Source: an uncultured Bacteroidia bacterium
Lineage (GTDB): Bacteria; Bacteroidota; Bacteroidia; J057; CALAJH01
Assembly: GCA_937922655.1 (NCBI GenBank)
Contig: CALAJH010000015.1
Span: 1 to 64,000, forward strand
Direction: 5' to 3'
DNA length: 64,000 nucleotides
Part shown: in pieces, positions 1 to 64,000 of the stretch
How positions within the stretch are numbered: position 1 is the stretch's first letter
Layout of the letters: each line of letters opens with the position of its first letter
Translations under genes and position numbers: made by a program
The notes under the pieces: generated by a model
Seen by the model: only the letters and a program-made list of their open reading frames with translations
Database searches by the model: none
What the model was told of the DNA's origin: nothing

Positions 1-2109
1 GGAACGCAAGTCGCCTTTGATTTTGAAAAGCCGTGTGCGGGCAAACCCGTGCAATTCACCGACCAAAGCCTGCTTTCCACGACCGGCGCCTTGTACCAAT
101 GGGATTTCGGCGATTCGTCGTCGGCTTCGACGCTGTTCAACCCCGTCCATACCTACGAACTGGCGGGCAACTACCCCGTTACCCTCACCATATCCGACCC
201 CGCGGGTTGCGTCAACACCCTTACCCGCAACGTGCAAGTCCAACAAACGCCGCGTGCCGACTTTTTCATTACGCCGTTGGGCGGGTGCGTCGGCTCGCCC
301 GTGCGTTTTTCCGACAACAGCACCTTTGCCGACGGCGAAATCGTTCTCCGCGCATGGGACATGGGCGACAACATCCAAATCTTCGATTCCACACAATTCA
401 ACTATTCCTACGCCAAAGGCGGGACGTACCGGGTGCGTCTAACCGTTTACGGCAACAACCAGTGTGCGGACAGCCAAGAACTCTTTATCGCGGCGCCGGG
501 GGCGTATTTTGAGACGACGTCGGCCTGTGCCCAACTCGCCACGCGTTTCACGGCCTTCGCCAATTATTACGGCGACGCGGTATCGTCGTGGAAATGGAAC
601 TTCGGCGACCCCGCATCGGGCGCCGCCAACCTCGCCTTCCAACAAAACCCCTCCCACACCTACGCTTTACCCGGCGTTTACGACGTTGAATTGGTCGTCG
701 AAACCGTCAACGGCTGCAGCGACACCATTCGCGAACAGTTGCGTGTCGGGACTTTGCCCGTCGCCGACTTTGCCGTTGTTTCACCGACGTGCGCGGGCGA
801 GGCCGTGCGCTTTGAAGACCGTTCGACGGCCAACGTTGCCCCCGTCGCCGCCTATCGTTGGGATTTTGGGGTGCCGGGTTCAAACGAAGACACCGCCGTG
901 GTCGAAAAACCGCAATTCGTTTATACCGAGGCCGGCGACTATACCGTCAGATTAACCATCACCACAACGTCGGGGTGCCAAGCCGTCGTTTCAAGAACGA
1001 TTGCCGTCGCGCCACGCCCCACGGCCTCGATAACCACCGACACCTTTCAATGCGCGGGCGTCGGCTTTGTTTTTGAATCCGACGCCGGCGACGGCGCCCG
1101 AATCTGGGAATTCGGCGAAGGCGGCTATTTTTCCACCCTTGCCAACCCCTTTTGGCGTTACGACTCCACCGGAACCTACGACGCAAGTTTGACGGTATGG
1201 ACCGACGCGGGTTGTGTCGAGCGCCACGAGGTGCGAATGCACGTCTTGCCGTCGCCGACGTTGAACGTCGTCGCGTCCGAAACCGTCGGGAGACAGCCGT
1301 TCACCGTCGAGTTCACGGTTCAAACCGACGACACGCTTCGTTTTTTGCTTAACGACACCACCCTCGTCCCAAAATTGGATACGACCGAAACCGGCGTTCG
1401 ATTGGTTTTGACGTTGAACGCTTCGGGACGGGATACACTCGTGCAACGCTTGGAAGTGATTTCGGGTACGTCGCCGTGCGTGGCCCGTCGCGTCGTTCCG
1501 ATTACCGTTTATCCGCCGTTGGACAGCGTGTGGGATATCGCCGTCGAAAATTTTGCTCCGCGCGTCGGCGCCGACGGTTATTTGACGGTCGTTTCCCGGT
1601 TTCGCAACAAGGGCAACGTTCCGATTTATTATTTCGACGCGGCCATACAATACGGCGGTTTGACGGTCGCAAGACAAATCATGAACGAGGATACGCTTAT
1701 GCCCGGCGCGGCTTTGGAACGATTTTTCAATATTCGGTTGTTGGTCAATCCGTATTTTCCGGAGAAGTTCGCGTGCGTCGAAGCCGTTTTGCCCAACGGA
1801 CGGCCCGACTCGCGCCCCGAAAACAACCTCGTTTGCAAAGCCCTCGAAGAAAGTTTGGCCGTCAATAAAGTCTATCCCAATCCCGCCCGCGACCGGCTGT
1901 ACGTTTCTTTCGTCAGCCCCGTAAACGAAATCATTCCCGTTCAGGCCTTCGACCCGACGGGACGAAAAATTTTCGATGTCGCTTTTCCCGCAAAAATCGG
2001 TCTCAACGAAACGGAATTGGACTTGTCCGACGTTGCCGACGGAATGTACGTTTTGGTTTTGACTTTTCGCAACCAGCGCGAAAAGATAAAGTTCGTCGTC
2101 GACCGATGA
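1..2109 (+). CDS. PKD-repeat cell-surface protein with T9SS C-terminal sorting domain (5' end outside window)
   Basis: The reading frame is open from base 1, so the N-terminus lies outside the window; 702 residues are visible. At least five PKD-like units are seen, each with a W-x-FGD type core (DFGD, NFGD, DFGV, EFGE) and a preceding Cys-containing strand such as CAGKPVQF, CVGSPVRF and CAGEAVRF. The last about 75 residues form a type A T9SS sorting domain, with the YPNPARD motif and a closing beta-rich tail. Such proteins are exported by Sec and T9SS and attached to or released from the cell surface. The 4-bp overlap with the next gene implies one operon. The substrate or adhesin role cannot be read from the sequence. 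The family call is firm; the function is open. Confidence 0.88.
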   Translation, partial: GTQVAFDFEKPCAGKPVQFTDQSLLSTTGALYQWDFGDSSSASTLFNPVHTYELAGNYPVTLTISDPAGCVNTLTRNVQVQQTPRADFFITPLGGCVGSPVRFSDNSTFADGEIVLRAWDMGDNIQIFDSTQFNYSYAKGGTYRVRLTVYGNNQCADSQELFIAAPGAYFETTSACAQLATRFTAFANYYGDAVSSWKWNFGDPASGAANLAFQQNPSHTYALPGVYDVELVVETVNGCSDTIREQLRVGTLPVADFAVVSPTCAGEAVRFEDRSTANVAPVAAYRWDFGVPGSNEDTAVVEKPQFVYTEAGDYTVRLTITTTSGCQAVVSRTIAVAPRPTASITTDTFQCAGVGFVFESDAGDGARIWEFGEGGYFSTLANPFWRYDSTGTYDASLTVWTDAGCVERHEVRMHVLPSPTLNVVASETVGRQPFTVEFTVQTDDTLRFLLNDTTLVPKLDTTETGVRLVLTLNASGRDTLVQRLEVISGTSPCVARRVVPITVYPPLDSVWDIAVENFAPRVGADGYLTVVSRFRNKGNVPIYYFDAAIQYGGLTVARQIMNEDTLMPGAALERFFNIRLLVNPYFPEKFACVEAVLPNGRPDSRPENNLVCKALEESLAVNKVYPNPARDRLYVSFVSPVNEIIPVQAFDPTGRKIFDVAFPAKIGLNETELDLSDVADGMYVLVLTFRNQREKIKFVVDR

Positions 2110-2969
2110 CAAAAGCCGTATTGCTGTGCATCTTACCGACGGTATGGATGCTGTCGGGATGCGACCGTGCGGCGCGATTGCCGACTTACATTTCGATTCC
2201 CGAGGCGATATTAATAGCGGGCAATGACACCTTTCGCCACACGGGCGTCGACGACGTTTGGGTCTACCACGACCGGGAAGTGCAAGGGGTCTACCCCGTA
2301 GGCGCGGTTTTTCCGGTCGTGCCGGGGGAAAGGGATTTTTTCACGTTCATCGGCGGCGCATGGGACAAGGGGGACATCGAAACGCGCAAACAATTTCCTT
2401 TTTGGACGCTGGACACCGCCACGCTCAAACTCGAACCGCGCGAAACGCTCCGCTACGTGCCGACGTTCAAATACGTTTCCCCCGAACTGTTGAGCTATGC
2501 GTTCAACGAAGACTTCGAGGGCGTGGGCGTTTCGCTGCAATCGCTGACGAGCCGCCCCGATTCGACGCTTTTGTACCGAACGACGCAAACCCCGTTCACG
2601 GGCGCGACGTGCGCACGCGCCGATTTCGATTCCACGCGCCGTTACTTGTTTTTGCGCTCGATCCGTACGTTTCGTTTGCCCGCCGACGACCGCCAAGTAT
2701 GGGCCGAGGTCGCGTACAAAGGAACGATAAAGTTCGGATTGGGACTGCTTTACGACGACCGGGGAACGGATTTGGTCGTTAACGCGCCGTTCGTCCCCGC
2801 CACGCCGACCGACCCCGAAAATTGGCAAATCGCGTATTTCGATCTGACCAATCTCGCCCGTTCCATCAACAACGCCGGCGATTTGCGACTGTATTTGACG
2901 GCCACGTCCGACGGCATGGAAAGAAAATTATTTTTAGACCGCGTTCGCGTTTTATATTACCGTAGGTAG
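2106..2969 (+). CDS. Lipoprotein of unknown function, co-transcribed with the PKD protein
   Basis: This encodes 287 residues. The signal sequence ends in the lipobox LSGC with the lipidated Cys at residue 19, so it is a lipoprotein. The mature part is a soluble, beta-rich sequence with no motif I recognise; the C-terminal half (AYFDLTNL, LRLYLTAT, LFLDRVRVLYY) looks like a jelly-roll or discoidin-like sandwich. Its ATG overlaps the stop of the upstream T9SS protein (ATGA at 2106-2109), so the two are translationally coupled and may act together at the outer membrane. The partnership is inferred from the overlap only. Confidence 0.8.
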   Translation: MTKAVLLCILPTVWMLSGCDRAARLPTYISIPEAILIAGNDTFRHTGVDDVWVYHDREVQGVYPVGAVFPVVPGERDFFTFIGGAWDKGDIETRKQFPFWTLDTATLKLEPRETLRYVPTFKYVSPELLSYAFNEDFEGVGVSLQSLTSRPDSTLLYRTTQTPFTGATCARADFDSTRRYLFLRSIRTFRLPADDRQVWAEVAYKGTIKFGLGLLYDDRGTDLVVNAPFVPATPTDPENWQIAYFDLTNLARSINNAGDLRLYLTATSDGMERKLFLDRVRVLYYRR

Positions 2970-2970
2970 T

Positions 2971-2978
2971 TAATTTTG
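2971..2978 (+). promoter_or_regulatory. Bacteroidota -7 promoter element (TAATTTTG) for the LRR gene
   Basis: TAATTTTG fits the TAnnTTTG -7 consensus exactly and sits 7 bp before the ATG at 2986, right after the stop of the upstream gene. Transcription would start at or next to the start codon. No clear TTG was found about 20 bp upstream. Confidence 0.5.
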
Positions 2979-2985
2979 CGCCGCA

Positions 2986-4083
2986 ATGTCTTCATGCATT
3001 TTTATATGGATGTGGCTTTGGGCCGCAAACGCGACGTGGGCGCAACCGGGCGTGTTTACATCGGTAGACGAAGCGTTTAAGGCGCCGAAAACGGTGCGCA
3101 AATTGGTTTTGAGCGGCAAAGGACTGACCGAACTCCCCCCCGGCCTCGACGCTTTTCCCCACCTCAAATGGTTGGATTTGAGCCGAAACAAACTCACCCA
3201 ATTTCCAAAAGAACTCGTTCATTTACCGGCGTTGGAAACACTCGACTTGGGGCGCAACAAAATCGTCGTTCTACCGCCCGAAATCGGCCAAATGCGCCGG
3301 CTCCGTTACCTTTGCCTCGAACACAACCAAATCACGGGACTGCCGCCCGAAATCGGCATGCTTGATTCGTTGCAAAAACTCGATTTGACGGTCAATCGCA
3401 TCGGCGCCTTGCCACCCGAATTTTACCATCTGACCGAACTGCGCGAACTGCTTTTGCGCTTCAACGAAATCAAAGAGCTGTCGCCGGCGGCGGGTGCGTG
3501 GACAAAAATGTTCAAAATCGACGTTTCGGCCAACGAACTCTCCGAACTTCCCGAAGAACTCGGCCTTTTACCCCTCGACACCCTCAACGCCTCCGCCAAC
3601 CGCCTCAAAACCATACCCGGCTTTGTCGCCCATCTCAAAAACCTCAAAAAACTTGCGCTTTTCAGCAACGAAATCACCGAAATCCCGGCGTTCGTTTACG
3701 AGCTGACCCAACTCGTCGAACTGAATTTGGGAAGCAATTTCATTACCGAATTGGCGCCCGAAATCGGCAAACTGACCGAACTTAGAATTTTGCAGTTGCA
3801 CGACAACCGCCTGACAAGTTTGCCGCCCGAAATCACCCGGCTTGTCAAACTTCGAGAGTTGTATTTGTCGGGCAACCGTCTGACAAGCCTTCCCGAAGGC
3901 ATGGGAAAAATGAAGGAATTAAACTATTTGGAAATTCAAAAAAACAAAATCGAATCTTTACCCTTTGATTTTACGACGATGCACAAACTCAGGACGTTGT
4001 ATTTGGGGGGCAACCCGCTTTTGAAGTCGGAAGTTGAGGTGTTGCGGAGCGCCATGCCGAAAACCAAGGTGGTATATCCTTAA
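2986..4083 (+). CDS. Secreted leucine-rich-repeat protein
   Basis: This encodes 365 residues. A short N-terminal hydrophobic segment ends in ATWAQ, consistent with a Sec signal peptide. The rest is about 14 tandem leucine-rich repeats of 23 residues with the bacterial/plant-type pattern LPPEIGxLxxLxxLxLxxNxI, closed by a shorter repeat around LYLGGNPL. Such repeats form a curved solenoid for protein binding; no catalytic domain is attached. It is separated by only 16 bp from the upstream lipoprotein gene but has its own -7 element. The last 4 bp overlap the end of purE on the other strand. The binding partner is unknown. Confidence 0.88.
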
Positions 4084-4556
4084 ATTTCGGGAAGGGTCAT
4101 GGCTTCGACCTTGCGCCGGAGTTCGTCTTGATGATTTTCAACGGCCTTTGCCACAACGGGGTCGTGAACGCCGATGATTCTGGCGGCCAAAACGCCGGCG
4201 TTGAAAGCGCCGTTGACCGCAACCGTGGCCACGGGTATACCTTGGGGCATTTGCACGATGGAGAGCAGAGAGTCCAAGCCTTGCAACGAATTGCGGGACA
4301 AAATCGGCACGCCGACGACGGGCAGCGAAGTCAGCGACGCAACCATGCCGGGCAGGTGCGCCGCCCCCCCCGCCCCCGCGACAATCACCTTCAACCCCCG
4401 GGCTTTGGCGTTTTGCGCGTACTCGTACATGGCACGGGGGGTGCGATGAGCCGAAACCACCCGCGTTTCGTATTCCACACCCAGCATTTTCAACGCCTCG
4501 GCCGCCGCACGCATCGTTTCCCAATCCGACGCGCTACCCATAATAATTCCTACCAT
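4080..4556 (-). CDS. purE: N5-carboxyaminoimidazole ribonucleotide mutase
   Basis: This is a 158-residue protein, the normal length for class I PurE. It has the MGSASDW phosphate-binding loop near the N-terminus, SAHRTP, the [10 protein letters not shown] loop and PVVGVP, all in family order. It converts N5-CAIR to CAIR in de novo purine synthesis in the cytosol, normally with PurK supplying N5-CAIR; no purK is in the window. The gene stands alone. TAATTTTG lies 4 bp before its ATG, predicting a leaderless mRNA. The stop overlaps the stop of the convergent LRR gene by 4 bp. Confidence 0.97.
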
Positions 4557-4560
4557 TGCG

Positions 4561-4568
4561 CAAAATTA
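4561..4568 (-). promoter_or_regulatory. -7 promoter element (TAATTTTG) for purE
   Basis: On the minus strand TAATTTTG is followed by 4 bp and then the purE ATG. It is an exact TAnnTTTG match, and the spacing predicts a leaderless or nearly leaderless transcript. Confidence 0.5.
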
Positions 4569-4751
4569 ACGAATTCGCACCGCTTTGCTTACGAGAACGA
4601 AATCCATGCAAAAAAATACAAAATTTGTGAAAAAGCCATACCCAAAACCTCCAATCCATTGCAAAACAATTAAATCCGCCCGTTTTTTACACTCCCCCGC
4701 TTCGACCAAACGTATTGAAAGCAAAAAAATAACGGCTTGAAGAAAAAAAAG

Positions 4752-4782
4752 TTGGAAGTTTCATTCAAGCGTTTTATTTTTG
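4752..4782 (+). promoter_or_regulatory. Promoter of the three-gene membrane/VWA operon (TTG-N20-TATTTTTG)
   Basis: TTG at 4752-4754 and TATTTTTG at 4775-4782 are separated by 20 bp, a full match to the Bacteroidota two-part promoter. The surrounding DNA (4557-4833) is much more AT-rich than the neighbouring genes. The leader to the ATG at 4834 would be about 45 nt. Confidence 0.6.
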
Positions 4783-4833
4783 CGTTGCAATCTATAAGAA
4801 ACTGATATAATCCTACAATTATCCGAAAAAGCC

Positions 4834-6036
4834 ATGTCAATTTTAAAAAATACGTTAAAAAACGTCTCAAATTGGAAGAAATGGTTTAATAAAAACAGCG
4901 ACCAAACCACAAACGCCGGCGACTCAACGCAATCGAGCTCGGAAACAAAATCCCAAACCACAGGCTTCCACGAAAAGGTTGAATTTCAAAGTACGACCGA
5001 ATCTTACTCAAGCGGCACGACGCAAGATTCTTCGGACTCGTACTCGACCTTCAACAACATCCGCTACCGATGGATAGAGGACGAAGAGCTGTTGCGCGAC
5101 GAAGCGGTGATCGACGGCATGGCAGGTTGCGACGGCGCCGAAAAAGTCAATGCCATTCGCGCGTACTACAAACACTTGGCCTCAAAATCGTTGGAAAGTT
5201 TGGCGTCCATCGACGACGAACTTAAGCCGTTGCAAGAAAAAAAACACGGCCTTGAAAATCAAAAAGAAAATATCGAATCGGAGATTAAAAAAATCGACGC
5301 CGAAATTGAAATTCTTTCAATGGAGAAAAAAGGCGTTTTCGACAGGCACGGTACGCGTAGTCTGCTTGCGTTGGTCGCCGCCCTTCTCAGCGTTCCGGTT
5401 GTACGACATTTTCTTACACCGGCCATCGGCGATACGTACATTGCGTGGTTGATAGCGGGAGTGGCGTTGTTTGCGGGGTCGTTTATGTTGTGGGGGGCGA
5501 CGTCGGTGCTGCATCGCTCCGCAACGCCCACGCCCCGGGAAAAACTCCTCGGCTGGCTCGAAGAGTTCGGGGCTCCGCTGGTTGCCACGGGAGTTTTTGT
5601 CGCCCTGCTTTGGAACAGCCTGCCCAAAAACATGCTTATCGGCGTTACATTGCTTTTTTCGCTCGTGTTTTTTATGGCGGGCCGCTCGTTTTTGGGCAAC
5701 CTCTTTCAAGGTTTTGCCCATTGGCGCGAAAATCGAAACCTTAATCTCAAAATCAAGACTTTGACCAAAGACCGAAAACGACTGGCGGAAAAAATTCCTC
5801 AAATCGAAAACGATGTCAAAAAAATCGAAGAAGACGTGGATAAAATCCGAGCAAAACACCACGAAGAAACCAAAAAACATCGCATCGTCGTTGAAAATAT
5901 AAACAATATTGCCGAAAGCCGCGTCCTGCTTTACGAGTCCGAACGTAAACGCGCAGAAACTTTTATGAAATTTTTGGAAAAGAATCACGAAGAAGTTAAA
6001 CCCGAATTCACAGCCAATTTCAAAAGCCAAAACTAA
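4834..6036 (+). CDS. Membrane protein with coiled coils, first gene of an unrecognised three-gene operon
   Basis: This encodes 400 residues with no family I recognise. Residues 20-75 are Ser/Thr/Gln-rich and probably disordered. A short conserved-looking block (DEELLRDEAVIDGM, about 83-96) follows. Residues 115-166 are a Lys/Glu-rich coiled coil. Four hydrophobic segments lie near 176-192, 202-221, 246-263 and 267-284. A second coiled coil covers about 296-350. With no signal peptide, the N- and C-terminal coiled coils should both be cytoplasmic. The next protein has the same order of parts, so the two look like distant paralogues that could hetero-oligomerise through their coiled coils. The sequence is Lys/Asn-rich compared with nearby genes. 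The function is unknown. Confidence 0.8.
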   Translation: MSILKNTLKNVSNWKKWFNKNSDQTTNAGDSTQSSSETKSQTTGFHEKVEFQSTTESYSSGTTQDSSDSYSTFNNIRYRWIEDEELLRDEAVIDGMAGCDGAEKVNAIRAYYKHLASKSLESLASIDDELKPLQEKKHGLENQKENIESEIKKIDAEIEILSMEKKGVFDRHGTRSLLALVAALLSVPVVRHFLTPAIGDTYIAWLIAGVALFAGSFMLWGATSVLHRSATPTPREKLLGWLEEFGAPLVATGVFVALLWNSLPKNMLIGVTLLFSLVFFMAGRSFLGNLFQGFAHWRENRNLNLKIKTLTKDRKRLAEKIPQIENDVKKIEEDVDKIRAKHHEETKKHRIVVENINNIAESRVLLYESERKRAETFMKFLEKNHEEVKPEFTANFKSQN

Positions 6037-6042
6037 TAAAAA

Positions 6043-7581
6043 ATGAACAACGGAAGCCCAAATCCCAACGACCAAAGCTTCGGCACGTACGGACAACAAA
6101 ACACGGAGCGAAACCCGCGCACCGCCGAAGAAATTTACAACCGCCCCAAGCGGGAAAGAAACACCGTCATCATCCGGCGTTTTCCCGACTCCGAAATCTT
6201 CGACGTCCACAAACAAGGATTGATTGACGGGGTCATGGAAGTTCCCGAGGAAAATTACCCCAAATTTCAAAAGGCCCTCGAAAACGAATTAACGACGAAT
6301 CGTTATGAAATCGAACGACTCAACAAAGAAATCGCCGACTTAGAACAAAAAATTGTCAAAAACCACGAAGAAGACCGCAAGCTCCACGAACAGCGCCACT
6401 CAAAAGAGGCTGAACGAGACGCCCTCGAACACGTCGTCCAAGAACTTGAATCCAAACGCCAAAAGCTCGAAGAAGAAAGAAACAACCTCGCCGACGACAT
6501 CAAAAAATACGAACCCGCATCGGGAGGGTGGTCGGTTGTTTTATTGATGGCGGCGGCGATAGCGTTCGTAGTCGGCGAAATCATCGTCAATATCAAAATC
6601 GTTGCCGACGCCTTCGGCATGGAAGGTTGGCAGGGAAAACTGTTCGCCGCCGGTTTGGCCGCCGTTTCCGTACTGCTCAAGCCCGCCTACGACCGCCTGC
6701 TCGAAAAACCCTACCTTGAAGCTCGCCCCAAAATTACGCGGGGATTTATCGTGGTCATGGTTATCGTATCCGTACTTTCCTTGATGACGGCGTACCTTTT
6801 GGGCGAATTTCGGTTCGACACCGAAGCGTTGAATAAAATTTCGGAATTGGACGAGTACGAAAGGCAAAGACTCGGCAACAAAATCGTCCAACTCGAAAAC
6901 GAATTGACGATAGAATCCATGACGGGATGGGTTCCCAAATTCAGTTTTATTTTGGCGGCGATATTGTTTGCCATCGGCGGGACGGTGTGTTTGAGTATCG
7001 CGCTCACGGCAATAGAATACCGCCAACGCAAAAACAAACTTGAAAAACGATTGACGGGGGTAAAAAGCGAAATCACCGAAACCGTCAAAGAAATCGGAAC
7101 GAAAATAAAAGATCTAAACGACGTGAAAGCAAACGTCAAAACGCTAAATAACCAAATCGAAAAACTGCCGAAAACCGAAGAATTGGAAAAAAAACTTTCC
7201 GACCTTAATCAAGAACTCGTCAAAAAAGCGTGGAAAGCCGCGGAGTACGAACAGGAAGAGGCCGCCGCCCTATACAAAAACGCTTACGAACGCGGCAAGG
7301 CTATTAAAAAATTTTATCAGGAAAATCCCGAAATTTGGGGAAAATTCTATTTGCGACATGACGACGAAACCGGCGAAAGTCCGTTTTCCGAAGACGGTTT
7401 TATCAACATTGAAACCATTGAACCCGATGAGAACCCCATTGAAAACAAAAAATTCAAACGCCGCACCCCCGTTCGTCCGTACCAAGCCCTCAAATTGGCC
7501 ATCGGAGCCAAGTTCCGCGACGACTGTCGTTCAAAAAAAATTTTTGACCCAAGTGTAAGAAATTATGACGTGGAGGTTTAA
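6043..7581 (+). CDS. Membrane protein with long coiled coils, second gene of the three-gene operon
   Basis: This encodes 512 residues starting 6 bp after the previous stop. Its order mirrors the upstream protein: a polar Asn/Gln/Pro-rich start (1-38), a short block containing GLIDGV (about 59-64), a long coiled coil (about 72-155), four hydrophobic segments (about 163-183, 198-214, 234-253, 299-323), a second coiled coil (about 325-400) and a charged C-terminal region. No nucleotide-binding, nuclease or peptidoglycan-binding motif was seen. The last 17 bp overlap the start of the VWA lipoprotein gene, so translation is probably coupled. I infer a structural or sensing complex in the inner membrane; the function is not known. 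Confidence 0.8.
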   Translation: MNNGSPNPNDQSFGTYGQQNTERNPRTAEEIYNRPKRERNTVIIRRFPDSEIFDVHKQGLIDGVMEVPEENYPKFQKALENELTTNRYEIERLNKEIADLEQKIVKNHEEDRKLHEQRHSKEAERDALEHVVQELESKRQKLEEERNNLADDIKKYEPASGGWSVVLLMAAAIAFVVGEIIVNIKIVADAFGMEGWQGKLFAAGLAAVSVLLKPAYDRLLEKPYLEARPKITRGFIVVMVIVSVLSLMTAYLLGEFRFDTEALNKISELDEYERQRLGNKIVQLENELTIESMTGWVPKFSFILAAILFAIGGTVCLSIALTAIEYRQRKNKLEKRLTGVKSEITETVKEIGTKIKDLNDVKANVKTLNNQIEKLPKTEELEKKLSDLNQELVKKAWKAAEYEQEEAAALYKNAYERGKAIKKFYQENPEIWGKFYLRHDDETGESPFSEDGFINIETIEPDENPIENKKFKRRTPVRPYQALKLAIGAKFRDDCRSKKIFDPSVRNYDVEV

Positions 7582-8392
7582 TTTTCCGCTCTTTTTGGGG
7601 ATAACGTTGGCGTTGCTAAGCGCATGCGATTCAAACGACAACGGCGCCGAGGTCCTGCAAGAAAACACAGAACAAAAACCGAATGTGGCCATTCTGCTTT
7701 TCGACAAATCGGGGAGCAACCGCATCGACAGTCTTGCCGTCAAAAAAGCGCTAAGCGAGGCGATAGACGAAATGGTCGTACGGCCCAAAAGCAAAAAGGG
7801 CAAAGTGCTTTTTTGCCACAACGAGAACGTCGTTTTTTGCGGAACGATTGACGGCAAAACCATCAATCGCGGCCTAAGGCCTTTGCATTGGGAGGTGGAA
7901 CGGTTTTGTCGCCAAGAATGCGACAACCAACTGCCCACCAGCGAATGCAACAAAAAAGAAAGAGCCGTCCATGAAAAGATTCAACACCGCAAAATCGAAT
8001 TGGACTCTTTGGTGTGGAACTACCGCAAGGAACCGCCCGCCGACCGAACGACGACGGACGTGCTTTCGGCGTTGGTGGCCGTGGCCAACGAAATCAACGG
8101 CGACAAATACGCCCGCAAGTCGTTGCACATTTTCAGCGACATGCTTACGGAAGTGAGGGGGGGACGCAACTTCGACCGTACCCCTCCCCCCGACGACGCC
8201 ACCGCCCGTCAATGGGCGCAAGAAGATTGGGCGGCCCTCAAACAACAATACGGCCTCAAAGACGAAGGATTTCGGGGAATGCGGGTGGTCTGCCACACGC
8301 CCCCCTCGGTCAAGAACCTGCAAAAAGTCGCCCTTTATTGGCGGCACCTCTTTGAGGACGTGCTGCAAACGGCACGGGTCGAGGGATTGTAA
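7565..8392 (+). CDS. VWA-domain lipoprotein, third gene of the three-gene operon
   Basis: This encodes 275 residues. The signal sequence ends in LSAC with Cys 21 as the lipidation site, followed by acidic and polar residues (CDSND). The mature part fits a von Willebrand A fold with an intact metal-ion site: DKSGS at 47-51 (DxSxS), the TTTD segment at 162-165 and the Asp of FSDML at 192. VWA domains bind a partner protein through a bridging divalent metal. Cys residues at 84, 92, 115, 119 and 128 could form disulfides. Start at ATG 7565, 17 bp inside the previous gene. The site would lie outside the inner membrane while both partner genes encode inner-membrane proteins. The family call is good; the role is unknown. 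Confidence 0.82.
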   Translation: MTWRFNFPLFLGITLALLSACDSNDNGAEVLQENTEQKPNVAILLFDKSGSNRIDSLAVKKALSEAIDEMVVRPKSKKGKVLFCHNENVVFCGTIDGKTINRGLRPLHWEVERFCRQECDNQLPTSECNKKERAVHEKIQHRKIELDSLVWNYRKEPPADRTTTDVLSALVAVANEINGDKYARKSLHIFSDMLTEVRGGRNFDRTPPPDDATARQWAQEDWAALKQQYGLKDEGFRGMRVVCHTPPSVKNLQKVALYWRHLFEDVLQTARVEGL

Positions 8393-8445
8393 ACCCAAAC
8401 CAAGCGTCGTTTGCATTGCCCGCATTCAAAATGGGGCGATTCTTC

Positions 8446-8485
8446 GCAAACGCGGCCTTTCGTCAAATACGTCGGCCGCGTTTGC
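8446..8485. terminator. 12-bp inverted repeat between convergent genes
   Basis: GCAAACGCGGCC at 8446-8457 and its perfect complement at 8474-8485 flank a 16-nt loop, between the convergent VWA and histidine kinase genes. There is no long U-tract on either side, so termination is inferred from the position and stem strength. Confidence 0.45.
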
Positions 8486-8518
8486 ACTCGTTGCCGCAAA
8501 TTCACGACGCGCCGTTCG

Positions 8519-10243
8519 TCAACGCGGCAGGAAAACGACGAAAGTCGTGCCTTGTCCCGGACGGGATTCGACGGTGATTTCGCCATCGTGTTGGTCGACG
8601 ATGGCTTTGACAATGCTCAATCCGAGGCCGGTGCCTTTTTCCCCTTGCGTGCCGGAACGTTGGTAGCGGCTGAACTTTTCAAAAAGGTGGGCCGACTGTT
8701 CGGGCGCCAAGCCGACGCCCGAATCTTTGACCATGACGGCGGCGACGGGACGGCCGTTGCGTTCGCTTGCGTCGAGCGTAACGGTAACCGTCCCCGAGGG
8801 GGGCGTGAACTTTATCGCGTTGGAAATCAGGTTGTTGAAGGCTTGTTTGAGGCGGGCGGGGTCGCCGGCAACCGCGGCGCCGGACGCCACCTGCAGCGTC
8901 AGTTCGATTTTTTTGGCCGCCGCCGCCGACATTTGCGTGTTCACAACGGTTTGCAATATTTCGCGCAAATCCACGTTCTCTTTCGGAGCGGAAACGGTGG
9001 ATTCGAGACGGGCGAGTTCGAGCAGGTCTTCGGTCATTTGCACGACCGAACGCAAAGAATTTTGAATGATTTTGCCGTATTTGGCCACTTTCGCGGCGTC
9101 GCGAGCGGTGTCGGCGTCTTGCAGGTAGCCCGCCAAACTCAATACGCCCGAAAGCGGCGAACGCACGTCGTGCGCCAAGACCTGCATCATTTCGTCTTTC
9201 ATTTTGTTGGCGGCGTGGAGCTTTTCAAGTTTTTCGTTGAGGTCGGCGGTGCGGGCGCCGAGTTCGATGACGGCTTCGCTGGAAACCTCGCCGGATTTGT
9301 CGCCACCCCGATAAGCCCCGGCCATCGCCACCGCCGACGCATTGACCAGCGTTTGTATCGCCTCGATTTTGTCAAAAGCGAAGCGTTGCGATTCGCTGTT
9401 GTTTTCCAAATAAAATATGCCCACCAATTTTTCCAGATGAATGGCCGGCACCACGAGCGCAAACTCCACCTCCCTTTTTAAAAAATACAAACTTTCAAAC
9501 GAGGGCTTGACCAAAACCTGCATTTCGGGCCGAGCCAAAACTTTGGCGAAAAGTTCGGCGGGGTAACGGTCGGTGTCCTCGCAACTTTCGTGCAAACCCG
9601 TAACGACTTCGTAAGGTTCTTTGGTGGCCACGGCCTCAACGTATGCCTTGCCGCCTTCGACCATCGCCAAAACGATTTTTTCCGCGTCGTAAAAATGAAT
9701 GAGCTTGTCCAAAAGTTCTTTGAAAATGTCGTTGATGTCGAGTTTGCGGGCGAAAATCGACGTCGTTTGTTGTAAAAAGTGTAAAAGGTCGGAAAGTTCG
9801 TGAAGAACGTTGTCGTACTGTTCGGCTTTTTGGTGGAGCAGAAAGCTGTCGGCGGCCCAAAGCACGAGGTCGAGCAACTTTTGGTTGTCGAAAGGTTTGG
9901 AGACGTAAGCGATGAGTCGGGCGTTGTTGAGGGCGGCGGTAACCTCGGGGAGTTCGGCTTGGGCGCTGAGCATAATTTTTCGCGCACGCGGAAATATTTC
10001 CGCCGCTTGCGTCAAAAATTCATGACCCTGCATCGGCGTGGGCATGCGTTCGTCGGAAATGATGACGGCCACGGGGCGGCCCTCCGTCAAAAATTCCCGC
10101 AACATTTCCATGCCGTCCTCGCCGCTGTCGGTCGTATAAATTTGAAAACGGTTGCGAAGCGGTTCCAAAACCGATTCCACCGCCGTGCGAACGACCTGTT
10201 CGTCGTCCACGAACAGGATAACGGGCTTAAAATATGTGGACAT
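8519..10243 (-). CDS. Hybrid sensor: N-terminal receiver, GAF, histidine kinase
   Basis: This encodes 574 residues. A receiver domain occupies 1-130 (acidic pair D13/D14, phosphoacceptor D64 in SDERMP, K116 in SKPF). A GAF-like region follows (about 170-320), then a short coiled coil, a HisKA domain with the phosphorylated His in LAHDVRSP near residue 358, and a HATPase domain with the N box (NLISNAIKFTP), DSGVGL and GTGLGLS. It is soluble, with no membrane segment. A receiver ahead of the kinase means another kinase or phosphotransferase could control it. No partner is adjacent; three other receiver proteins of the same style lie in the window. TATCTTTG sits 7 bp before the ATG. Confidence 0.93.
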   Translation of the reverse strand: MSTYFKPVILFVDDEQVVRTAVESVLEPLRNRFQIYTTDSGEDGMEMLREFLTEGRPVAVIISDERMPTPMQGHEFLTQAAEIFPRARKIMLSAQAELPEVTAALNNARLIAYVSKPFDNQKLLDLVLWAADSFLLHQKAEQYDNVLHELSDLLHFLQQTTSIFARKLDINDIFKELLDKLIHFYDAEKIVLAMVEGGKAYVEAVATKEPYEVVTGLHESCEDTDRYPAELFAKVLARPEMQVLVKPSFESLYFLKREVEFALVVPAIHLEKLVGIFYLENNSESQRFAFDKIEAIQTLVNASAVAMAGAYRGGDKSGEVSSEAVIELGARTADLNEKLEKLHAANKMKDEMMQVLAHDVRSPLSGVLSLAGYLQDADTARDAAKVAKYGKIIQNSLRSVVQMTEDLLELARLESTVSAPKENVDLREILQTVVNTQMSAAAAKKIELTLQVASGAAVAGDPARLKQAFNNLISNAIKFTPPSGTVTVTLDASERNGRPVAAVMVKDSGVGLAPEQSAHLFEKFSRYQRSGTQGEKGTGLGLSIVKAIVDQHDGEITVESRPGQGTTFVVFLPR

Positions 10244-10250
10244 AGCACCC

Positions 10251-10258
10251 CAAAGATA
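10251..10258 (-). promoter_or_regulatory. -7 promoter element (TATCTTTG) for the receiver-kinase gene
   Basis: This is an exact TAnnTTTG match on the minus strand, 7 bp before the ATG at 10243. The spacing predicts a leaderless mRNA. Confidence 0.5.
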
Positions 10259-10270
10259 CGCACTTTACAT

Positions 10271-10307
10271 TTAAAAACAGTCCGGGCCGCGAACTTCGCG
10301 GCCCGGA
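10271..10307 (-). terminator. Intrinsic terminator after the small T9SS protein gene
   Basis: A 12-bp GC-rich stem (10281-10292 with 10296-10307, loop of 3) is followed on the minus strand by CTGTTTTTAAA. It lies just below the stop of the gene at 10330 and just above the promoter of the next minus-strand gene. Confidence 0.8.
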
Positions 10308-10329
10308 TAATTTTTCGAGCGTCTTTTAA

Positions 10330-11172
10330 CTAATTGCGCACGAATTTTTTGCTTACCGTCGTTCCCGCCACTTTCATGTTCACAACGTAGAGGCCGGGGG
10401 CAAAACTTTGTGCCGGAATTTCGAACGTATTCGTTCCGACCACCGGGTTGTTTTCTTTTGTGCTGTAAACCATGCGTCCGTCGGCGGAATAAACCTCGGC
10501 CGTTACGTCCGTGAAAATCGGAAGCGAGTACGAAACGCTCACGTTGCCCGTCGTCGGGGTGGGATACACCAAAAGGTTCATTTGGCGGCGAATAACGTCG
10601 GCAATCGATGCCGCAGCCCTGCAGGTATCGGCTCCCTCACCATTAACGTTGAACGACAACGGAATACCCTCGCCAATTTGTTGGTCGATAACACTTTGCA
10701 AATTCGAATTGGCGGGGATAACCCTTACCTTTACGAGAATGGTGTCGCAGGCTTTGGCCGTCGGGGTGCCCGTCATGCGGATGCAGCCCGCGATGATATC
10801 GCCTTGGGGAGTAACGGTAACGGTGTCCACGCCCGTGGTAACATCGGAGGGGTTGGCGCTGGCCACCTGGTATTGTACCCAGTTGTAGGCGTCAGGGTTG
10901 GCTTGGCCCTTGAATCCGAAAACTTTTACCTCCTTGATTTCAATGTTCAGACCGGAGACACTCAGGTTTTTTACGGCTTTAAATTGAATGACTTGGTCGT
11001 ATTGTTGGCCGACGGTGGCGGCGGGGAGCGGGTCGGGTACAAAGGCGGCGGCGCCCAAATATTTTGTGGGACTAAGATTTACCGAAGCGGGGTTCGGCGT
11101 GCAGGGTTGCGCATAGACTTGGGTCAGCGCGAGGCCGAAAAGGACGGCCCATGTCAGGAATAATTTTTTCAT
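10330..11172 (-). CDS. Small secreted protein with T9SS C-terminal sorting domain
   Basis: This encodes 280 residues from the ATG at 11172, chosen because MKKLFLTWAVLFGLALTQVYAQ is then a clean Sec signal peptide; an in-frame TTG four codons upstream is less likely. The middle part is beta-rich with few Cys and no recognised domain. The last about 75 residues are a T9SS sorting domain; its first motif reads YPTPTTG instead of the usual YPNP, followed by GRMVY and a GLYVVNM strand. It is predicted to be exported to the cell surface or medium. The gene is monocistronic, with a strong terminator behind it. Confidence 0.85.
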   Translation of the reverse strand: MKKLFLTWAVLFGLALTQVYAQPCTPNPASVNLSPTKYLGAAAFVPDPLPAATVGQQYDQVIQFKAVKNLSVSGLNIEIKEVKVFGFKGQANPDAYNWVQYQVASANPSDVTTGVDTVTVTPQGDIIAGCIRMTGTPTAKACDTILVKVRVIPANSNLQSVIDQQIGEGIPLSFNVNGEGADTCRAAASIADVIRRQMNLLVYPTPTTGNVSVSYSLPIFTDVTAEVYSADGRMVYSTKENNPVVGTNTFEIPAQSFAPGLYVVNMKVAGTTVSKKFVRN

Positions 11173-11315
11173 CGTATTTCCCAAATTTTAATTTTTGTAT
11201 CTTTTATATGGCTTTTTGTAAAATTTTTTGGAGTAAAAAACGCGGTGGTTTTGTACAACGACGCAAATTTAAGGGGTCGGTTTGTTTAATGCAAATTTTA
11301 GGGTTAAAAATATCG

Positions 11316-13235
11316 TTATTCTGCGTCGGGCGGTACAAAGCGGGGGGGGGGGGCGGGGGCCTCGGCGGGGCTGACCGTTCGGGACTGTGCGGCGATAACG
11401 GGCAAGGCGCTTCGCCGCAAGTGCGCCGGGGTTATGAAATCCGCCTCGATGATGCGGCGATAGCGGGCGCTGTCCGCCACCGTTCCCGTCAAATATTTTT
11501 CTATCATCAGCGAGGTGATGGGCGCGGCCCACACGCCGCCGAAACCCGCGTTTTCGACGATGGTCGCCACCACGATTTTAGGATTTTCTTTGGGGGCGAA
11601 ACCAAAAAAGACCGAGTGGTCTTCGCCGTGGGGGTTTTCGGCCGTGCCGGTTTTTCCGCAAACGCTAATGCCCGGGATTTGCGCCAAATACCCCGTCCCC
11701 GACGTTACGACCTGTTCCATGGCGTCGATGACCGTTTTAAAATGTGCCGAATCGACGCCGCTTTCGACCTTTTCATAGCGCGGCGGGTTTTCAGGGTTGT
11801 TTTGAAAGCGTTTGAAAAAATGCGGGCGGATATAATACCCTTTGTTGGCGATGACGCAAACGACGTTGGCCATTTGCAAAGGGGTCATCTCGATTTCGCC
11901 TTGTCCGATGGCGTTGGAAACGATGGTCATCCCCCGCCATCGTTTACTGCCGTACCATTTGTCGTAAAAAGCTTTGGAGGGAATGCGTCCTTTTTTTTCA
12001 TGAGGCAAGTCCACGCCCGTCGGCACCCCGACCCCGAATCGATGCATATACTCTTCCCAACGCTCGTAAGCGTCATAAAAGTTGTCGTATTTGGGATGAT
12101 GAAGCATATCGACGTAGACGGCGGCGAAATAGGCGTTGCAGGAATGTTGGATGGCGCCGGCGAGGTTGAGCGGCGCGGGATGAGGGTGGCAGGCGGGCCG
12201 GCCTTTGTTGCGGGCAAATCCCCCTCCGCAACCGTAATACGTTTCGTTGTGGAGCGTACCTTCGTTGAGCGCCACGAGCGCGTTGAGTATCTTGAATATC
12301 GAACCCGGAGGGTACATCGCCATCAACGGACGATTGAACAGCGGCTTCAAGGAGTCGGAATAGAGCTTGCGCCAATTTTCGGTGAACGACATGCCGCTCA
12401 TAAGGTTGGGGTCGTAGGTCGGCGCGCTGACAAAAGCCAAAATTTCGCCCGTCGCCGGCTCGATGGCCACTATCGAACCGATTTTGTTTTTCATGAGCGT
12501 TTCGCCAAAAAGCTGAAGCTCGGCGTCGACGGTAACGACGATGTCCTCGCCCTTGACGGCCAGCGTGTCGTAGCGGCCGTCGGCGTAACGGCCGACCTCT
12601 TTTCCGTGGACGTCGACCTTGACTTTTTCGACGCCCTTTCGCCCCCGAAGCACGTCTTCGTAGGCGCGCTCCAAGCCCGCGGCGCCGATGAGGTCTCCGG
12701 GCCGGTAGTAGCCCTGCGAGCGTTCCACGTCCTTTTTGTTCACCTCGCTGATGTAACCCAAAAAATTGGCGCCCACCGGATAAAGATATTCGCGCGAAAT
12801 GCGCGAAACAACGGTGACGCCCCGGCATTTCCACAAATGTTCCTGCAAGGCGTAAAAAACGTCGGGCGCGATTTGTTTTTCCAAAAACGACGGCTTGTGC
12901 CGAGAATACTTGAACGCTTGAGCGATACGGGCGCGAACCGTCGCCCGGTCCAAGCGCAAATAACGCTCGAATATCGAAGTGTCGGGAAGGTAAAGCTCGT
13001 TGGGCGTGACGAGTAGGTCGAAAATGGGCGTGTTCGTAACCATGATGCGCTGCGCACGGTCGTAAATCACCCCGCGAGACGGCGGTATCACGTGTTCCTT
13101 GACCACGTTGAGTTCGGCACGTTTGGCAAAATCCTCGCTGACGACCTGCAGGTAAAAAAGCCGGCCGACGTAAAGCAGGCATACCGCCCCCATCGTCGCC
13201 AATATCGTCTTGCGCCTTTCCCGCAATTGGTCCAT
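11316..13235 (-). CDS. mrdA: Penicillin-binding protein 2 (elongation transpeptidase)
   Basis: This encodes 639 residues from the ATG at 13235 (MDQLRERRK, then one membrane helix ending LFYLQVV); upstream in-frame codons lack coding character, and a -7 element lies 8 bp before this ATG. The dimerisation domain begins with PPSRGVIYDR. The transpeptidase motifs are complete: SIFK (SxxK, nucleophile Ser near residue 307), SCN (SxN) and KTGT. It crosslinks peptidoglycan during side-wall growth with RodA and MreBCD. None of those partners is adjacent, although mre-mrd genes are usually clustered. The C-terminus is a Pro/Ala-rich tail. Confidence 0.95.
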   Translation of the reverse strand: MDQLRERRKTILATMGAVCLLYVGRLFYLQVVSEDFAKRAELNVVKEHVIPPSRGVIYDRAQRIMVTNTPIFDLLVTPNELYLPDTSIFERYLRLDRATVRARIAQAFKYSRHKPSFLEKQIAPDVFYALQEHLWKCRGVTVVSRISREYLYPVGANFLGYISEVNKKDVERSQGYYRPGDLIGAAGLERAYEDVLRGRKGVEKVKVDVHGKEVGRYADGRYDTLAVKGEDIVVTVDAELQLFGETLMKNKIGSIVAIEPATGEILAFVSAPTYDPNLMSGMSFTENWRKLYSDSLKPLFNRPLMAMYPPGSIFKILNALVALNEGTLHNETYYGCGGGFARNKGRPACHPHPAPLNLAGAIQHSCNAYFAAVYVDMLHHPKYDNFYDAYERWEEYMHRFGVGVPTGVDLPHEKKGRIPSKAFYDKWYGSKRWRGMTIVSNAIGQGEIEMTPLQMANVVCVIANKGYYIRPHFFKRFQNNPENPPRYEKVESGVDSAHFKTVIDAMEQVVTSGTGYLAQIPGISVCGKTGTAENPHGEDHSVFFGFAPKENPKIVVATIVENAGFGGVWAAPITSLMIEKYLTGTVADSARYRRIIEADFITPAHLRRSALPVIAAQSRTVSPAEAPAPPPRFVPPDAE

Positions 13236-13243
13236 ATCAATTA

Positions 13244-13251
13244 CAAATTTA
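13244..13251 (-). promoter_or_regulatory. -7 promoter element (TAAATTTG) for mrdA
   Basis: Exact TAnnTTTG on the minus strand, 8 bp before the chosen mrdA ATG. It supports that start and predicts little or no 5' leader. Confidence 0.5.
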
Positions 13252-13430
13252 CGCCGAAAATCCGTCCGTGCGTCCGTTTTACCAAATACGAACGGCCGAA
13301 TTTTGCGCGCCGCAAACCCAAAAACGTTTATCAAGTTGTACAAAACGCATCGTACTTCGATGTTTTTGAGTTTACCGCCGCGAGCACAAAAACGTATTTA
13401 AAACCTTCGTAAACTTCCAAAAAATGTGGG

Positions 13431-13438
13431 TAACTTTG
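13431..13438 (+). promoter_or_regulatory. -7 promoter element (TAACTTTG) upstream of fumC
   Basis: Exact TAnnTTTG match, 116 bp before the fumC ATG, giving an untranslated leader of roughly 110 nt. No good TTG partner was found. Confidence 0.4.
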
Positions 13439-13554
13439 CGAAATCGACGTCGAACAAACAAGACGATTTGGGGGAAAACGGAGGTCGAAAACGCCGTCGA
13501 GAAACCCGTTGTTTGGGCGACGCCCCACATTTATTGGAAAGAAAAATCCGACAC

Positions 13555-14940
13555 ATGAGTTACCGTATAGAAAAAGACACGATGGGCGAGGTGCAGGTGC
13601 CGGCGCATCGTTATTGGGGGGCGCAGACCCAGCGCTCTTTGGAAAACTTCAAAATCGGCGGGCAACGCATGCCCATCGAGGTGATTCGCGCCTTTGCCGT
13701 TTTGAAAAAGGCCGCCGCCCTTGTCAATGCCGAGGCCGGCGTTTTGCCTCACGACAAAGCCCGACTCATCGCACAAGTCTGCGACGAAATCGCCGAAGGC
13801 CGATGGGACGACGAATTTCCCCTCGTCGTTTGGCAAACGGGCTCCGGCACCCAGTCCAACATGAACGTCAACGAGGTGATATCCAACCGCGCCATCGAAA
13901 TTGCGGGCGGCGAACGCGGCTCCAAAACCCCCATTCACCCCAACGACGACGTCAATAAATCCCAATCGTCCAACGACACCTTTCCGACGGCCATGCACAT
14001 CGCCGTCTACAAACTTTTGGTCGAACACACGATTCCCAAAATCGAAAAATTAACGGCAACATTGGCGCAAAAATCCGAGGCCTTCATGGACGTGGTCAAA
14101 ATCGGACGAACCCACTTCATGGACGCCACTCCGCTTACGCTCGGACAAGAATTTTCGGGGTACGTTACCCAACTGCGCCATGGAATTGCGGCCCTCAAAA
14201 ATACGTTGCATCACTTGTCGGAGTTGGCGCTGGGGGGTACGGCCGTCGGTACGGGCATCAACACCCCGCCGGGCTACGCGCAAAACGTCGCCCAAAAAAT
14301 CGCCGAACTTACGGGCCTGCCCTTCCGAAGCGCCGAAAACAAATTCGAGGCCCTTGCCGCCCACGACGCCCTCGTTGAGGTTTCGGGAGCGCTCAAACGT
14401 TTGGCCGTTTCGCTGATGAAAATCGGCAACGACGTACGCATGTTGGCCTCCGGACCCCGTTCGGGCATTGGCGAAATTCTCATCCCCGAAAACGAACCCG
14501 GCTCGTCGATTATGCCCGGAAAGGTCAACCCCACCCAGTCCGAAGCCCTGACCATGGTTTGCGCCCAAGTCGTCGGAAACGACGCCGCCGTTACCGTCGG
14601 CGCCATGAACGGCCACTTCGAACTCAACGTCTTCAAACCCGTCATCGTTTACAACGTGCTTATGGCCGCCCGGCTCTTGGGCGACGCCGCCGAATCCTTC
14701 AACGACCGTTGCGCCGTCGGCATCGAACCCAATGCGCCCATGATTAAGCGCCACCTCGACAATTCGCTCATGCTCGTCACGGCGCTCAACCCGCACATCG
14801 GTTACGACAAAGCCGCCGCCATCGCCAAAAAAGCCCACAAAGAAGGAACGTCCCTCAAAGATGCGGCCCTTGCGCTCGGCTATTTGTCCGCCGAAGAATT
14901 CGAGCGCATCGTCCGCCCCGAAACCATGGTCGGCAGATAA
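13555..14940 (+). CDS. fumC: Class II fumarate hydratase
   Basis: This encodes 461 residues from the ATG at 13555 ([13 protein letters not shown]), the usual FumC length and N-terminus. Signature segments are [22 protein letters not shown] and the superfamily motif [11 protein letters not shown]. It converts fumarate to malate in the TCA cycle as a cytosolic homotetramer. The KVNPTQSEA...[10 protein letters not shown] sequence favours fumarase over aspartase or argininosuccinate lyase. The gene is monocistronic and ends at a shared bidirectional terminator. Confidence 0.97.
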
Positions 14941-14973
14941 TCCGGCCGCAAACAAGGTTTGCGTTCTAAAAGC

Positions 14974-15002
14974 CGAAAGCCCTCCCGTTGGGAGGGCTTT
15001 CG
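14974..15002. terminator. Bidirectional terminator between fumC and the giant T9SS gene
   Basis: CGAAAGCCCTCCC and its perfect complement form a 13-bp stem with loop GTT. The outer AAAG/CTTT pairs give short U-tracts in both directions, as expected between convergent genes. Confidence 0.85.
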
Positions 15003-15020
15003 ATTGGGCGGCCGACGGAA

Positions 15021-18000
15021 TTATTCCACCGACACCCGCACCGAACGCGTTTGGGCGCCGGCTTGGATTTGCACCAGATACATTCCCGATGCCACCGAAA
15101 CGTTCACGGGAATAACGTTTTCGCCTTTGCCGAAGCTCACCGCTTGACGGTGTACCGTCCGACCCGACAAATCCGTCATCGTAATCGTTCCCTCGGCCTC
15201 GTATTCCAACGTGGCGCTAACCGTAAATTGGCCGCGATTGGGGTTGGGATAGAGGTTGAAAGTCTCGGAGGGTTGGCTTGAAGTCGCGCCCGCCAAACGG
15301 GAAAGCGGATCGGTGAAAAAGTTGGTCAAACCCGAGTAAGTCGTATACGTTCCGTTGGCGCAACGTCCGCGAACTTGGATTTGATACGCCGCGTCGGGAG
15401 TCAAGCCCGTCAAGGTAAAGGACGTAATGTTGCCCAAAGTCACGGTAATCCATCCCGAGGGCGACGGACTCAAACGGCGGTAGCGCAACTGATAGCCGGT
15501 CGCGGCCACTTGGGGAGTCCATGTTACCAACGCCGTCGTCGTCGAAGGCGTAATCGCGTCTATGCTCGTCGGAATGAAGGCGTTGATTTGAATGACGCTC
15601 AAATAAGGATAGACCGTCATGCCAACGTCGCCAATAACCTCGACACGGTAGTAGCCCGGCGCCAAGTTTTCGTAGACGTTCACGTAAGCGAAAGGCGTCG
15701 AACTAAGCACGTTGTCGAAAGCATCGACGGTAATCAAACGGGTGCGAATGGTGTCGGGAATAGCGTCCAAGAAGCCGATAAGAATGCGTCCGTTGTTTAT
15801 CAATCCGGGGCAGGCTTGGTCTTGCTTGCTGACAACGGCGACAATCGGCTGGGCGGCGGGAACCACGTCCACGTTCACCGAGGCTTGGAAGGTACACACG
15901 CCCACGCTCACTTGAACGAACCATGTTCCGTCGTGAATGGCGGGGTCTGCGGCGGCGATGGTCAGCGTTGCACCCGTGGTCGTGTAAACGTTGCCGTCGG
16001 GGTCGAACCACGTAAAGTCGCTCGTGGCGTCGTCGGCGGCGGTACCTTCGGCGGTCAGCGTCAGCACGTCGCCTTCATTGACGGGAGCGTTGGTCGTGAT
16101 GCTCAGCGTACGCGTAAACACGTCCACGTCCACCGTCGAAACCGTGGAGGTACATCCGTCGGCAATGGCCCAAACGGAGTAAGTGCCGGCGTTGTCGCCG
16201 TCGGCGTTGAGGATGGAAACGCTCGTGGCGGCGGTGGTCAAATCAAACCCGTCGGGACCCGTCCAATAGTAAAGGTCGGCGCCCGCGCTCGAAGCGTTCA
16301 GGATAATCGTTCCGTCTTGGCAAACGGGCGAATTGCTCGACACCGTCGGCGCCGAAGGCGTAAGCTTCACATCGACGTCCACCGTCGTTACGTCCGTGCA
16401 AAAACCGTTGACGACCGTTATGGTGTACGTTCCTTCATTGACAAAATCGGCGCTCGTAATTTCAAATTCGCCGGTGGCGTTGGTTTCGTCAAAACCGTTC
16501 GGGCCGGTGATGTTGTAGCTAATCACGTCCGTACCCGTAACGTTAAAGGTGATGGGCGAATATTGGCAAACCGCGTCGGTATAAGTTACGTCGGTAATGA
16601 AAGGCTGAGGATCGACACTGACGTCCACGTACCAGACGCGGTCACAGTTTTCATCAACGGCGTAAACAACGACGGCATAAATTCCATCGTCGGCAAGCGT
16701 CAAGTCGGAAATCGTTACAGTCGCCGCGTCGACCGTTCCACCGCCGGGCAATACCCACGTATAATTGGTGTAACCGGGGCCGGAATCGGCGGTCAATTCG
16801 AGCGTTTGACCGACGCAATAGTTCACCGCACCGGTGATGGTCGGAATCGGCGGCGCCGCTTCGACGAGAATGGTCGTACTTACCTCCGAACTTTGGCACG
16901 GACCGTTGTAAGCGATGACGCTGAGGGTAACGTTTTGGGTAACGCCGCCCACTTCAATCGAGGTGAGAAGTTCGGGGTCGGTGGTGGTGGCCAAATAGAA
17001 GCTGTTCAAGAACCAGTCGTAATTTTGAGCGGTGGTGTTGTCGGCAAAAACGACAAAGTTGGCGCCTTCGCAAACGGTGGCCGGGGCGTCGAGCGTCGGG
17101 TCGTCGGGGATGACGTTTACCGAAAGCGTTACGTAAGCCGTGTCGCTCGGACAACCGTTTTCATAGGCCACCACGCGGTAAACCAATCCGTCCCACGAAG
17201 CGGAAGCGGAAGTCAAGGTCAAAACCGGACCGTCTTCGGGCAACTGCACCATGTCGGCGTCGAACCATTCGTAGAAATCAAGCACGGGGTTGTTGACGGT
17301 GATAGGGTTGGTAACGGTAAGCACCAAATTACTTCCTTCGCAAACCGTCGGAGCGTCGACCTCGGGCGTTACGGGTACGGGATAAACCACGACGTCGATG
17401 AAGCTCGTGGTCAAAGACAAACATCCGTCGGGAGATTCGGTATAGGCGGTATACGTGCCGGCGTCGGCCACGGTCGCTTCGTCAATGACCACCGAACCCT
17501 GATAAACGTCTATGCCGTTGGGGTGCGTAATGTAATAAATTTCACCGGTGATGGGATTGTCCACTTCGACGACAAGTTGGGCGCCCGTGCAAATCGGGCC
17601 GTTGTAAATCAAAGTCGGGGGGGCGGGAGCGGGATTGACGGTAATGTCCACCGTCGCCTCGTCCGACGGGCAATCGTTAATCAAAGCGTAAACCGTATAG
17701 GTGCCGCCGAGGGCAAGGGTAATCGGGCTAACCACCAATTCGGCGCCGATAAACGTACCGCCGTCGGGCAACGACCAATAAAATTCTTGGGGAATGTAGG
17801 GCGTGGAGGCGGTCAAGGTAATGGCGTCGCCTTCGCAAACCGTCGTTCCGGGGTCTACGTCGATGTCGGGCGCGGGGAAGGTCGAATCGTCGCCCGCGGC
17901 CGTGAAATAAAACGTTTCCGAAAAGTCGGTATAGCCCGTGCGCGTAACCGTCGCAGGGTTGGTGGTGCAATCAAGCGTCGAACCGACGATGTTTCCGCGC

Positions 18001-21000
18001 GTCACGACGTATTTTGCGGGGGCGACCGCGGGGACGAACGGCGTAAAGTTTTGGTTGTACGCCGTTACGTTGAATTCTCCATCGCCGGTCACGGGGTTGA
18101 GCGCCGCGTCGTAACCGTTGACGTACCAGCGGCCGTTGTCCAAAACGTCGTAGAATTTCGACGAACAAACACATTCAAAATCCAGCAACGCGCCCGGCGT
18201 TTCATCAAAATAAACGAGCAGGTTGTCGGTGGTCGTGGCGACGGTAAATTCGACGTTCGCCAATTGAAAACCTTTGCCCGACGTGCCGACGGGGAAATCG
18301 TACGAACCCGTGGCGTTGATGTTGCGGCGAATGCGGCCTTGCACGTAACTGATATCCGAAAATCCGACGATGGCCGTCTCGTCGCGGTTCCAAGCGTAGA
18401 TTTCGTTGTCGGATTCGGTGGTAAAGATACCGTCGGTCAAAGTGAGTACGTCTTCGACAACCAAGTTCACGTCCACCACGTCGACTTGGTTGGCGCCCGT
18501 AATGGCCACGTTCGTCACGACGGGGTAATCGCCGTCGTCGCCGATGAGCGTAAAGGTTTGGGTCAAATTCGCCGATTCGTCGTAGTACGAGGCGGGATAG
18601 TTCGTCGAATGCATATATATATGCAAGTTCGCGCCCGAAAGCAGGTCGTGGGCCTCTTGCACACGGCCTTGCAAGCCGGCAATCGGACTGTCGTCGTCGA
18701 TGTGCAGATAGGAATAATCGGGTTGGAAGCCGGCGACCGCATCGACGTCGGTACCGTAATGGAACCATGGACTGAAGTCGATGCTCATATCGGGGGAGCC
18801 TACGAGGGGTTTGACCGCGTCGTCGTCGTTGTCGCCCCACCAGTTGCGCGAGGCGTCAATCATTGCGGAACCGGCGGCAAGGTTGGCCACGCCGTAAAGC
18901 GAGTTGCCCGAGATGTCGTTGTCGCGCACGACGACGGTAATGCCCGACGTCAAAGCGTTAACGGCGCCGACGGCGGTTCCAAAGCCGTTAATGAAGTTTT
19001 CTTGAATGTAAATTTCCGCGTCGGAGTTTAGGTTATCCAAGAGCCATACGCCGAAAGCGTCGCCGGAAACGCCGCCGCCGTCGAGGTCGTTGCGGTAAAC
19101 GTAAACCGTGCCCGTTTCGCCCGCCAAATAGATAAAGCCGAAAAAGTCGGCCGGAGAACCGGAAACGGTATAATTGTTGTACATTATTTCCGATTCGCCG
19201 TAGAGCGCGTCGGATGCAAAGGCCATACCGTAGACCGGCGGATTGACGACGGTAATATCGTTGTATGCGAAAGAAAGGTCGGAACCTTCGAGTTGCTGAT
19301 AAAGCATACCCGGCGCCGATGCAACCCCCGTACCGTCGAGCGAAAATACGTTGTTTTGAATTTGGGCGTTGTCGACTTCGAGCGTGAAAAGAGTAGTGGT
19401 CGAACCGTCCGAAACGTCGGCGACGTTGTAATTGAAAATCAGGTCGTTGGCGTTAATCAATGCCAAGACGGCCAATCCCGCCGCTTGGTGACGGAATTCG
19501 TTGTCCCAAAGCGTCAAACGGTCGTTGCCGTCGGCGCCTTGAATGGTGTTTTCGGTCGTGTTTTCGAAGATGAAACCTTCGATGGTAACGTCGGTAATGC
19601 CGTCAAGGATATTGACAACGGGGCCGAGGTCGTCGTTGACGGCGTTTTGGTCGAGGTCGCCGTCGATAATCGGCGCCGCGGGACCAACGCCGGCCACCGT
19701 CACGTCGCCACGGTCGCCGCGAAGCGTGAGCGGACGGTCGATTTCGATGTGTTCGATGTAGCGTCCGTCCAAAACGTTGACCAAACCGGTGGGGTTGACG
19801 TCGTAGACCGCTTCTTGAACTCGTCCCAAACTACCCGTTTGCGGGCTGTCGTCGTCGACCCAAAGTACGTCGAACAAGGGTTGAAAACCGGCGGCAACGT
19901 CGCTGTCCGTACCTTCGTCCAGCCACGGCGTATAGTCGATGTTGTTGTCCACCTCGGCGGCAACGGCGACGGCGTCGTTCGAGCCCCACCAGTTGCGCGA
20001 AGCGTCAATCAAGCCCGCGGGGTCGAGGTATACCGAACCGACGGTATTACCCGAAAGGTCGTTGTCGAAGATGTCGATGGCGTTGTCGCCCAAGTCTTGG
20101 AACGAGCCGAAAGCGGCGCCAAAACCGTTGATGAAGTTGTTGCGAATAACGACGGGGGAGGCATCGGGGATGTTGTCGAAGAAACGAACGCCGTAACCGC
20201 CGCCGGCCGCATTGCCGCCGTCAAGGTCGGAGTCGGCGACGAGTACGGAACCGAGGTTGCCCGAAAGGTCGATGCCGCCAAAGGCTCCCGAGGCGGGCGT
20301 ACCGGCAAAGGCAAGCGTGTCGCGTTCGAACGTCGTCGCGCCCGCAACGTCGTTGAAACGGTAAGCCGTTCCGTCGGCCGGGGGATTGTTGATAATCGAG
20401 CGGTTGTCGCGGAAATTGACGTTCGGGGCGTCGTCGACGTTGATTACCACGCCTTCAAAATAAGCTACGCCCGTGCCGTTAAAGCTCATGTGGTTGAAGC
20501 GCACGTCAACGTCGCCGGTGTTGCCGACGACGTTGATGCCGTAGTCGCCGTTGCCTTCAACGATGTTCCACGTAAAAAAGAGCGAGCCGGTTTCGGCGGA
20601 AATCACCGCGCCGGCGCCGTCGATGTCGGGCGTGGCGATGCGGTTGTCGCGGATACGGAGGTTGTCGCCGGCCTGAAAAGTTCCGACGGCCGCGCCCAAA
20701 AATCCTTCAAAATTCAAACCTTCGATGGTAACGTCGGCCGCACCGTCTTGAATGAAAAACCCAAAATCCAACGTACCCAAGCCGTCGATTAAAGCGGCGA
20801 CGGGAGCGGGTCCCCATTCGGTGACGCTGCCGCGGTCGCCGGTGACGGTCAGGTTGCTTTTGCCAATAACCGTCGCCTCGTTGTACGTACCGTCTTCGAC
20901 ATAAATTTGGGTGGATTCGAGCGCGTCTACGGCTTCTTGAATCCGTCCTACGGCTTGAATTTGCAAACCCGCATCGGTTACATGAAGCGTGTCGCGATTG

Positions 21001-23303
21001 CCCTGAAAGCCAAAGGCGCTCGAAATGTCCCAAGCGGAATGATAATAAGGGGTAAAATCGACGTCTCCCGCAATTTCGGCGATAACGTCCGTTTCGACAT
21101 TGGAACCGAACCAGTTGAAGGAGGCGTTTAATTCCCCGCCGCCGACCTCGTTGCGCACGGCCAAGCCGTTGCCCGAAAGGTCGTTGTCGTAAATGACGAC
21201 GGAATTGCCGGTAACAATGGGCGCATTAACGCCGACGCCGTAGTCAAAACCCGTCAAGAAGTTGTTTTGGATGACGATGTTGGCGTCGAAAGGAATGTCG
21301 TTCAACAACCAAACGCCGTAAGCTTCGCCGTCCAAGTCGTTGGCGTCGATAATGTTTTGGGAGACGGTGATGTTCTGCGTGGCAACATTGGAAATTTCAA
21401 TGCCGTGAAAAGCATTGACCGACGCCGTTCCCGTATACGTTATGGTGTTTTCGTTGACGAGGTTGTCGCCGGCGGCGGCGCTCAAAGCAATGACCGAGCC
21501 GTCGTCGGCGGGGTTGTTTACGCTAACGTCGTTGCGGTAGAAAAACACATTGCCGGCTTGGAAAGAGCCGAGGGCGTGGCCTTGAATATACGGGCGGCCG
21601 TTGCCGTCAAGATTGAAAACGTTGCGGTCGATAATGAAGACGTTGCCGTCAAGCAAATACAACGTACCGGGCGAAGACGAGTTAAATACGTTCAAAAGAA
21701 TTTCGACGGCTTGAGCGTTGTCGGAAAAAAGGGCGGTGGCTACGTCGCCGGTGGACGTGATTTCGTTGTCGCGGACGACGATGTTCGAACATCCGTTGAG
21801 CAGGGCGATGGCCGGCTCTTCGTAACCCGTGATAAACAAACCCTCAATGGTAACGCCCGAGGCCGCGTCGACGTTGAACGCGGTAAGCAGAACGTTCTGA
21901 CCGTCCAAAACGGCGGCGGCCGGGTCGGGGCCGGCAACCATAACGTTGCCGCGGTCGCCGGTGATGGTCAGAGCCCGATCGATGTTCGTCGATTCGTTGT
22001 AAACGCCCGGATTGACATAAATTTGAGTGGAGGAGAGATAATCCACCGCTTCTTGAATGCGACCGCCGGATTGGAGGTGAAGCCCGCCCAAATCAACGTA
22101 CAAAGTATCGAATCCCGATTGAAAACCTTCGGTGGACAAATCGGTGTCGTAATCGGAGGCGAGGTAGGGCGAAAAATCGACGTTGCCCGTCATTAAACCG
22201 TTGACCGTGGCCGAAACAATCGAACCCCAGTAGTTGCCCGAAGCGTCGATGGCGCCCGCGGGGCCGCCGGCGTTAACCACACCCGCGTTACACGTAAAGC
22301 TGTTGCCCTTGACAACGATGCCGTTGCCCGTGGCGATAGGACCTTGCACACTGACCCCCGCGCTAAAAGCCACAAAGTAGTTGGAATTAATATCTATGGT
22401 CGCCAATGCGGGTACGCTTGTCAAAAACCAAATCCCCGAACCGCCGCCGGAATTATCGGCGCCGTTGAAAATGTTGCGGGTAACGACAAGGTCGTTCACG
22501 ATGCCGATTTCCAAACCATAGAACGCGTTGGCGGAAGCGCTTCCGTCAAAAAACACGATGTTGTCGGAAACGACGAGCGCCCCCGCCGAATTGTTGAAGC
22601 GAATCACCGAGCCGTCGTCGGGCAAATTGATAACGTCGATTTCGTTGTCGCGGATGGAGACGGCGTCGGTTCCTTCGGCGGAAACGACAAAACCCGAGGC
22701 GTAGCCCAAACCGTTGCCGAAAGCCTCGAAGTCGTTGAAACGAATGAGGTGGTCGGAGCCGTCCACAAGATTGAGTACAAACGAACCGCCCGAAACCACC
22801 TTGTTCCACGTAAAATACAGGTCTACGGTATTGACGGCCGAAAGAATACCCAAGGCGCCGACGGAGTTTTCGATTTCGTTGTCGCGGACGCGGATGTTGT
22901 CGTTGTTATCGACGGCGACGATGGCCACGTCGGAGAACTCTTTAATAACGAACCCTTCGATAATCACGTTGTCGACGCCGTCTTCTATGGTGAATGCGGT
23001 TTGCAAGGTACCGGAGTTGCCCGATATCGTCGGCGCCGAGGGGCCGGGGCCGATGACGGTCGGAGAACCGGGGTCTCCTCGCAACGTCAGCGATTTGTCA
23101 ATCGTTACCTCCTCGACGTACGTGCCGGCGTTCACCTGAATAATATCGCCGGGAGCGGCGAAGTCCACCGCCGCTTGAATGGTCGAAAAATCAACCGGGA
23201 CGGTGTACGTCGTCTGGGCGAACGCGCCGCCCGAAGACCACAGCCACGCCATAAATAGCAGGCAGGCCGCTTTGAAAGGGTGTTTTGTCCACAAACTCTT
23301 CAT
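15021..23303 (-). CDS. Giant beta-helix / Ig-like / FN3 adhesin-like protein with T9SS sorting domain
   Basis: This encodes 2760 residues from the ATG at 23303 (MKSLWTKHPFK, Sec signal ending GGAFAQ); a second ATG three codons upstream is possible. About residues 30-1500 are four long right-handed beta-helix units, each opening with an (Q)xAVD...Y segment and TLRGD/TGDRG and closing with a DASxNxWGS-like motif; the closing motifs lie about 373-384 residues apart. A degenerate fifth unit follows (about 1510-1800). About 1815-2490 are nine or ten Ig/PKD-like repeats starting VCEG or VCQ. A fibronectin III domain (about 2590-2665) and a T9SS tail with YPNPNRGQF end the protein. It is probably a surface or released adhesin or glycan-binding protein; no catalytic site is evident. 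Confidence 0.93.
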   Translation of the reverse strand: MKSLWTKHPFKAACLLFMAWLWSSGGAFAQTTYTVPVDFSTIQAAVDFAAPGDIIQVNAGTYVEEVTIDKSLTLRGDPGSPTVIGPGPSAPTISGNSGTLQTAFTIEDGVDNVIIEGFVIKEFSDVAIVAVDNNDNIRVRDNEIENSVGALGILSAVNTVDLYFTWNKVVSGGSFVLNLVDGSDHLIRFNDFEAFGNGLGYASGFVVSAEGTDAVSIRDNEIDVINLPDDGSVIRFNNSAGALVVSDNIVFFDGSASANAFYGLEIGIVNDLVVTRNIFNGADNSGGGSGIWFLTSVPALATIDINSNYFVAFSAGVSVQGPIATGNGIVVKGNSFTCNAGVVNAGGPAGAIDASGNYWGSIVSATVNGLMTGNVDFSPYLASDYDTDLSTEGFQSGFDTLYVDLGGLHLQSGGRIQEAVDYLSSTQIYVNPGVYNESTNIDRALTITGDRGNVMVAGPDPAAAVLDGQNVLLTAFNVDAASGVTIEGLFITGYEEPAIALLNGCSNIVVRDNEITSTGDVATALFSDNAQAVEILLNVFNSSSPGTLYLLDGNVFIIDRNVFNLDGNGRPYIQGHALGSFQAGNVFFYRNDVSVNNPADDGSVIALSAAAGDNLVNENTITYTGTASVNAFHGIEISNVATQNITVSQNIIDANDLDGEAYGVWLLNDIPFDANIVIQNNFLTGFDYGVGVNAPIVTGNSVVIYDNDLSGNGLAVRNEVGGGELNASFNWFGSNVETDVIAEIAGDVDFTPYYHSAWDISSAFGFQGNRDTLHVTDAGLQIQAVGRIQEAVDALESTQIYVEDGTYNEATVIGKSNLTVTGDRGSVTEWGPAPVAALIDGLGTLDFGFFIQDGAADVTIEGLNFEGFLGAAVGTFQAGDNLRIRDNRIATPDIDGAGAVISAETGSLFFTWNIVEGNGDYGINVVGNTGDVDVRFNHMSFNGTGVAYFEGVVINVDDAPNVNFRDNRSIINNPPADGTAYRFNDVAGATTFERDTLAFAGTPASGAFGGIDLSGNLGSVLVADSDLDGGNAAGGGYGVRFFDNIPDASPVVIRNNFINGFGAAFGSFQDLGDNAIDIFDNDLSGNTVGSVYLDPAGLIDASRNWWGSNDAVAVAAEVDNNIDYTPWLDEGTDSDVAAGFQPLFDVLWVDDDSPQTGSLGRVQEAVYDVNPTGLVNVLDGRYIEHIEIDRPLTLRGDRGDVTVAGVGPAAPIIDGDLDQNAVNDDLGPVVNILDGITDVTIEGFIFENTTENTIQGADGNDRLTLWDNEFRHQAAGLAVLALINANDLIFNYNVADVSDGSTTTLFTLEVDNAQIQNNVFSLDGTGVASAPGMLYQQLEGSDLSFAYNDITVVNPPVYGMAFASDALYGESEIMYNNYTVSGSPADFFGFIYLAGETGTVYVYRNDLDGGGVSGDAFGVWLLDNLNSDAEIYIQENFINGFGTAVGAVNALTSGITVVVRDNDISGNSLYGVANLAAGSAMIDASRNWWGDNDDDAVKPLVGSPDMSIDFSPWFHYGTDVDAVAGFQPDYSYLHIDDDSPIAGLQGRVQEAHDLLSGANLHIYMHSTNYPASYYDESANLTQTFTLIGDDGDYPVVTNVAITGANQVDVVDVNLVVEDVLTLTDGIFTTESDNEIYAWNRDETAIVGFSDISYVQGRIRRNINATGSYDFPVGTSGKGFQLANVEFTVATTTDNLLVYFDETPGALLDFECVCSSKFYDVLDNGRWYVNGYDAALNPVTGDGEFNVTAYNQNFTPFVPAVAPAKYVVTRGNIVGSTLDCTTNPATVTRTGYTDFSETFYFTAAGDDSTFPAPDIDVDPGTTVCEGDAITLTASTPYIPQEFYWSLPDGGTFIGAELVVSPITLALGGTYTVYALINDCPSDEATVDITVNPAPAPPTLIYNGPICTGAQLVVEVDNPITGEIYYITHPNGIDVYQGSVVIDEATVADAGTYTAYTESPDGCLSLTTSFIDVVVYPVPVTPEVDAPTVCEGSNLVLTVTNPITVNNPVLDFYEWFDADMVQLPEDGPVLTLTSASASWDGLVYRVVAYENGCPSDTAYVTLSVNVIPDDPTLDAPATVCEGANFVVFADNTTAQNYDWFLNSFYLATTTDPELLTSIEVGGVTQNVTLSVIAYNGPCQSSEVSTTILVEAAPPIPTITGAVNYCVGQTLELTADSGPGYTNYTWVLPGGGTVDAATVTISDLTLADDGIYAVVVYAVDENCDRVWYVDVSVDPQPFITDVTYTDAVCQYSPITFNVTGTDVISYNITGPNGFDETNATGEFEITSADFVNEGTYTITVVNGFCTDVTTVDVDVKLTPSAPTVSSNSPVCQDGTIILNASSAGADLYYWTGPDGFDLTTAATSVSILNADGDNAGTYSVWAIADGCTSTVSTVDVDVFTRTLSITTNAPVNEGDVLTLTAEGTAADDATSDFTWFDPDGNVYTTTGATLTIAAADPAIHDGTWFVQVSVGVCTFQASVNVDVVPAAQPIVAVVSKQDQACPGLINNGRILIGFLDAIPDTIRTRLITVDAFDNVLSSTPFAYVNVYENLAPGYYRVEVIGDVGMTVYPYLSVIQINAFIPTSIDAITPSTTTALVTWTPQVAATGYQLRYRRLSPSPSGWITVTLGNITSFTLTGLTPDAAYQIQVRGRCANGTYTTYSGLTNFFTDPLSRLAGATSSQPSETFNLYPNPNRGQFTVSATLEYEAEGTITMTDLSGRTVHRQAVSFGKGENVIPVNVSVASGMYLVQIQAGAQTRSVRVSVE

Positions 23304-23311
23304 GTGTAACA

Positions 23312-23341
23312 TAAAATTATTCGATTTGAAATTTCCGGCAA
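23312..23341 (-). promoter_or_regulatory. Promoter of the giant T9SS gene (TTG-N19-TAATTTTA)
   Basis: On the minus strand TTG is followed after 19 bp by TAATTTTA, one base off TAnnTTTG. It ends 8 bp before the ATG at 23303, matching the short-leader arrangement of other genes here and favouring that ATG. Confidence 0.45.
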
Positions 23342-23369
23342 CGGAATCGCTCCGCAGACGGAGAATTGA

Positions 23370-23391
23370 ATATACTTTAAATATACTTTAA
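23370..23391. repeat. Two tandem copies of ATATACTTTAA
   Basis: Two perfect 11-bp copies stand back to back, one helical turn apart, about 30-50 bp upstream of the giant-gene promoter. This is a possible operator. Confidence 0.6.
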
Positions 23392-23606
23392 TTTTCCACT
23401 TTTTATTTCAAGAAATTTCGCTACACATTTGTCGTTAAAAGTCGTTACCAACGACGAATATTGTTTTATTGGACTAAATGTGTGCAACTCGGCGTAAAAT
23501 TAGGCGACTTTGCGGGCTTATCCAAAAAATTCAAATAAAAAATTGCGCCTTTGCCCCCTCGCCTCTACCATACTTTCGACAAACAAACAAAAACGGGGGA
23601 TAACCG

Positions 23607-24206
23607 TTAAAACCCGCATTTACGCCCCGAAACAAACTCGTAAAATTCTTTTGCGACTCCCGAATTTACCCCCGCGCCCAAAAAGAGCGAATGGGGGGGG
23701 CAAGGACGGGCGAAAACGACGCGGGCGCCCCATTTTCGCGCCTCCGACGCATACGCTATGCCCCCACGGGCGCCCAAACGCGCATACGCCGAATACATCG
23801 CGTACTCGAAAGCGAAAATGCGTTTTTCACCGGGGACCAGGGAGTCGGCCAAGGCGACGGCGGCGGCGTAAATCGACGACGGGGCGGACGGCAACACTAC
23901 GCCCTTCCCTACCCCGCCGTACTCAAAATACGCCAACGAATCGGACGCCAAACACGCCCCCCCCGACGCGGGAATCGCCAGCAACTCATGCCCCCAACCC
24001 CACGCCGCCGCCTCGCGCGGCAAAGGGTCGGGACGAACCCACAGCCGCATGCGCACCCGCGAATACTCGGGCCGAAGCGAAACAAATTCCGCCCAACGAC
24101 GCTCAAACGCCGACACGCTTTCCGACGCGCACAGCACCCGCAACGGCCGCTCCTCACAACCCCCAAGCACGCACAACGCCCCAAGCGTCAAACCGATTTT
24201 TAACAT
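23607..24206 (-). CDS. Small lipoprotein, possibly related to periplasmic binding proteins
   Basis: This encodes 199 residues from the ATG at 24206, chosen because MLKIGLTLGALCVLGGC is a clean lipoprotein signal (Cys 17) and TATCTTTG lies 36 bp upstream; the frame is open further upstream, but that part has no coding character. The mature protein starts RPLRVLCASES and contains an alternating strand/helix pattern with a late segment VNSGVAKEFYEFV that resembles the end of ModA-like solute-binding proteins. It is much shorter than a complete binding protein. That resemblance is weak and the ligand is unknown. Bases are very GC-rich here. Confidence 0.6.
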   Translation of the reverse strand: MLKIGLTLGALCVLGGCEERPLRVLCASESVSAFERRWAEFVSLRPEYSRVRMRLWVRPDPLPREAAAWGWGHELLAIPASGGACLASDSLAYFEYGGVGKGVVLPSAPSSIYAAAVALADSLVPGEKRIFAFEYAMYSAYARLGARGGIAYASEARKWGARVVFARPCPPHSLFLGAGVNSGVAKEFYEFVSGRKCGF

Positions 24207-24242
24207 CCCGTTTCTCCACGCCGCCAAAAAACGGCGCGAAGG

Positions 24243-24250
24243 CAAAGATA
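24243..24250 (-). promoter_or_regulatory. -7 promoter element (TATCTTTG) for the small lipoprotein gene
   Basis: Exact TAnnTTTG on the minus strand, 36 bp before the ATG at 24206. It helps fix the start of that gene. Confidence 0.45.
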
Positions 24251-24570
24251 ACATTCCGCCGAACAAAAGACCGACGCAAGCGTAAAACAAAAAAATCCCA
24301 CGGGCCTCGACATTTTTGTGTTGCAAACGTCGTCGCATCGGGTCGGCCCGAGACGGCCACGCTACCGTAAAAAACAAAGTCCGGAGATAAAAAACGACGC
24401 ATCCAAAATCCGACCCACGAAACGGTCGGTAAGGTGGCAACAAGTGACGACAATCGTGATCATGATAAAATTGTCGCTCAAAGTCCTAAAATTATTTCTC
24501 GGACAAGGGGTTGTTGTTTTAATCCACGCCGACTTTTCATCGTTTAGCCGCGGTACACCGTCGACAACAG

Positions 24571-24604
24571 TTGAACTATTTTTCATTCATTTGAACCATT
24601 TTTC
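24571..24604 (+). repeat. Two direct repeats TTGAAC(T/C)ATTTTTC, 20-bp period
   Basis: Copies at 24571-24584 and 24591-24604 differ at one base and are spaced exactly 20 bp apart, i.e. on the same helix face. They abut the sigma-54 promoter, so they may be sites for an activator or another regulator. Confidence 0.65.
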
Positions 24605-24606
24605 GT

Positions 24607-24621
24607 TGGCACGGGTTTTGC
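24607..24621 (+). promoter_or_regulatory. Sigma-54 (RpoN) -24/-12 promoter
   Basis: TGGCACG at 24607-24613, four bases, then TTGC at 24618-24621. The GG and GC dinucleotides are 10 bp apart as required. The predicted start is about 12 bp after the GC, leaving a leader of about 25 nt to the ATG at 24659. Confidence 0.8.
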
Positions 24622-24658
24622 CCTTGTAAAGAAAATAAAAAAAATATAAAGTTTAAAT

Positions 24659-25285
24659 ATGAAGTCATTGATTTTTTTCATTGCCATGTCGGTATTGACG
24701 GGAACGATAAGCGCCGCAAACGAAGGCCCCGAAACCCCGGGCGGCTATAAAGTCGGCGATAAAGCACGGAGTTTCAAGCTAAAAAACGTCGACGGCAAAA
24801 TGGTCTCGCTCGAAGACTACAAAGAGGCCAAAGGATTTATCGTCATTTTCAGTTGCAACCACTGTCCCTACGTCGTCAAATACGAGGATAGAATGAACGC
24901 CCTCGATAAAAAATACGCCTCGAAAGGCTACCCCGTCATCGCCATCAACCCCAACGACGACGTTTCGCATCCCGACGATTCGTTTGAAAAAATGATTGAA
25001 CGCCACAAGGAAAAGAACTTTTCCTTTGCCTATCTGCGCGACGACACCCAAGAAATCGCCAAAGCCTACGGCGCGGAAAAAACCCCGCACGTCTACGTGC
25101 TTCAAAAATCGGGCTCCGACTACATCGTCAAATACATCGGCGCCATCGACGACAACCCCGGCAATCCCAAAGGCGTCAAAGAAAAATACGTCGAGGACGC
25201 GGTGAACGCGCTTTTGGCGGGAAAAGAAGTCAAAACCCCCGAAACAAAAGCCATCGGCTGTTCGATTAAGTGGAAAAAATCTTAA
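24659..25285 (+). CDS. Exported thioredoxin-like / AhpC-TSA family protein
   Basis: This encodes 208 residues. A Sec signal peptide (about 1-20, ending ISAAN) is followed by a thioredoxin fold: KARSFKL and the redox motif CNHC (Cys 66 and Cys 69) after the strand FIVIFS, then the cis-Pro segment KTPHVYVL. This family reduces or forms disulfides in the periplasm, or scavenges peroxides; the CxxC favours thiol-disulfide exchange. A lone late Cys (GCSIKW) is near the C-terminus. It is monocistronic with a sigma-54 promoter and a strong terminator. Sigma-54 control implies an enhancer-binding protein, possibly the one encoded at 29082. Confidence 0.88.
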   Translation: MKSLIFFIAMSVLTGTISAANEGPETPGGYKVGDKARSFKLKNVDGKMVSLEDYKEAKGFIVIFSCNHCPYVVKYEDRMNALDKKYASKGYPVIAINPNDDVSHPDDSFEKMIERHKEKNFSFAYLRDDTQEIAKAYGAEKTPHVYVLQKSGSDYIVKYIGAIDDNPGNPKGVKEKYVEDAVNALLAGKEVKTPETKAIGCSIKWKKS

Positions 25286-25306
25286 CCCTCGACGGTAAAC
25301 CGCCTC

Positions 25307-25345
25307 ACGCCGCCTTGTTTTCTTGCAACGGCGGCGTTTTTTTTT
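25307..25345 (+). terminator. Intrinsic terminator after the thioredoxin-like gene
   Basis: ACGCCGCC pairs with GGCGGCGT (25307-25314 with 25330-25337), the stem can extend through TTG/CAA past a bulged C, and nine Ts follow (25337-25345). Confidence 0.85.
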
Positions 25346-25690
25346 ACGACGTAAAAGCATCGGCGAAGTTTCGGCCGATGAAATACGCCGATTTGCCGGC
25401 GAGACCTCGGTAAGGCAACGAACAACGATTTATTTAAGCGACATGGCAACGGCGACGACGAACGTCGGACTTTTGAGGCAAAAGCATTTTGTCCTTTAAT
25501 TTATGGGAAATCGCTTCGACTTTTGTCGTCAATTTAACACTGTCTTGGGGCGAAAGTTAAATTTTCGATTGTAAGGCAAACGCACGGGCAAATTCCGTAG
25601 TTTTGCGAATCCGGGGTGGAAAACACCCCCGCTTTGACGGGTTTACACCTTCGGCGGTCGGGGAAATTTTCTTTGTCCGCCTAAAAATTG

Positions 25691-25698
25691 TATTTTTG
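25691..25698 (+). promoter_or_regulatory. -7 promoter element (TATTTTTG) for the Calx-beta T9SS gene
   Basis: Exact TAnnTTTG match 23 bp before the ATG at 25722. A TTG at 25673-25675 is only 15 bp upstream, shorter than usual. Confidence 0.5.
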
Positions 25699-25721
25699 CA
25701 CGCGATAAAACGGTAAGAAGC

Positions 25722-27950
25722 ATGAAAATAATTTGGATTGCGGCGTTGTTGGCGGCGCCGGCGTTTTCGGGACTTTGGGCGCAGATCGTTACGTCCGAGA
25801 GCGTCCCTCCCGTGGGCGCCTCGTTGCGTTACGCCACCGTCAATCCCACGTCGGTAACGGTGGGAGCTTCGGGTTCGGGGCGGGTCTGGTCGTTCTCCAA
25901 CGTCCAGGTTACGGGCGGCTACAACGTCCATTGGCTTGAAGCGAACACCCCCTTGTTCCCCGAAGCGGGAATCGAATCCGATTACCTCGCCCCCTACGCC
26001 TACGACTACCTTTCGCCGCAAATCCGTCAATATTTGCCCGAAAGCTTTTTCCGTCGCGGTCTTTTCGTCGTCAACGCCAACGGCGTGCGTATGGCCGCCA
26101 ACATCGGCCTGACCGACACGGTATTCGTTCAAAACGATACGGTGGTGTTCACGTCCGTCGAGGCGGCGTACGCCGACGAGCCGATGTGGATTTTGCCTTT
26201 GCCCTGCCAATTCGGCACAAGCGTCGAAAACCGCACCTACACCCAAGAAATCCGCGCGATACGTTTCAACGGCTCCGGCCGTCGCGACGCAATTCGCATC
26301 GTGCGCCGCATCACCAAATCGATAGAGGCCGACGGCGCGGGACGACTCAACACCCCCTACAAAACTTATTTAAAGGTCGTACGGGTACGAACGGCCGTCC
26401 ATGAAACCGACAGTCTTTTTATCACCCGTGCCGACGGCACGCAGCAGGCTTTCGCCTTTATCAGCGCCTATCCGGTGCGTTATGCGTGGTACGACGCCAA
26501 CACCGCCGGCGCCGACTGGGAGCCGATGTCGATTGTCGTCGATTCGACGGGCGCGCCGCTTTCCGCCGCCTTTTTTACCGGCGCTTTGCCCATCGTCCGT
26601 TTTTCCAACTACTCTTTCGACCACGACAGCACCCGAATCTATGAAAATTCGGGCGTGGTGTCGCTCGGCGTCGAACTCACTCGTCCTTCCAACCAAACGG
26701 TTACCGTCAAATATCGGACGTATTCGTCGCCGACGCCGTCGCCGCGCGTCGCCCGCCCCGGCGTGGACTACGTCCCCGTGGACGCAACGCTTACCTTTTT
26801 GCCCGGCGAAATGAGCAAAAGCGTTTCAATTGCCATCTTGGCCGATTCCATACTCGAAGACGACCGTTGGTTCGCCGTCGAACTGTACAATCCCGTCGGC
26901 GCCGACCTCGGAACGCTTAATTTATTCCCCATCGTCATCATCGACGGCCAACGTCCGTTCGTGGATTTTGCGCGTTTGGACACCATGGTCGCGGAAAACA
27001 TCGGTCAGGTGTTCATCCCCATTCGTTTGAGTTTTCCGATTTCCGAACCGATTTCGGTTTCGTTGGAAACGCGCCGGGGAACGGCCATCCCGCTCGAAGA
27101 CTATCGCCCCGTCAATATCACCATTTCCATTCCGCCCGGTTCGTACGAAAACATCGGTTTTCCTTTGACGATTATCGACGACGACCACTTGGAAGGAACG
27201 GTGCGCTACTTCACCGTACGCATCACGGCCGTGAGTCCCAACGCCCGTTTGGGCGACAACGACACGATTCAAATACAAATTGCCGACGACGATTTTCGTC
27301 CCAACCTGCAATTCGTCGAAAAAATCGATACCGTCGTTCGAGAAGCGACCAACATCCACGGCATGGTGGGCAATATTGTGCGAGCGCGGGTGGCTTTGTC
27401 GTTTCCCAACCCTTATCCGGTTTCGTTCACGTACTCGACGGTGGACGGCACGGCCAAAGGCGGGGAAGATTTTGAGCGTCGCGTTCGCACCCGCGTCGTT
27501 TTACCCCCGTGGCAAACCCAAACGGAAATCGAACTGCCGATATACAACGACCTTACTCCCGAAGCCGTCGAAGATTTTTCCATCGTCATCGACTGTTTGA
27601 CGGCCAACGACTGTTCGATTTCGCCCAACGCCCAGCCCGGCGTCAATTTGTCTTTCAACGTTACGTTGATAGACAACGAGCCGTCGCGCAGGTTTGAAAA
27701 CCGCAGTTTCGCCATGACGGTCTATCCCAACCCGACTTCGGGACGTACAAGCGTTTATTTGCCGGCGGACGTAAGCTCCCCGACGTTTACGCTTACGGAT
27801 TGGGCCGGAAAAACGACGAAACCGACGGCGGAAACCGAAGGCAAAGGCGTTTATTCGATAAATTTGGAACGTTTGCCGGCGGGATTCTATACCCTGAGCG
27901 TCGAATCGGGCAAACGCCGGGCGACGACCAAGTTGGTCAAAATCGATTGA
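25722..27950 (+). CDS. Secreted Calx-beta domain protein with T9SS sorting domain
   Basis: This encodes 742 residues. The Sec signal ends GLWAQ. About residues 20-290 are an N-terminal domain of unknown family. About 300-650 are three Calx-beta domains, seen from repeated patterns such as E(N)xGxVxxxVxLxxP, SVxYxTxxGTA...DY and the acidic loop DDD...E, which in this family bind Ca2+ at domain ends. The last about 75 residues are a T9SS tail with YPNPTSGRTSVYL and GFYTLSV. It is probably a surface-anchored or released structural protein. It stands alone in its transcription unit, or reads through into the tRNA behind it. Confidence 0.9.
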   Translation: MKIIWIAALLAAPAFSGLWAQIVTSESVPPVGASLRYATVNPTSVTVGASGSGRVWSFSNVQVTGGYNVHWLEANTPLFPEAGIESDYLAPYAYDYLSPQIRQYLPESFFRRGLFVVNANGVRMAANIGLTDTVFVQNDTVVFTSVEAAYADEPMWILPLPCQFGTSVENRTYTQEIRAIRFNGSGRRDAIRIVRRITKSIEADGAGRLNTPYKTYLKVVRVRTAVHETDSLFITRADGTQQAFAFISAYPVRYAWYDANTAGADWEPMSIVVDSTGAPLSAAFFTGALPIVRFSNYSFDHDSTRIYENSGVVSLGVELTRPSNQTVTVKYRTYSSPTPSPRVARPGVDYVPVDATLTFLPGEMSKSVSIAILADSILEDDRWFAVELYNPVGADLGTLNLFPIVIIDGQRPFVDFARLDTMVAENIGQVFIPIRLSFPISEPISVSLETRRGTAIPLEDYRPVNITISIPPGSYENIGFPLTIIDDDHLEGTVRYFTVRITAVSPNARLGDNDTIQIQIADDDFRPNLQFVEKIDTVVREATNIHGMVGNIVRARVALSFPNPYPVSFTYSTVDGTAKGGEDFERRVRTRVVLPPWQTQTEIELPIYNDLTPEAVEDFSIVIDCLTANDCSISPNAQPGVNLSFNVTLIDNEPSRRFENRSFAMTVYPNPTSGRTSVYLPADVSSPTFTLTDWAGKTTKPTAETEGKGVYSINLERLPAGFYTLSVESGKRRATTKLVKID

Positions 27951-27988
27951 CTTCACGGCGCGACTCCCCCCAAAGGGAAATAGCCGAT

Positions 27989-28078
27989 AGCGGGATGGCA
28001 GAGTGGTCTATTGCGGCTGTCTTGAAAACAGCAGGCCGGTAAAACGGTCCGGGGGTTCGAATCCCTCTCCCGCTGCCA
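27989..28078 (+). tRNA. tRNA-Ser (anticodon UGA), CCA encoded
   Basis: The 90-nt sequence folds as a type II tRNA. The acceptor stem AGCGGGA pairs perfectly with TCCCGCT, the anticodon stem GCTGT/ACAGC carries loop CTTGAAA (anticodon TGA), there is a long variable arm, and the T arm GGGGG-TTCGAAT-CCCTC is followed by discriminator G and an encoded CCA. It reads UCN codons, UCA best. The end is only 4 bp from the next ATG. Confidence 0.97.
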
Positions 28079-28082
28079 GTCC

Positions 28083-29060
28083 ATGGCATTGAAAACCAAG
28101 TCCGTCGTTCAATATTTGTTGGCCCTTGCGGTCGGCGGTGGAATATTTTATTGGGTGTTCAAGGACGTTTCGTTTGCGGAACTGTCGGAAAAATTTGCGA
28201 ACGTGCGTTGGGCATGGGTGGCTTTGGGGATGTCGGTGGGCTTGGGCGCCCATTATTTGCGGGGTTTGCGATGGAAAATGCTTTTGTCGGCGGCAGGGCA
28301 TAAAATTTCGTCGTTGCACGCGTTTTTGGCCGTCATCACCGGCTACATGGCCAACAATGCCGTTCCGCGTATGGGCGAGGTGGTCAGATGTACGATTTTG
28401 ACGCGTTCGGACAAGGTGCCGGTGATGGTCGGCGCGGGGACGGTCGTCGTCGAACGGGCGGTGGACGTACTGACGTTGGCGTTGATGTTGGCGGGCATCG
28501 CTTGGGCCGAATCGGAGCGTTTTTTTTCGCTCGTGCGTGAATTTTCAGGGGACAAATCGATGGGTCGGTGGGTCGGGGTGGCGTTTGCGGCGGCGCTTGC
28601 GGGCGCGGCGTTGGTGTATTTTTTTCGCGAACGCCTTTTACGAATCGGTCTTGTGGCCAAACTCCGCAATGCGGTTGTCGCCTTGGTTCGCTCGGTTTTG
28701 GACGTACGCAAACTCGAAAGTCCGTTTTGGTTCGTGGTTTTGTCCGCGGCGATATGGTTCGGGTACGTATTGACGACGTGGTGCGTGGTGGCGGCTTTTC
28801 CCGCGACCGCCGCCTACGGCTTATATTTTGCGGCGATATTGACGGGCATGGGGGGGATTGGAATGGTACTGCCGGCTCCGGGGGGAGGCCTCGGCCCTTT
28901 CCACGCCGCCGTCTTTTACACTTTTTTGATGCTTGGACTTGACGGCAACGACGGCAAAGCCCTCGCGCTCCTGCTTCATACCCCTCAACTTGTTTCCAAT
29001 ACGATATTGGGTCTGGGTGCGGGTTATTATCTTTACCGCGCCGGCGCAAAAGATGCGTAA
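28083..29060 (+). CDS. YbhN/UPF0104-type integral membrane protein (LPG synthase transmembrane-domain family)
   Basis: This encodes 325 residues with about eight hydrophobic helices. It matches the membrane part of the lysylphosphatidylglycerol synthase superfamily: the early segment W...ALGMSVGLGAHYLRGLRWK, the NNAVPRMGEVVRC segment, the E of VVVERAVDVL and the late PAPGGGLGPFHAA motif. Members flip or handle lipids in the inner membrane; the soluble aminoacyl-transferase domain is absent, so lipid transport is more likely than synthesis. The ATG begins 5 nt after the CCA of tRNA-Ser and no other start fits, so the mRNA 5' end may come from tRNA processing. Confidence 0.87.
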   Translation: MALKTKSVVQYLLALAVGGGIFYWVFKDVSFAELSEKFANVRWAWVALGMSVGLGAHYLRGLRWKMLLSAAGHKISSLHAFLAVITGYMANNAVPRMGEVVRCTILTRSDKVPVMVGAGTVVVERAVDVLTLALMLAGIAWAESERFFSLVREFSGDKSMGRWVGVAFAAALAGAALVYFFRERLLRIGLVAKLRNAVVALVRSVLDVRKLESPFWFVVLSAAIWFGYVLTTWCVVAAFPATAAYGLYFAAILTGMGGIGMVLPAPGGGLGPFHAAVFYTFLMLGLDGNDGKALALLLHTPQLVSNTILGLGAGYYLYRAGAKDA

Positions 29061-29065
29061 ATTTG
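29058..29065 (+). promoter_or_regulatory. -7 promoter element (TAAATTTG) for the sigma-54 activator gene
   Basis: Exact TAnnTTTG; its TAA is also the stop codon of the upstream membrane protein gene. It lies 16 bp before the GTG start at 29082. Confidence 0.45.
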
Positions 29066-29081
29066 TGTTTTATTTATCACG

Positions 29082-30341
29082 GTGAATAGGGAAGCGGTCA
29101 AACAAAGGTTCGGAATCGTCGGAGAAGACCCCAAATTGATGACGGCGTTGGACGTGGCCATTCAGGTGGCGCCCACCGAGGTTACGGTTTTGGTCGTCGG
29201 CGAAAACGGCTCGGGCAAAGACGTATTTTCCAAAATCATCCACCAACTTTCCAAACGCAAGCACAAGCCGTTTATCGCCGTCAATTGCGGCGCCATCCCC
29301 GAAGGAACGATTGACTCCGAACTTTTCGGTCATGAAAAAGGCTCCTTTACCTCGGCCTACGAGATGCGCAAAGGTTATTTTGAGGAGGCCTCGGGAGGAT
29401 TGATATTTTTGGACGAAATTGCCGAAATGCCGCCGGCGACGCAAGCCCGGCTTCTGCGCGTGCTGGAAAACGGAGAATATTTGCGTGTCGGCAGCAGCAA
29501 GGTGCAAAAAACCGACGTACGCGTCGTTGCCGCCACCAACAAAAACCTTATCGAGGCCATTCGTTTGGGCAAGTTTCGAGAAGACCTCTATTTTCGTTTG
29601 AACACCGTAACGATTTACGTCCCTCCCCTGCGCGAACGCGGTCGCGACATCGAACTGCTTTTCATGTACTTTGCCGACGAATTCGGTCGTCGCTACGGTC
29701 GTAAGCCGGTGTCGCTGACGGCGGACGGATTTGCGGCGTTGCGGGCCTATCATTGGCCGGGCAACGTGCGCGAACTGCGCAATTTCACCGAGCGGGTAAC
29801 GGTTTTGACAAGCGCCGACAAACTCGATGCCCGGGATTTGGCCGACTATTTGCCGTCGCGCGAATCACAACTGCCCGTCGTTTCGTTGAAAGAATCCTCC
29901 CCGCCGCCCGCCGCCGCGAGCATCGAAAACGAACTTCTTTTAAAACTGATGTTGGATTTACGGGCGGAATTGGCGGACATCAAACGTCTGCTTTGGGGAG
30001 GAGCCAACCCGTCCGCCGCCGTCGTTTTGTCCAATACGCCGCCCGACCTGCGGCCCTCACCCGTGGATTTGCGCTCCGCCCCCGTCGGCTACGTCAATTA
30101 TCCGCGCACCGGTTATCTCCCCGAACCCCAATACGAATGGACGGGGCAAGAAATCACGCCGCTCAACGCCGAGGTGCGCGTCGTCGAGTCGGGGTCGCTT
30201 TCGCTCGAAGACAACGAAAAAGAAATGATTAACCGCGCGTTGCAAAAACACAAGGGCAACCGCAAAAAGGCCGCGCTCGAACTCGGTATCTCCGAGCGCA
30301 CCCTTTATCGAAAAATTGGAGCTTACCAACTGGACGTATAA
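29082..30341 (+). CDS. Sigma-54-dependent transcriptional activator (AAA+, Fis-type HTH), no receiver
   Basis: This encodes 419 residues from a GTG start. The AAA+ domain begins almost at once: Walker A GENGSGKD (40-47), the sigma-54 contact loop reading GSFTSA (87-92) where the family has GAFTGA, Walker B LIFLDE (108-112), and the arginine-finger region FREDLYFRLN. A Pro-rich linker follows, then a Fis-type helix-turn-helix (about 380-417, GNRKKAALELGISERTLYRK). It remodels RNA polymerase-sigma-54 at -24/-12 promoters using ATP. There is no N-terminal sensory domain, so control must come from another protein or from abundance. It is followed by rfbB after 1 bp. Confidence 0.94.
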   Translation: MNREAVKQRFGIVGEDPKLMTALDVAIQVAPTEVTVLVVGENGSGKDVFSKIIHQLSKRKHKPFIAVNCGAIPEGTIDSELFGHEKGSFTSAYEMRKGYFEEASGGLIFLDEIAEMPPATQARLLRVLENGEYLRVGSSKVQKTDVRVVAATNKNLIEAIRLGKFREDLYFRLNTVTIYVPPLRERGRDIELLFMYFADEFGRRYGRKPVSLTADGFAALRAYHWPGNVRELRNFTERVTVLTSADKLDARDLADYLPSRESQLPVVSLKESSPPPAAASIENELLLKLMLDLRAELADIKRLLWGGANPSAAVVLSNTPPDLRPSPVDLRSAPVGYVNYPRTGYLPEPQYEWTGQEITPLNAEVRVVESGSLSLEDNEKEMINRALQKHKGNRKKAALELGISERTLYRKIGAYQLDV

Positions 30342-30342
30342 C

Positions 30343-31380
30343 ATGAAAACCTATCCATGCGAAGCGCATGCCGTATTGGTTACGGGGGGGGCGGGGTTTA
30401 TTGGCTCGCATTTGGTGCGCCGGTTGGTGCGTCGCTACCCGCAAATGACGGTCGTCAATTTCGACGCGCTGACCTACGCCGGCAACCTCGACAACCTGCG
30501 CGACATCGAAAACGCACCCAACTATCGTTTTTTCCACGGCGACGTCAATAATCCCGAAGACATTGCCGCCGCCATCGAAACCTACGGCGTGAGCGCCATA
30601 ATCCACCTTGCGGCCGAAAGCCACGTCGACCGTTCGATTCACGACCCTTTGGCCTTCGCCCGAACCAACGTCATCGGTACGTTGAATTTACTGCAGGCGG
30701 CACGCAAAATACCCGATTTTCGACGCTTTTACCACGTTTCCACCGACGAGGTCTACGGAAGTTTGTCGCTTGACGGCGGATATTTTTACGAAAACACCCC
30801 TTACGACCCGCGTTCGCCGTATTCGGCGTCGAAAGCGTCGTCAGACCATTTCGTTTCCGCTTACGGCCACACTTACGCTTTGCCCGTCGTCATTAGCAAC
30901 TGTTCGAACAATTACGGCCCCAACCAATATCCCGAAAAACTCATTCCGTTGATTATTCTCAACCTTCGGGACGAAAAACCTTTGCCCGTTTACGGCATGG
31001 GAATCAACGAACGCGATTGGCTCTGGGTCGAAGACCACGCCGATGCCATGGAACGCGTCTATTTTGCGGGACAAAACGGTCAAACCTACAACGTCGGTAC
31101 GGGAAAAACCCTTCCAAACATCGAAGTGGTGCGCACGTTGTGCCGTTTGGCCGACGAAAAACTCGCTCGTCCTTCGGGAACGTCCGAAAAGCTGATTCAA
31201 TACGTTACCGACCGCCCGGGACACGATTTGCGTTACGCCATCATGCCCGAAAAAATCAAAACGGAGCTGGGCTGGGAACCAACGGTCGAATTTGAACGCG
31301 GCTTGTCGATGACCTTCGATTGGTATCTTTCCAACGCCGAATGGATAGCCGGCGTGATTCGGCGACGTCAAAACCAATAG
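30343..31380 (+). CDS. rfbB: dTDP-glucose 4,6-dehydratase
   Basis: This encodes 345 residues from the ATG at 30343, one base after the previous stop. It is an extended short-chain dehydrogenase with GGAGFIGSH (NAD binding, about 15-23), the HLAAESHVDRSI segment, the catalytic STDEVYG and YSASKAS (Tyr-x3-Lys), and SNNYGPNQYPEKLIPL, all typical of RmlB. It converts dTDP-glucose to dTDP-4-keto-6-deoxyglucose for rhamnose and related deoxysugars of surface glycans. The other rml genes are not in the window. It is co-transcribed with the sigma-54 activator. Confidence 0.96.
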   Translation: MKTYPCEAHAVLVTGGAGFIGSHLVRRLVRRYPQMTVVNFDALTYAGNLDNLRDIENAPNYRFFHGDVNNPEDIAAAIETYGVSAIIHLAAESHVDRSIHDPLAFARTNVIGTLNLLQAARKIPDFRRFYHVSTDEVYGSLSLDGGYFYENTPYDPRSPYSASKASSDHFVSAYGHTYALPVVISNCSNNYGPNQYPEKLIPLIILNLRDEKPLPVYGMGINERDWLWVEDHADAMERVYFAGQNGQTYNVGTGKTLPNIEVVRTLCRLADEKLARPSGTSEKLIQYVTDRPGHDLRYAIMPEKIKTELGWEPTVEFERGLSMTFDWYLSNAEWIAGVIRRRQNQ

Positions 31381-31508
31381 CCCCCACCTCTTCCCCGAAA
31401 AAACGAACCCTCTTTAAATAAAGCAAAATTTCAAACAAAATTTTGCAGCAAGGGGCGTCGGAAAATAAATGTTTCCCGAGTTGAGAATGAAAATTTTTAA
31501 TTTGGATT

Positions 31509-31557
31509 AAAAAATTGTCCGCCCGTCGTCGGAGGTTTTCCGATTCGGCGGGCGGAC
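31509..31557 (-). terminator. Intrinsic terminator after icd
   Basis: GTCCGCCCG at 31517-31525 pairs with CGGGCGGAC at 31549-31557, with an inner TCGGA/TCCGA helix. On the minus strand the hairpin is followed by a run of Ts (ATTTTTTA). Confidence 0.85.
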
Positions 31558-31574
31558 GGCGTTAAAGCGGAAAG

Positions 31575-33044
31575 TTATTCGCCGGCGCTTTTGACGTAAC
31601 CCGCCTCGCCGTCAAAATAGTAAAGGTTTTCGGTTTTGATGAAATCGAAACCGTTTTGTTGGGCGAGGTTGAGGGCTTCGACGATTTGAGCGTGTTTGAC
31701 GGGAACGATGCCGTCGGCCCAGCCGTGGGCTTTAGTCCGAATACGCCAGTGGTCGGTCAAAAAGGTTTCGGGGTGTCCTTTGGGCCATACTTTGGTGCCG
31801 CGGTTGGAAATCATCGTTACCTCCATGCCCGCCTCTTGCAGGAAGGCGTTGAATTGGTCGGCGAGGACGTCGGGATTTTTTTCGTTCCAATGGACGAAGA
31901 TATCGACGCCGGCGAGAACTTTGTTGTGTGCGGGGCGGGGTTTGGGGATGTAGAGTTCGCGGTTCATCGGGCGGGGTTCGCCGAAATCCACCGCGGGCAG
32001 GACGGTGGGTTTTTGGCCGAGGCGGGCGATGACCGCGTCGGCAAACTCTTTGGTTCCAACTTTTTGTTTACTGCGGCCTTCGCGGAAGATGTCGTAGGTG
32101 TGAACGCCGTCCTCGATGGTTTTGAGCAGGGCGTTTTGGACGTTGGAGGCGACGTCGGGCTGACCAATGTGAATCAGCATGAGGATGGCGCCGTTGATGA
32201 GGCCGGTGGGGTTGGCCATGTTTTGTCCCGCACGCCGGGGCGCCGAACCGTGAATCGCCTCGAACATCGCATAATTGACGCCGATGTTGGCCGAACCCGC
32301 CAAGCCCACCGAACCCGCGATTTGCGCCGCAACGTCCGAAAGAATGTCGCCGTAAAGGTTGGCCATGACCACGACGTCGAAGGCGTGGGGCGTGTCGGCC
32401 AATTTTGCCGCTCCAATGTCGATAATCCAGTGTTCTTTTTCGATTTGGGGATATTCGGCGCCGATTTCGTCGAAGATTTTATGAAAAATGCCGTCGGTCA
32501 TTTTCATGATGTTGTCCTTCGAGAAACAGGTTACTTTTTTGCGGCCGTTGGCCACGGCGTATTCGAAGGCGTAACGAACGATTTTTTCGGTGCCGGGGCG
32601 GGTGATGAGTTTAAGACATTGGTAGACTTCGTCGGTTTGGCGGTGTTCGATGCCCGCATAGAGGTCTTCTTCGTTTTCGCGGACGATGACCACGTCCATG
32701 CCGGGGTGTTTGGTGTCCACGAACGGGTAATAAGTGCGGCAAGGACGAATGTTGGCGAAAAGACCGAGGGCCTTGCGGGTCGTTACGTTAAGCGACTTAA
32801 AGCCGCCGCCTTGCGGCGTGGTGATGGGCGCTTTGAGAAAAACCCGGGTACGTTCGAGCGAGGCCCACGTCGAATCTTCGATGCCCGCACTGTAACCGCG
32901 CGCGTACACTTTTTCTCCGATTTCGACCTCTTCGAGGGTGATGCGCGCGCCTGCGGCCTGCAATATGCGCAGCGTCGCGTCCATGATTTCGGGACCGATT
33001 CCATCGCCCATGGCGACGGTAATCGGTACGTTTTGTTGTGCCAT
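31575..33044 (-). CDS. icd: NADP-dependent isocitrate dehydrogenase (long, Thermus-type)
   Basis: This encodes 489 residues from the ATG at 33044, chosen for the start MAQQNVPITVAMGDGIGPEI and a good promoter just upstream; in-frame codons further upstream look non-coding. Isopropylmalate/isocitrate dehydrogenase motifs are NVTTRKALGLFANIRP, the RENEEDLYAGIEH segment, NLYGDILSD and GSAPRRAGQNMANPTG. The additional about 130 C-terminal residues distinguish the roughly 490-residue Thermus-like subfamily from the E. coli enzyme. It decarboxylates isocitrate to 2-oxoglutarate in the TCA cycle. Cofactor choice (NADP) is from family knowledge. It is monocistronic. Confidence 0.93.
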   Translation of the reverse strand: MAQQNVPITVAMGDGIGPEIMDATLRILQAAGARITLEEVEIGEKVYARGYSAGIEDSTWASLERTRVFLKAPITTPQGGGFKSLNVTTRKALGLFANIRPCRTYYPFVDTKHPGMDVVIVRENEEDLYAGIEHRQTDEVYQCLKLITRPGTEKIVRYAFEYAVANGRKKVTCFSKDNIMKMTDGIFHKIFDEIGAEYPQIEKEHWIIDIGAAKLADTPHAFDVVVMANLYGDILSDVAAQIAGSVGLAGSANIGVNYAMFEAIHGSAPRRAGQNMANPTGLINGAILMLIHIGQPDVASNVQNALLKTIEDGVHTYDIFREGRSKQKVGTKEFADAVIARLGQKPTVLPAVDFGEPRPMNRELYIPKPRPAHNKVLAGVDIFVHWNEKNPDVLADQFNAFLQEAGMEVTMISNRGTKVWPKGHPETFLTDHWRIRTKAHGWADGIVPVKHAQIVEALNLAQQNGFDFIKTENLYYFDGEAGYVKSAGE

Positions 33045-33065
33045 TTTTTTTGACGGTATTGAACG

Positions 33066-33097
33066 CAAAACTATTGTTTTTTGCCCAATAAAACCAA
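33066..33097 (-). promoter_or_regulatory. icd promoter (TTG-N21-TAGTTTTG)
   Basis: On the minus strand TTG (33097-33095) and TAGTTTTG (33073-33066) are 21 bp apart, and the leader to the ATG is about 15 nt. Both halves match the Bacteroidota consensus. Confidence 0.6.
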
Positions 33098-33209
33098 TTT
33101 TGGGTTTGCCGTGTTTTTTCGCGGTCGAGAGAACGGCCGGGGAATCGTTCGAAGTCCGGCGCCCAAAGACTTGCCGCAAGGCTTTGTTGTGGCATGAAGA
33201 ACGTTGCCT

Positions 33210-35498
33210 TTAGCGCCAGTCGAAGCGCAAACCCGCAAAAAACATTCGTCCGGTGGCCATAGGTGCGGAGGTCGACGGTCCGGTGTGCGTTCCGCCGCCG
33301 CCGTTTTGCACTCCGACGTTCGTAACGTCGAGCAGGTTCTGGGCGCCGACGCTCAAATGAACGCGATTTTTCCAAAACGATTTCGTCAGCGTAACGTCGA
33401 GCAGATGGAAGTCGGCGATTTGCGATTGTTCGATTTTTTCCACCCTGTTGATTTGGGTGATGAACAGACCGGCGACGGGGCCGTTGTATTTATAGAACGC
33501 CGCCGCCGTCAGCCCGATTTTGTCAAACCGGTAGGCGGGGGCAAAGCGAAAGTCCGGGGACGCAAAGCGCGTACCAAGGCGTGCCGAGGCGACCCATAAG
33601 GTTTTTTGCGTCATCGAGGCTCCCGTTTCCAACGAAAACGGACCGTGGACGAACTTGACGTTGATTTGCCCGCCGACGGTTCGGTAGCGGCTAACGTTGA
33701 TATAACGAAACGGCGGCGGCGTTCCGCCGGCCACTTGGCTGAGTTCGATTTTATCGGCGACGAGGTTGAAAAACGCGCCCGGTTCAACGACGAGGCGCAC
33801 CCTGCCCTGTTCAAAACGCCATTGATATTGCGCCTGCATCGTATGGCCCGATTCGGCTTTAAGTTCGGAATTGCCCTGAACGTCGTGACTTGCGTCTTGA
33901 AAATCAAAATACAACTCTTTCAACGACGGCGCCCGAAAACTTCCGCCGTACGACAGGCGCAACGACGAACGTTCGTCGACGGCGTAACGCACGTTGAACG
34001 TCGGCACGGGCAAGGCCGTAAACCGGGAGTTGTACGCAAGGCGCAAGCCCGGACGAAGGGTCAGACGACGTTTCCACACCGTCCATTCCATGCTTGCAAA
34101 GGCCGCAAGGTCAAAAATATCGACGGCCCCGCCTTTCAATCGCGGTCCCGTTCCCCGTTCGTAGCTCGTTTCGTAACCCGCCTGTATGCCCCAAGTTTTG
34201 TCGGGGTTGCGGTGGGTGTAAATGCCGCGCGAAAGCGTTTGTGAAAACCCGTCCGTTCGCCGCGCCCCCTCGTCTTCGGACAAACGGCGTTCGAGCGTGG
34301 TCATGTCTTTGACGAACAAAGCCCGTTCCCGGCGATATTCGCTATGGTTGACGAAAACGTTGAGGTGGTGCATCGGGCGGACAAAACCTTCGGCAAAAAC
34401 GCCGCCGTCCACGCGCAAGGTCGTAAACTCCTCGTCGTTCGCTACGGCAAAGCGGCTCGTAACTACCGGCTCGCCGCGATTAAACAAGGTTTCCCGAAAA
34501 ACGCCCGACGACAAACGAACGTTGAACGTTTTGACGTTCCGTTCGACGTCCACACCGCCAAAGTATTGTTCGCGCGGGCGCCACTGACTTTTACGGACGA
34601 AAACCGTGTCGTTGGACGACCAGCCGTCGAAAAAGTTGCGTCCGCCGTTGACGCGCACACCGTACTTACCCAATCGCACGCCCGCGTAAGCGTCGGCGTT
34701 GTAATGACCAACGGACTTATAAAGCAAGTTGGCGCCGCCGACGTAGTTTTGAGTCCAATTTCTTCGGGAAATAAGATTGACGACCCCGCCCACGGCATCC
34801 GAACCGTAGATGACCGACATCGGCCCTTCGACGATTTCCACCCGTTCGACGTTCGAAAGGTTGAGCTGGGCGAGGTCGATATTGCCGTCGAGCCGGCCGA
34901 TGACCGGCACGCCGTCGCGTAAAAATTTGACGTATTGCCCGCTTAGGCCCATAATCGACATTTGGGAGCCAAGGGCAAAGTCCTCCGATACGCGCAAATT
35001 AACCTCGTTGGCAAGCAGGTCTCGAAGATTGACGGCCGCTTGGGTTTCGATGCGGGCGCGGTCGATGATTTTGACGCGATAAACGGCTTTTTCGGCGGCG
35101 TCGACGACGTAAGCGCCCGTAACGACGACCTCGTCGAGACGAACGCCGTCGGGTTCGAGACGCACCTCCCGACGCTCCACCCCCACAAGCGTGTCAATGA
35201 CGGGAACATAGCCCATCGAGCCCGCGCGGTAAACCGACTTGTGTATAAACGGACAAACGGCCCGGCCTTTCTCGTCGGTGATACGCACTTTAACCGCGCC
35301 CGCTTCCGCGCCTTCGAGCGCCTTAAATTCCACCACCGCCCCGGGCAACGGTTTTACCTCCCCGTCCTGTTCGGTGGTTACGGTCAACTCTTGGGCCGCC
35401 ACCCACGTGGCCATCCACCAACCCAATATCAACATTGCCATCGCCGCGAATATCGCCGCCCCCCGTGAAGATTGTGTGAAGAAAAAAAACGCCCGCAA
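33210..35498 (-). CDS. TonB-dependent outer-membrane receptor
   Basis: This encodes about 762 residues from a TTG at 35498; a shorter version from the ATG at 35441 is possible, but the TTG version gives a signal peptide with positive charges (ends TWVAAQ). An N-terminal carboxypeptidase-like beta domain (about 37-115) is followed by the plug domain (about 125-240, NLRDLLANEVNLRV, VEIVEGPMSVIYGSDAVGGVVNLIS) and a 22-strand barrel ending in FAGLRFDWR. It imports a substrate across the outer membrane with TonB-ExbBD. No SusD-like partner is adjacent, so a FecA/BtuB-like role in metal, siderophore or cofactor uptake is more likely than glycans. The substrate is unknown. Confidence 0.93.
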   Translation of the reverse strand: MRAFFFFTQSSRGAAIFAAMAMLILGWWMATWVAAQELTVTTEQDGEVKPLPGAVVEFKALEGAEAGAVKVRITDEKGRAVCPFIHKSVYRAGSMGYVPVIDTLVGVERREVRLEPDGVRLDEVVVTGAYVVDAAEKAVYRVKIIDRARIETQAAVNLRDLLANEVNLRVSEDFALGSQMSIMGLSGQYVKFLRDGVPVIGRLDGNIDLAQLNLSNVERVEIVEGPMSVIYGSDAVGGVVNLISRRNWTQNYVGGANLLYKSVGHYNADAYAGVRLGKYGVRVNGGRNFFDGWSSNDTVFVRKSQWRPREQYFGGVDVERNVKTFNVRLSSGVFRETLFNRGEPVVTSRFAVANDEEFTTLRVDGGVFAEGFVRPMHHLNVFVNHSEYRRERALFVKDMTTLERRLSEDEGARRTDGFSQTLSRGIYTHRNPDKTWGIQAGYETSYERGTGPRLKGGAVDIFDLAAFASMEWTVWKRRLTLRPGLRLAYNSRFTALPVPTFNVRYAVDERSSLRLSYGGSFRAPSLKELYFDFQDASHDVQGNSELKAESGHTMQAQYQWRFEQGRVRLVVEPGAFFNLVADKIELSQVAGGTPPPFRYINVSRYRTVGGQINVKFVHGPFSLETGASMTQKTLWVASARLGTRFASPDFRFAPAYRFDKIGLTAAAFYKYNGPVAGLFITQINRVEKIEQSQIADFHLLDVTLTKSFWKNRVHLSVGAQNLLDVTNVGVQNGGGGTHTGPSTSAPMATGRMFFAGLRFDWR

Positions 35499-35540
35499 AA
35501 ATCACGACGGGACGAACGACGTTTTAGGTTTGCTTGCACG

Positions 35541-35548
35541 CAAACGTA
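35541..35548 (-). promoter_or_regulatory. -7 promoter element (TACGTTTG) for the TonB-dependent receptor
   Basis: Exact TAnnTTTG on the minus strand, 42 bp upstream of the TTG start. No clear -33 TTG at the right spacing. Confidence 0.4.
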
Positions 35549-35766
35549 TAAACAAAACGCGAATTTTGGTCGAACAGGCCCGTGTTAAACGCAGACAAAG
35601 CGCACAACCCCGCGCTCAATGACAACGGATGCGCCGCTATGAATTTTACGTTGCGTTTCGTATTCGTCATTGCGTACCGACGACGACTCTTTCCGGCGCA
35701 ACGTCCCCAAAAAATTATTTAATTATTTTTTCCCCTGCTCCAAAAAGTATGATAAAATTTTGTTCG

Positions 35767-35774
35767 TATCTTTG
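35767..35774 (+). promoter_or_regulatory. -7 promoter element (TATCTTTG), 273 bp upstream of the receiver gene
   Basis: Exact TAnnTTTG match in AT-rich DNA. If used, it makes a long leader before 36048 or an independent non-coding RNA. Confidence 0.35.
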
Positions 35775-36047
35775 CAATTATAAAAATATCGAGGTCTGCC
35801 GCCGCTAAAAGATATAAAAAAAATCAAATATTTTGAAAAAATTTAAAATGTATGGAAGCAACAAAGCCCGAGAATAAATAACACGTATGCGGTCGTAAAA
35901 CAATTAGTGGTTATAACAAAAAAATTAAACATTCACGCATAAAACAAACCACCGAAAAGTTTTACGGTAACTACGATAACGAAAAGCCAAGCTTTGCCCC
36001 CGATAATATTTACCATTATTATTCACCCATTAATTTATGCTTAAAAC

Positions 36048-36467
36048 ATGAAAAAACCGTTTTACATTCTTTGCGTGGATGACGAAAAAGCGATACTCGA
36101 CACGCTGCATCGACAAATCAGTCGAGCCTTTGGAAACACCGTCGCGGTCGAAATTGCGGAAAGCGTCGAAGAGGCATGGGAAATCATCGAGGAGTACGCA
36201 GACGAGTACGAACTTGCCGTCGTCGTTACCGACTGGCTCATGCCCGTCACCCGTGGGGACAAGTTCTTGGTGGAATTGCACCGACGCTATCCGCATGTGG
36301 CCAAAATCATGCTTTCGGGCCAAGCCGATACGAAAGCCATAGAAAACGCACGCGTCAACGGCGGGTTGAACGCTTATCTGTCCAAACCTTGGAACAAAAA
36401 CATGCTCATCGATAAGATATTCGGTTACATTTCCTTGTCATTGGGCGAACAACCGAGCGTCGCGTGA
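36048..36467 (+). CDS. Stand-alone response-regulator receiver
   Basis: This encodes 139 residues and consists of one receiver domain only: acidic pair D11/D12 (CVDDE), phosphoacceptor D62 in TDWLMP, the conserved Ser 90 (MLSGQ) and K113 in SKPW. There is no output domain, as in CheY/Spo0F-type proteins that act by protein contact or as a phosphorelay intermediate. The TDWLMP/KPW style is shared with 61411-61815 and 61917-63662. No kinase is adjacent. Confidence 0.94.
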   Translation: MKKPFYILCVDDEKAILDTLHRQISRAFGNTVAVEIAESVEEAWEIIEEYADEYELAVVVTDWLMPVTRGDKFLVELHRRYPHVAKIMLSGQADTKAIENARVNGGLNAYLSKPWNKNMLIDKIFGYISLSLGEQPSVA

Positions 36468-36577
36468 TACGGCCGTCGTTTTTTTCCGGCGCCGGGTGCG
36501 GACGTAAATTGTGCCGTGCTTAACGCGCGGACGAAGAATTCGACGGCATAAAATTTTCTTTTCGGGCGCAAAAAAAC

Positions 36578-36585
36578 TAATTTTG
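36578..36585 (+). promoter_or_regulatory. -7 promoter element (TAATTTTG) upstream of pfkA
   Basis: Exact TAnnTTTG match 80 bp before the pfkA ATG. No TTG at the usual spacing was found. Confidence 0.4.
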
Positions 36586-36665
36586 AGCGACTGCCGTACG
36601 CGTTCGCCCGAGGCGAAAGTTGGGAGTGAAGTGTTGGACCGTCGGCGCGTCGAAAACCATCGGAT

Positions 36666-37643
36666 ATGGAAAAGAACATCGGGATATTGACGTCGGGAGG
36701 AGACTCTCCCGGGATGAACGCCTGCATTCGTGCGGCGGTGCGTACCGCGCTCTATCACGGTCTCAAGCCTTTTGGCGTGCGTCGGGGTTACGACGGAATC
36801 ATCGACGACGACGTCTTCCTTATGGATTCACGCTCGGTGAGCAACATCATCCACACCGGGGGGACGATACTGAAAACGGCGCGTTCGCCGCGTTTTCGGA
36901 CGCGCGAAGGCCGCGACGCCGCCTATCAAAACCTTAAAAAACGCGGCATCGACGCGTTGGTGGTCATCGGCGGCGACGGCACCTATCGCGGCGCGGCCGA
37001 ATTTATCGCCGAACACCCCGACGTAAAAATCGTCGGTTGCCCCGGGACCATCGACAACGACCTTTACGGCACCGACTTTACCATCGGCTTCGACACCGCC
37101 GTCAATACCGCCGTCCAAGCGATAGACAAAATTCGGGACACCGCCACCTCCCACAACCGGTTGTTTTTTGTCGAGGTCATGGGCCGGGACGCCGGCTTCA
37201 TCGCTTTGCGCACGGGTATCGCCGCCGGCGCCGAAGCCGTATTGATTCCCGAAACCGTTACGACGGTGGATATGCTTTTGGAAATGCTCGAAGCCGGACG
37301 ACAAAAAAACAAATCCTCGATGATTATCGTCGTGGCCGAAGGCGACGAGGAAGGCGGCGCCTTTGCCGTCGCGGAAAAAGTCAAAAAACGTTTCGATTAT
37401 CTGGAAACGAAGGTCTCGATTCTGGGCCACATCCAACGGGGCGGCAGTCCGACCTACGCCGACCGCGTGCTGGCTTCACGCTTGGGAGCGGCGGCGGTGG
37501 ACGCGCTCGTCGAAGGCGAAACGGGCGTGGCCGTCGGCGTCGTCCACCACGACGCCGTCCGAATCCCCTTCGACCATGCCGTCAAACACGTCCAAGACCT
37601 CAATCCCGCTTTGCTTAGATTGGTGAAAATCCTTTCGCTCTAA
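36666..37643 (+). CDS. pfkA: 6-phosphofructokinase (ATP-type)
   Basis: This encodes 325 residues, the usual short bacterial PfkA length. Motifs: the ILTSGGDSPGMN nucleotide loop, GGDGTYRG (the second Gly after Asp marks the ATP rather than PPi type), the catalytic PGTIDND, MGRDAGFIA and LGHIQRGGSPT. It phosphorylates fructose 6-phosphate in glycolysis. It stands alone behind its own promoter. Allosteric control is likely from the family but not visible here. Confidence 0.97.
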   Translation: MEKNIGILTSGGDSPGMNACIRAAVRTALYHGLKPFGVRRGYDGIIDDDVFLMDSRSVSNIIHTGGTILKTARSPRFRTREGRDAAYQNLKKRGIDALVVIGGDGTYRGAAEFIAEHPDVKIVGCPGTIDNDLYGTDFTIGFDTAVNTAVQAIDKIRDTATSHNRLFFVEVMGRDAGFIALRTGIAAGAEAVLIPETVTTVDMLLEMLEAGRQKNKSSMIIVVAEGDEEGGAFAVAEKVKKRFDYLETKVSILGHIQRGGSPTYADRVLASRLGAAAVDALVEGETGVAVGVVHHDAVRIPFDHAVKHVQDLNPALLRLVKILSL

Positions 37644-37798
37644 GGCAAGGCCGCAGTCACGATACAACATGCCGTCGACGCACGCAACGTTGGCCGTTGC
37701 TTTCCGGCAGGGTTAAGCCCTGTGGAGAAGCGAAGGTTTTCGCGCGGCGGACAATACAAATTGCCGACGCGCCCCTGTTCCGTAGAACGAGCCTTAAT

Positions 37799-39400
37799 TC
37801 ACCACTTTTTGTAGTTGGCGGTGGCGCCGCCGATAGCCTTGCGCCGGAAAAGGTTTTCCAGCCATGCGTGAACGGGCATGATGAGCAGGGCCGAAGCCAT
37901 GTTCAAGCCTAATTTTAGGGCCGGCAGTCCGCCCGAATATTGGTCTATCAACGGGTCGAAGAGAATGAGCGTAAACTCGAAGGTCAATAACAAAGAAATA
38001 AAAATCATGGCGTTGGCCAATTTCTTGGAAACCGAAAAACGTCCCAACAAAAACAACGACAAAAAACTGATTCCAACGATTCCAACCAGACCGAAATATT
38101 GGAGTTCGGAGACGCGTTGGTTTTCTCGTTCCTGTTCGAGGGCTCGTTGTCGGGCTTCGTCTTGGGCTTTTTCGTACTCGTAGCGGGCGGTGAGCCTGCC
38201 GAGTTCCCGACTTTTTTCGTGGTTGAGCAGAGAGTCGCGGGTTTGGGCGTAACGGACGTGAAAAAGGTAGGCGTTTTTGTGGTCGCCGGCGTCGTGGGAG
38301 ATGTGGGCGGCAAGGAGGTTGGCGCGGGAGACGAGGTCGAGCGATTGCAAGGCTTCGGCTTCGACAAGGGCGGTTTTGGCGGCTTGGAGGGCTTGGGCAA
38401 GACGACCGGTCTTTTGTTCGACGTCCGCGATGCCCAAAAGCGCGTGGCATCGGCCTTCGACGTCGCCGAGGTCGCGATACATTTTTTCGGAGAGGCGGTA
38501 ATCTTCGGCGGCACGGGCGTAGTCTCCGATTTGCACGGCGGCCACACCCATGTTGAAGCGGGCATTGGCCACGCCGAAGTCGTCTTTGGCCGCCGTACTG
38601 AATTCGAGGGCGTGTTCGAAGAGTATCCGGGCCGAATCGGCTTTCTGGGTTTTGCACAGCACGAGGCCGCGGTTGTTGAGGGCGTGGGCGGCCAAAGCGG
38701 GCAGTTTCAGGCGGGAAAAGACCTCGTAAGCCTCGCGATAATATTCGGCGGCGCGGGCGTATGCGCCGTCGCGCTGATATATCGGGCCGAGGTTGTTGAG
38801 TGCGGAGGCATAGCCGAGTTCGTTGCCCGCGCGGCGGTATAGGGTCATGGCGTCGAGGTAGTACTCGGCGGCCCGGGCGTAGTCCCCGCGGCTGTCGTAA
38901 ACGGCGCCGAGGTTGTTTTGCGCGTCCGCCAAAAACGCGGTCTCGCCGTGTTTTTTATACAAGCCGATGGCCTCTTGAAAAAGAGATTCGGCCGCCGCAA
39001 AATTGCCGAGGCTTTTATGGACGTTGCCCAAACCGTTAAGACTTTTGGCGACGCCGATTTCGTCTTTCAAGCGCCTGCGAAGTTCCAAGGCCCGCTCGTA
39101 ACTCGTTTTCGCCGAATCGTAACGGGAAAGATGACGGTAAAGGTTGCCCATGACGTGTAGGCATTGGGCTTCGGCTTGCGGGGCGTTGAGTTTCCGGGCC
39201 AAGCGCAGGCCCGCTTCGGCGTATCGACGGGTTTGGTCGGGGTCGCCTTTTTTTCTCAGGCAGTCGGCCAAAAGACAGGACGTTGTCGCCGATTCCGCAT
39301 TTTCACGGCCCGACTTTAACGCCGCCCGCAACGAGTCTTCTTGGCCGAGCGCCATCGAAGCGGCAATAAAAAATGTCAATAAAAACAATAGATACGCCAT
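37799..39400 (-). CDS. Tetratricopeptide-repeat protein with C-terminal membrane domain
   Basis: This encodes 533 residues. A Sec signal peptide (about 1-20, ending ALGQ) leads to about nine TPR units (about 40-370; for example NNLGAVYDSRGDYARAAEYY and NNLGPIYQRDGAYARA), then a coiled coil rich in Glu/Arg/Gln (about 385-425) and three or four hydrophobic helices (about 428-445, 457-475, 490-515). The usual Bacteroidota TPR-kinase layout has a kinase or HTH after the coiled coil; here a small membrane domain with FEF...DPLID and PVHAWLE takes that place. The TPRs should face the periplasm. The role is unknown; a sensor or scaffold is likely. Confidence 0.88.
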   Translation of the reverse strand: MAYLLFLLTFFIAASMALGQEDSLRAALKSGRENAESATTSCLLADCLRKKGDPDQTRRYAEAGLRLARKLNAPQAEAQCLHVMGNLYRHLSRYDSAKTSYERALELRRRLKDEIGVAKSLNGLGNVHKSLGNFAAAESLFQEAIGLYKKHGETAFLADAQNNLGAVYDSRGDYARAAEYYLDAMTLYRRAGNELGYASALNNLGPIYQRDGAYARAAEYYREAYEVFSRLKLPALAAHALNNRGLVLCKTQKADSARILFEHALEFSTAAKDDFGVANARFNMGVAAVQIGDYARAAEDYRLSEKMYRDLGDVEGRCHALLGIADVEQKTGRLAQALQAAKTALVEAEALQSLDLVSRANLLAAHISHDAGDHKNAYLFHVRYAQTRDSLLNHEKSRELGRLTARYEYEKAQDEARQRALEQERENQRVSELQYFGLVGIVGISFLSLFLLGRFSVSKKLANAMIFISLLLTFEFTLILFDPLIDQYSGGLPALKLGLNMASALLIMPVHAWLENLFRRKAIGGATANYKKW

Positions 39401-39427
39401 GGAAAAAGCGGATTTGTCAATTTAAGC

Positions 39428-39457
39428 CAAAATTAAACATCTTACATGCAGCAACAA
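39428..39457 (-). promoter_or_regulatory. Promoter of the TPR gene (TTG-N19-TAATTTTG)
   Basis: On the minus strand TTG (39457-39455) and TAATTTTG (39435-39428) are 19 bp apart. The leader to the ATG at 39400 is about 20 nt. Confidence 0.55.
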
Positions 39458-39661
39458 AACAAATCGCGACTTTCCGTCGATTTTCGATTGAAAATTTTTC
39501 AAAAAACGGTCAACCGAATCGTCGGGACGGGCAACGGAACGGACGCATAAATTGTCGTTGGTCGTCTTCAAAAAACAATTTTGAATCGAACGAAATAATT
39601 TCGTACAAACATATGTTTGAGTTGAAAGCCGTTGTTTGCTTGCGTGCCGAGGAAATTGGAC

Positions 39662-40240
39662 TTAGGGGTCGAATGCGTCGAGGATGCGGCGGAGCGTTTT
39701 TCCCACGCCGTAGGGGTCGTTTTCAAAACAGGAAAGGACGGCCACGCCCGCGGCGCCGGCTTTCAACGCGTCGGCGGCGTTGTCGGGGTTGATGTTGCCG
39801 ATGGCCAAAACGGGACGGGATACGTACTTGACCATGTTTTTCAAGCCCCGAACGCCAAGCGGGGGCAGACCCGTGTCTTTGGAGCGCGTACCGAAAACGG
39901 GGCCGACGCCCGCAAAGTCGAACGGCCAATGTTTTACCTCGTCGTATTCGTAAGGAAAATGGAGCGTCGCGCCGACGAGCAGTCCCGTGCCGACGCTTTG
40001 GCTTAAAGGCGCGTCGTTGCGCCCGAGCCAAACGCCGTCCGCCCGATATTCAAGCGCCCAATCCAAACGGTCGTTGACGAAAACCAACGTTCCCGAACCT
40101 CTGAGTCCTTCGAGTATTTGAACGAGGACTTCGGGGGAGGAGGCGTTTTTGTCGCGGTATTGTACGAAGTCGGCGCCGATTTCGGCGGCGGCCATGGCCG
40201 TTGCATAACGGTGCGTCAAGACCATGAGGCGTTTTTTCAT
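39662..40240 (-). CDS. thiE: Thiamine-phosphate synthase family protein (ThiE/TenI)
   Basis: This encodes 192 residues from the ATG at 40240; the frame is open for over 1 kb upstream, but that part lies antisense-like across the next gene and is not coding. TIM-barrel motifs in ThiE order are QYRDKN, VNDRLDWAL, GVWLG, GPVFGTRSKDTG and LAIGNIN. ThiE joins HMP-PP and thiazole phosphate to thiamine phosphate. It is about 15-20 residues shorter than typical ThiE and has no other thi genes nearby, so a TenI-like role is possible. The start shares one base with the stop of the upstream gene, so the two are co-transcribed. Confidence 0.85.
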   Translation of the reverse strand: MKKRLMVLTHRYATAMAAAEIGADFVQYRDKNASSPEVLVQILEGLRGSGTLVFVNDRLDWALEYRADGVWLGRNDAPLSQSVGTGLLVGATLHFPYEYDEVKHWPFDFAGVGPVFGTRSKDTGLPPLGVRGLKNMVKYVSRPVLAIGNINPDNAADALKAGAAGVAVLSCFENDPYGVGKTLRRILDAFDP

Positions 40241-41814
40241 TACAAATCCACTTCGATTTTGTAAGAAACGTTCCATCCTGCGGCGCCGAAGCCGACGTAG
40301 GCCCCGAAGCCGATTCTGTCCGCAAGGGGCGGGGGGAAAATTTTTACGACGGCGCAACCCGTTTCGGCATGCCAACGCGCCCGAAAAGAACCTCGGACGC
40401 CGCCGGCGCCGACGGCCGCGCGCCAGATTACGTCGGGAAGCCAACGCCGCTCCATGCCCCAACGCAACGCAAACCCCGCAACGACGACCCGTTCCGCCGT
40501 TTGCACCCGGCCAAAAACATTGACGGGCAAGGCGTTGAGCGCGTATGGGTCGGCGCCAAGAACGGGAGGACCGGCGGCAGGCAACAACGTCGAAAACGAC
40601 AACGGCAACGCATGCCGCGCCATCGTCCAATGCAGTCGCGCCCAAGACTCCGCCCGCCACGTGCGCGAAAACCGAAACCGCCGATGAAACGCCGCCGAAA
40701 AAAACGTGTAGTCGTAAGGGCCCAAAAAAGACTTTTCCACCTCCGCCTCCAAAACCATTGGTGTTTTTTTCGGCGCCCAGCGCAAGGCCAAGCCCGCCTC
40801 CGCCACACGAAACGTCGGCTTGAGCGCCACGCTGTCCATTTCCGGGTATACAAAGGCGAAGGCCGGGGTAACGACCCGAAAACGCCCCGTCGCACGACCC
40901 GAAAACGAGCGATGAATCGCAAAAGACAAGCTTGCCGCGTGCGTGCGTTGGTAGTCGAAATACGGCGAATACAGCAAACGAGGGTGAAAAGGAATTTGCG
41001 GGCGGTCGTAAAGGGGACGGAAAACCTCGGCGCCGGCGATTTCGCGTCCCGTGGGCCGAAGGTCGTCGGCGTACTCGTAGCTCAAACGCCAATCTTTTCG
41101 CCACAAATAGGTTTCGGCCCAAAAAGCGTATTTGAGCTTTTGGTCGCCCGTGCCGTAGCCGGCCCACGCACCGACGCGTGCCTTGTCCCAAAGAACGTCG
41201 GTGGTTTGCAAGCCGAAACCGAGCCGGTGCTTTTCCGCAATATTGTAAAGATAAAGCCGTTCGAGGAGAAATTCCACGGGACCGACTTGGAGCCTGCCGT
41301 CGATTACGTCGTCGAAAACACGCCGGACCAACGGCGGGGGCGTTTCCACCGCCCGCGCCGTACCCCGATATTCGCATACGGCCGAACGATAGCGGGTCGC
41401 TATCGTCCACGTCTCGTCGTGCCGTTGATAGCGTTGCACCAACTCTTGACCGCCGTAACGGACTTCAAAATAATCGGGCGGACGGGCCTTGCCCTCAACG
41501 CCCTTTTTGCGAAAATAAACGGTGTCTGCGACGAATTCGCAACGATAGGCGTCGGGCGCGAAGAGCGGATGCGGAAAATACGGCGACGGCCGTCGGTAAA
41601 AATAAAAATCCACGGGCGTATGCAAGGTCGCCAAAGACGGCGAGCCCGCAAGCACGCGGATATTGTCGTTTTCGATTTCCCAAACGAGGCTGTCTCCGGC
41701 CGCGTAAACGGCGTGAACGGCGTGAATTACGGACAAGTTCGGAAGTTCGGCGCCCGCGGTCAAAAGCCGTTCCATCGCCGACCCATACGTCAATAACCAC
41801 AACAGCGCCGCCAT
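40240..41814 (-). CDS. Probable outer-membrane beta-barrel protein (DUF5686-like)
   Basis: This encodes 524 residues. A hydrophobic N-terminus (MAALLWLLTYGSA) may be a signal peptide, though it lacks positive charge. From about residue 190 on the sequence alternates polar and aromatic residues in the way of a barrel (RVGAWAGYGTGDQKLKYAFW, WRLSYEYADDL, and so on to VSYKIEVDL). The order of barrel segments, including a loop with GADPYALNAL, recalls the DUF5686 family of Bacteroidota, but the carboxypeptidase-like front domain is missing. It has a complete TTG-N20-TATTTTTG promoter and continues into thiE. The function is unknown and the family call is tentative. Confidence 0.72.
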   Translation of the reverse strand: MAALLWLLTYGSAMERLLTAGAELPNLSVIHAVHAVYAAGDSLVWEIENDNIRVLAGSPSLATLHTPVDFYFYRRPSPYFPHPLFAPDAYRCEFVADTVYFRKKGVEGKARPPDYFEVRYGGQELVQRYQRHDETWTIATRYRSAVCEYRGTARAVETPPPLVRRVFDDVIDGRLQVGPVEFLLERLYLYNIAEKHRLGFGLQTTDVLWDKARVGAWAGYGTGDQKLKYAFWAETYLWRKDWRLSYEYADDLRPTGREIAGAEVFRPLYDRPQIPFHPRLLYSPYFDYQRTHAASLSFAIHRSFSGRATGRFRVVTPAFAFVYPEMDSVALKPTFRVAEAGLALRWAPKKTPMVLEAEVEKSFLGPYDYTFFSAAFHRRFRFSRTWRAESWARLHWTMARHALPLSFSTLLPAAGPPVLGADPYALNALPVNVFGRVQTAERVVVAGFALRWGMERRWLPDVIWRAAVGAGGVRGSFRARWHAETGCAVVKIFPPPLADRIGFGAYVGFGAAGWNVSYKIEVDL

Positions 41815-41872
41815 AAAAACGAAACGCCCGCATTGCGGGACGTTCCGGTAAGGGTATGAGTGAATGAATGCA

Positions 41873-41903
41873 CAAAAATACGGACTTTTTTGACATAAAG
41901 CAA
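41873..41903 (-). promoter_or_regulatory. Promoter of the barrel-thiE operon (TTG-N20-TATTTTTG)
   Basis: On the minus strand TTG (41903-41901) and TATTTTTG (41880-41873) are 20 bp apart, a full two-part match; the leader is about 50 nt. Confidence 0.6.
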
Positions 41904-42072
41904 ATTTTCAATTTAAATCCCGATAGACGACGGGTAAACGAAATACGCTTTGCCAAACCCATAAACCCGCGTCGCTTGGCCGTCGGACGAGCCGTTCACG
42001 GAATTCATATTTAATTTAAAAACATTTAACGCCGTACGGCATGCATTGGCGTTGAATTCTACTCGATTTATT

Positions 42073-42102
42073 TTGCCGTTTGTTTGAAACCCACTATTTT
42101 TA
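42073..42102 (+). promoter_or_regulatory. Candidate promoter of the M4 protease gene (TTG-N19-TATTTTTA)
   Basis: TTG at 42073-42075 and TATTTTTA at 42095-42102 are 19 bp apart; the last base of the -7 element deviates from consensus. The leader would be about 55 nt. Confidence 0.35.
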
Positions 42103-42164
42103 CCTGGTTTTCCACCGGTAGGCCGTGGAATTCTTTAAATCCATATCTCAATTTATTACCTGCA

Positions 42165-45100
42165 ATGAGAAAAATATTTACGTTCGCCTTGACCTTAGGG
42201 TTGACGGCGTCGATGGCGGCAGCGCAAAACCCGTCTTTGGCCCAAAGCAAGCTCCGTGAAAAAAGTCCGACGTTGCCGGAGACCTTGCGTGCCGTTCCGG
42301 TGACGAACGGCGCGACGGCCCCGAAAACGGCGGCGAAATTCAGCGTTTTATCTCACTTGTCCCAACAAACGGCGCTCAAAGCCATCGACCCCGAGGCCCG
42401 AGGCGCGTTCGAAGCCAACGGAACCCCTTCTTTCTTGTGGGGAAAAAACCTTTTCGCCGCCCTTAACGCCCCGGCCCCCCAAGACCCCGAACCCGGTTAC
42501 TTTCGCCGCATCGAAACCGACGGCCTCGTTCCCTCGCCCCTCGTTCGCCATACGTTGGACGGACTCCAATCCCTAGCGAACGTACTTAAAATCCAAAATC
42601 CCGCCGGCGAATGGAAATTTAAAGCCGTCGAAACCGACGAGGCCGGCCGGCGCCACGTCCGCATGACCCAACACAAAGACGGTATCGCCGTCTACGGCTC
42701 CGATTTGGTCGTCCATTACGACGCGCACGGATATTGTTACGCCGTCAACGGGCGCTTCGAGCCAACAAGCGACGTTACGCCCGCCGATTTTACCGCCGAC
42801 GTACAACTTTGCGCCCAAAACGCACTGGCCCACCTCGCCCAACGCACCGTCATGAAAACCCTCGACGATGAACAGCGCCGTTTGCTCAATTACCACGGCC
42901 CCGTCGTCCGGCCCGTCGTTTATCCTTTCAATGCCAAGCCATTGCCCGTCTATCACATCACCCTTCGCCCCAATTTCATCGAACGCTGGGAATACTTCGT
43001 TCACGCGCAAACGGCGCAAGTGTTGGACTTCTACTATCACGTTTGCACCAACGGCCCCGTTACCGCAACGGCCCAAAACCTTCACGGACAAAACGTGAGC
43101 ATCAACGCCTATCTTTACAACGGCACGCACTATTTGATAGACGCCTCACAACCGATGTTCAACGCCGCCGCTTCGACCATGCCGCAAAAACCCGTAGGCG
43201 CAATATTGACCCTCGACGCCCGCAACACCGCCGACGGCCCCATTTATTTCGTTACCTCGCCGAACAACACATGGACCGACGCTACCGCCGTTTCGGCCCA
43301 CGAAAACGGTTTTAAGTCCTACGATTATTATCGAAGAACGCATCAGCGCAACGCCATCGATGGCAAAGGCGGCAACATCGTTTCCGTGGTGCACATCGCC
43401 GATTCGGAGGACGGCGGCGGCTTGGACAACGCCTTCTGGAACGGCGAAATCATGGGTTACGGCGACGGGCGCGACGTCTTCGACCCGCTGGCCAAAGCCC
43501 TCGACGTCGCGGGCCACGAAATGACCCACGGCGTTATCAGCAATACCTGCAACCTCGAATATCGCGGCCAGTCCGGCGCCATCAACGAATCGCTGGCCGA
43601 CGTTTTCGGCGCCATGATCGACCGCGACGACTGGCATATGGGCGAAGACGTTACCCGAACGACCTATTTCCCCACGGGCCGCCTGCGCTCGCTCGAAGAC
43701 CCCAACCAAGGCCTCAACCCCAACCAAAACGGTTGGCAACCCAAAACCATGAGTCAGTTCGTCGAAGGCGGCGACGTTCACACCAATTCCGGCGTCCCCA
43801 ACTACGCCTGTTATCTTTTCGCCTCGACCAACTCCGTCGGCCGCGACAAAGCCGAAAAAATTTATTACAAGGCTATGCGCGATTATCTAACCACCCGTTC
43901 CCAATTCATCGACCTGCGTCGCGCGTTGGTACAGGCGGCAACGGACATCCACGGCCCCGACGACAACATTATCAACATCCTCAAAAACGCCTTCGACCAA
44001 GTAGGCATCACGGACGGCCCGCCCACCCCCCCCGTGCCAAACAATCCCACCAATCCGGGCAACGAATGGATGCTTTTCCACGGACTGCCCGGAGACAACC
44101 CCGACGTCGCCTACTATACTTATAATTTCGCCGTCGGCGGACAACCCAACCGTTACGAACTTACCGAGTTTCCGTTGCGTAAAATCTCCCTGACCGACGA
44201 CGGTTCGCAGGCTTATTACGTCGGTTCGAACTCCAACAAAATTTACCGCATCGATTTAAGCACCGGGCAAGACCAACTCACCGACCTCCCCGGCGAATGG
44301 GACAACGTCGTCGTTTCCAAACAAGGTACGATGCTCGCGCTCGTATCCACCGCCATCGATTCGTCCATCTACATTTACCATTTGGGAAAACAACAAATGC
44401 GTCGATTCATCCTCTACCACCCGACGTTTTCCCCAACCCAAATCTCCGCGGGCAACCCAAGCTTCGCCGACATGATTGATTGGGATTTCGACGAAGAGCA
44501 TCTAATGTACGACGCCTACACCTTTTTTTACAGCTTCGCCGACGAAGATACCGCCGACCTTTCGTATTGGGACGTGGGCTACATCAACGTGTGGAACAAA
44601 AGCGCCGACGACTTCGGCAACGGGCAAATTTACAAGCTCTTTTCGGGCCTCGAACCCTATGCCAACATCGGCAACCCCGCTTTTTCCAAAAATTCGCCCT
44701 TGATTGCCGCCTTCGATTATTTCAGCTCCATCCGCCAAGAAAACACCATTATTTCCGTTGATTTTGAAACGGGCGACCTCGGCGAGGTGCAAACCCAAAA
44801 CGTTTTGGGTTTTCCCTCCTACAACAAAAACGACGACAAAATCGCCTTCGACTACTACGACGGCGTGAAGTGGACGGTGGCGGCACGGGCTTTGGCCGAA
44901 GACAAAATTTCGGGCGTGGGTTTGGTCGAACCGCTTTTTTCCAACGCGAACTGGGGCATTTATTTCGCCGACGGCAACCGCGTCGCTTCCCGAACTTTCA
45001 ACGACGAGCGCCTGACGGGCTTCGGCGTGTATCCCAACCCCTTCGAAAACGGATTCAACGTCAAGTTCGACAATCCCCGGCGTCGCCCCGTTGTCGTTGG

Positions 45101-45251
45101 CGTTACCGACCTTGCCGGTAAAACCGTCTTCTTGGAACGCTATTCGGGCGTTGAAGAAGCGAACGTGAACTTTTCCGCCGCACCGGGTCTTTATTTTCTG
45201 CACGTGGAGGCCGACGGAAAAACCGCTCGCGCCGCCGTGGTCAAAAAGTAA
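42165..45251 (+). CDS. M4 (thermolysin-type) metalloprotease with propeller-like region and T9SS sorting domain
   Basis: This encodes 1028 residues from the ATG at 42165 (Sec signal MRKIFTFALTLGL...AAAQ). An FTP/PepSY-type propeptide (about 60-290) precedes the catalytic domain: the zinc ligands and catalytic Glu in HEMTH (451-455), the third ligand in NESLAD and the active-site His in GGDVHTNSGVPNYACYLF. Between the protease (ends about 630) and the tail is a 300-residue region with repeated blades (YYVGSNSNKIYRIDLSTGQ, IYIYHLGKQ) like a TolB/WD-type propeller. The T9SS tail has YPNPFENGF and GLYFLHV. It is an exported endopeptidase activated by propeptide removal. The propeller may bind substrate; this is inferred. 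Confidence 0.94.
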   Translation: MRKIFTFALTLGLTASMAAAQNPSLAQSKLREKSPTLPETLRAVPVTNGATAPKTAAKFSVLSHLSQQTALKAIDPEARGAFEANGTPSFLWGKNLFAALNAPAPQDPEPGYFRRIETDGLVPSPLVRHTLDGLQSLANVLKIQNPAGEWKFKAVETDEAGRRHVRMTQHKDGIAVYGSDLVVHYDAHGYCYAVNGRFEPTSDVTPADFTADVQLCAQNALAHLAQRTVMKTLDDEQRRLLNYHGPVVRPVVYPFNAKPLPVYHITLRPNFIERWEYFVHAQTAQVLDFYYHVCTNGPVTATAQNLHGQNVSINAYLYNGTHYLIDASQPMFNAAASTMPQKPVGAILTLDARNTADGPIYFVTSPNNTWTDATAVSAHENGFKSYDYYRRTHQRNAIDGKGGNIVSVVHIADSEDGGGLDNAFWNGEIMGYGDGRDVFDPLAKALDVAGHEMTHGVISNTCNLEYRGQSGAINESLADVFGAMIDRDDWHMGEDVTRTTYFPTGRLRSLEDPNQGLNPNQNGWQPKTMSQFVEGGDVHTNSGVPNYACYLFASTNSVGRDKAEKIYYKAMRDYLTTRSQFIDLRRALVQAATDIHGPDDNIINILKNAFDQVGITDGPPTPPVPNNPTNPGNEWMLFHGLPGDNPDVAYYTYNFAVGGQPNRYELTEFPLRKISLTDDGSQAYYVGSNSNKIYRIDLSTGQDQLTDLPGEWDNVVVSKQGTMLALVSTAIDSSIYIYHLGKQQMRRFILYHPTFSPTQISAGNPSFADMIDWDFDEEHLMYDAYTFFYSFADEDTADLSYWDVGYINVWNKSADDFGNGQIYKLFSGLEPYANIGNPAFSKNSPLIAAFDYFSSIRQENTIISVDFETGDLGEVQTQNVLGFPSYNKNDDKIAFDYYDGVKWTVAARALAEDKISGVGLVEPLFSNANWGIYFADGNRVASRTFNDERLTGFGVYPNPFENGFNVKFDNPRRRPVVVGVTDLAGKTVFLERYSGVEEANVNFSAAPGLYFLHVEADGKTARAAVVKK

Positions 45252-45279
45252 GCGGTTCGGTTTTCCGACTTTTCCCCGC

Positions 45280-45302
45280 GAGGCCGCCTTTCCGGCGGCC
45301 TC
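45280..45302 (+). repeat. Inverted repeat, 9-bp stem
   Basis: GAGGCCGCC and GGCGGCCTC around loop TTTCC, 28 bp after the protease stop. There is no U-tract, so it may be a 3' stabilising hairpin. Confidence 0.6.
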
Positions 45303-45318
45303 GTCGATTATATACACA

Positions 45319-45342
45319 CGCCCGGATTTCCGGGCGTTTTTT
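45319..45342 (+). terminator. Intrinsic terminator after the M4 protease gene
   Basis: CGCCCGG pairs with CCGGGCG around ATTT and is followed by six Ts (45337-45342). Confidence 0.85.
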
Positions 45343-45692
45343 GCAACCGCTTGGTTGAAAATTGGTTGTTGAGGCGGTATTGCCATTGAATTCCGCAAAT
45401 TGGCAAAGTCGCTTGCTACGACGGTAAAGACCACGACCCATTGGATTTTTGCCCGAAGACGTTCGCAGTCCGTTTCGTTCTTTTTCCCGCCCGCAATTTT
45501 CGCCTAACGAGCTTTTGAAAAGAGTAAAAAGCACGGTCGAAGGTTGGGTTCAACGACTTCGTCCACCAAGCCCCCGTTTGCAAAGACCAATAAAAAAAGC
45601 AAGGCGGAGGATCCATACGAGATGGAAACCGCCGCCCGGCCACTAATAACTAATAACTTGTTCGTAGTCCGGCATAGCCGGCCTCGCGTTTC

Positions 45693-47129
45693 TTATCGAA
45701 TCGTCTGAAACCTTAACAAGGCTTCTCCGCGTTCGGTCTTAACTTTCATTGTATATAACCCCGTAGGTAAAGAATAAGTTTCCATTCGGTAAATATTTTC
45801 TTCCTGTATGGGGAAAAATTTAAGTTTAAATTCTCGTCCGGTTGCGTCCACGGCCGTAGCCTCTTTGAGTACGTCTTCCGTCAAGCGAAGGTGTAAAACT
45901 TCGTTGGCCGGATTGGGATAGAGTTCGATTTTGGAACCGAACGCGAAATTCGGACGCAAAGTTACGACCTTTTCTTCATAAAACAAGGTCGGCAGGCCCA
46001 ATGTGGAAAAAGTTCTTGGCGTAATAAAAGTAATCACCGAATCGAGGTAGTTCAACGCCGTTTCACGGTCTTGCACGGGGTTGGCCGAATTGTCCCACCA
46101 ATTGTAAAATTCAAAACCTTTACCCAAAAACGGTTTGAGGCCCGGCGAGGGCGAATCGTTGAAACCGGCGGCCGTCAAAATGAGTTGGTTGCCCAATTCG
46201 TTCGAACGCGCGACCAAATCCCTGCTTCCCGACACCTCGATAATCGGTATTTCCCCCACCGCCGTCACAACAATGCTCGTGCCGTAGGGCGTGGTGTTGT
46301 CCTCGACGCCGTGGACGGCGATAATCGGCGGGTCGTTGGCCTCGACCAGTTGAAGGTCGGCTATCGCTCCGCCGAAACAGTAAATGGCTTGCGGAAGGTA
46401 CGGATACGACAGATACGAGACGTCCAACGAACTGCCCGACGGACGTTGCGGCAAAACGCCGTCGAAACTGCCGAGGGCAAGCGTATCGATTAAAATATTG
46501 CCGCCGTCGTCCAAAAACTTTTCAAGCGCCAGTTCGTCGGGGCGGTTGAGCATGACGGCGTGTAGAACGACGTAGGCGCCCGACGACGAACCGCCCGCAA
46601 CGATTTTTTCGGGGTCGATGCGAAAAGGATTGGATTCGGCGGCGGACTTGCGCAAAAAGCGCATACACGCCCGAAAATCTTGTTGCGCACGCCAAACGGC
46701 GGACATAATTTCTTTGCGACGCTCGACTTCAACGGTTTTGGTCGGGTCCCAACCCAAACGGTGCGTCATCGAAACGACGACGTAACCCTTCTTCGCCATA
46801 CGCGTACAGGTTTCGACGAGCCAGTTGTCGGTCTTGGAACCCGAAGGGAAACGGCCTTGTTGCGCCGACGAGTTGGGGGGCAAAAAACTGCCCGAATGAA
46901 TGAGAATCAGCACGGGCCTGCGACCGAGCGTGTCGCCCGCGGGCTCGTAAACGTCCATTTTCAGGTCGATGAGGTCGTTGGAGGCCCGCGGCACGTTTTG
47001 TCCGTAAACCACGTCTTTTGTAACGACCACGCCCGCAAACGGCTCGTCGATATAGCGTTGGTAGGGCTGGGCGCCGGCCAAGAACGCGCCCGCCAAAATT
47101 AACCCAAATAGAAGTAAGAGTTTTTTCAT
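45693..47129 (-). CDS. Secreted alpha/beta-hydrolase (carboxylesterase-like) with T9SS sorting domain
   Basis: This encodes 478 residues. The Sec signal ends FLAGAQ. The hydrolase domain (about 50-390) has LILIHSGSF (oxyanion strand; HSG in place of HGG) and the nucleophile elbow GGSSSGA near residue 190, followed by IIAVHGVEDNTTPYG, which should place the catalytic Asp region. The catalytic His is not certain. The last about 75 residues are a T9SS tail with YPNPANEVLHL and GLYTMKV. The family (esterase/feruloyl-esterase-like) removes acyl or aryl esters from glycans or lipids; the actual substrate is unknown. It is monocistronic. Confidence 0.88.
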   Translation of the reverse strand: MKKLLLLFGLILAGAFLAGAQPYQRYIDEPFAGVVVTKDVVYGQNVPRASNDLIDLKMDVYEPAGDTLGRRPVLILIHSGSFLPPNSSAQQGRFPSGSKTDNWLVETCTRMAKKGYVVVSMTHRLGWDPTKTVEVERRKEIMSAVWRAQQDFRACMRFLRKSAAESNPFRIDPEKIVAGGSSSGAYVVLHAVMLNRPDELALEKFLDDGGNILIDTLALGSFDGVLPQRPSGSSLDVSYLSYPYLPQAIYCFGGAIADLQLVEANDPPIIAVHGVEDNTTPYGTSIVVTAVGEIPIIEVSGSRDLVARSNELGNQLILTAAGFNDSPSPGLKPFLGKGFEFYNWWDNSANPVQDRETALNYLDSVITFITPRTFSTLGLPTLFYEEKVVTLRPNFAFGSKIELYPNPANEVLHLRLTEDVLKEATAVDATGREFKLKFFPIQEENIYRMETYSLPTGLYTMKVKTERGEALLRFQTIR

Positions 47130-47327
47130 TACTACGGTTGATGTGGATGCGAATTTATAAAGCTTTGACGCAAGTTCCTAAATTCGAGGAAAAATTTTTT
47201 TTTCCGGACGAAAAAACACCAACCTTGGTCTTGGACGATGAATCTTGCCTTACACGCCGTTTGTCAACGTCGCGTCGTTTTCGGCGCCGTTTTGAAAACG
47301 CGCGTTTTCCCGTGCCGTTATTGTTTG

Positions 47328-47335
47328 TAACTTTG
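47328..47335 (+). promoter_or_regulatory. -7 promoter element (TAACTTTG) for the FKBP gene
   Basis: Exact TAnnTTTG match 21 bp before the ATG at 47357. It supports that start over upstream in-frame codons. Confidence 0.5.
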
Positions 47336-47356
47336 CGAGTCAAACGGCAATCGAAG

Positions 47357-47872
47357 ATGAAAAAAATATTGGCCGTGGTTGTAGCGACGACGCTCGTCGG
47401 CTGCACAAGCGGCGAACAAAAACCACAAAACGCCGGCGACACGGCGCCCGTCGCCGAAGCGCCTCGAACCGCACCCACATTCAACCGCTTCCCCTACGGC
47501 GCCGATTCCGCCCTCATTCCCATCGATTCGTCCAAAATCCGTACCCTTCCCTCGGGACTCAAATACGTCATTATTGAAGAGGGCGTGGGCAACATCCCCC
47601 AAGCCGGCCAAAAGGTCATCGCCCAATACCACGGCATCCTCACCGACGGAACCAAGTTCGACAGCTCTTACGAGCGCGGACAACCTTTCGAGTTCTCCTT
47701 GGGACAAGGACAAGTTATTCGCGGTTGGGACGAAGCTTTCGCCATGCTCAAAGTCGGCGCCAAAGCGATTATCATCGTACCTCCCGATTTGGGTTACGGC
47801 AACCGCAACATGGGCAACATCCCCCCCAATTCGACGCTCATTTTTTACGTCGAATTATTGGGCGTGGTGTGA
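47357..47872 (+). CDS. FKBP-type peptidyl-prolyl isomerase lipoprotein
   Basis: This encodes 171 residues from the ATG at 47357 (lipoprotein signal MKKILAVVVATTLVGC, Cys 16). After a Pro/Ala-rich spacer, the FKBP domain covers about 65-170: LPSGLKYVIIEEG, VIAQYHGILTDGTKFDSSYERGQPFEFSLGQGQVIRGWDEA and IIIVPPDLGYG. These contain the hydrophobic ligand pocket residues typical of the family. It speeds prolyl isomerisation and assists folding of exported proteins in the periplasm or at the outer membrane. The end overlaps the convergent gene by 18 bp. Confidence 0.95.
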   Translation: MKKILAVVVATTLVGCTSGEQKPQNAGDTAPVAEAPRTAPTFNRFPYGADSALIPIDSSKIRTLPSGLKYVIIEEGVGNIPQAGQKVIAQYHGILTDGTKFDSSYERGQPFEFSLGQGQVIRGWDEAFAMLKVGAKAIIIVPPDLGYGNRNMGNIPPNSTLIFYVELLGVV

Positions 47873-49057
47873 GACCCGAAACCGGAACGTAGGCGCGTCC
47901 CTGCGCCGCAAAACAAATTTTCCCATCGGCTCCAAAAGGCCGCGCACCGCGTGCCGCAACACTTTGTATAAAAAAGCGTCGGTCTCGGCACGGTCGATTT
48001 CTTTGGCATAACCCGATTGATTGAGCGGAACGTCGAAAAGATGTTCGAAGTGGATGGCGGCCAAGCCCCGGCGCAAGTTCTCGTTGACGTCGCGGGCCAA
48101 AAACTCGACGGCCGAAAGGTCTTTTTGAATGTATCCGGCGGGGGGCAAAGGCGGCGGGGGCTCGTGCGCTTTGGGCGGACGAACGTGCATAACGCTGAAC
48201 GGTCCCGTGGCCATGCCTTCGCCGCCGCAAGCCACGCACGTTTTCGGCGAACCGAAACCCGACAATTTACCCGCCCCGTGGCATTGGTTGCATACCGCCC
48301 CGTACATCCATTTTTCAGGGTAGACGTGCATTTTCAAGGCCGCTTGTTTGTCCGAATATTCGATTAAGGCCTCGTCCCACCAGTCCACGGCCCCGTCCAA
48401 AAACGAACGAAAGACTCCGGGCGTGTCCAAGCTCGTCGGTTCGCCGCCCAAAATCCACGCCGGCGGCTCGTGCCATACGTATTCCCCCAACACCCTTACG
48501 ACAAAGTCGTTGTGTTTTTGGCGTTCGTAACGCACGCATTGGCGCGGGGTGAGAAGCAAAAAACTGTCGGGGGTTTCGTTGACGAGCGCGTACTTTCCCG
48601 CACGAAAGTCGACGACCGCCCGTGCGGGAAAAAATACGGGCATAAACCCTTGGTCGTCGTGGACGAGGGCCAAAATCCCGTTCGGTTCGGTGAAAAGCGT
48701 TTTCCAGCCGTATCGGTTCCACCATTCAACGAACGAACCCGTTTCGGGCCAACGCTCCGTCAACGCCCCCGAATCCGCGTCGGCGGGAAACTCGACGACA
48801 AAATCGTCTTCGCGCGTCAAGCGTACAAAGGAATGAAGGATTTTGTCGAAATACGCGCGGGTAACGACGCGCAAATGCGCCAATCGGTATTCGACGACGT
48901 GTTCGGGTTCGTGAAAAAAGCGTTTGCGCACAAGGGCTTCGGCGCCCTTGCCTTCGGCGTGCCGGAGCATGCGTTCGGAGGCCCGGCAGGCTTCGGCGTA
49001 ATGCGGCCGGCGCGCCAAACCCAACAAATACAGGTCGAGTTGCGGTTTGGAAATCAT
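47855..49057 (-). CDS. Protein of unknown function with DnaJ-like CxxCxGxG zinc motifs
   Basis: This encodes 400 residues, without signal peptide or membrane helix. Near residue 256 are two Cys pairs, CNQCHGAG and CVACGGEG, a zinc-ribbon of the DnaJ/rubredoxin type. A Pro-rich stretch follows (PPPPLPPAGY). The rest is Trp/Tyr-rich (FVEWWNRYGWKTLF, DWWDEALIEYSDKQAALKMHVYPEKW) and I do not recognise it. The overall build, with a zinc-ribbon late in the chain followed by PPxGYIxxDLxAVE, reminds me of portal-like proteins found in Bacteroidota phages, but no phage genes are nearby, so this is only a guess. TAATTTTG lies 7 bp before the ATG. Confidence 0.75.
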   Translation of the reverse strand: MISKPQLDLYLLGLARRPHYAEACRASERMLRHAEGKGAEALVRKRFFHEPEHVVEYRLAHLRVVTRAYFDKILHSFVRLTREDDFVVEFPADADSGALTERWPETGSFVEWWNRYGWKTLFTEPNGILALVHDDQGFMPVFFPARAVVDFRAGKYALVNETPDSFLLLTPRQCVRYERQKHNDFVVRVLGEYVWHEPPAWILGGEPTSLDTPGVFRSFLDGAVDWWDEALIEYSDKQAALKMHVYPEKWMYGAVCNQCHGAGKLSGFGSPKTCVACGGEGMATGPFSVMHVRPPKAHEPPPPLPPAGYIQKDLSAVEFLARDVNENLRRGLAAIHFEHLFDVPLNQSGYAKEIDRAETDAFLYKVLRHAVRGLLEPMGKFVLRRRDAPTFRFRVSHHAQ

Positions 49058-49064
49058 AACCGGG

Positions 49065-49072
49065 CAAAATTA
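49065..49072 (-). promoter_or_regulatory. -7 promoter element (TAATTTTG) for the CxxCxGxG protein
   Basis: Exact TAnnTTTG on the minus strand, 7 bp before the ATG at 49057, predicting a leaderless mRNA. Confidence 0.5.
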
Positions 49073-49144
49073 CGGCGGCCGCCGGCGCGTCGTCGGCTCC
49101 CGGGCGTTTTGGCGCTTGGCCGGTTTTTGCGCATATTCGCACCG

Positions 49145-50065
49145 ATGATAAAACTTTATTGTCCGGCGAGCATTGGCAACTTCGGCGTGGGCTTCGACGT
49201 TTTGGGCGCCGCCGTCGAAAGCCCGGGCGACGTGCTCGAAGCCGAACGCATCGAATCGGGTTGGGAAATCGAAATCGTTTCGGGCGACGTGCCCGTCGAC
49301 CCCGAACGCAACACCGTTACCCTCGCCGCCAAGTACGTTGTCGAGGAATTGCGGCGCGGCGGCGGGCAAACGGGCGGCATACGTTTTCGTTTAAAAAAAG
49401 GCATGCCGACGGGTTCGGGTTTGGGTTCGAGCGCGGCGGGCGCGGTGGGCGGCGCCTTTGCCGCGAACGCGCTTTACGGCGAAAAACTCGATTCGATGCA
49501 AATTTTGAAGGCCGCCACCCGGGCCGAGGCCGTCGTTTCGGGCGCCTTTTTCGCCGACAACACCGCCCCTTGTCTTTTCGGTGGAATGACGATTGTTTTG
49601 TCCAACGACCCGCTGACCGTCGTCCCTCTCCGCCCGCCGCAAAACATGTGGGTCGTTTTGGCCATGCCGAAAATTAAAATTTTGACCGCCGACGCCCGCG
49701 CCGTACTGCCGAAAACCCTGCCTTTCACGGACGCGGTCTCCAACTTGGCCAAAGTGGCGGGCGTGGTCGCGGCCTTTGCCCGCGACGACTATTCGCTCTT
49801 TGAAAAAATCGATTTGTTGGACGACCGTTTGGCCGAACCTTACCGTCGGGCGTTGATTCCGGGTTTTGCGGCGGCAAAAGCGGCGGCAAAGGCGGCGGGC
49901 GCCAACGGTTGCGGTATTTCGGGTTCGGGGCCTGCGGTCTTCGCCCTCGCCGGCGACCCCGAAACCGCCCGCAACGTCGCCGAAACCCTAAGCACGACGT
50001 TCGACTCCTGCCCCACCCGCGTTACCCGCATCGCCGAAACCGGCGTACGCCTCCTCAATGCTTAA
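49145..50065 (+). CDS. thrB: Homoserine kinase
   Basis: This encodes 306 residues from the ATG at 49145 (MIKLYCPASIGNFGVGFDVLG), the standard ThrB start and length. GHMP-kinase motifs are present: the N-terminal ASIGNFGVGFD, the ATP loop PTGSGLGSSAAG, and the late GCGISGSGPAVFAL. It phosphorylates L-homoserine in threonine synthesis. It is normally grouped with thrA and thrC in an operon; here it is alone. The stop overlaps the stop of the convergent gene by 4 bp. Confidence 0.96.
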   Translation: MIKLYCPASIGNFGVGFDVLGAAVESPGDVLEAERIESGWEIEIVSGDVPVDPERNTVTLAAKYVVEELRRGGGQTGGIRFRLKKGMPTGSGLGSSAAGAVGGAFAANALYGEKLDSMQILKAATRAEAVVSGAFFADNTAPCLFGGMTIVLSNDPLTVVPLRPPQNMWVVLAMPKIKILTADARAVLPKTLPFTDAVSNLAKVAGVVAAFARDDYSLFEKIDLLDDRLAEPYRRALIPGFAAAKAAAKAAGANGCGISGSGPAVFALAGDPETARNVAETLSTTFDSCPTRVTRIAETGVRLLNA

Positions 50066-50550
50066 CGGCTTTTACGGGCCTCTCGCGACTCGATGTTGCG
50101 CATCACCGATTCGACGACGTACTGTTTCGTTTGCCCCTCGACGGTGTAAACAATCATCGCCACGCCGGGGAACGAAGGGGAAATTTCGCCCGGAATCAAG
50201 CGCTCGACACCCGCGCGAAGCGTTACGCGTTTTCTGCCGCCGCCCAATTCTTCGGCGTCGCCGGAATGAACGTCGCTCATGTCGTAGGCGTGGGAACCCC
50301 AATACATTTTTTTCATGGCGAAGGCCGGCGCGTCGCCCGCGAAGTTCAAACGCACGACAAACATGCTGCCGTGTCCCTCGTCGTCGGTGTTCCACGAAAC
50401 GATGTTCGCGTCCTCGGTGAAAAAGTCTATTCTTTGGGTAAGCGCGTCGTTGGAAATGACGTTTTCGGGGGTTTTGCCCCCCGTTTGTGCCATTGCGTTT
50501 GCGGCAAGCGTCGCCGCCGCCCAAGCTATTATAATCGCCGCCGTTTTCAT
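50062..50550 (-). CDS. Small secreted protein of unknown function
   Basis: This encodes 162 residues. A Sec signal peptide (ends ANAMAQ, about residue 22) is clear. The mature part is a small beta-rich domain without Cys and with no motif I recognise; the C-terminal stretch MIVYTVEGQTKQYVVE is the most strand-like. It is conserved-looking in composition, and the frame is closed by a stop overlapping thrB. The location is probably periplasmic. No partner is evident. Confidence 0.72.
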   Translation of the reverse strand: MKTAAIIIAWAAATLAANAMAQTGGKTPENVISNDALTQRIDFFTEDANIVSWNTDDEGHGSMFVVRLNFAGDAPAFAMKKMYWGSHAYDMSDVHSGDAEELGGGRKRVTLRAGVERLIPGEISPSFPGVAMIVYTVEGQTKQYVVESVMRNIESREARKSR

Positions 50551-50727
50551 ATTCGTCGTTTTTTAAGCGTACAAACGCGAAATTAATCAAAAAAAGCATC
50601 GGTTCTAAAACAAGTTTCGGCAAATCCGTCGGCGTCAAGGGGCATTCGATAGAGCGTATTCGGGCTTCAAAGCCCAAGTTGGGATTCAGCCGTCGGGAGA
50701 CGGTTAGGGGCACGAAAGTTTCGGGCG

Positions 50728-51204
50728 CTAATTTTGGGCAACGGCGGAAAAAACGACGGTTTTTTTGGGTGCGACGAGGCGAAGGGTCATCGTGCCGCGG
50801 GCGGTTTTCCATACGAGGCGGTCGTCGTTTTTTTCGGGCCGGCGGTACTTTTGGGTCAAGTGGATGCGGCATTCGCGATGGAGGTTTCGGGCCTCGGTTT
50901 CGTCGGCGAAAATCATTTCGGCGTTGATGGCGCGGATAAGGTTGGCGGAGTCCTTGTGGTATTCAACGAAAAGTTCGACCCCGGTTGCGGGACGACGGTG
51001 GAATTGAACGCCGAGTTGGTCGTCGTAGCGCGGGACTGCGGTTTCGCGTCCGTAAACGCCGTCGAAATTTTCTCGGGGCGCGAGTCCGCGAAATACGTTT
51101 GCGGTATCGGCCCAAAAGTCCCAAAAGCGTTCGGAAAGTGTTTGTTTTGGACTTGCGCACGCCGCCAAGGTTGCCGCCAAGGTTGCCGCCAACGCCGTTT
51201 TCAT
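50728..51204 (-). CDS. Lipoprotein of unknown function, last gene of the hydrolase/CoA-transferase operon
   Basis: This encodes 158 residues. The signal ends LAAC with Cys 16 lipidated. The mature protein has a Trp/Phe-rich start (ERFWDFWADTANVFRGL) and a beta-rich end; no family was recognised. The ATG is one base after the upstream CoA-transferase stop, so it is the third gene of an operon that begins at 54111. Whether it supports that pathway is not visible. Confidence 0.72.
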   Translation of the reverse strand: MKTALAATLAATLAACASPKQTLSERFWDFWADTANVFRGLAPRENFDGVYGRETAVPRYDDQLGVQFHRRPATGVELFVEYHKDSANLIRAINAEMIFADETEARNLHRECRIHLTQKYRRPEKNDDRLVWKTARGTMTLRLVAPKKTVVFSAVAQN

Positions 51205-51205
51205 A

Positions 51206-52258
51206 TCACAACGCCGGGGGGGTTAGCGGCCGCCGGAAAGGTTCGTTGCCAAAACGAAAAGCCACGCTTCGCAAACCGATTTGAGGGTCGAAAAGCAGGT
51301 GCGCCGCTTCGGGGATTTGGACGGCCTCTTCGACGCGGAAAACGGCCCCCGCCGGTACGCCCGCCGCATGCAAGGCGTTTAAAAGCTCGTCGCGTTTTCG
51401 GGCTTCGACCAACGGACGCAAGAGGGCGTTGAGTTCGGCGCGTTTTTCCACCCGAAGGGCGTTGGTCGAAAAAGGACCGGGGTCGATGCCGACGATGCGG
51501 CAAAGCTCGCGAAACTGTGCGTCGTTGCCGACGGCCAGAATCATCGGGCCGTCCGTACAGTCGTAAACGCCGCCGTAAGGGGCGATGGCCGGATGTTCGC
51601 TTCCCGTGGGCACGGGCGCCCTGCCCGAGTAGAGCCACGCCGCCCCTTGATTAATCAGCGCCGAAATGCCGGCCTCAATCAACGAGGTTTGCACCCACGT
51701 TCCGCGCCCGGTTTTTTCGCGTACGTAGAGCGCGGCCGTCAATCCGGCTTTGAGTTGATGGGCCGCCAAAACATCCACGATGGCGATGGGCGCCTTCATG
51801 GGTTTTGCGTTCGCTTCGGCGTTCAAAAACATCAAACCGCTTTCGGCCTGCACCACCGCGTCGTAACCCGCCCGCCGACTCGTCGGGCCGTAACCCGTAA
51901 CGCTTCCATAGATTAGACGCGGAAATTTTGCCGACAGCGTTTGGTAATCCAGCCCCAATTTTTCCGCCGAACCGGCTTTGAAATTGACAATGAACACGTC
52001 GGCGCCGTCCAAGAGCGAAAGCAGTTCGTCTTTGTCGCGGGTCAAATCCATGGTCAGGACTTTTTTGCCCCAATTGACGCAGGAATAATACGAGGACTTT
52101 GTTTCGCCGGGCAAAAGCCACGAACGGGTAACGTCGCCGTTGGGCGGTTCGATTTTGGTTACTTCGGCGCCCAGTTCGGCAAAATACATTCCGACGGCCG
52201 GCCCCGCGAGCACGGACGCGCATTCGACCACCCGCAACCCCTCGAAAGGATAGCTCAT
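51206..52258 (-). CDS. CaiB/BaiF (family III) CoA-transferase
   Basis: This encodes 350 residues from the ATG at 52258, which overlaps the previous stop (ATGA). Family III motifs: the N-terminal LRVVECASVLAGPAVGMYFAELGAEVTKIEPPNGD, then NFKAGSAEKLGLDY and GYDAVVQAESGLM, where the Asp of GYD is the predicted catalytic residue carrying the CoA thioester. These enzymes move CoA between carboxylic acids in the cytosol. The C-terminal part is shorter than in 400-residue members. The donor and acceptor are unknown. It is coupled to the CocE-type hydrolase, so the two may degrade one ester-containing substrate. Confidence 0.92.
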   Translation of the reverse strand: MSYPFEGLRVVECASVLAGPAVGMYFAELGAEVTKIEPPNGDVTRSWLLPGETKSSYYSCVNWGKKVLTMDLTRDKDELLSLLDGADVFIVNFKAGSAEKLGLDYQTLSAKFPRLIYGSVTGYGPTSRRAGYDAVVQAESGLMFLNAEANAKPMKAPIAIVDVLAAHQLKAGLTAALYVREKTGRGTWVQTSLIEAGISALINQGAAWLYSGRAPVPTGSEHPAIAPYGGVYDCTDGPMILAVGNDAQFRELCRIVGIDPGPFSTNALRVEKRAELNALLRPLVEARKRDELLNALHAAGVPAGAVFRVEEAVQIPEAAHLLFDPQIGLRSVAFRFGNEPFRRPLTPPAL

Positions 52259-54111
52259 TTCAACGGCAGTTCGACGTAGGACGGACGGCAAATTTTGAGG
52301 TACTCGGGCATCGAGGGCGGGGAATCGAAGTGTTCGTTGTCGGCGCCGGCGACGGCCACACGGATTTTGCTTCCCTTGGAAAACTTGTAGGAGGCGGGCA
52401 AAAGGTCGAAACGCATTTCTTCGGCAACGCCCGGAGTCATGGGCCGGGCGTCTTGGGAATGAAACGTACGGTAAGGACCGAACATTTTATACGGCGGAGG
52501 GGCGTCGCTGATTTTTCGATGCATGCCCCGCAACATGCCTTCGGTTACGTAAATCACCCGTCCGTCGGGCATGACCTCCTCCAAATATACGAAAACGTGA
52601 ACGTCGTCGGTGGCGGAGGCCACTTGCAAATTCGCTATCGGGTGTCCGGTAAGGGTGTAGTCTTTTTCGAGGGGTGCGGATTCGTAGACGAGCAGGCGCA
52701 AGTCCTGCTCTTTGCGGTTGGGATAAGCGATGGGTGCGTATCGATATTTGTCGGTGAGGCTGTTCCAGCGCGATCCGCCGCCCGTATGCGCCAAATAATC
52801 GATGATGTAGCCGTCGCAATCCTGATGTTTGGAGGGCACGGTTTGGAGTTTACCCTTGGGCTCGAGGTAAAAACGTTGGTAGGAAAACCCGGGCGGGGGC
52901 CACGTCAAACTTTTATACCATTTTTCTTCGCCGAAGGTATAATATTTGACGGGCGGTTCTTTGTCGAAACCGTTGGGAATGCCTTTGAGGTAAAAATCCC
53001 AAAAACGAACGAGTTCTTTTTGTACGGGGTAGCGGACGGCGCGGTCTTTGGGCTTGGGGTTGTGGGGGCTGACGAACTCTTTGGGGCCGTGGTCCCACGG
53101 GCCGATAAGCAAACGCACCGAGTTGGAAAGCGACGCAAAGCCTTTGATGGCCGAATGCGCCAAACCCGCGTCGTACCAACCCGAAATCCAAAAGACGGGC
53201 GTTTTCGAGGCTTCGAATTCGCGCAGGTACGTATGGGGCGAGGAGCGGTCGACGGTCGTGCAATAGGTCAGCGATTGGTCGTCTCGGAAGGTGCAAAACT
53301 TGCTTTGGCTGATGATGTCGAAATTGTGTTCGTGTTCTTGGACGGCTTGGGCAAGGAGTTGGCGGTCGGGGTCGTCGTCGACGGGGGAAACGCCCTTGAC
53401 CAAGTTTTTGGCTTTGAAACCGAAAATTTGAAAATCGTTTCTATCCAACGCTTGGGTAACGCGCCCCCATACTTCGATGAATCCGCCGAGGCGAATGCCG
53501 CCGGGATGGGTCAGGTCGGCGTAAAGGTCCCAAATGGCCGAACGCGGCGCCGCCGCCCGCAACGCCGGATGACCGCTGAACATGGCCATGAGCGCCGTCG
53601 TGCCGACGTAAGAAACCCCCGTAACCCCCACGCGTCCATTCGAATACGGACGCGTCGAAATATGGTCGAGAATCACTTTGCCGTCGCGCATTTCCTCGGG
53701 ACTGAACTCCATCATTTTGGTCGAAAACGACGCGCCCGACCCGCGTACGTCCGCCACATAAACCGAATATCCCCGGCGTATCAAATCCTCGATTTCCTTG
53801 ATGCGCACGTTCGTCGGAACGGACTTGACCAAGGGCTTAAAGAACGCACGCGGCTCGACCGAGCGCACGTAGCGCGTCAAAAACAAAACGGACGGAATTT
53901 TTTCGCCCGCGGACAGTCCCTTGGGCAAATATTCGTCTATGGCCAATTTGACTCCGTCTTCGGCTTGGATGTAATACGATTTTTTAACGTAGGTCTTAAA
54001 TCTTTGGGCGGAAAGCCCGTCGGCGTCAAGCGGGTGGTTTTGCGCGGCAAGCGTCGCCGCGCACGCCGCCGTCAATGCCCAAAATAAAAACGTTCGTCGC
54101 GTGTGAAACAT
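52255..54111 (-). CDS. Secreted CocE/NonD-type hydrolase (X-Pro peptidase S15 family)
   Basis: This encodes 618 residues from the ATG at 54111, chosen because MFHTRRTFLFWALTAAC...LAAQ is then a good Sec signal; the open frame upstream overlaps the next gene and is not coding. The alpha/beta-hydrolase domain has DVRGSGAS, the nucleophile elbow GVSYVG (Ser), the acid in SGWYDAG and the His in GPWDHG. A C-terminal jelly-roll (about 440-618) is typical of CocE. The family cleaves acyl esters or Xaa-Pro peptides and beta-lactam side chains. It is translationally coupled to the CaiB gene. The substrate is unknown. Confidence 0.92.
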   Translation of the reverse strand: MFHTRRTFLFWALTAACAATLAAQNHPLDADGLSAQRFKTYVKKSYYIQAEDGVKLAIDEYLPKGLSAGEKIPSVLFLTRYVRSVEPRAFFKPLVKSVPTNVRIKEIEDLIRRGYSVYVADVRGSGASFSTKMMEFSPEEMRDGKVILDHISTRPYSNGRVGVTGVSYVGTTALMAMFSGHPALRAAAPRSAIWDLYADLTHPGGIRLGGFIEVWGRVTQALDRNDFQIFGFKAKNLVKGVSPVDDDPDRQLLAQAVQEHEHNFDIISQSKFCTFRDDQSLTYCTTVDRSSPHTYLREFEASKTPVFWISGWYDAGLAHSAIKGFASLSNSVRLLIGPWDHGPKEFVSPHNPKPKDRAVRYPVQKELVRFWDFYLKGIPNGFDKEPPVKYYTFGEEKWYKSLTWPPPGFSYQRFYLEPKGKLQTVPSKHQDCDGYIIDYLAHTGGGSRWNSLTDKYRYAPIAYPNRKEQDLRLLVYESAPLEKDYTLTGHPIANLQVASATDDVHVFVYLEEVMPDGRVIYVTEGMLRGMHRKISDAPPPYKMFGPYRTFHSQDARPMTPGVAEEMRFDLLPASYKFSKGSKIRVAVAGADNEHFDSPPSMPEYLKICRPSYVELPLK

Positions 54112-54338
54112 GCGTGTTTGTTTGTCGTCTTGCGCAAAGTAAAACCGAGCGTATCGGATTTGCCCAAGCAATGCAAAATTACGTTTTTTAAGCATAAGGT
54201 TGTTATCCAAACTTTTGGTTTTCGTGTCGAGCTTGGACGTTTGCTCGGCGGGCTTGTCGTTGCCGGACGGTTTGGCCGCCGTGTTGTCGGGCGCAACGGG
54301 GTTTGCGTTTTTGTTCCGAAGGGCCCGTCGACGTATCT

Positions 54339-55748
54339 TCACCGTACGTCGATACGGTAAATCCAAACCGTTCCGAATTGTTTTTCGGGGTTTTTGAGGA
54401 AGAGAAGGGAATCGAGTCGGCGGTCGGCGCTGAAAAAATAACGTACCCCCGCCGCTTTTGCCGCGTGGTATTGAGCGCGTGCGTCGGATTCGTTTTCGAC
54501 GACCCAACCCTTTTTGTGCAAATAATAGAGCATGACCGCCCCCGAAGGGTCGGGGCCAACCAAAACGGGTTCGCCCGCGGCAACGGCGTTTGTCAATTCG
54601 GTTCTGTATTTGAGAAGGTCGGGATTGAAAGCCAAATGTTCGTCCTCCCAACGATGGTTCATGCGCAAATAGGCCGTTAGGGGCATGGCCAAAAGCGGAA
54701 TCCAAATCCAATATTCGGCTTTGGAAAATCTTCGGCGCAAGGCGCCAAAACCTTCCGCCACCACGGGCGCGGTTATCGGCAACAAGACCAACAAATAATA
54801 GTCGTGAACCGTGGCGATGTGCGTCAATTCAAAAGCCAAATACAACGTTACGGCCAAAGCCGAAAGTTTCCACGTCGCCGGCCTCCGCCCGCGAAACAAA
54901 CCATACGTCAAAAACGGGAGCGCCGCGTAATTGACGACCGTTTCGGGCAACAAAGAAACGAAGAACTCCCAAGCGAACTTCAGCCATAAAAAAAAGTCGG
55001 GCTTGACTTGATAAACGGCCTCGAAACCTTGCCACGTTCGCATGGCGAAAAGATACCATGCGGCCACGGGAATCAAGGCCGCCGTCGCCACGGCTACGAC
55101 CGTTATTCGCTTACGGGCCGAAACGAGGGTCGCGGTGGCTGTCAAGGGTGCGAAAAAGACGACGTAAGGCAATTTTATCAAGGCGCCGAGGCACAAAAAC
55201 ACCCCTGCCGGCGCCAATGCGGTTGTCTTACGTGTGTTGACGAACCGGGCGGTGTAACTCAAGCCCCATGTGGCGCAGGCCCACGCGGGCAAATCGGGCA
55301 GATTGTTCGCGCCGTAATAATAAAAAAGGGGGGAAAAAGCGGCGGCCCAAAACGCGACGCCGGCGCCCGCGCTTGCCAAGCCCAAGTTTCGCGTCCACCG
55401 CGCCGTAGCCCACAATCCCCACACACCCACCAACAAGCTCATTACCCGCGTCAAAGCGATATCCTCGCCCCGGAGTCGTTGCGCCTCGGCTATGAGCCAT
55501 TGCCACAGCGGAAACTCCATGCGGTGAAGGCCGTCGGTGTTTTCCCGACGGTCGATGCGCGGGTTGAGGAGACACCGGTCTTCTTCGTAAAAATTGCGGA
55601 CGTTGGATTGGGTCAGAGCCTGCCGCCAAACGTGATATCCACGAACGTCCTTGTCGATGACGTGGACGTGCAAAACGATGTGCAGAACCAAGCCCGCGGG
55701 TATTAAAAGCCTCGTTCCAAACGACGAAAAAAAACGCAGTCCGAACAC
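54339..55748 (-). CDS. Membrane glycosyltransferase, GT39/ArnT-like (dolichyl/undecaprenyl-phosphate sugar type)
   Basis: This encodes 469 residues from a GTG at 55748. About ten hydrophobic helices follow a first helix at 14-32. Early, between helices 1 and 2, is the acidic-aromatic loop DVRGYHVWRQALTQSNVRNFYEEDRC, and later LTRVMSLLVG and the PDLPAWACATWGL loop; the GT39/PMT superfamily uses such a first loop (D/E-D/E) as the active site. It should transfer a sugar from a polyprenyl carrier outside the inner membrane. The last about 100 residues are soluble. It lies 12 bp after a possible small gene. The family is confident at superfamily level only. Confidence 0.82.
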   Translation of the reverse strand: MFGLRFFSSFGTRLLIPAGLVLHIVLHVHVIDKDVRGYHVWRQALTQSNVRNFYEEDRCLLNPRIDRRENTDGLHRMEFPLWQWLIAEAQRLRGEDIALTRVMSLLVGVWGLWATARWTRNLGLASAGAGVAFWAAAFSPLFYYYGANNLPDLPAWACATWGLSYTARFVNTRKTTALAPAGVFLCLGALIKLPYVVFFAPLTATATLVSARKRITVVAVATAALIPVAAWYLFAMRTWQGFEAVYQVKPDFFLWLKFAWEFFVSLLPETVVNYAALPFLTYGLFRGRRPATWKLSALAVTLYLAFELTHIATVHDYYLLVLLPITAPVVAEGFGALRRRFSKAEYWIWIPLLAMPLTAYLRMNHRWEDEHLAFNPDLLKYRTELTNAVAAGEPVLVGPDPSGAVMLYYLHKKGWVVENESDARAQYHAAKAAGVRYFFSADRRLDSLLFLKNPEKQFGTVWIYRIDVR

Positions 55749-55760
55749 GACGATTTTTTA

Positions 55761-55970
55761 TTATATCCTAAAAAACAAATACGCGCCAACGGACACGCGA
55801 AGGCGAAAATATGTTTTTGGCGGGGTGTTTGCATCGTTGCGGCCTTCGGTTGTTGCGGCGCCGATTTTTGGGCAGGCGCGGGGCGGGAGGAGACCGCGGC
55901 GGACGCGGCCTACGTCGGCGGGCGTTCCGGAAAACGCCGCCCAACCCCAAATGAAAATCGAAACGTTCAT
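55761..55970 (-). CDS. Possible small protein gene ahead of the glycosyltransferase
   Basis: An ATG 4 bp after a -7 element (TATTTTTG) opens a 69-codon frame that ends 12 bp before the GTG of the glycosyltransferase. The predicted protein starts with a short hydrophobic stretch (MNVSIFIWGW) and is otherwise Arg/Gly/Pro-rich with no recognised motif. The third-codon base pattern is not clearly different from random GC-rich DNA. It could be a leader peptide or simply the 5' untranslated region. The promoter spacing is the main support. Confidence 0.35.
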   Translation of the reverse strand: MNVSIFIWGWAAFSGTPADVGRVRRGLLPPRACPKIGAATTEGRNDANTPPKTYFRLRVSVGAYLFFRI

Positions 55971-55974
55971 GACG

Positions 55975-55982
55975 CAAAAATA
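55975..55982 (-). promoter_or_regulatory. -7 promoter element (TATTTTTG) upstream of the small ORF and glycosyltransferase
   Basis: Exact TAnnTTTG on the minus strand, 4 bp before the ATG at 55970. It may drive the glycosyltransferase with or without the small ORF. Confidence 0.45.
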
Positions 55983-56058
55983 GTGTATAAGTTGAATTTA
56001 ATTTTTTTGTTAATTGAGGGGATTTATTTTGTGTTTTATACCACACGACGGCGGGGGA

Positions 56059-58290
56059 ATGGAAACCACTTTGAAAGTCAAACCGAAGGACGGTTTGCAG
56101 GGCTTGCGGGAAAATTGGAAAAACGACTTGCTTTCGGGTTTTATCGTTTCACTCATTGCCTTGCCGTTGTGTTTGGGGATTGCGATGGCGTCGGGTTTTC
56201 CGCCGTTGGCGGGAATTGTTTCGGCGGTGGTGGGGGGGATATTCGTCGGGATGTTGAGCGGTTCGTACGTAACGATTAACGGGCCGGCGGCGGGGTTGAT
56301 TGTCGTGATTTTGCATGCGGCCGAGGATTTGGGCGGCGGCAACGCAACGGCGGGTTATGCGCCGACGTTGGCGGCCATTGTCGTCGCGGGCGCGTTGATT
56401 GTTTTTTTTAGTTTTTTCAAAGCGGGAAAACTGGGCGATTTTTTCCCTTCGGCCGCGGTTCACGGCATGATGGCCGCCATCGGCTTCATCATCATGTCCA
56501 AACAGCTGCACATCGCCATGGGCGTCGTTCCCCACGGCAAAACCCCCTTCGAACTTGTCGCCGAAATTCCCGAAACGATAAAAAAGACGTTCTCGGCCGT
56601 CGAAACCGAAGAAGCCGCCGTCATTGGGCTGATTAGTTTGGGAATTTTGATATTCGTTCCCCGGGTCAAAAACCGATTTGTTCGCAAAATTCCCGCGCCC
56701 CTTGCGGTCATCGTCGTGGCCATTGTTTTGGAACTTGTTTTAGAGTTGCCGGACAATTTTTTGGTTCCCGATATTCGATTCGAGCAATATACCGCCCCCG
56801 ATTTTTCAATGATGGGAACGGGTTTGTTTTGGAAGGCGGCGGTAACGATAGCGCTGGTGCAAGGTATGGAATCGCTTTTGTGCGCGGCGGCCGTGGACAA
56901 ACTTGACCCTTACCGACGCCAGTCGAAATTGAACCGGGATATCGCGGCGGTCGGTGCGGGAAGCGTGATTTCGGGATTTTTGGGCGGACTGCCGATGATT
57001 GCGGAAATCGTGCGTTCGTCGGCCAACGTCAACAACGGCGCCCGCACTCGTTGGTCGAACGTGTTTCACGGCGTGTTTTTACTTGTGTTCGTCGTCGTAT
57101 TTCCGGATTTGATTCACGAAATACCGCTTTCGGCCTTGGCCGCGCTCTTGGTCTTTACGGGTTTTCGTCTTGCCTCGCCCAAGCATTTCATTGAATCGTA
57201 CAAAATCGGCGTTGAACAGCTGGTGATTTTTACCTTCACGGCCGTCGTTACGCTTTTGACCGACTTGATTCTCGGCGTGGCCACGGGCATCGTCGTAAAA
57301 ATTTTTTTTCATCTTTTCAACGGCGCTCCTTTGCGTTCGCTGTTTCGCGCCCGCATTACGGTGGAAACGGACGCCGACCATTCATATAGATTTATTTTTT
57401 TCGACAGCGTCAATTTCACGAACTTCATTGGTGTTCGCCCGCATTTGAACGCCGTTCCGCCAAAGGGAAAAATTATTTTTGATTTTTCGGAGGCCAAGTT
57501 GATCGACCACACCGTAATGGAACATTTGTACGATTTTGGGGAAAACTACCGCAACGGCGGCGGAACGGTGGACTACGTGGGCCTTGAACGCCTGCATTCG
57601 GCGTCCGAACATCCGCACGCCATGCGTAAATGGGCGCTCGACGCCAAAGTCGAAAAGGTCAAAAAACTCACGCCCCGTCAAAAACTTTTGGCCAAGTTCG
57701 CCCACGAAAACGAGCTTTCCTTCCATCCCAAAACCGTAACGCCGTTTTCCGTTCTACGCGAGTTTCCGTTCTATCGTTATACCCCCGTTCGCTTTCAGCG
57801 CAACGTTTTGATAAAAAATTATCCCGAATATTCGATTTTTGTCGCCGATACGATTGTCGGAAAAGGCGGGCCGCTCAATACCGTGGAAACAAGCGCCGAA
57901 ATTTCCATTGCCCTCGTTACTTTCAGAAACACCCGCCTTCCGCATTTCACCCTCGAAACCGAAACCCTTTTCGACAAAATCTTCGAGGCCGCGGGTTACG
58001 ACGACATCGACTTTCCCGAATACCCCGAGTTTTCCAAGCGTTATCTGCTTCGCGGCAAAGACCCCGACCTTATTCGGCGTTTTTTCTCCGACGCCATGCT
58101 CAAATGGTTCGAAGGATACAGGGGGTATCACATGGAGGCGCTCGACCACGCCGTGATGATACATTACAATTTTTCGCTTTTAAATCCCGAAGAGTTGACG
58201 AAAATGTATCATTTTGCCGAAACTTTTGCCTTGTTGGCGGCCTTCAGCCACGAAAACGACGTTCCCGAATTTAACGAGGCGCGGGAATAA
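56059..58290 (+). CDS. SulP-family anion transporter with STAS domain and an unusual C-terminal domain
   Basis: This encodes 743 residues from the ATG at 56059; a TTG 15 codons upstream is less likely. The SulP membrane domain (about 15-420) has ALPLCLGIAMASGFPPLAG and SYVTINGPAAGL, plus MESLLCAAAVDKL and FLGGLPMIAEIVRSSANVNNGA. A STAS domain follows (about 430-530, FDFSEAKLIDHTVMEHLY). An additional about 180 residues (about 555-735) are not part of normal SulP proteins and contain FSKRYLLRGKDPDLIRRFFSDAML; this resembles a widespread uncharacterised domain seen alone in other bacteria. It probably carries bicarbonate or sulfate with H+ or Na+. The next gene is pspA. Confidence 0.9.
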   Translation: METTLKVKPKDGLQGLRENWKNDLLSGFIVSLIALPLCLGIAMASGFPPLAGIVSAVVGGIFVGMLSGSYVTINGPAAGLIVVILHAAEDLGGGNATAGYAPTLAAIVVAGALIVFFSFFKAGKLGDFFPSAAVHGMMAAIGFIIMSKQLHIAMGVVPHGKTPFELVAEIPETIKKTFSAVETEEAAVIGLISLGILIFVPRVKNRFVRKIPAPLAVIVVAIVLELVLELPDNFLVPDIRFEQYTAPDFSMMGTGLFWKAAVTIALVQGMESLLCAAAVDKLDPYRRQSKLNRDIAAVGAGSVISGFLGGLPMIAEIVRSSANVNNGARTRWSNVFHGVFLLVFVVVFPDLIHEIPLSALAALLVFTGFRLASPKHFIESYKIGVEQLVIFTFTAVVTLLTDLILGVATGIVVKIFFHLFNGAPLRSLFRARITVETDADHSYRFIFFDSVNFTNFIGVRPHLNAVPPKGKIIFDFSEAKLIDHTVMEHLYDFGENYRNGGGTVDYVGLERLHSASEHPHAMRKWALDAKVEKVKKLTPRQKLLAKFAHENELSFHPKTVTPFSVLREFPFYRYTPVRFQRNVLIKNYPEYSIFVADTIVGKGGPLNTVETSAEISIALVTFRNTRLPHFTLETETLFDKIFEAAGYDDIDFPEYPEFSKRYLLRGKDPDLIRRFFSDAMLKWFEGYRGYHMEALDHAVMIHYNFSLLNPEELTKMYHFAETFALLAAFSHENDVPEFNEARE

Positions 58291-58360
58291 AAAGCGGGGT
58301 TTTTCGCGTCGCTTCCGGCCGTAAATTTTGACCGAAGCGCCCTTGAACGACGTTTTTTTG

Positions 58361-58368
58361 TATATTTG
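58361..58368 (+). promoter_or_regulatory. -7 promoter element (TATATTTG) for the PspA gene
   Basis: Exact TAnnTTTG match 24 bp before the ATG at 58393. A TTG at 58343-58345 is 15 bp upstream, shorter than usual. Confidence 0.45.
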
Positions 58369-58392
58369 GCCGATTTTTTCCGAGCTATCAAC

Positions 58393-59130
58393 ATGTGGAA
58401 ACGATTTGTACGGGCGCTTAAAGCGCTGTTTGGAGGCGCGGTAGCGGCCATCGAAGACCCCAAACTCATTCTCGAACAAAACATTCGAGACCTCAACGAC
58501 CAAGTGCCGAAAATGAACGAAAGCATCGCGACGGTCAAAGCCAGCGTGACGCTTCTCGAAAAAGACCATCAACGCACCCAGAACGAATACAACGACCTGC
58601 TCAGCAAAATGAGGGCGGCCATCAATCAAGGGCGCGACGACATCGCGGCGAGCTATGCCATGCGCGTCGAAACACTCAAAAGCCAACTGGCCCGAACGAC
58701 GGGCGAACTCGAAGTGGCGCGACGCGCTTACGAAAAAGCGCTCGAAGTCAAAAAAGCCTTTATGCGCGAAAAAGAACGCAAAATCCAAGAGGCCCGCGAC
58801 GCCCTGCGCGACCACGAACGCTCCAAATGGCAGGCCAAAATCGCCGACACCCTCGAACAGTTCGAGGTCGGCGGCATGGACCAAACCCACGACGAAATGG
58901 TGCGCCGCATCAACGAAATGACCGCCAAAAACGAGGCCCGCATCGATATGGCCCTCGATTCCGTGGACACCAAAAGCATCAAAATCGAGGAGGAGGCCGA
59001 ACAGCTCCGCGCCATGGATTTGGTCCGCCAAATGAAAATGGAAATGAACATGGGTTCGGCGAACGCCGCGCCCGCCGCCGAAAACGTCTCCACCGACGTC
59101 ACCCAACGCACCCGCGAGGGATTGATTTAG
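58393..59130 (+). CDS. pspA: PspA/IM30 (Vipp1-like) family membrane-stress protein
   Basis: This encodes 245 residues from the ATG at 58393 (MWKRFVRALKALFGGAV, the amphipathic membrane-binding helix of the family). Then come long helices (about 30-215), with EDPKLILEQNIRDLNDQVPKMNESIATVKA near the start, typical of PspA/IM30. It binds stressed inner membranes as ESCRT-III-like rods or rings. It lies just downstream of the SulP gene with its own promoter; no PspBC or PspF partner is adjacent. It has the core length of PspA with a short charged tail. Its stop overlaps that of the opposing gene by 4 bp. Confidence 0.93.
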   Translation: MWKRFVRALKALFGGAVAAIEDPKLILEQNIRDLNDQVPKMNESIATVKASVTLLEKDHQRTQNEYNDLLSKMRAAINQGRDDIAASYAMRVETLKSQLARTTGELEVARRAYEKALEVKKAFMREKERKIQEARDALRDHERSKWQAKIADTLEQFEVGGMDQTHDEMVRRINEMTAKNEARIDMALDSVDTKSIKIEEEAEQLRAMDLVRQMKMEMNMGSANAAPAAENVSTDVTQRTREGLI

Positions 59131-59507
59131 CGCCCCATGGGAGGAAAGGACGTCGGCCGTTCACGCGGCTCGGTTATCGCCGAACGGAGCTGTTCCCAGC
59201 GCAGGTCGGGGCCGTTGATGACCTTGATTGCGCGCGGAAAAAGCAAAAGACACACGGCCGCCGTGGCCACGATTGGCAGGTAAAGCTTGGGCATGCGGTG
59301 GTTACTCGCCAGCCGGTAAAGTCCGTATTCAAACGAAAGCACGGCAAAGAGAAGAAGCACGACGAGTACGTCCCCCCACAGGTCGGCAAAGAACGTCCAA
59401 CGCTCGTAGGCCATCATGTAAACGAGGCCCAAACCCAAGGCGGCGGTGGCGGCCATCGCGCCCCCTCCCGCCATTTTCAATAATCTTTCGCTATTCACCG
59501 TTCGCAA
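59127..59507 (-). CDS. Small membrane protein of unknown function
   Basis: This encodes up to 126 residues. The first codon is uncertain: TTG 59507, GTG 59498 and ATG 59474 are all in frame. Three hydrophobic helices are seen (about 13-31, 42-62, 75-93 in the longest version), then a polar tail of about 30 residues (RWEQLRSAITEPRERPTSF). No family was recognised. Its end overlaps the end of pspA convergently. It could be related to the membrane theme of its neighbours, but that is inferred from position only. Confidence 0.68.
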   Translation of the reverse strand: MRTVNSERLLKMAGGGAMAATAALGLGLVYMMAYERWTFFADLWGDVLVVLLLFAVLSFEYGLYRLASNHRMPKLYLPIVATAAVCLLLFPRAIKVINGPDLRWEQLRSAITEPRERPTSFPPMGR

Positions 59508-59517
59508 TCAAATTCTT

Positions 59518-59548
59518 TTGCAATATCCAAACAACCGGCGTAACTTGC
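59518..59548 (+). promoter_or_regulatory. Candidate atpD promoter (TTG-N20-TAACTTGC)
   Basis: TTG at 59518-59520 and TAACTTGC at 59541-59548 are 20 bp apart, but the -7 element differs from TAnnTTTG at two positions. The leader would be about 50 nt. Confidence 0.35.
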
Positions 59549-59565
59549 AAGCCGTTCCATAATAG

Positions 59566-61125
<1,560 letters not shown>

Positions 61126-61143
61126 TTTTTTGTTTTGATTTGC

Positions 61144-61179
61144 CGGCGCCGTCCCCCAAAGGGACGGCGCCGCTTTTTT
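61144..61179 (+). terminator. Intrinsic terminator after atpD
   Basis: CGGCGCCGTCCC pairs perfectly with GGGACGGCGCCG (12-bp stem, loop CCAAA) and is followed by C and six Ts. Confidence 0.92.
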
Positions 61180-61255
61180 CCGGCCTCCCCCAACGTTCCT
61201 CCTCCCCTCAAACCTTCCGCCGAACGGCTTTGCAGCCGTCTTTATCAAAATTTTG

Positions 61256-61285
61256 TTGTTTACCATAGAATTTTGTTTAACTTTG
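61256..61285 (+). promoter_or_regulatory. Promoter of the receiver gene at 61411 (TTG-N19-TAACTTTG)
   Basis: TTG at 61256-61258 and TAACTTTG at 61278-61285 are 19 bp apart, both exact. It lies just after the atpD terminator, giving a leader of about 120 nt. Confidence 0.6.
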
Positions 61286-61410
61286 CGGCCGATTATGCTA
61301 CGATAAGTATTTTTACTTAATCACACTAAGAAAAAATCCTTATTTTGCAATTAATCGCAACTCTTGGATTCCATTTTGCGTAAAAGCCTTGTGACTTTAA
61401 GAAATTTATT

Positions 61411-61815
61411 ATGGTCAAACCCGTTATTTTATTGATAGACGACGACAAAGCGATGCTCAACAGCCTCATGGACCAGTTGCGGGCGCCGTTCAAGTCGGAA
61501 TACACCCTCGAGGCGGTGCAAAGCATCCAAGAAGCCCGTATGGTGTTGGCCATGCTTTACGAGCAAGGCATCCCCGTCAAACTCATTGTCTCGGACTGGC
61601 TCATGCCCCCCGACCGCACCAACAACCTGCTCGTCGAAATCTGCCAAAACCATCCCGAAATTCTTTTGGTGATGCTTTCGGGTTTCGCCGACGCGGCGGC
61701 GGTCGAACATGCCAAAAAGTTCGCGGGGCTCAAGGCCTTCATCAAAAAACCTTGGGATGAAGAGGATTTGGTTCGGGAACTTAAAGCCCTTTTGAGCGTT
61801 AAAGAACGTGTATAA
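61411..61815 (+). CDS. Stand-alone response-regulator receiver
   Basis: This encodes 134 residues, one receiver domain: acidic residues D10-D12, phosphoacceptor D62 in SDWLMP, S90 in MLSGF and K113 in KKPW. There is no output domain, so it should signal by phosphoryl transfer or protein binding. It is followed after about 100 bp by a receiver-phosphatase gene of the same strand; the two are probably one unit or tightly linked. Its SDWLMP and KPW segments match the receiver at 36048. Confidence 0.94.
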   Translation: MVKPVILLIDDDKAMLNSLMDQLRAPFKSEYTLEAVQSIQEARMVLAMLYEQGIPVKLIVSDWLMPPDRTNNLLVEICQNHPEILLVMLSGFADAAAVEHAKKFAGLKAFIKKPWDEEDLVRELKALLSVKERV

Positions 61816-61867
61816 ACGTGGGCAAAAAATGTGCGATTATCAATCTCGCCATTCGCCCGGCTTTATC

Positions 61868-61875
61868 TAAATTTG
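61868..61875 (+). promoter_or_regulatory. -7 promoter element (TAAATTTG) before the receiver-PP2C gene
   Basis: Exact TAnnTTTG match 41 bp before the ATG at 61917. It suggests separate control from the upstream receiver gene. Confidence 0.4.
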
Positions 61876-61916
61876 AAACGTTTGTTGGCACGACGCCCGC
61901 GACCCCATCGCCGCCC

Positions 61917-63662
61917 ATGGAAAAACCCGTAATTCTCTGCGTAGACGACGAACGCTCGGTATTGAACGGTTTGCGAGACGAACTGCGCTTCGAACTCGGC
62001 AACGACTACCTCATCGAAATCGCCGACAGCGGCGAAGAGGGCCTAAAAGTCATCGAAGAACTGCTCGAAGACGACGTATCGATTCCCGTCATCATCTCCG
62101 ACCAGCTCATGCCCGGCATGAAAGGCGACGAATTCTTGATAGCCGCCCACGAACTCACGCCCCAAACGAAAAAAATTCTGCTCACGGGACAAGCGGGCGC
62201 CGAAGCCGTCGGCAACGCCGTCAATAAAGCCGAACTCTACCGTTACATCGCCAAACCATGGGACGGCAAAGACCTCGTCATGACCGTCAAACAAGCCATA
62301 GAAATCTATTTTACGAACAAAGAGCTGGCCGCAAGGGTCAAAACCCTCTCCGATTTGACGCTCAGCGCCCAAGCTTTTTCCGAAGAAATCGTTCCCTCCG
62401 CCCTCTTTGAAAAAATCCTTCGGCTTTCGGTCGACCAAACCGGGGTAAGCGGCGGCATGCTCGTCGTTTACAAAACGGGCCTTGCCGAATGCCGACGCTA
62501 CGACGGCCAACAAATCTTCGTCTGCGGCGGCGAAGACTCTCCGACGGCGCTCTTGCAATGGATCGCCGCCCAAGACGCGCCCGTCACGACCGCCAAGCCC
62601 AAACGCGAAGCCCCATGGAAAGACGAACCCTTTCTCGACGCGCTCAAAATCAAAGCCGCTTACGCCGCCCCCATCCGAAAACAAGGCGAACTCCTAGCCC
62701 TGCTCCTGCTCTACGACGACAAACAGCCCGGGGCTTTTAACCCCATGAAAATCGAATTCCTCAACGTCCTCATTCGCCAAGCCGCCACCGCCATCGACAA
62801 CGCCATCCTTTATCAAGACCTCGAAGAAAAAGTCGCCCAAAGAACGCGCGAAATCGAAGAACAAAAAAAAATCATCGAAGAAAACAACAAAGACATCACC
62901 GACAGCATCCAGTACGCCCGGCGAATACAGTTTTCGCTCATGCCCCCCGAAGAAGTTCTCTATGCCGCCTTTCCCCGTTCGTTCGTTCTTTATTCCCCCA
63001 AAGACATCGTCAGCGGCGACTTTTATTGGTTTTCCCAACAAGAAAAAAGCTTTTATTTGGCCTGCGCCGATTGTACGGGCCACGGCGTGCCCGGCGCCTT
63101 TATGAGCGTCCTCGGCTCCTCGCTCCTCAACGACGTTATCCGACAATATCCCGACGCCCGGCCCGCAAAAATCGTCAACGAAATCCACCGACGCGTCATC
63201 GACAACCTTTCCCAAAGCCTCAACGACCAAGACCAAGTCCAAGACGGAATGGAAATCGCCGTTTGTAAAATCATTCCCGAAGAAAAAAAGGTCGTCTATT
63301 CCGGCGCCAACCGTCCCGTCGTCCTCATTCGAAATTCCCATGCCTTCGAATACAAAACCGACAAACTGCCCATCGGACATTCCATCGTTCACGGAACGGC
63401 CAAAGACCGAAACTTCTCCGAACAGTCCTTCGACTACCAAACCGGAGACTGGCTTTACGTCTTTACCGACGGCGTTACCGACCAATTCGGCGGCCCCAAA
63501 GGCCGAAAACTCTCCAAACGCGCCTTCGTCGAATTTCTCAAGTCCATTCAACCCGAAGAACCCCAAACCCAATTCGATTGCATCAAGGCCTTCCTACAAG
63601 GATGGCAAAACAATTACCCCCAAACCGACGACCTGCTCGTCATCGGCGTATGTCTCCAATGA
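61917..63662 (+). CDS. Receiver-GAF-PP2C (SpoIIE/RsbU-type) serine phosphatase
   Basis: This encodes 581 residues from the ATG at 61917 (MEKPVILCVDDERSVLNG); an upstream GTG in frame is less likely. Receiver 1-125 (D62 in SDQLMP, KPW); GAF-like region about 150-310; a coiled coil (about 310-345, EDLEEKVAQRTREIEEQKK); a PP2C/SpoIIE phosphatase at about 350-580 with the metal-binding motifs DIVSGDFYWF, ADCTGHGVPGAFM and FTDGVTDQFGG. Phosphorylation of the receiver should switch the phosphatase, which would dephosphorylate an anti-sigma antagonist-type STAS protein; no such protein or anti-sigma kinase is adjacent. It overlaps nth by 4 bp. Confidence 0.93.
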   Translation: MEKPVILCVDDERSVLNGLRDELRFELGNDYLIEIADSGEEGLKVIEELLEDDVSIPVIISDQLMPGMKGDEFLIAAHELTPQTKKILLTGQAGAEAVGNAVNKAELYRYIAKPWDGKDLVMTVKQAIEIYFTNKELAARVKTLSDLTLSAQAFSEEIVPSALFEKILRLSVDQTGVSGGMLVVYKTGLAECRRYDGQQIFVCGGEDSPTALLQWIAAQDAPVTTAKPKREAPWKDEPFLDALKIKAAYAAPIRKQGELLALLLLYDDKQPGAFNPMKIEFLNVLIRQAATAIDNAILYQDLEEKVAQRTREIEEQKKIIEENNKDITDSIQYARRIQFSLMPPEEVLYAAFPRSFVLYSPKDIVSGDFYWFSQQEKSFYLACADCTGHGVPGAFMSVLGSSLLNDVIRQYPDARPAKIVNEIHRRVIDNLSQSLNDQDQVQDGMEIAVCKIIPEEKKVVYSGANRPVVLIRNSHAFEYKTDKLPIGHSIVHGTAKDRNFSEQSFDYQTGDWLYVFTDGVTDQFGGPKGRKLSKRAFVEFLKSIQPEEPQTQFDCIKAFLQGWQNNYPQTDDLLVIGVCLQ

Positions 63663-64000
63663 CCGTTGCCCAAAAAGCCAAGGCCGTAATCCAACGCCTT
63701 AAAACCGCCATCCCCAAACCCCAAACCGAACTCCTTTACCAAAACGAATACCAGCTCGCCGTCGCAGTCGTCCTTTCCGCACAATGCACCGACAAACGCG
63801 TCAATCAAACCACACCCGCCATCTTTGAACGCTATCCCGATTTCTTCGCCCTCGCAAAAGCCCAAAAACACGAATTGTTTCCCCTCGTCAAAAGCATTTC
63901 CTACCCCAACAACAAAACCCAAAACCTCATCGCCATGGCACAAAAAGTCGTCGAAAAACACAACGGAATCCTCCCCGACAACCGAAACGACTTGCAAGCC
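63659..64000 (+). CDS. nth: Endonuclease III, partial at the window end
   Basis: The ATG at 63659 overlaps the previous stop (ATGA) and the frame stays open for 114 codons to the last base. The translation has the Nth start pattern: about residues 35-45 read VVLSAQCTDKRVN (the E. coli family has LSAQATD), then later NNKTQNLIAMAQKVVEKHNGILPDNRNDLQA. The HhH motif, catalytic Lys/Asp and 4Fe-4S cluster Cys lie beyond the window. It is a bifunctional DNA glycosylase/AP lyase of base-excision repair for oxidised pyrimidines. Coupling to a signalling phosphatase gene is unusual. Confidence 0.88.
   Translation, partial: MTVAQKAKAVIQRLKTAIPKPQTELLYQNEYQLAVAVVLSAQCTDKRVNQTTPAIFERYPDFFALAKAQKHELFPLVKSISYPNNKTQNLIAMAQKVVEKHNGILPDNRNDLQA

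What the first reader, a model, noticed from the sequence alone, without database searches (positions are those of the whole stretch)
4834..8392. Three-gene membrane coiled-coil / VWA-lipoprotein cassette with no recognised family
Two inner-membrane proteins with coiled coils on both ends and a lipoprotein with an intact VWA metal site (DKSGS at 47-51, T162-T164, D192) are packed into one operon (6-bp gap, then 17-bp overlap) behind a full promoter at 4752. The lipoprotein sits outside the inner membrane while the coiled coils lie inside, a layout suited to passing a signal or force across the membrane. Nothing matches ZorAB, Gabija, BREX or other defence systems that I can recall. The DNA is more AT-rich and Lys-rich than its neighbours, which could mean transfer.
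Basis: partly seen in the sequence, partly recalled or inferred. Interest (0 to 1): 0.72.

Follow-up and report, generated by a model that had tools for sequence, protein, structure and literature searches.

The report
Unnamed three-gene envelope VWA system
Two coiled-coil inner-membrane proteins and a metal-site (VWA) lipoprotein form a real, conserved but unnamed bacterial unit that probably spans the cell envelope; it is near-universal in one bacterial family and sits inside type III CRISPR loci in others, so it matters as a new system whose function can now be tested.

Summary
No protein hits any Pfam, NCBIfam, PADLOC, PHROG or PDB family above chance. The cassette is not an orphan. The same P1-P2-P3 order was found in Rhodothermus plasmids and chromosomes, two other Rhodothermia lineages and Hymenobacter; P2-P3 pairs occur in three more genomes. 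In one 121-genome family (f72, probably Spirosomataceae), P1-P2 are adjacent while P3 lies elsewhere. P2 and P3 are nonetheless present together in 104 genomes and absent together in 14 (3 mismatches), strong evidence that they work together. The VWA metal site and lipid cysteine are conserved in 23 homologues, and Foldseek finds VWA folds. In two separate P2 lineages (Rhodothermus with type III-A, G660 with type III-D) the cassette lies inside a type III CRISPR locus, just after the array. The window's genome and most other carriers have no type III genes, so CRISPR is an occasional partner and not a requirement. Best reading: a trans-envelope complex in which the VWA lipoprotein docks on the membrane pair and signals to cytosolic coiled coils, probably for envelope or phage stress. 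Its existence and co-function are well supported; the mechanism is inferred.

The parts
4834..6036 (+). P1: inner-membrane protein, cytosolic N-domain with invariant W80, L87-R88-D89-E90, G95, coiled coil, 4 TM helices, cytosolic coiled-coil tail ending in the conserved L[FY]xSExxxA stretch
   Evidence: ORF; TM and charge pattern; conservation in 19 homologues; orthologue R1 in Rhodothermus
6043..7581 (+). P2: inner-membrane protein, N-terminal GxxxG motif (G59, G63), coiled coil 69-154, TM helices with an acidic residue at 179 (D/E 25/25), K213...E221 after TM2, R257, a ~45-aa extracytoplasmic TM3-TM4 loop, TM4, coiled-coil hairpin 325-427, C-terminal R478-P479 motif
   Evidence: ORF; AF2 helices; TM and charge pattern; conservation in 25 homologues; orthologue R2 E 2.7e-25
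7565..8392 (+). P3: VWA-domain lipoprotein, lipobox C21, MIDAS D47/S49/S51/T164/D192, family-specific R201, D221, Y258-W259
   Evidence: ORF; conservation in 23 homologues; Foldseek hits to VWA domains
7565..7581 (+). 17-bp overlap of the end of the P2 gene with the start of the P3 gene (probable translational coupling)

Best explanation
A conserved three-component envelope complex. SHOWN: the three proteins form a unit kept across several lineages, and P2 and P3 are co-inherited even when P3 is at another locus; P1 and P2 are predicted inner-membrane proteins with four TM helices and coiled coils on both cytosolic ends; P3 is a predicted lipoprotein with a VWA fold and a conserved metal (MIDAS) site; the unit exists both with and without type III CRISPR. 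INFERRED: P1 and P2 assemble as a hetero-oligomer. P3, tethered by lipid outside the inner membrane, uses its metal site to grip an acidic residue of the P2 TM3-TM4 loop, the only sizeable extracytoplasmic part of the pair, much as the lipid-anchored VWA subunit alpha2-delta grips a calcium channel. Ligand or tension sensed by P3 changes the P1/P2 state, and the cytosolic coiled coils relay it or recruit partners. The most likely physiological role is sensing or answering envelope damage, including phage attack, which would explain why type III CRISPR loci have taken up the cassette, probably more than once.
For: P1-P2-P3 order in Rhodothermus (L020, L036-L038, L102), G660 (L039), G473 (L040) and Hymenobacter (L041). 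Unlinked co-inheritance of P2 and P3 in f72: 104 both, 14 neither, 3 mismatches, Fisher p 2e-15 uncorrected for kinship; two of the three mismatches are incomplete genomes. P1-P2 adjacent in f72. Lipid cysteine and MIDAS conserved; VWA fold matches. Coiled coils and topology. P1 and P2 are probably distant paralogues over TM4 plus the coiled-coil tail (hhalign 95.9%). Type III loci: array, then P1-P2-P3, then csx2/csm6 or cas10.
Against: No interaction, localisation or phenotype data. The AF2 models rest on two sequences each (mean pLDDT 55-56) and no complex could be modelled. P3 may sit in the outer membrane or even on the cell surface, out of reach of P1/P2; its +2 to +6 residues are acidic and polar in several members, loosely like Bacteroidota export signals (PMC5080379). 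The alpha2-delta comparison rests on layout only. Near-universal presence in f72 suggests a housekeeping role rather than phage defence.
Confidence: 0.42

Rival explanations
1. A dedicated ancillary effector of type III CRISPR-Cas: target recognition makes a nucleotide signal, a neighbouring CARF protein (TIGR02221/Csx2) or the cytosolic domains read it, and P1/P2 disturb the membrane.
For: In Rhodothermus the cassette follows the CRISPR array and is read into csx2 (3-4 bp gap) with csm6 further on; in G660 it lies between an array and the Cas10/Csx7/Csx10/Csx19 operon. The P2 tree puts G660 with CRISPR-free relatives (97/98) and Rhodothermus in another clade (100/100), so linkage probably arose twice.
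Against: No RAMP (type III) gene in the window's genome, G317, G473, G816, G832, Hymenobacter or four f72 genomes that carry the family. No CARF or SAVED domain in any of the three proteins. In G444 type III genes are on another contig.
Confidence: 0.15
2. A stand-alone anti-phage or anti-plasmid defence system that moves between genomes.
For: Patchy occurrence outside f72 (P2 in 6 of 395 Bacteroidia genomes, four of them f72); plasmid, mobilisable-element and integrase contexts (L020, L026, L041); adjacency to type III CRISPR, CHAT and SIR2-like genes.
Against: Single-copy and present in about 87% of an entire family, next to purA in two f72 loci, which is not how defence systems usually behave; no PADLOC match beyond weak coiled-coil noise; the window copy lies between purE and a histidine kinase.
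Confidence: 0.2
3. A structural scaffold for cell shape or envelope mechanics: cytosolic coiled coils form a membrane-bound lattice and P3 ties it to the outer membrane or wall.
Against: Also in Rhodothermus and Hymenobacter, which are rods (own knowledge), and on plasmids; no peptidoglycan-binding domain found; no literature support found.
Confidence: 0.13
4. A chance operon of unrelated membrane genes in one genome.
For: No family names; the window organism is the only held member of its family, and none of its 21 same-order neighbours has P2 by single-sequence search.
Against: Same gene order in several lineages and family-wide co-inheritance.
Confidence: 0.01

Closest known systems
Type III CRISPR membrane effectors (Cam1, Csx23, CorA, Cam2, Cam3; PMC11229360, PMC10808066, PMC11014256)
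   Same: Membrane proteins of unknown or depolarising action encoded in type III loci
   Different: Three genes including a lipoprotein; no CARF/REC-type sensor domain found; mostly found in genomes without type III genes
vWA-MoxR-VMAP ternary systems and other vWA genes near CRISPR loci, some with transmembrane partners (UAS groups in PMC10910872)
   Same: A VWA protein as part of a multi-gene unit that can lie beside type III CRISPR
   Different: No MoxR AAA+ or VMAP partner; the VWA protein is a lipoprotein outside the cytosol. Whether this cassette is one of that paper's transmembrane-linked UAS groups could not be checked (no supplement access)
Zorya ZorAB
   Same: Inner-membrane proteins with long cytosolic helical tails plus an extracytoplasmic part
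   Different: No ZorA/ZorB match among the listed PADLOC hits; VWA lipoprotein instead of an OmpA-type wall anchor
alpha2-delta subunit with voltage-gated calcium channel (analogy only, own knowledge)
   Same: Lipid-anchored extracytoplasmic VWA protein with a MIDAS that partners a multi-pass membrane protein
   Different: Eukaryotic, no sequence relation, no channel fold shown here
Bat operon VWA proteins of Bacteroidota (own knowledge)
   Same: VWA domains at the envelope of Bacteroidota
   Different: Bat VWA proteins are TM-anchored and partner MoxR, BatD and BatE; none present here

Membership tests
VWA domain superfamily (P3) | Rossmann-like alternating alpha/beta fold of a VWA domain | tested here: met
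   AF2 model (low confidence, pLDDT 55); Foldseek PDB hits are mostly VWA domains: VWF A3, CMG2, TEM8, factor B, TRAP, NorD, integrin I. Pfam VWA_2 reached by only one of ten relatives, at E 0.03
VWA domain superfamily (P3) | MIDAS DxSxS...T...D | tested here: met
   Conserved in 23 homologues as D-x-[ST]-x-S (S in 21), T/S164, D192
Type III CRISPR-Cas ancillary effector | Encoded within type III loci | tested here: inconclusive
   True in R. marinus, G402 and G660, false for the window and most carriers
Type III CRISPR-Cas ancillary effector | Host genome has type III effector genes | tested here: not met
   No RAMP gene in the window's genome (assembly listed as 100% complete)
Type III CRISPR-Cas ancillary effector | Cyclic-nucleotide sensor domain (CARF, SAVED) | tested here: not met
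   No such match in Pfam or NCBIfam
Zorya | ZorA (MotA/ExbB-like) and ZorB (OmpA) proteins | tested here: not met
   No Zor model among the PADLOC hits shown (only the best 25 of 53 shown for P2); no MotA_ExbB or OmpA among the Pfam hits listed
vWA-MoxR-VMAP ternary system | MoxR-type AAA+ ATPase encoded alongside | tested here: not met
   The window neighbours scanned include an LRR protein and a histidine kinase; the cassette holds no ATPase; none named in the annotated R. marinus loci
Any named protein family (Pfam, NCBIfam, PHROGs, PDB) | Above-cutoff match of P1, P2 or P3 | tested here: not met
   only weak coiled-coil or chance matches for the window, none for relatives
alpha2-delta-like mode of action | VWA MIDAS binds an extracytoplasmic loop of the multi-pass partner | not testable with these tools
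   Complex prediction not available; needs AlphaFold-Multimer or crosslinking

The most novel reading that the evidence does not exclude
A new class of trans-envelope machine, a MIDAS-bearing VWA lipoprotein gating a pair of coiled-coil membrane proteins, which serves as a stand-alone envelope or phage-stress system and was recruited at least twice into type III CRISPR loci as a multi-gene membrane effector without any CARF domain.
Probability: 0.25. Interest if true: 0.85.

Novelty: categorically new. Interest (0 to 1): 0.62.

Why it matters
A three-protein system that nearly every member of one bacterial family carries, and that other bacteria keep inside their CRISPR loci, has no family model and no known function in any library or paper searched here. 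The conserved metal site and motifs give direct mutants to make, and type III-bearing and type III-free hosts allow its CRISPR role to be separated from its own role. If the inferred mechanism holds, it adds a new way of signalling across the bacterial envelope and a new kind of CRISPR-linked membrane effector.

Tried and rejected
W3 alone found nothing in plasmids or viral contigs and only a few hits in Bacteroidia. P2 found nothing in phage records. A scan of IMG/VR with P1's motif gave no relatives, so no viral copy was found. A conserved-stretch scan of genome contigs with P3 could not run; the P1 motif scan found only Hymenobacter. Chance operon rejected by co-inheritance. CRISPR dependence rejected for the window by absence of RAMP genes. 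Coiled-coil hits to Rad50/SMC, JetC, LmuB and others rejected as composition noise. The sigma-70 promoter at 4752 was not supported. P2's AF2 model was not searched with Foldseek because its membrane part is below pLDDT 50. Literature searches for the cassette found no description; the UAS groups of PMC10910872 could not be checked.

Full report
OBSERVATION. The three ORFs are exactly as described: P1 4834-6036, P2 6043-7581 and P3 7565-8392, all on +, with a 6-bp gap and a 17-bp overlap. The flanks are a purE-like gene (4080-4556, -; named from its sequence, not searched) and a response-regulator/histidine kinase (8519-10243, -), so the cassette is a self-contained unit. P1 and P2 carry four membrane helices each, although the second helix of P2 is weak in the window copy and clear in relatives. 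Lys/Arg lie at the left of TM1 and TM3 and at the right of TM2 and TM4, which fits both tails in the cytosol. An AlphaFold2 model of P2 gives long helices at 69-154 and 325-427 with pLDDT mostly 80-96; its membrane part is poor. The AT-richness is real, but P3 has host-like GC3, and Lys/Glu-rich coiled coils lower the GC of P1 and P2, so it is weak evidence for transfer. The promoter at 4752 is not supported.

NO KNOWN FAMILY. The window proteins have only weak, below-cutoff, mostly coiled-coil matches in Pfam, NCBIfam, PADLOC and PHROGs. Relatives from other lineages give no match at all in Pfam and NCBIfam at E 0.001. Profiles of P1, P2 and P3 find no related solved structure by sequence.

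THE CASSETTE IS CONSERVED. P2 found two Rhodothermus marinus plasmids, where the neighbouring genes are P1 and P3 in the same order; the three pairs match one to one (P1 at phmmer E about 3e-6, P2 E 2.7e-25, P3 E 9e-7, small-search E-values). Profiles built from these found complete cassettes in G402 (L036) and G444 (L038), which share the genus of G406 (whose 125,133-bp contig is the R. marinus DSM 4252 plasmid), in G660 (L039), in G473 (L040), and, through P1's W..(D/N)..LLRDE motif, in Hymenobacter guriensis (L041). P2-P3 pairs without a detected P1 occur in G816, G832 and G317; the G832 contig ends there. In the window's own order, G014 holds a distant P2-like protein followed by two P3-family proteins.

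CO-INHERITANCE WITHOUT LINKAGE. In family f72, P3 lies apart from an adjacent P1-P2 pair. Over 121 genomes P2 is in 106 and P3 in 105. Both are present in 104, neither in 14, P2 alone in 2 (genomes 87% and 71% complete) and P3 alone in 1. Fisher's exact p is 2e-15, not corrected for kinship: nine of the fourteen double absences are in one genus, but five further genera also lack both. This is the strongest evidence that P1/P2 and P3 work together. That is inference.

P3 IS A VWA LIPOPROTEIN. Across 23 homologues the lipid cysteine, D47, D165, D192, R201 and W259 are invariant; S/T49 and T/S164 hold in all, S51 in 21. Signal peptides end in a lipobox in nearly all. The AF2 model is of low confidence (pLDDT 55), yet most of its best Foldseek matches are VWA domains. 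Position in the envelope is open: inner, outer or surface. Residues after the cysteine are acidic or polar in several members, loosely like Bacteroidota export signals (PMC5080379).

CRISPR LINKAGE. In R. marinus plasmids a CRISPR array is followed, after a small DUF4236 gene, by P1-P2-P3-csx2 on one strand with csm6 further on, beside divergent csm genes. G402 has the same layout on its chromosome. In G660 the cassette stands between an array and a type III-D operon with Cas10, Csx7, Csx10 and Csx19. In the P2 tree G660 groups with G816/G832 (no CRISPR; 97/98) and R. marinus/G402 with G444 (no adjacent CRISPR; 100/100), so linkage with different type III subtypes probably arose twice, though one gain with losses is not excluded. 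Of 15 genomes scanned, only four have RAMP genes and in three of these the cassette is in the locus; the window's genome has none and there is no array in the first 14 kb of the window. The cassette must therefore work without type III CRISPR. Other contexts are a mobilisable element (G317: MobC, relaxase, coupling protein, CHAT) and an integrase-bearing region (Hymenobacter).

MECHANISM. Shown: composition, topology signals, metal site, co-inheritance. Inferred: P1 and P2, which look like distant paralogues over TM4 and the following coiled coil (hhalign 95.9%; composition could inflate this score), form one complex. The TM3-TM4 loop of P2 is its only long extracytoplasmic part and the natural docking site for P3's metal site. 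The analogy is the alpha2-delta subunit of calcium channels (works like, not a member; own knowledge). The cytosolic motifs (P1 LRDE; P2 GxxxG and RP) are the likely output sites. Envelope or phage stress as the signal is the best guess given the CRISPR recruitment and mobile copies; near-universality in f72 argues for a resident physiological role.

NOVELTY. I found no named kind of system that fits. The nearest are type III membrane effectors such as Cam1 and Csx23 (PMC11229360), which have a sensor domain that is absent here, and vWA units near CRISPR (PMC10910872), described there with kinase, phosphatase, transmembrane or MoxR partners; I could not check whether this cassette is among their listed groups. 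'Categorically new' is therefore by exclusion and rests on the libraries searched.

Noticed in passing
L101 4568-9531 (G014, same order as the window): Distant version of the system: a P2-like membrane protein followed by two P3-family VWA proteins and a further VWA-like gene, suggesting a wider superfamily of membrane-plus-VWA operons.
   Followed up: partly
L051 9525-11814 (G751): A P3-family lipoprotein next to another coiled-coil membrane protein that the P2 profile does not recognise.
   Followed up: partly
L049 17484-17975; L050 3727-4892: Small PAS-like proteins resembling photoactive yellow protein (by eye), near coiled-coil proteins of about 1,150-1,225 aa, downstream of P2-P3.
   Followed up: no
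L026 1-14001 (G317): Mobilisable element with MobC, relaxase, coupling protein, a recombinase, SIR2-like and CHAT genes beside P2-P3.
   Followed up: partly
window 2986-4083: Leucine-rich-repeat protein upstream of the purE-like gene, with strong LRR matches.
   Followed up: no
window 15021-23312: Single 2,763-aa repetitive secreted-type protein (minus strand), Lys-poor, with a C-terminal tail that looks like a type IX sorting domain.
   Followed up: no
G000 C32:23599-24261 (outside the window): The genome has a cas1 gene but no RAMP (type III) genes.
   Followed up: partly

Follow-up and report, generated by a model that had tools for sequence, protein, structure and literature searches.

A probable sigma-54 promoter upstream of an exported redoxin gene in an uncultured Bacteroidia bacterium

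Results

The window analysed here is a stretch of 64,000 nucleotides from an uncultured Bacteroidia bacterium, whose genome assembly comprises 3.58 Mb in 84 contigs. It contains a gene encoding a redoxin of the AhpC/TSA type (Table 1). The protein matches the AhpC-TSA (1.1e-19) and Redoxin (2.5e-17) families, and its N-terminus resembles a signal peptide, signal peptides being called throughout by a crude hydrophobicity rule. Its nearest proteins come from Bacteroidota; among solved structures, the closest ones include 2ywi and 2cvb, a probable thiol-disulfide isomerase/thioredoxin. In total 60 relatives were searched, none of them from the source genome's own family.

A motif of the sigma-54 type, TGGCACGGGTTTTGC, occupies positions 24607-24621 upstream of this gene. 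A preliminary description of the window had read it as TGGCACG-N4-TTGC with an exact GG-N10-GC spacing, and both a script and inspection by eye confirmed this to the base. The same description had correctly placed the site before the redoxin gene, at a distance of 38 bp; by our count the -12 C is separated from the ATG (24659) by 37 bases, and TGG to ATG is 52 bp. The site is intergenic and on the correct strand, and its distance to the start codon suits a sigma-54 promoter. In such promoters the -12 C is expected to precede the transcription start by about 12 nt. The flanks depart from the class consensus, with G instead of T two bases before TGG and C instead of A after TTGC. Two 14-bp direct repeats, also described previously, lie just upstream at a spacing of exactly 20 bp, or about 1.9 helical turns, and differ from each other at one position. 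They extend to 20 nt (24568-24587 and 24588-24607), with 17 of the 20 bases identical.

Table 1. Features of the redoxin upstream region and the candidate regulator gene in the window
Feature	Position	Strand	Remarks
Direct repeat, copy 1, TTGAACTATTTTTC	24571..24584	+	about -62 to -49 relative to predicted start
Direct repeat, copy 2, TTGAACCATTTTTC	24591..24604	+	about -42 to -29 relative to predicted start
-24 element TGGCACG	24607..24613	+	GG at 24608-24609
-12 element TTGC	24618..24621	+	GC at 24620-24621; next base C, mostly A in class sites
Predicted transcription start, A residues	24632..24634	+	inferred from sigma-54 spacing; A-rich leader seen; leader about 25 nt
Exported AhpC/TSA-type redoxin, 208 aa	24659..25285	+	SCNHCPYV active-site motif
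Nested dyad CGACAAT-N15-ATTGTCG	24448..24476	.	about 170 bp 5' of predicted start; lead only
Sigma-54 activator, candidate regulator	29082..30341	+	AAA+ domain, Fis-type HTH, no N-terminal sensor domain, loop GSFTSA

The standing of this site within its own genome was assessed with a sequence-only model, R1, trained on 30 other Bacteroidota sites with the window site left out. Over the window, 24607-24621 was the best match (E 0.0085). Over the whole genome R1 returned seven matches up to E 10, and the window site ranked first (13.0 bits, E 0.47). Three of the other matches were intergenic and preceded genes for exported proteins: a Por_Secre_tail protein at 39 bp (contig C30), a DUF4783 protein at 61 bp (C36) and a TPR protein at 194 bp (C58). 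One was intergenic by the ORF test and had no clear exported target (C55), and the last two, on C49 and C51, were copies of one site inside ORFs. In a related genome (G008, locus L160), an exact site stands upstream of a similar gene, though the site itself lies there within a called ORF. The first rank of the window site depends on the scoring, because the C58 and C30 sites are slightly higher on a plain weight matrix (20.1 and 19.0, compared to 18.95 for the window site). By raw count the exact sigma-54 motif is not enriched in this genome and stays near chance: TGGCACNNNNNTTGC occurs four times, three of them inside ORFs, and with up to one mismatch the motif was found at 202 sites vs 517 for the reversed control. 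Elsewhere in the window, a second sigma-54-like site, TTTTTGGCGGGGTGTTTGCA, was seen at 55818-55832 on the + strand (matrix score 17.0); it precedes, by about 240 bp, a long ORF that resembles a transporter gene and looks SulP-like by eye.

The near-chance count of the exact word in this genome also speaks for another reading, in which the redoxin gene is read by the housekeeping sigma-A and the match to sigma-54 is coincidental. In the available text of PMC6847099, Bacteroidota sigma-A promoters have a -7 consensus TAHHTTTG, with G virtually absent at -10 and -9. Like these promoters, the window has a TTTG at the -33 distance and a TTTG in the -7 region: TTTG at 24590-24593 would serve as the -33 element, followed by N19 and by GGGTTTTG at 24613-24620 as a degenerate -7 element. 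The spacing fits a -33/-7 arrangement, and TTTGC is common to both promoter types. However, measured against that published consensus, GGGTTTTG retains only 4 of the 6 near-invariant -7 bases, carries a G at -10 and lacks the TA and the non-G positions. No complete TAHHTTTG is present in the 451-bp intergenic region (24208-24658); in the window this word lies within 120 bp upstream of 6 of 23 long ORFs, and the reversed word upstream of none of the 23. We consider a sigma-A promoter at this place unlikely.

We then looked at sigma-54 sites across the order and the class. Counting gave little: in the order, with the counts of 22 genomes summed, 24 copies of the 11-base core were found vs 20 of the reversed control, the genomes G005, G007 and G010 together accounting for 13 copies vs 3 control copies. 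Placement gave a clear pattern. A signal-peptide-like ORF of at least 90 residues began 35-75 bp downstream of 21 of 72 distinct exact class sites, compared to 1.26% of 29,600 random positions, 1/72 after strand flipping and 0 to 5/72 after shifting the sites by 80-200 bp; this test is affected by the hand-picking of the G177, G100, G302 and G280 loci, mostly for their many sites, and related sites in it are not independent of one another. In a later set, an exported-type ORF lay 30-90 bp downstream of 11/51 exact sites. Many exact matches are plain chance, since 35 of these 51 fall within long ORFs. Position is informative for the sigma-54 reading; raw counting is no help. The genes behind class sites include those for OEP (TolC-type), LolA, TPR and DUF4476 proteins.

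Some individual class sites are worth recording. Among the matches listed, exact sites precede a thioredoxin gene by 99 bp and a PF06491 (Disulph_isomer) gene by 42 bp in G302, a genome of family f56, and another stands before an HSP90-family gene in G280. The exact sites of family f56 before disulphide isomerase-type, thioredoxin and HSP90-family genes are those of loci L242, L243 and L335 (site 1001 in each). In G007, near-identical stretches on three contigs (L165, L175 and L177) each carry a sigma-54-like site, a pattern that would fit spread of the promoter by a repeat element.

The factors needed to use such a promoter are encoded in the genome. RpoN is present in one copy, and a PF00158 profile search gave 8 places. 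Two are full activators: a response regulator on C55, with a receiver domain and the loop GAFTSA, and the product of 29082-30341, which has no sensor domain and the loop GSFTSA. A match on C30 is an RtcR-like protein, and five were weaker; the three of these inspected by eye were two Clp-like proteins and one Mg-chelatase-like protein. At E below 1e-128, 17 of the 22 genomes of the order, the source genome among them, encode an ortholog of the 29082 product. As judged by eye, the gene follows a miaB-like gene in 10/17 and precedes an lptE-like lipoprotein gene in 9/17. The fifth position of the GAFTGA loop is S in 15/17 of them (GSFTSA or GAFTSA), a residue rated putatively functional in the consulted part of PMC3162934. 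In Flavobacterium psychrophilum, too, according to the available text of PMC9723704, lptE (THC0290_0732) has a gene for a sigma-54 regulator (THC0290_0733) as its neighbour. The preliminary description had named the 29082 product in connection with this promoter region. It is indeed a genuine sigma-54 activator, of a conserved miaB/lptE-linked type, and we found nothing that ties it to the repeats. In one case only (L255, G007:C55), a relative of the redoxin gene directly precedes an ortholog of the activator gene, 27 bp apart; none of the other 108 redoxin loci compared carries the activator within the locus DNA covered.

Distal activator sites are usually located 80-200 bp upstream of a sigma-54 promoter. 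The nested dyad at about -170 was not above shuffles, and no candidate above chance was found upstream. The two repeats had been proposed to bind a repressor or a non-canonical activator. When the 215 bp of intergenic DNA at 24444-24658 were shuffled 5000 times with dinucleotides preserved, a pair matching at 13 of 14 positions at a distance of 14-40 appeared in 11 of the shuffles (p ~0.002), a value to be read knowing that the feature had been chosen among many in the preliminary description. The window as a whole contains 3 pairs of this kind, vs 0-2 in six block shuffles. With this local significance, the in-phase spacing of 20 bp and a position abutting the -24 element, the repeats could be a promoter-proximal operator, on which one or more dimers would bind one helix face from -62 to -29 and either repress sigma-54 polymerase at -24 or activate it from unusually close. 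In the same order, a LolA-like gene in G005 (L171) also has a repeat next to -24 of its sigma-54 promoter. However, a significant tandem repeat was present in only 2 of 34 sigma-54 upstreams, the window and L171, which is the chance rate, and tandem repeats as a general feature of sigma-54 promoters were rejected. The genome search that had been suggested for the 14-mer gave three exact copies, the sole additional one inside overlapping ORFs on C33, and we rejected the repeat as a genome-wide regulatory box; with up to 2 mismatches it has 121 sites vs 64 for the reversed control, and it is absent from the inspected upstreams of the genome's other sigma-54 matches. A TTGAA box near -24 had at first looked like a sigma-54 companion shared in the order; it failed in a larger comparison (near in 5/45 vs far in 15/180 for the old set, window site left out, and 1/23 vs 11/92 for a new set) and was dropped. 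The literature listed on repressors at sigma-54 promoters held nothing directly relevant. The proposed role in repression or activation is thus left unsupported by the sharing and enrichment of the repeats, and we regard a proximal operator as an improbable reading. As a separate observation, L171 (1478-1499) shares the core TGGCACGGGTTTTGCC with the window site, and its tandem repeat, perfect over 11 bp, ends beside the -24 element.

The repeats might instead act through their composition and promote binding of sigma-54 polymerase in the manner of an UP-like or curved AT-rich element. ATTTTTC is present in both copies and AT-rich DNA before -24 is usual in the class, where the last 10 bases average 67% AT. 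On the other side, a 10-11 bp AT periodicity in 24360-24608 was not above shuffles (p 0.64) and gave no curvature signal, which leaves such an element doubtful. The simplest account of these sequences is a local 20-bp tandem duplication of AT-rich DNA, most likely incidental, and the repeats look private to this genome.

We compared 108 related redoxin genes. In 100 of them a co-oriented ORF ends at most 110 bp upstream, and in 90 of these it is thioredoxin-like. R1 with default filters returned no match up to E 10 over 90 loci, and for this reason the loci were scored with the plain matrix; none of the 108 upstreams came near the score of the window site (best 8.9). Upstream of the thioredoxin partners (n=91), the best matches were coding or about chance level. 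The highest (L028, 16.4) falls within the coding sequence of an adjacent gene on the opposite strand, and a match in a Larkinella pair (L131/L132, 12.7) stands 162 bp upstream and has TTAC; both were discarded. We therefore rejected conservation of sigma-54 control at the orthologs, with 0/108 redoxins and no convincing site in the 91 partner upstreams. The promoter looks lineage-specific, because related redoxins usually follow a thioredoxin gene and have no sigma-54 site. A stretch shared by the redoxin upstreams of the window and of G007, TTTGAACC, was near chance by estimate and was also set aside.

In this genome the likely thioredoxin partner, which shares 37% identity with the L079 partner, is found on a different contig, C1; the ORF after it looks FAD-dehydrogenase-like by eye. 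Upstream of the partner, CGGCACGAAATTTGT stands 39 bp from the ATG (L282:1426-1440). The score of this site, 10.16, is reached at 4 of 127,950 window positions, one of which is the redoxin site itself. A complete sigma-A box, TAAATTTG, is also present 69 bp upstream. Shared sigma-54 control of the redoxin and of this partner is thus suggestive, and not proven.

Discussion

The element at 24607-24621 is probably a sigma-54 promoter for the exported redoxin. This reading of the sequence is supported by the rank given by the model, the position of the site, the presence of RpoN and activators, the enrichment of placement in the class and the lack of a complete -7 box upstream. The sigma-54 part of the preliminary description stands on these grounds, and the role it gave to the repeats is not supported.

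We favour, as the likelier account taken whole, a promoter of the following kind. RNA polymerase with sigma-54 would read the -24/-12 elements at 24607-24621 and produce redoxin mRNA from about 24633, with an expected dependence on RpoN. The gene would belong to the known sigma-54 regulon of Bacteroidota, which covers exported proteins, envelope stress and the quality control of proteins. Remodelling of the bound polymerase would fall to one of the two activators, the response regulator on C55 or the 29082 product, acting from solution or from a distal site. In this lineage the redoxin gene appears to have separated from a thioredoxin-redoxin operon of its ancestors and to have acquired a sigma-54 promoter of its own, and the repeats, as a 20-bp tandem duplication upstream of -24, would have at most a modest local effect. 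A more elaborate scenario, in which the ancestral operon split, both genes gained sigma-54 promoters, the duplication made a proximal operator and an activator of the lptE-linked type drives envelope thiol repair, seems very improbable to us.

The regulon proposed here is in line with published work. A start-site map of F. psychrophilum defined a motif, SM4, of the sigma-54 type, and in the available text of this study (PMC9723704) the genes downstream of SM4 include GroES/GroEL, DnaK, GrpE/DnaJ, HtpG, ClpB, Lon and exported proteins, and THC0290_2263, a thioredoxin family protein, stands in Table 2A of TSS-mapped sigma-54 promoters. The window promoter resembles SM4 in having -24/-12 elements before an exported protein, and the redoxin, exported and matching AhpC-TSA/Redoxin, fits this target class, which also holds chaperones and a thioredoxin family protein. 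It differs in its target, an AhpC/TSA redoxin whose gene usually takes second place in a thioredoxin operon, and in being known from sequence. The consulted part of PMC12316311 adds that chaperones are enriched among sigma-54 targets in Bacteroidota, as peroxiredoxins are in proteobacterial classes. Because of these two studies, as far as their available text goes, redox and quality-control genes under sigma-54 in the phylum are already in print, and the view in the preliminary description that redox proteins under RpoN are not well described there has been overtaken, at least for the thioredoxin family protein of PMC9723704. We did not find this particular redoxin named as a sigma-54 target in the literature searched. 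The control of exported and envelope functions also recalls the 'bacterial exterior' regulons of sigma-54 in PMC3162934, in whose main text, as available, the words bacteroid-, redox and thioredoxin are absent.

If the promoter is used as we propose, it would add a thiol-redox gene to the poorly explored sigma-54 regulon of Bacteroidota. Together with the class sites before thioredoxin, disulphide isomerase-type and HSP90-family genes and the chaperone targets reported in the available texts, it points to quality control of proteins and thiols as a theme of sigma-54 in this phylum.
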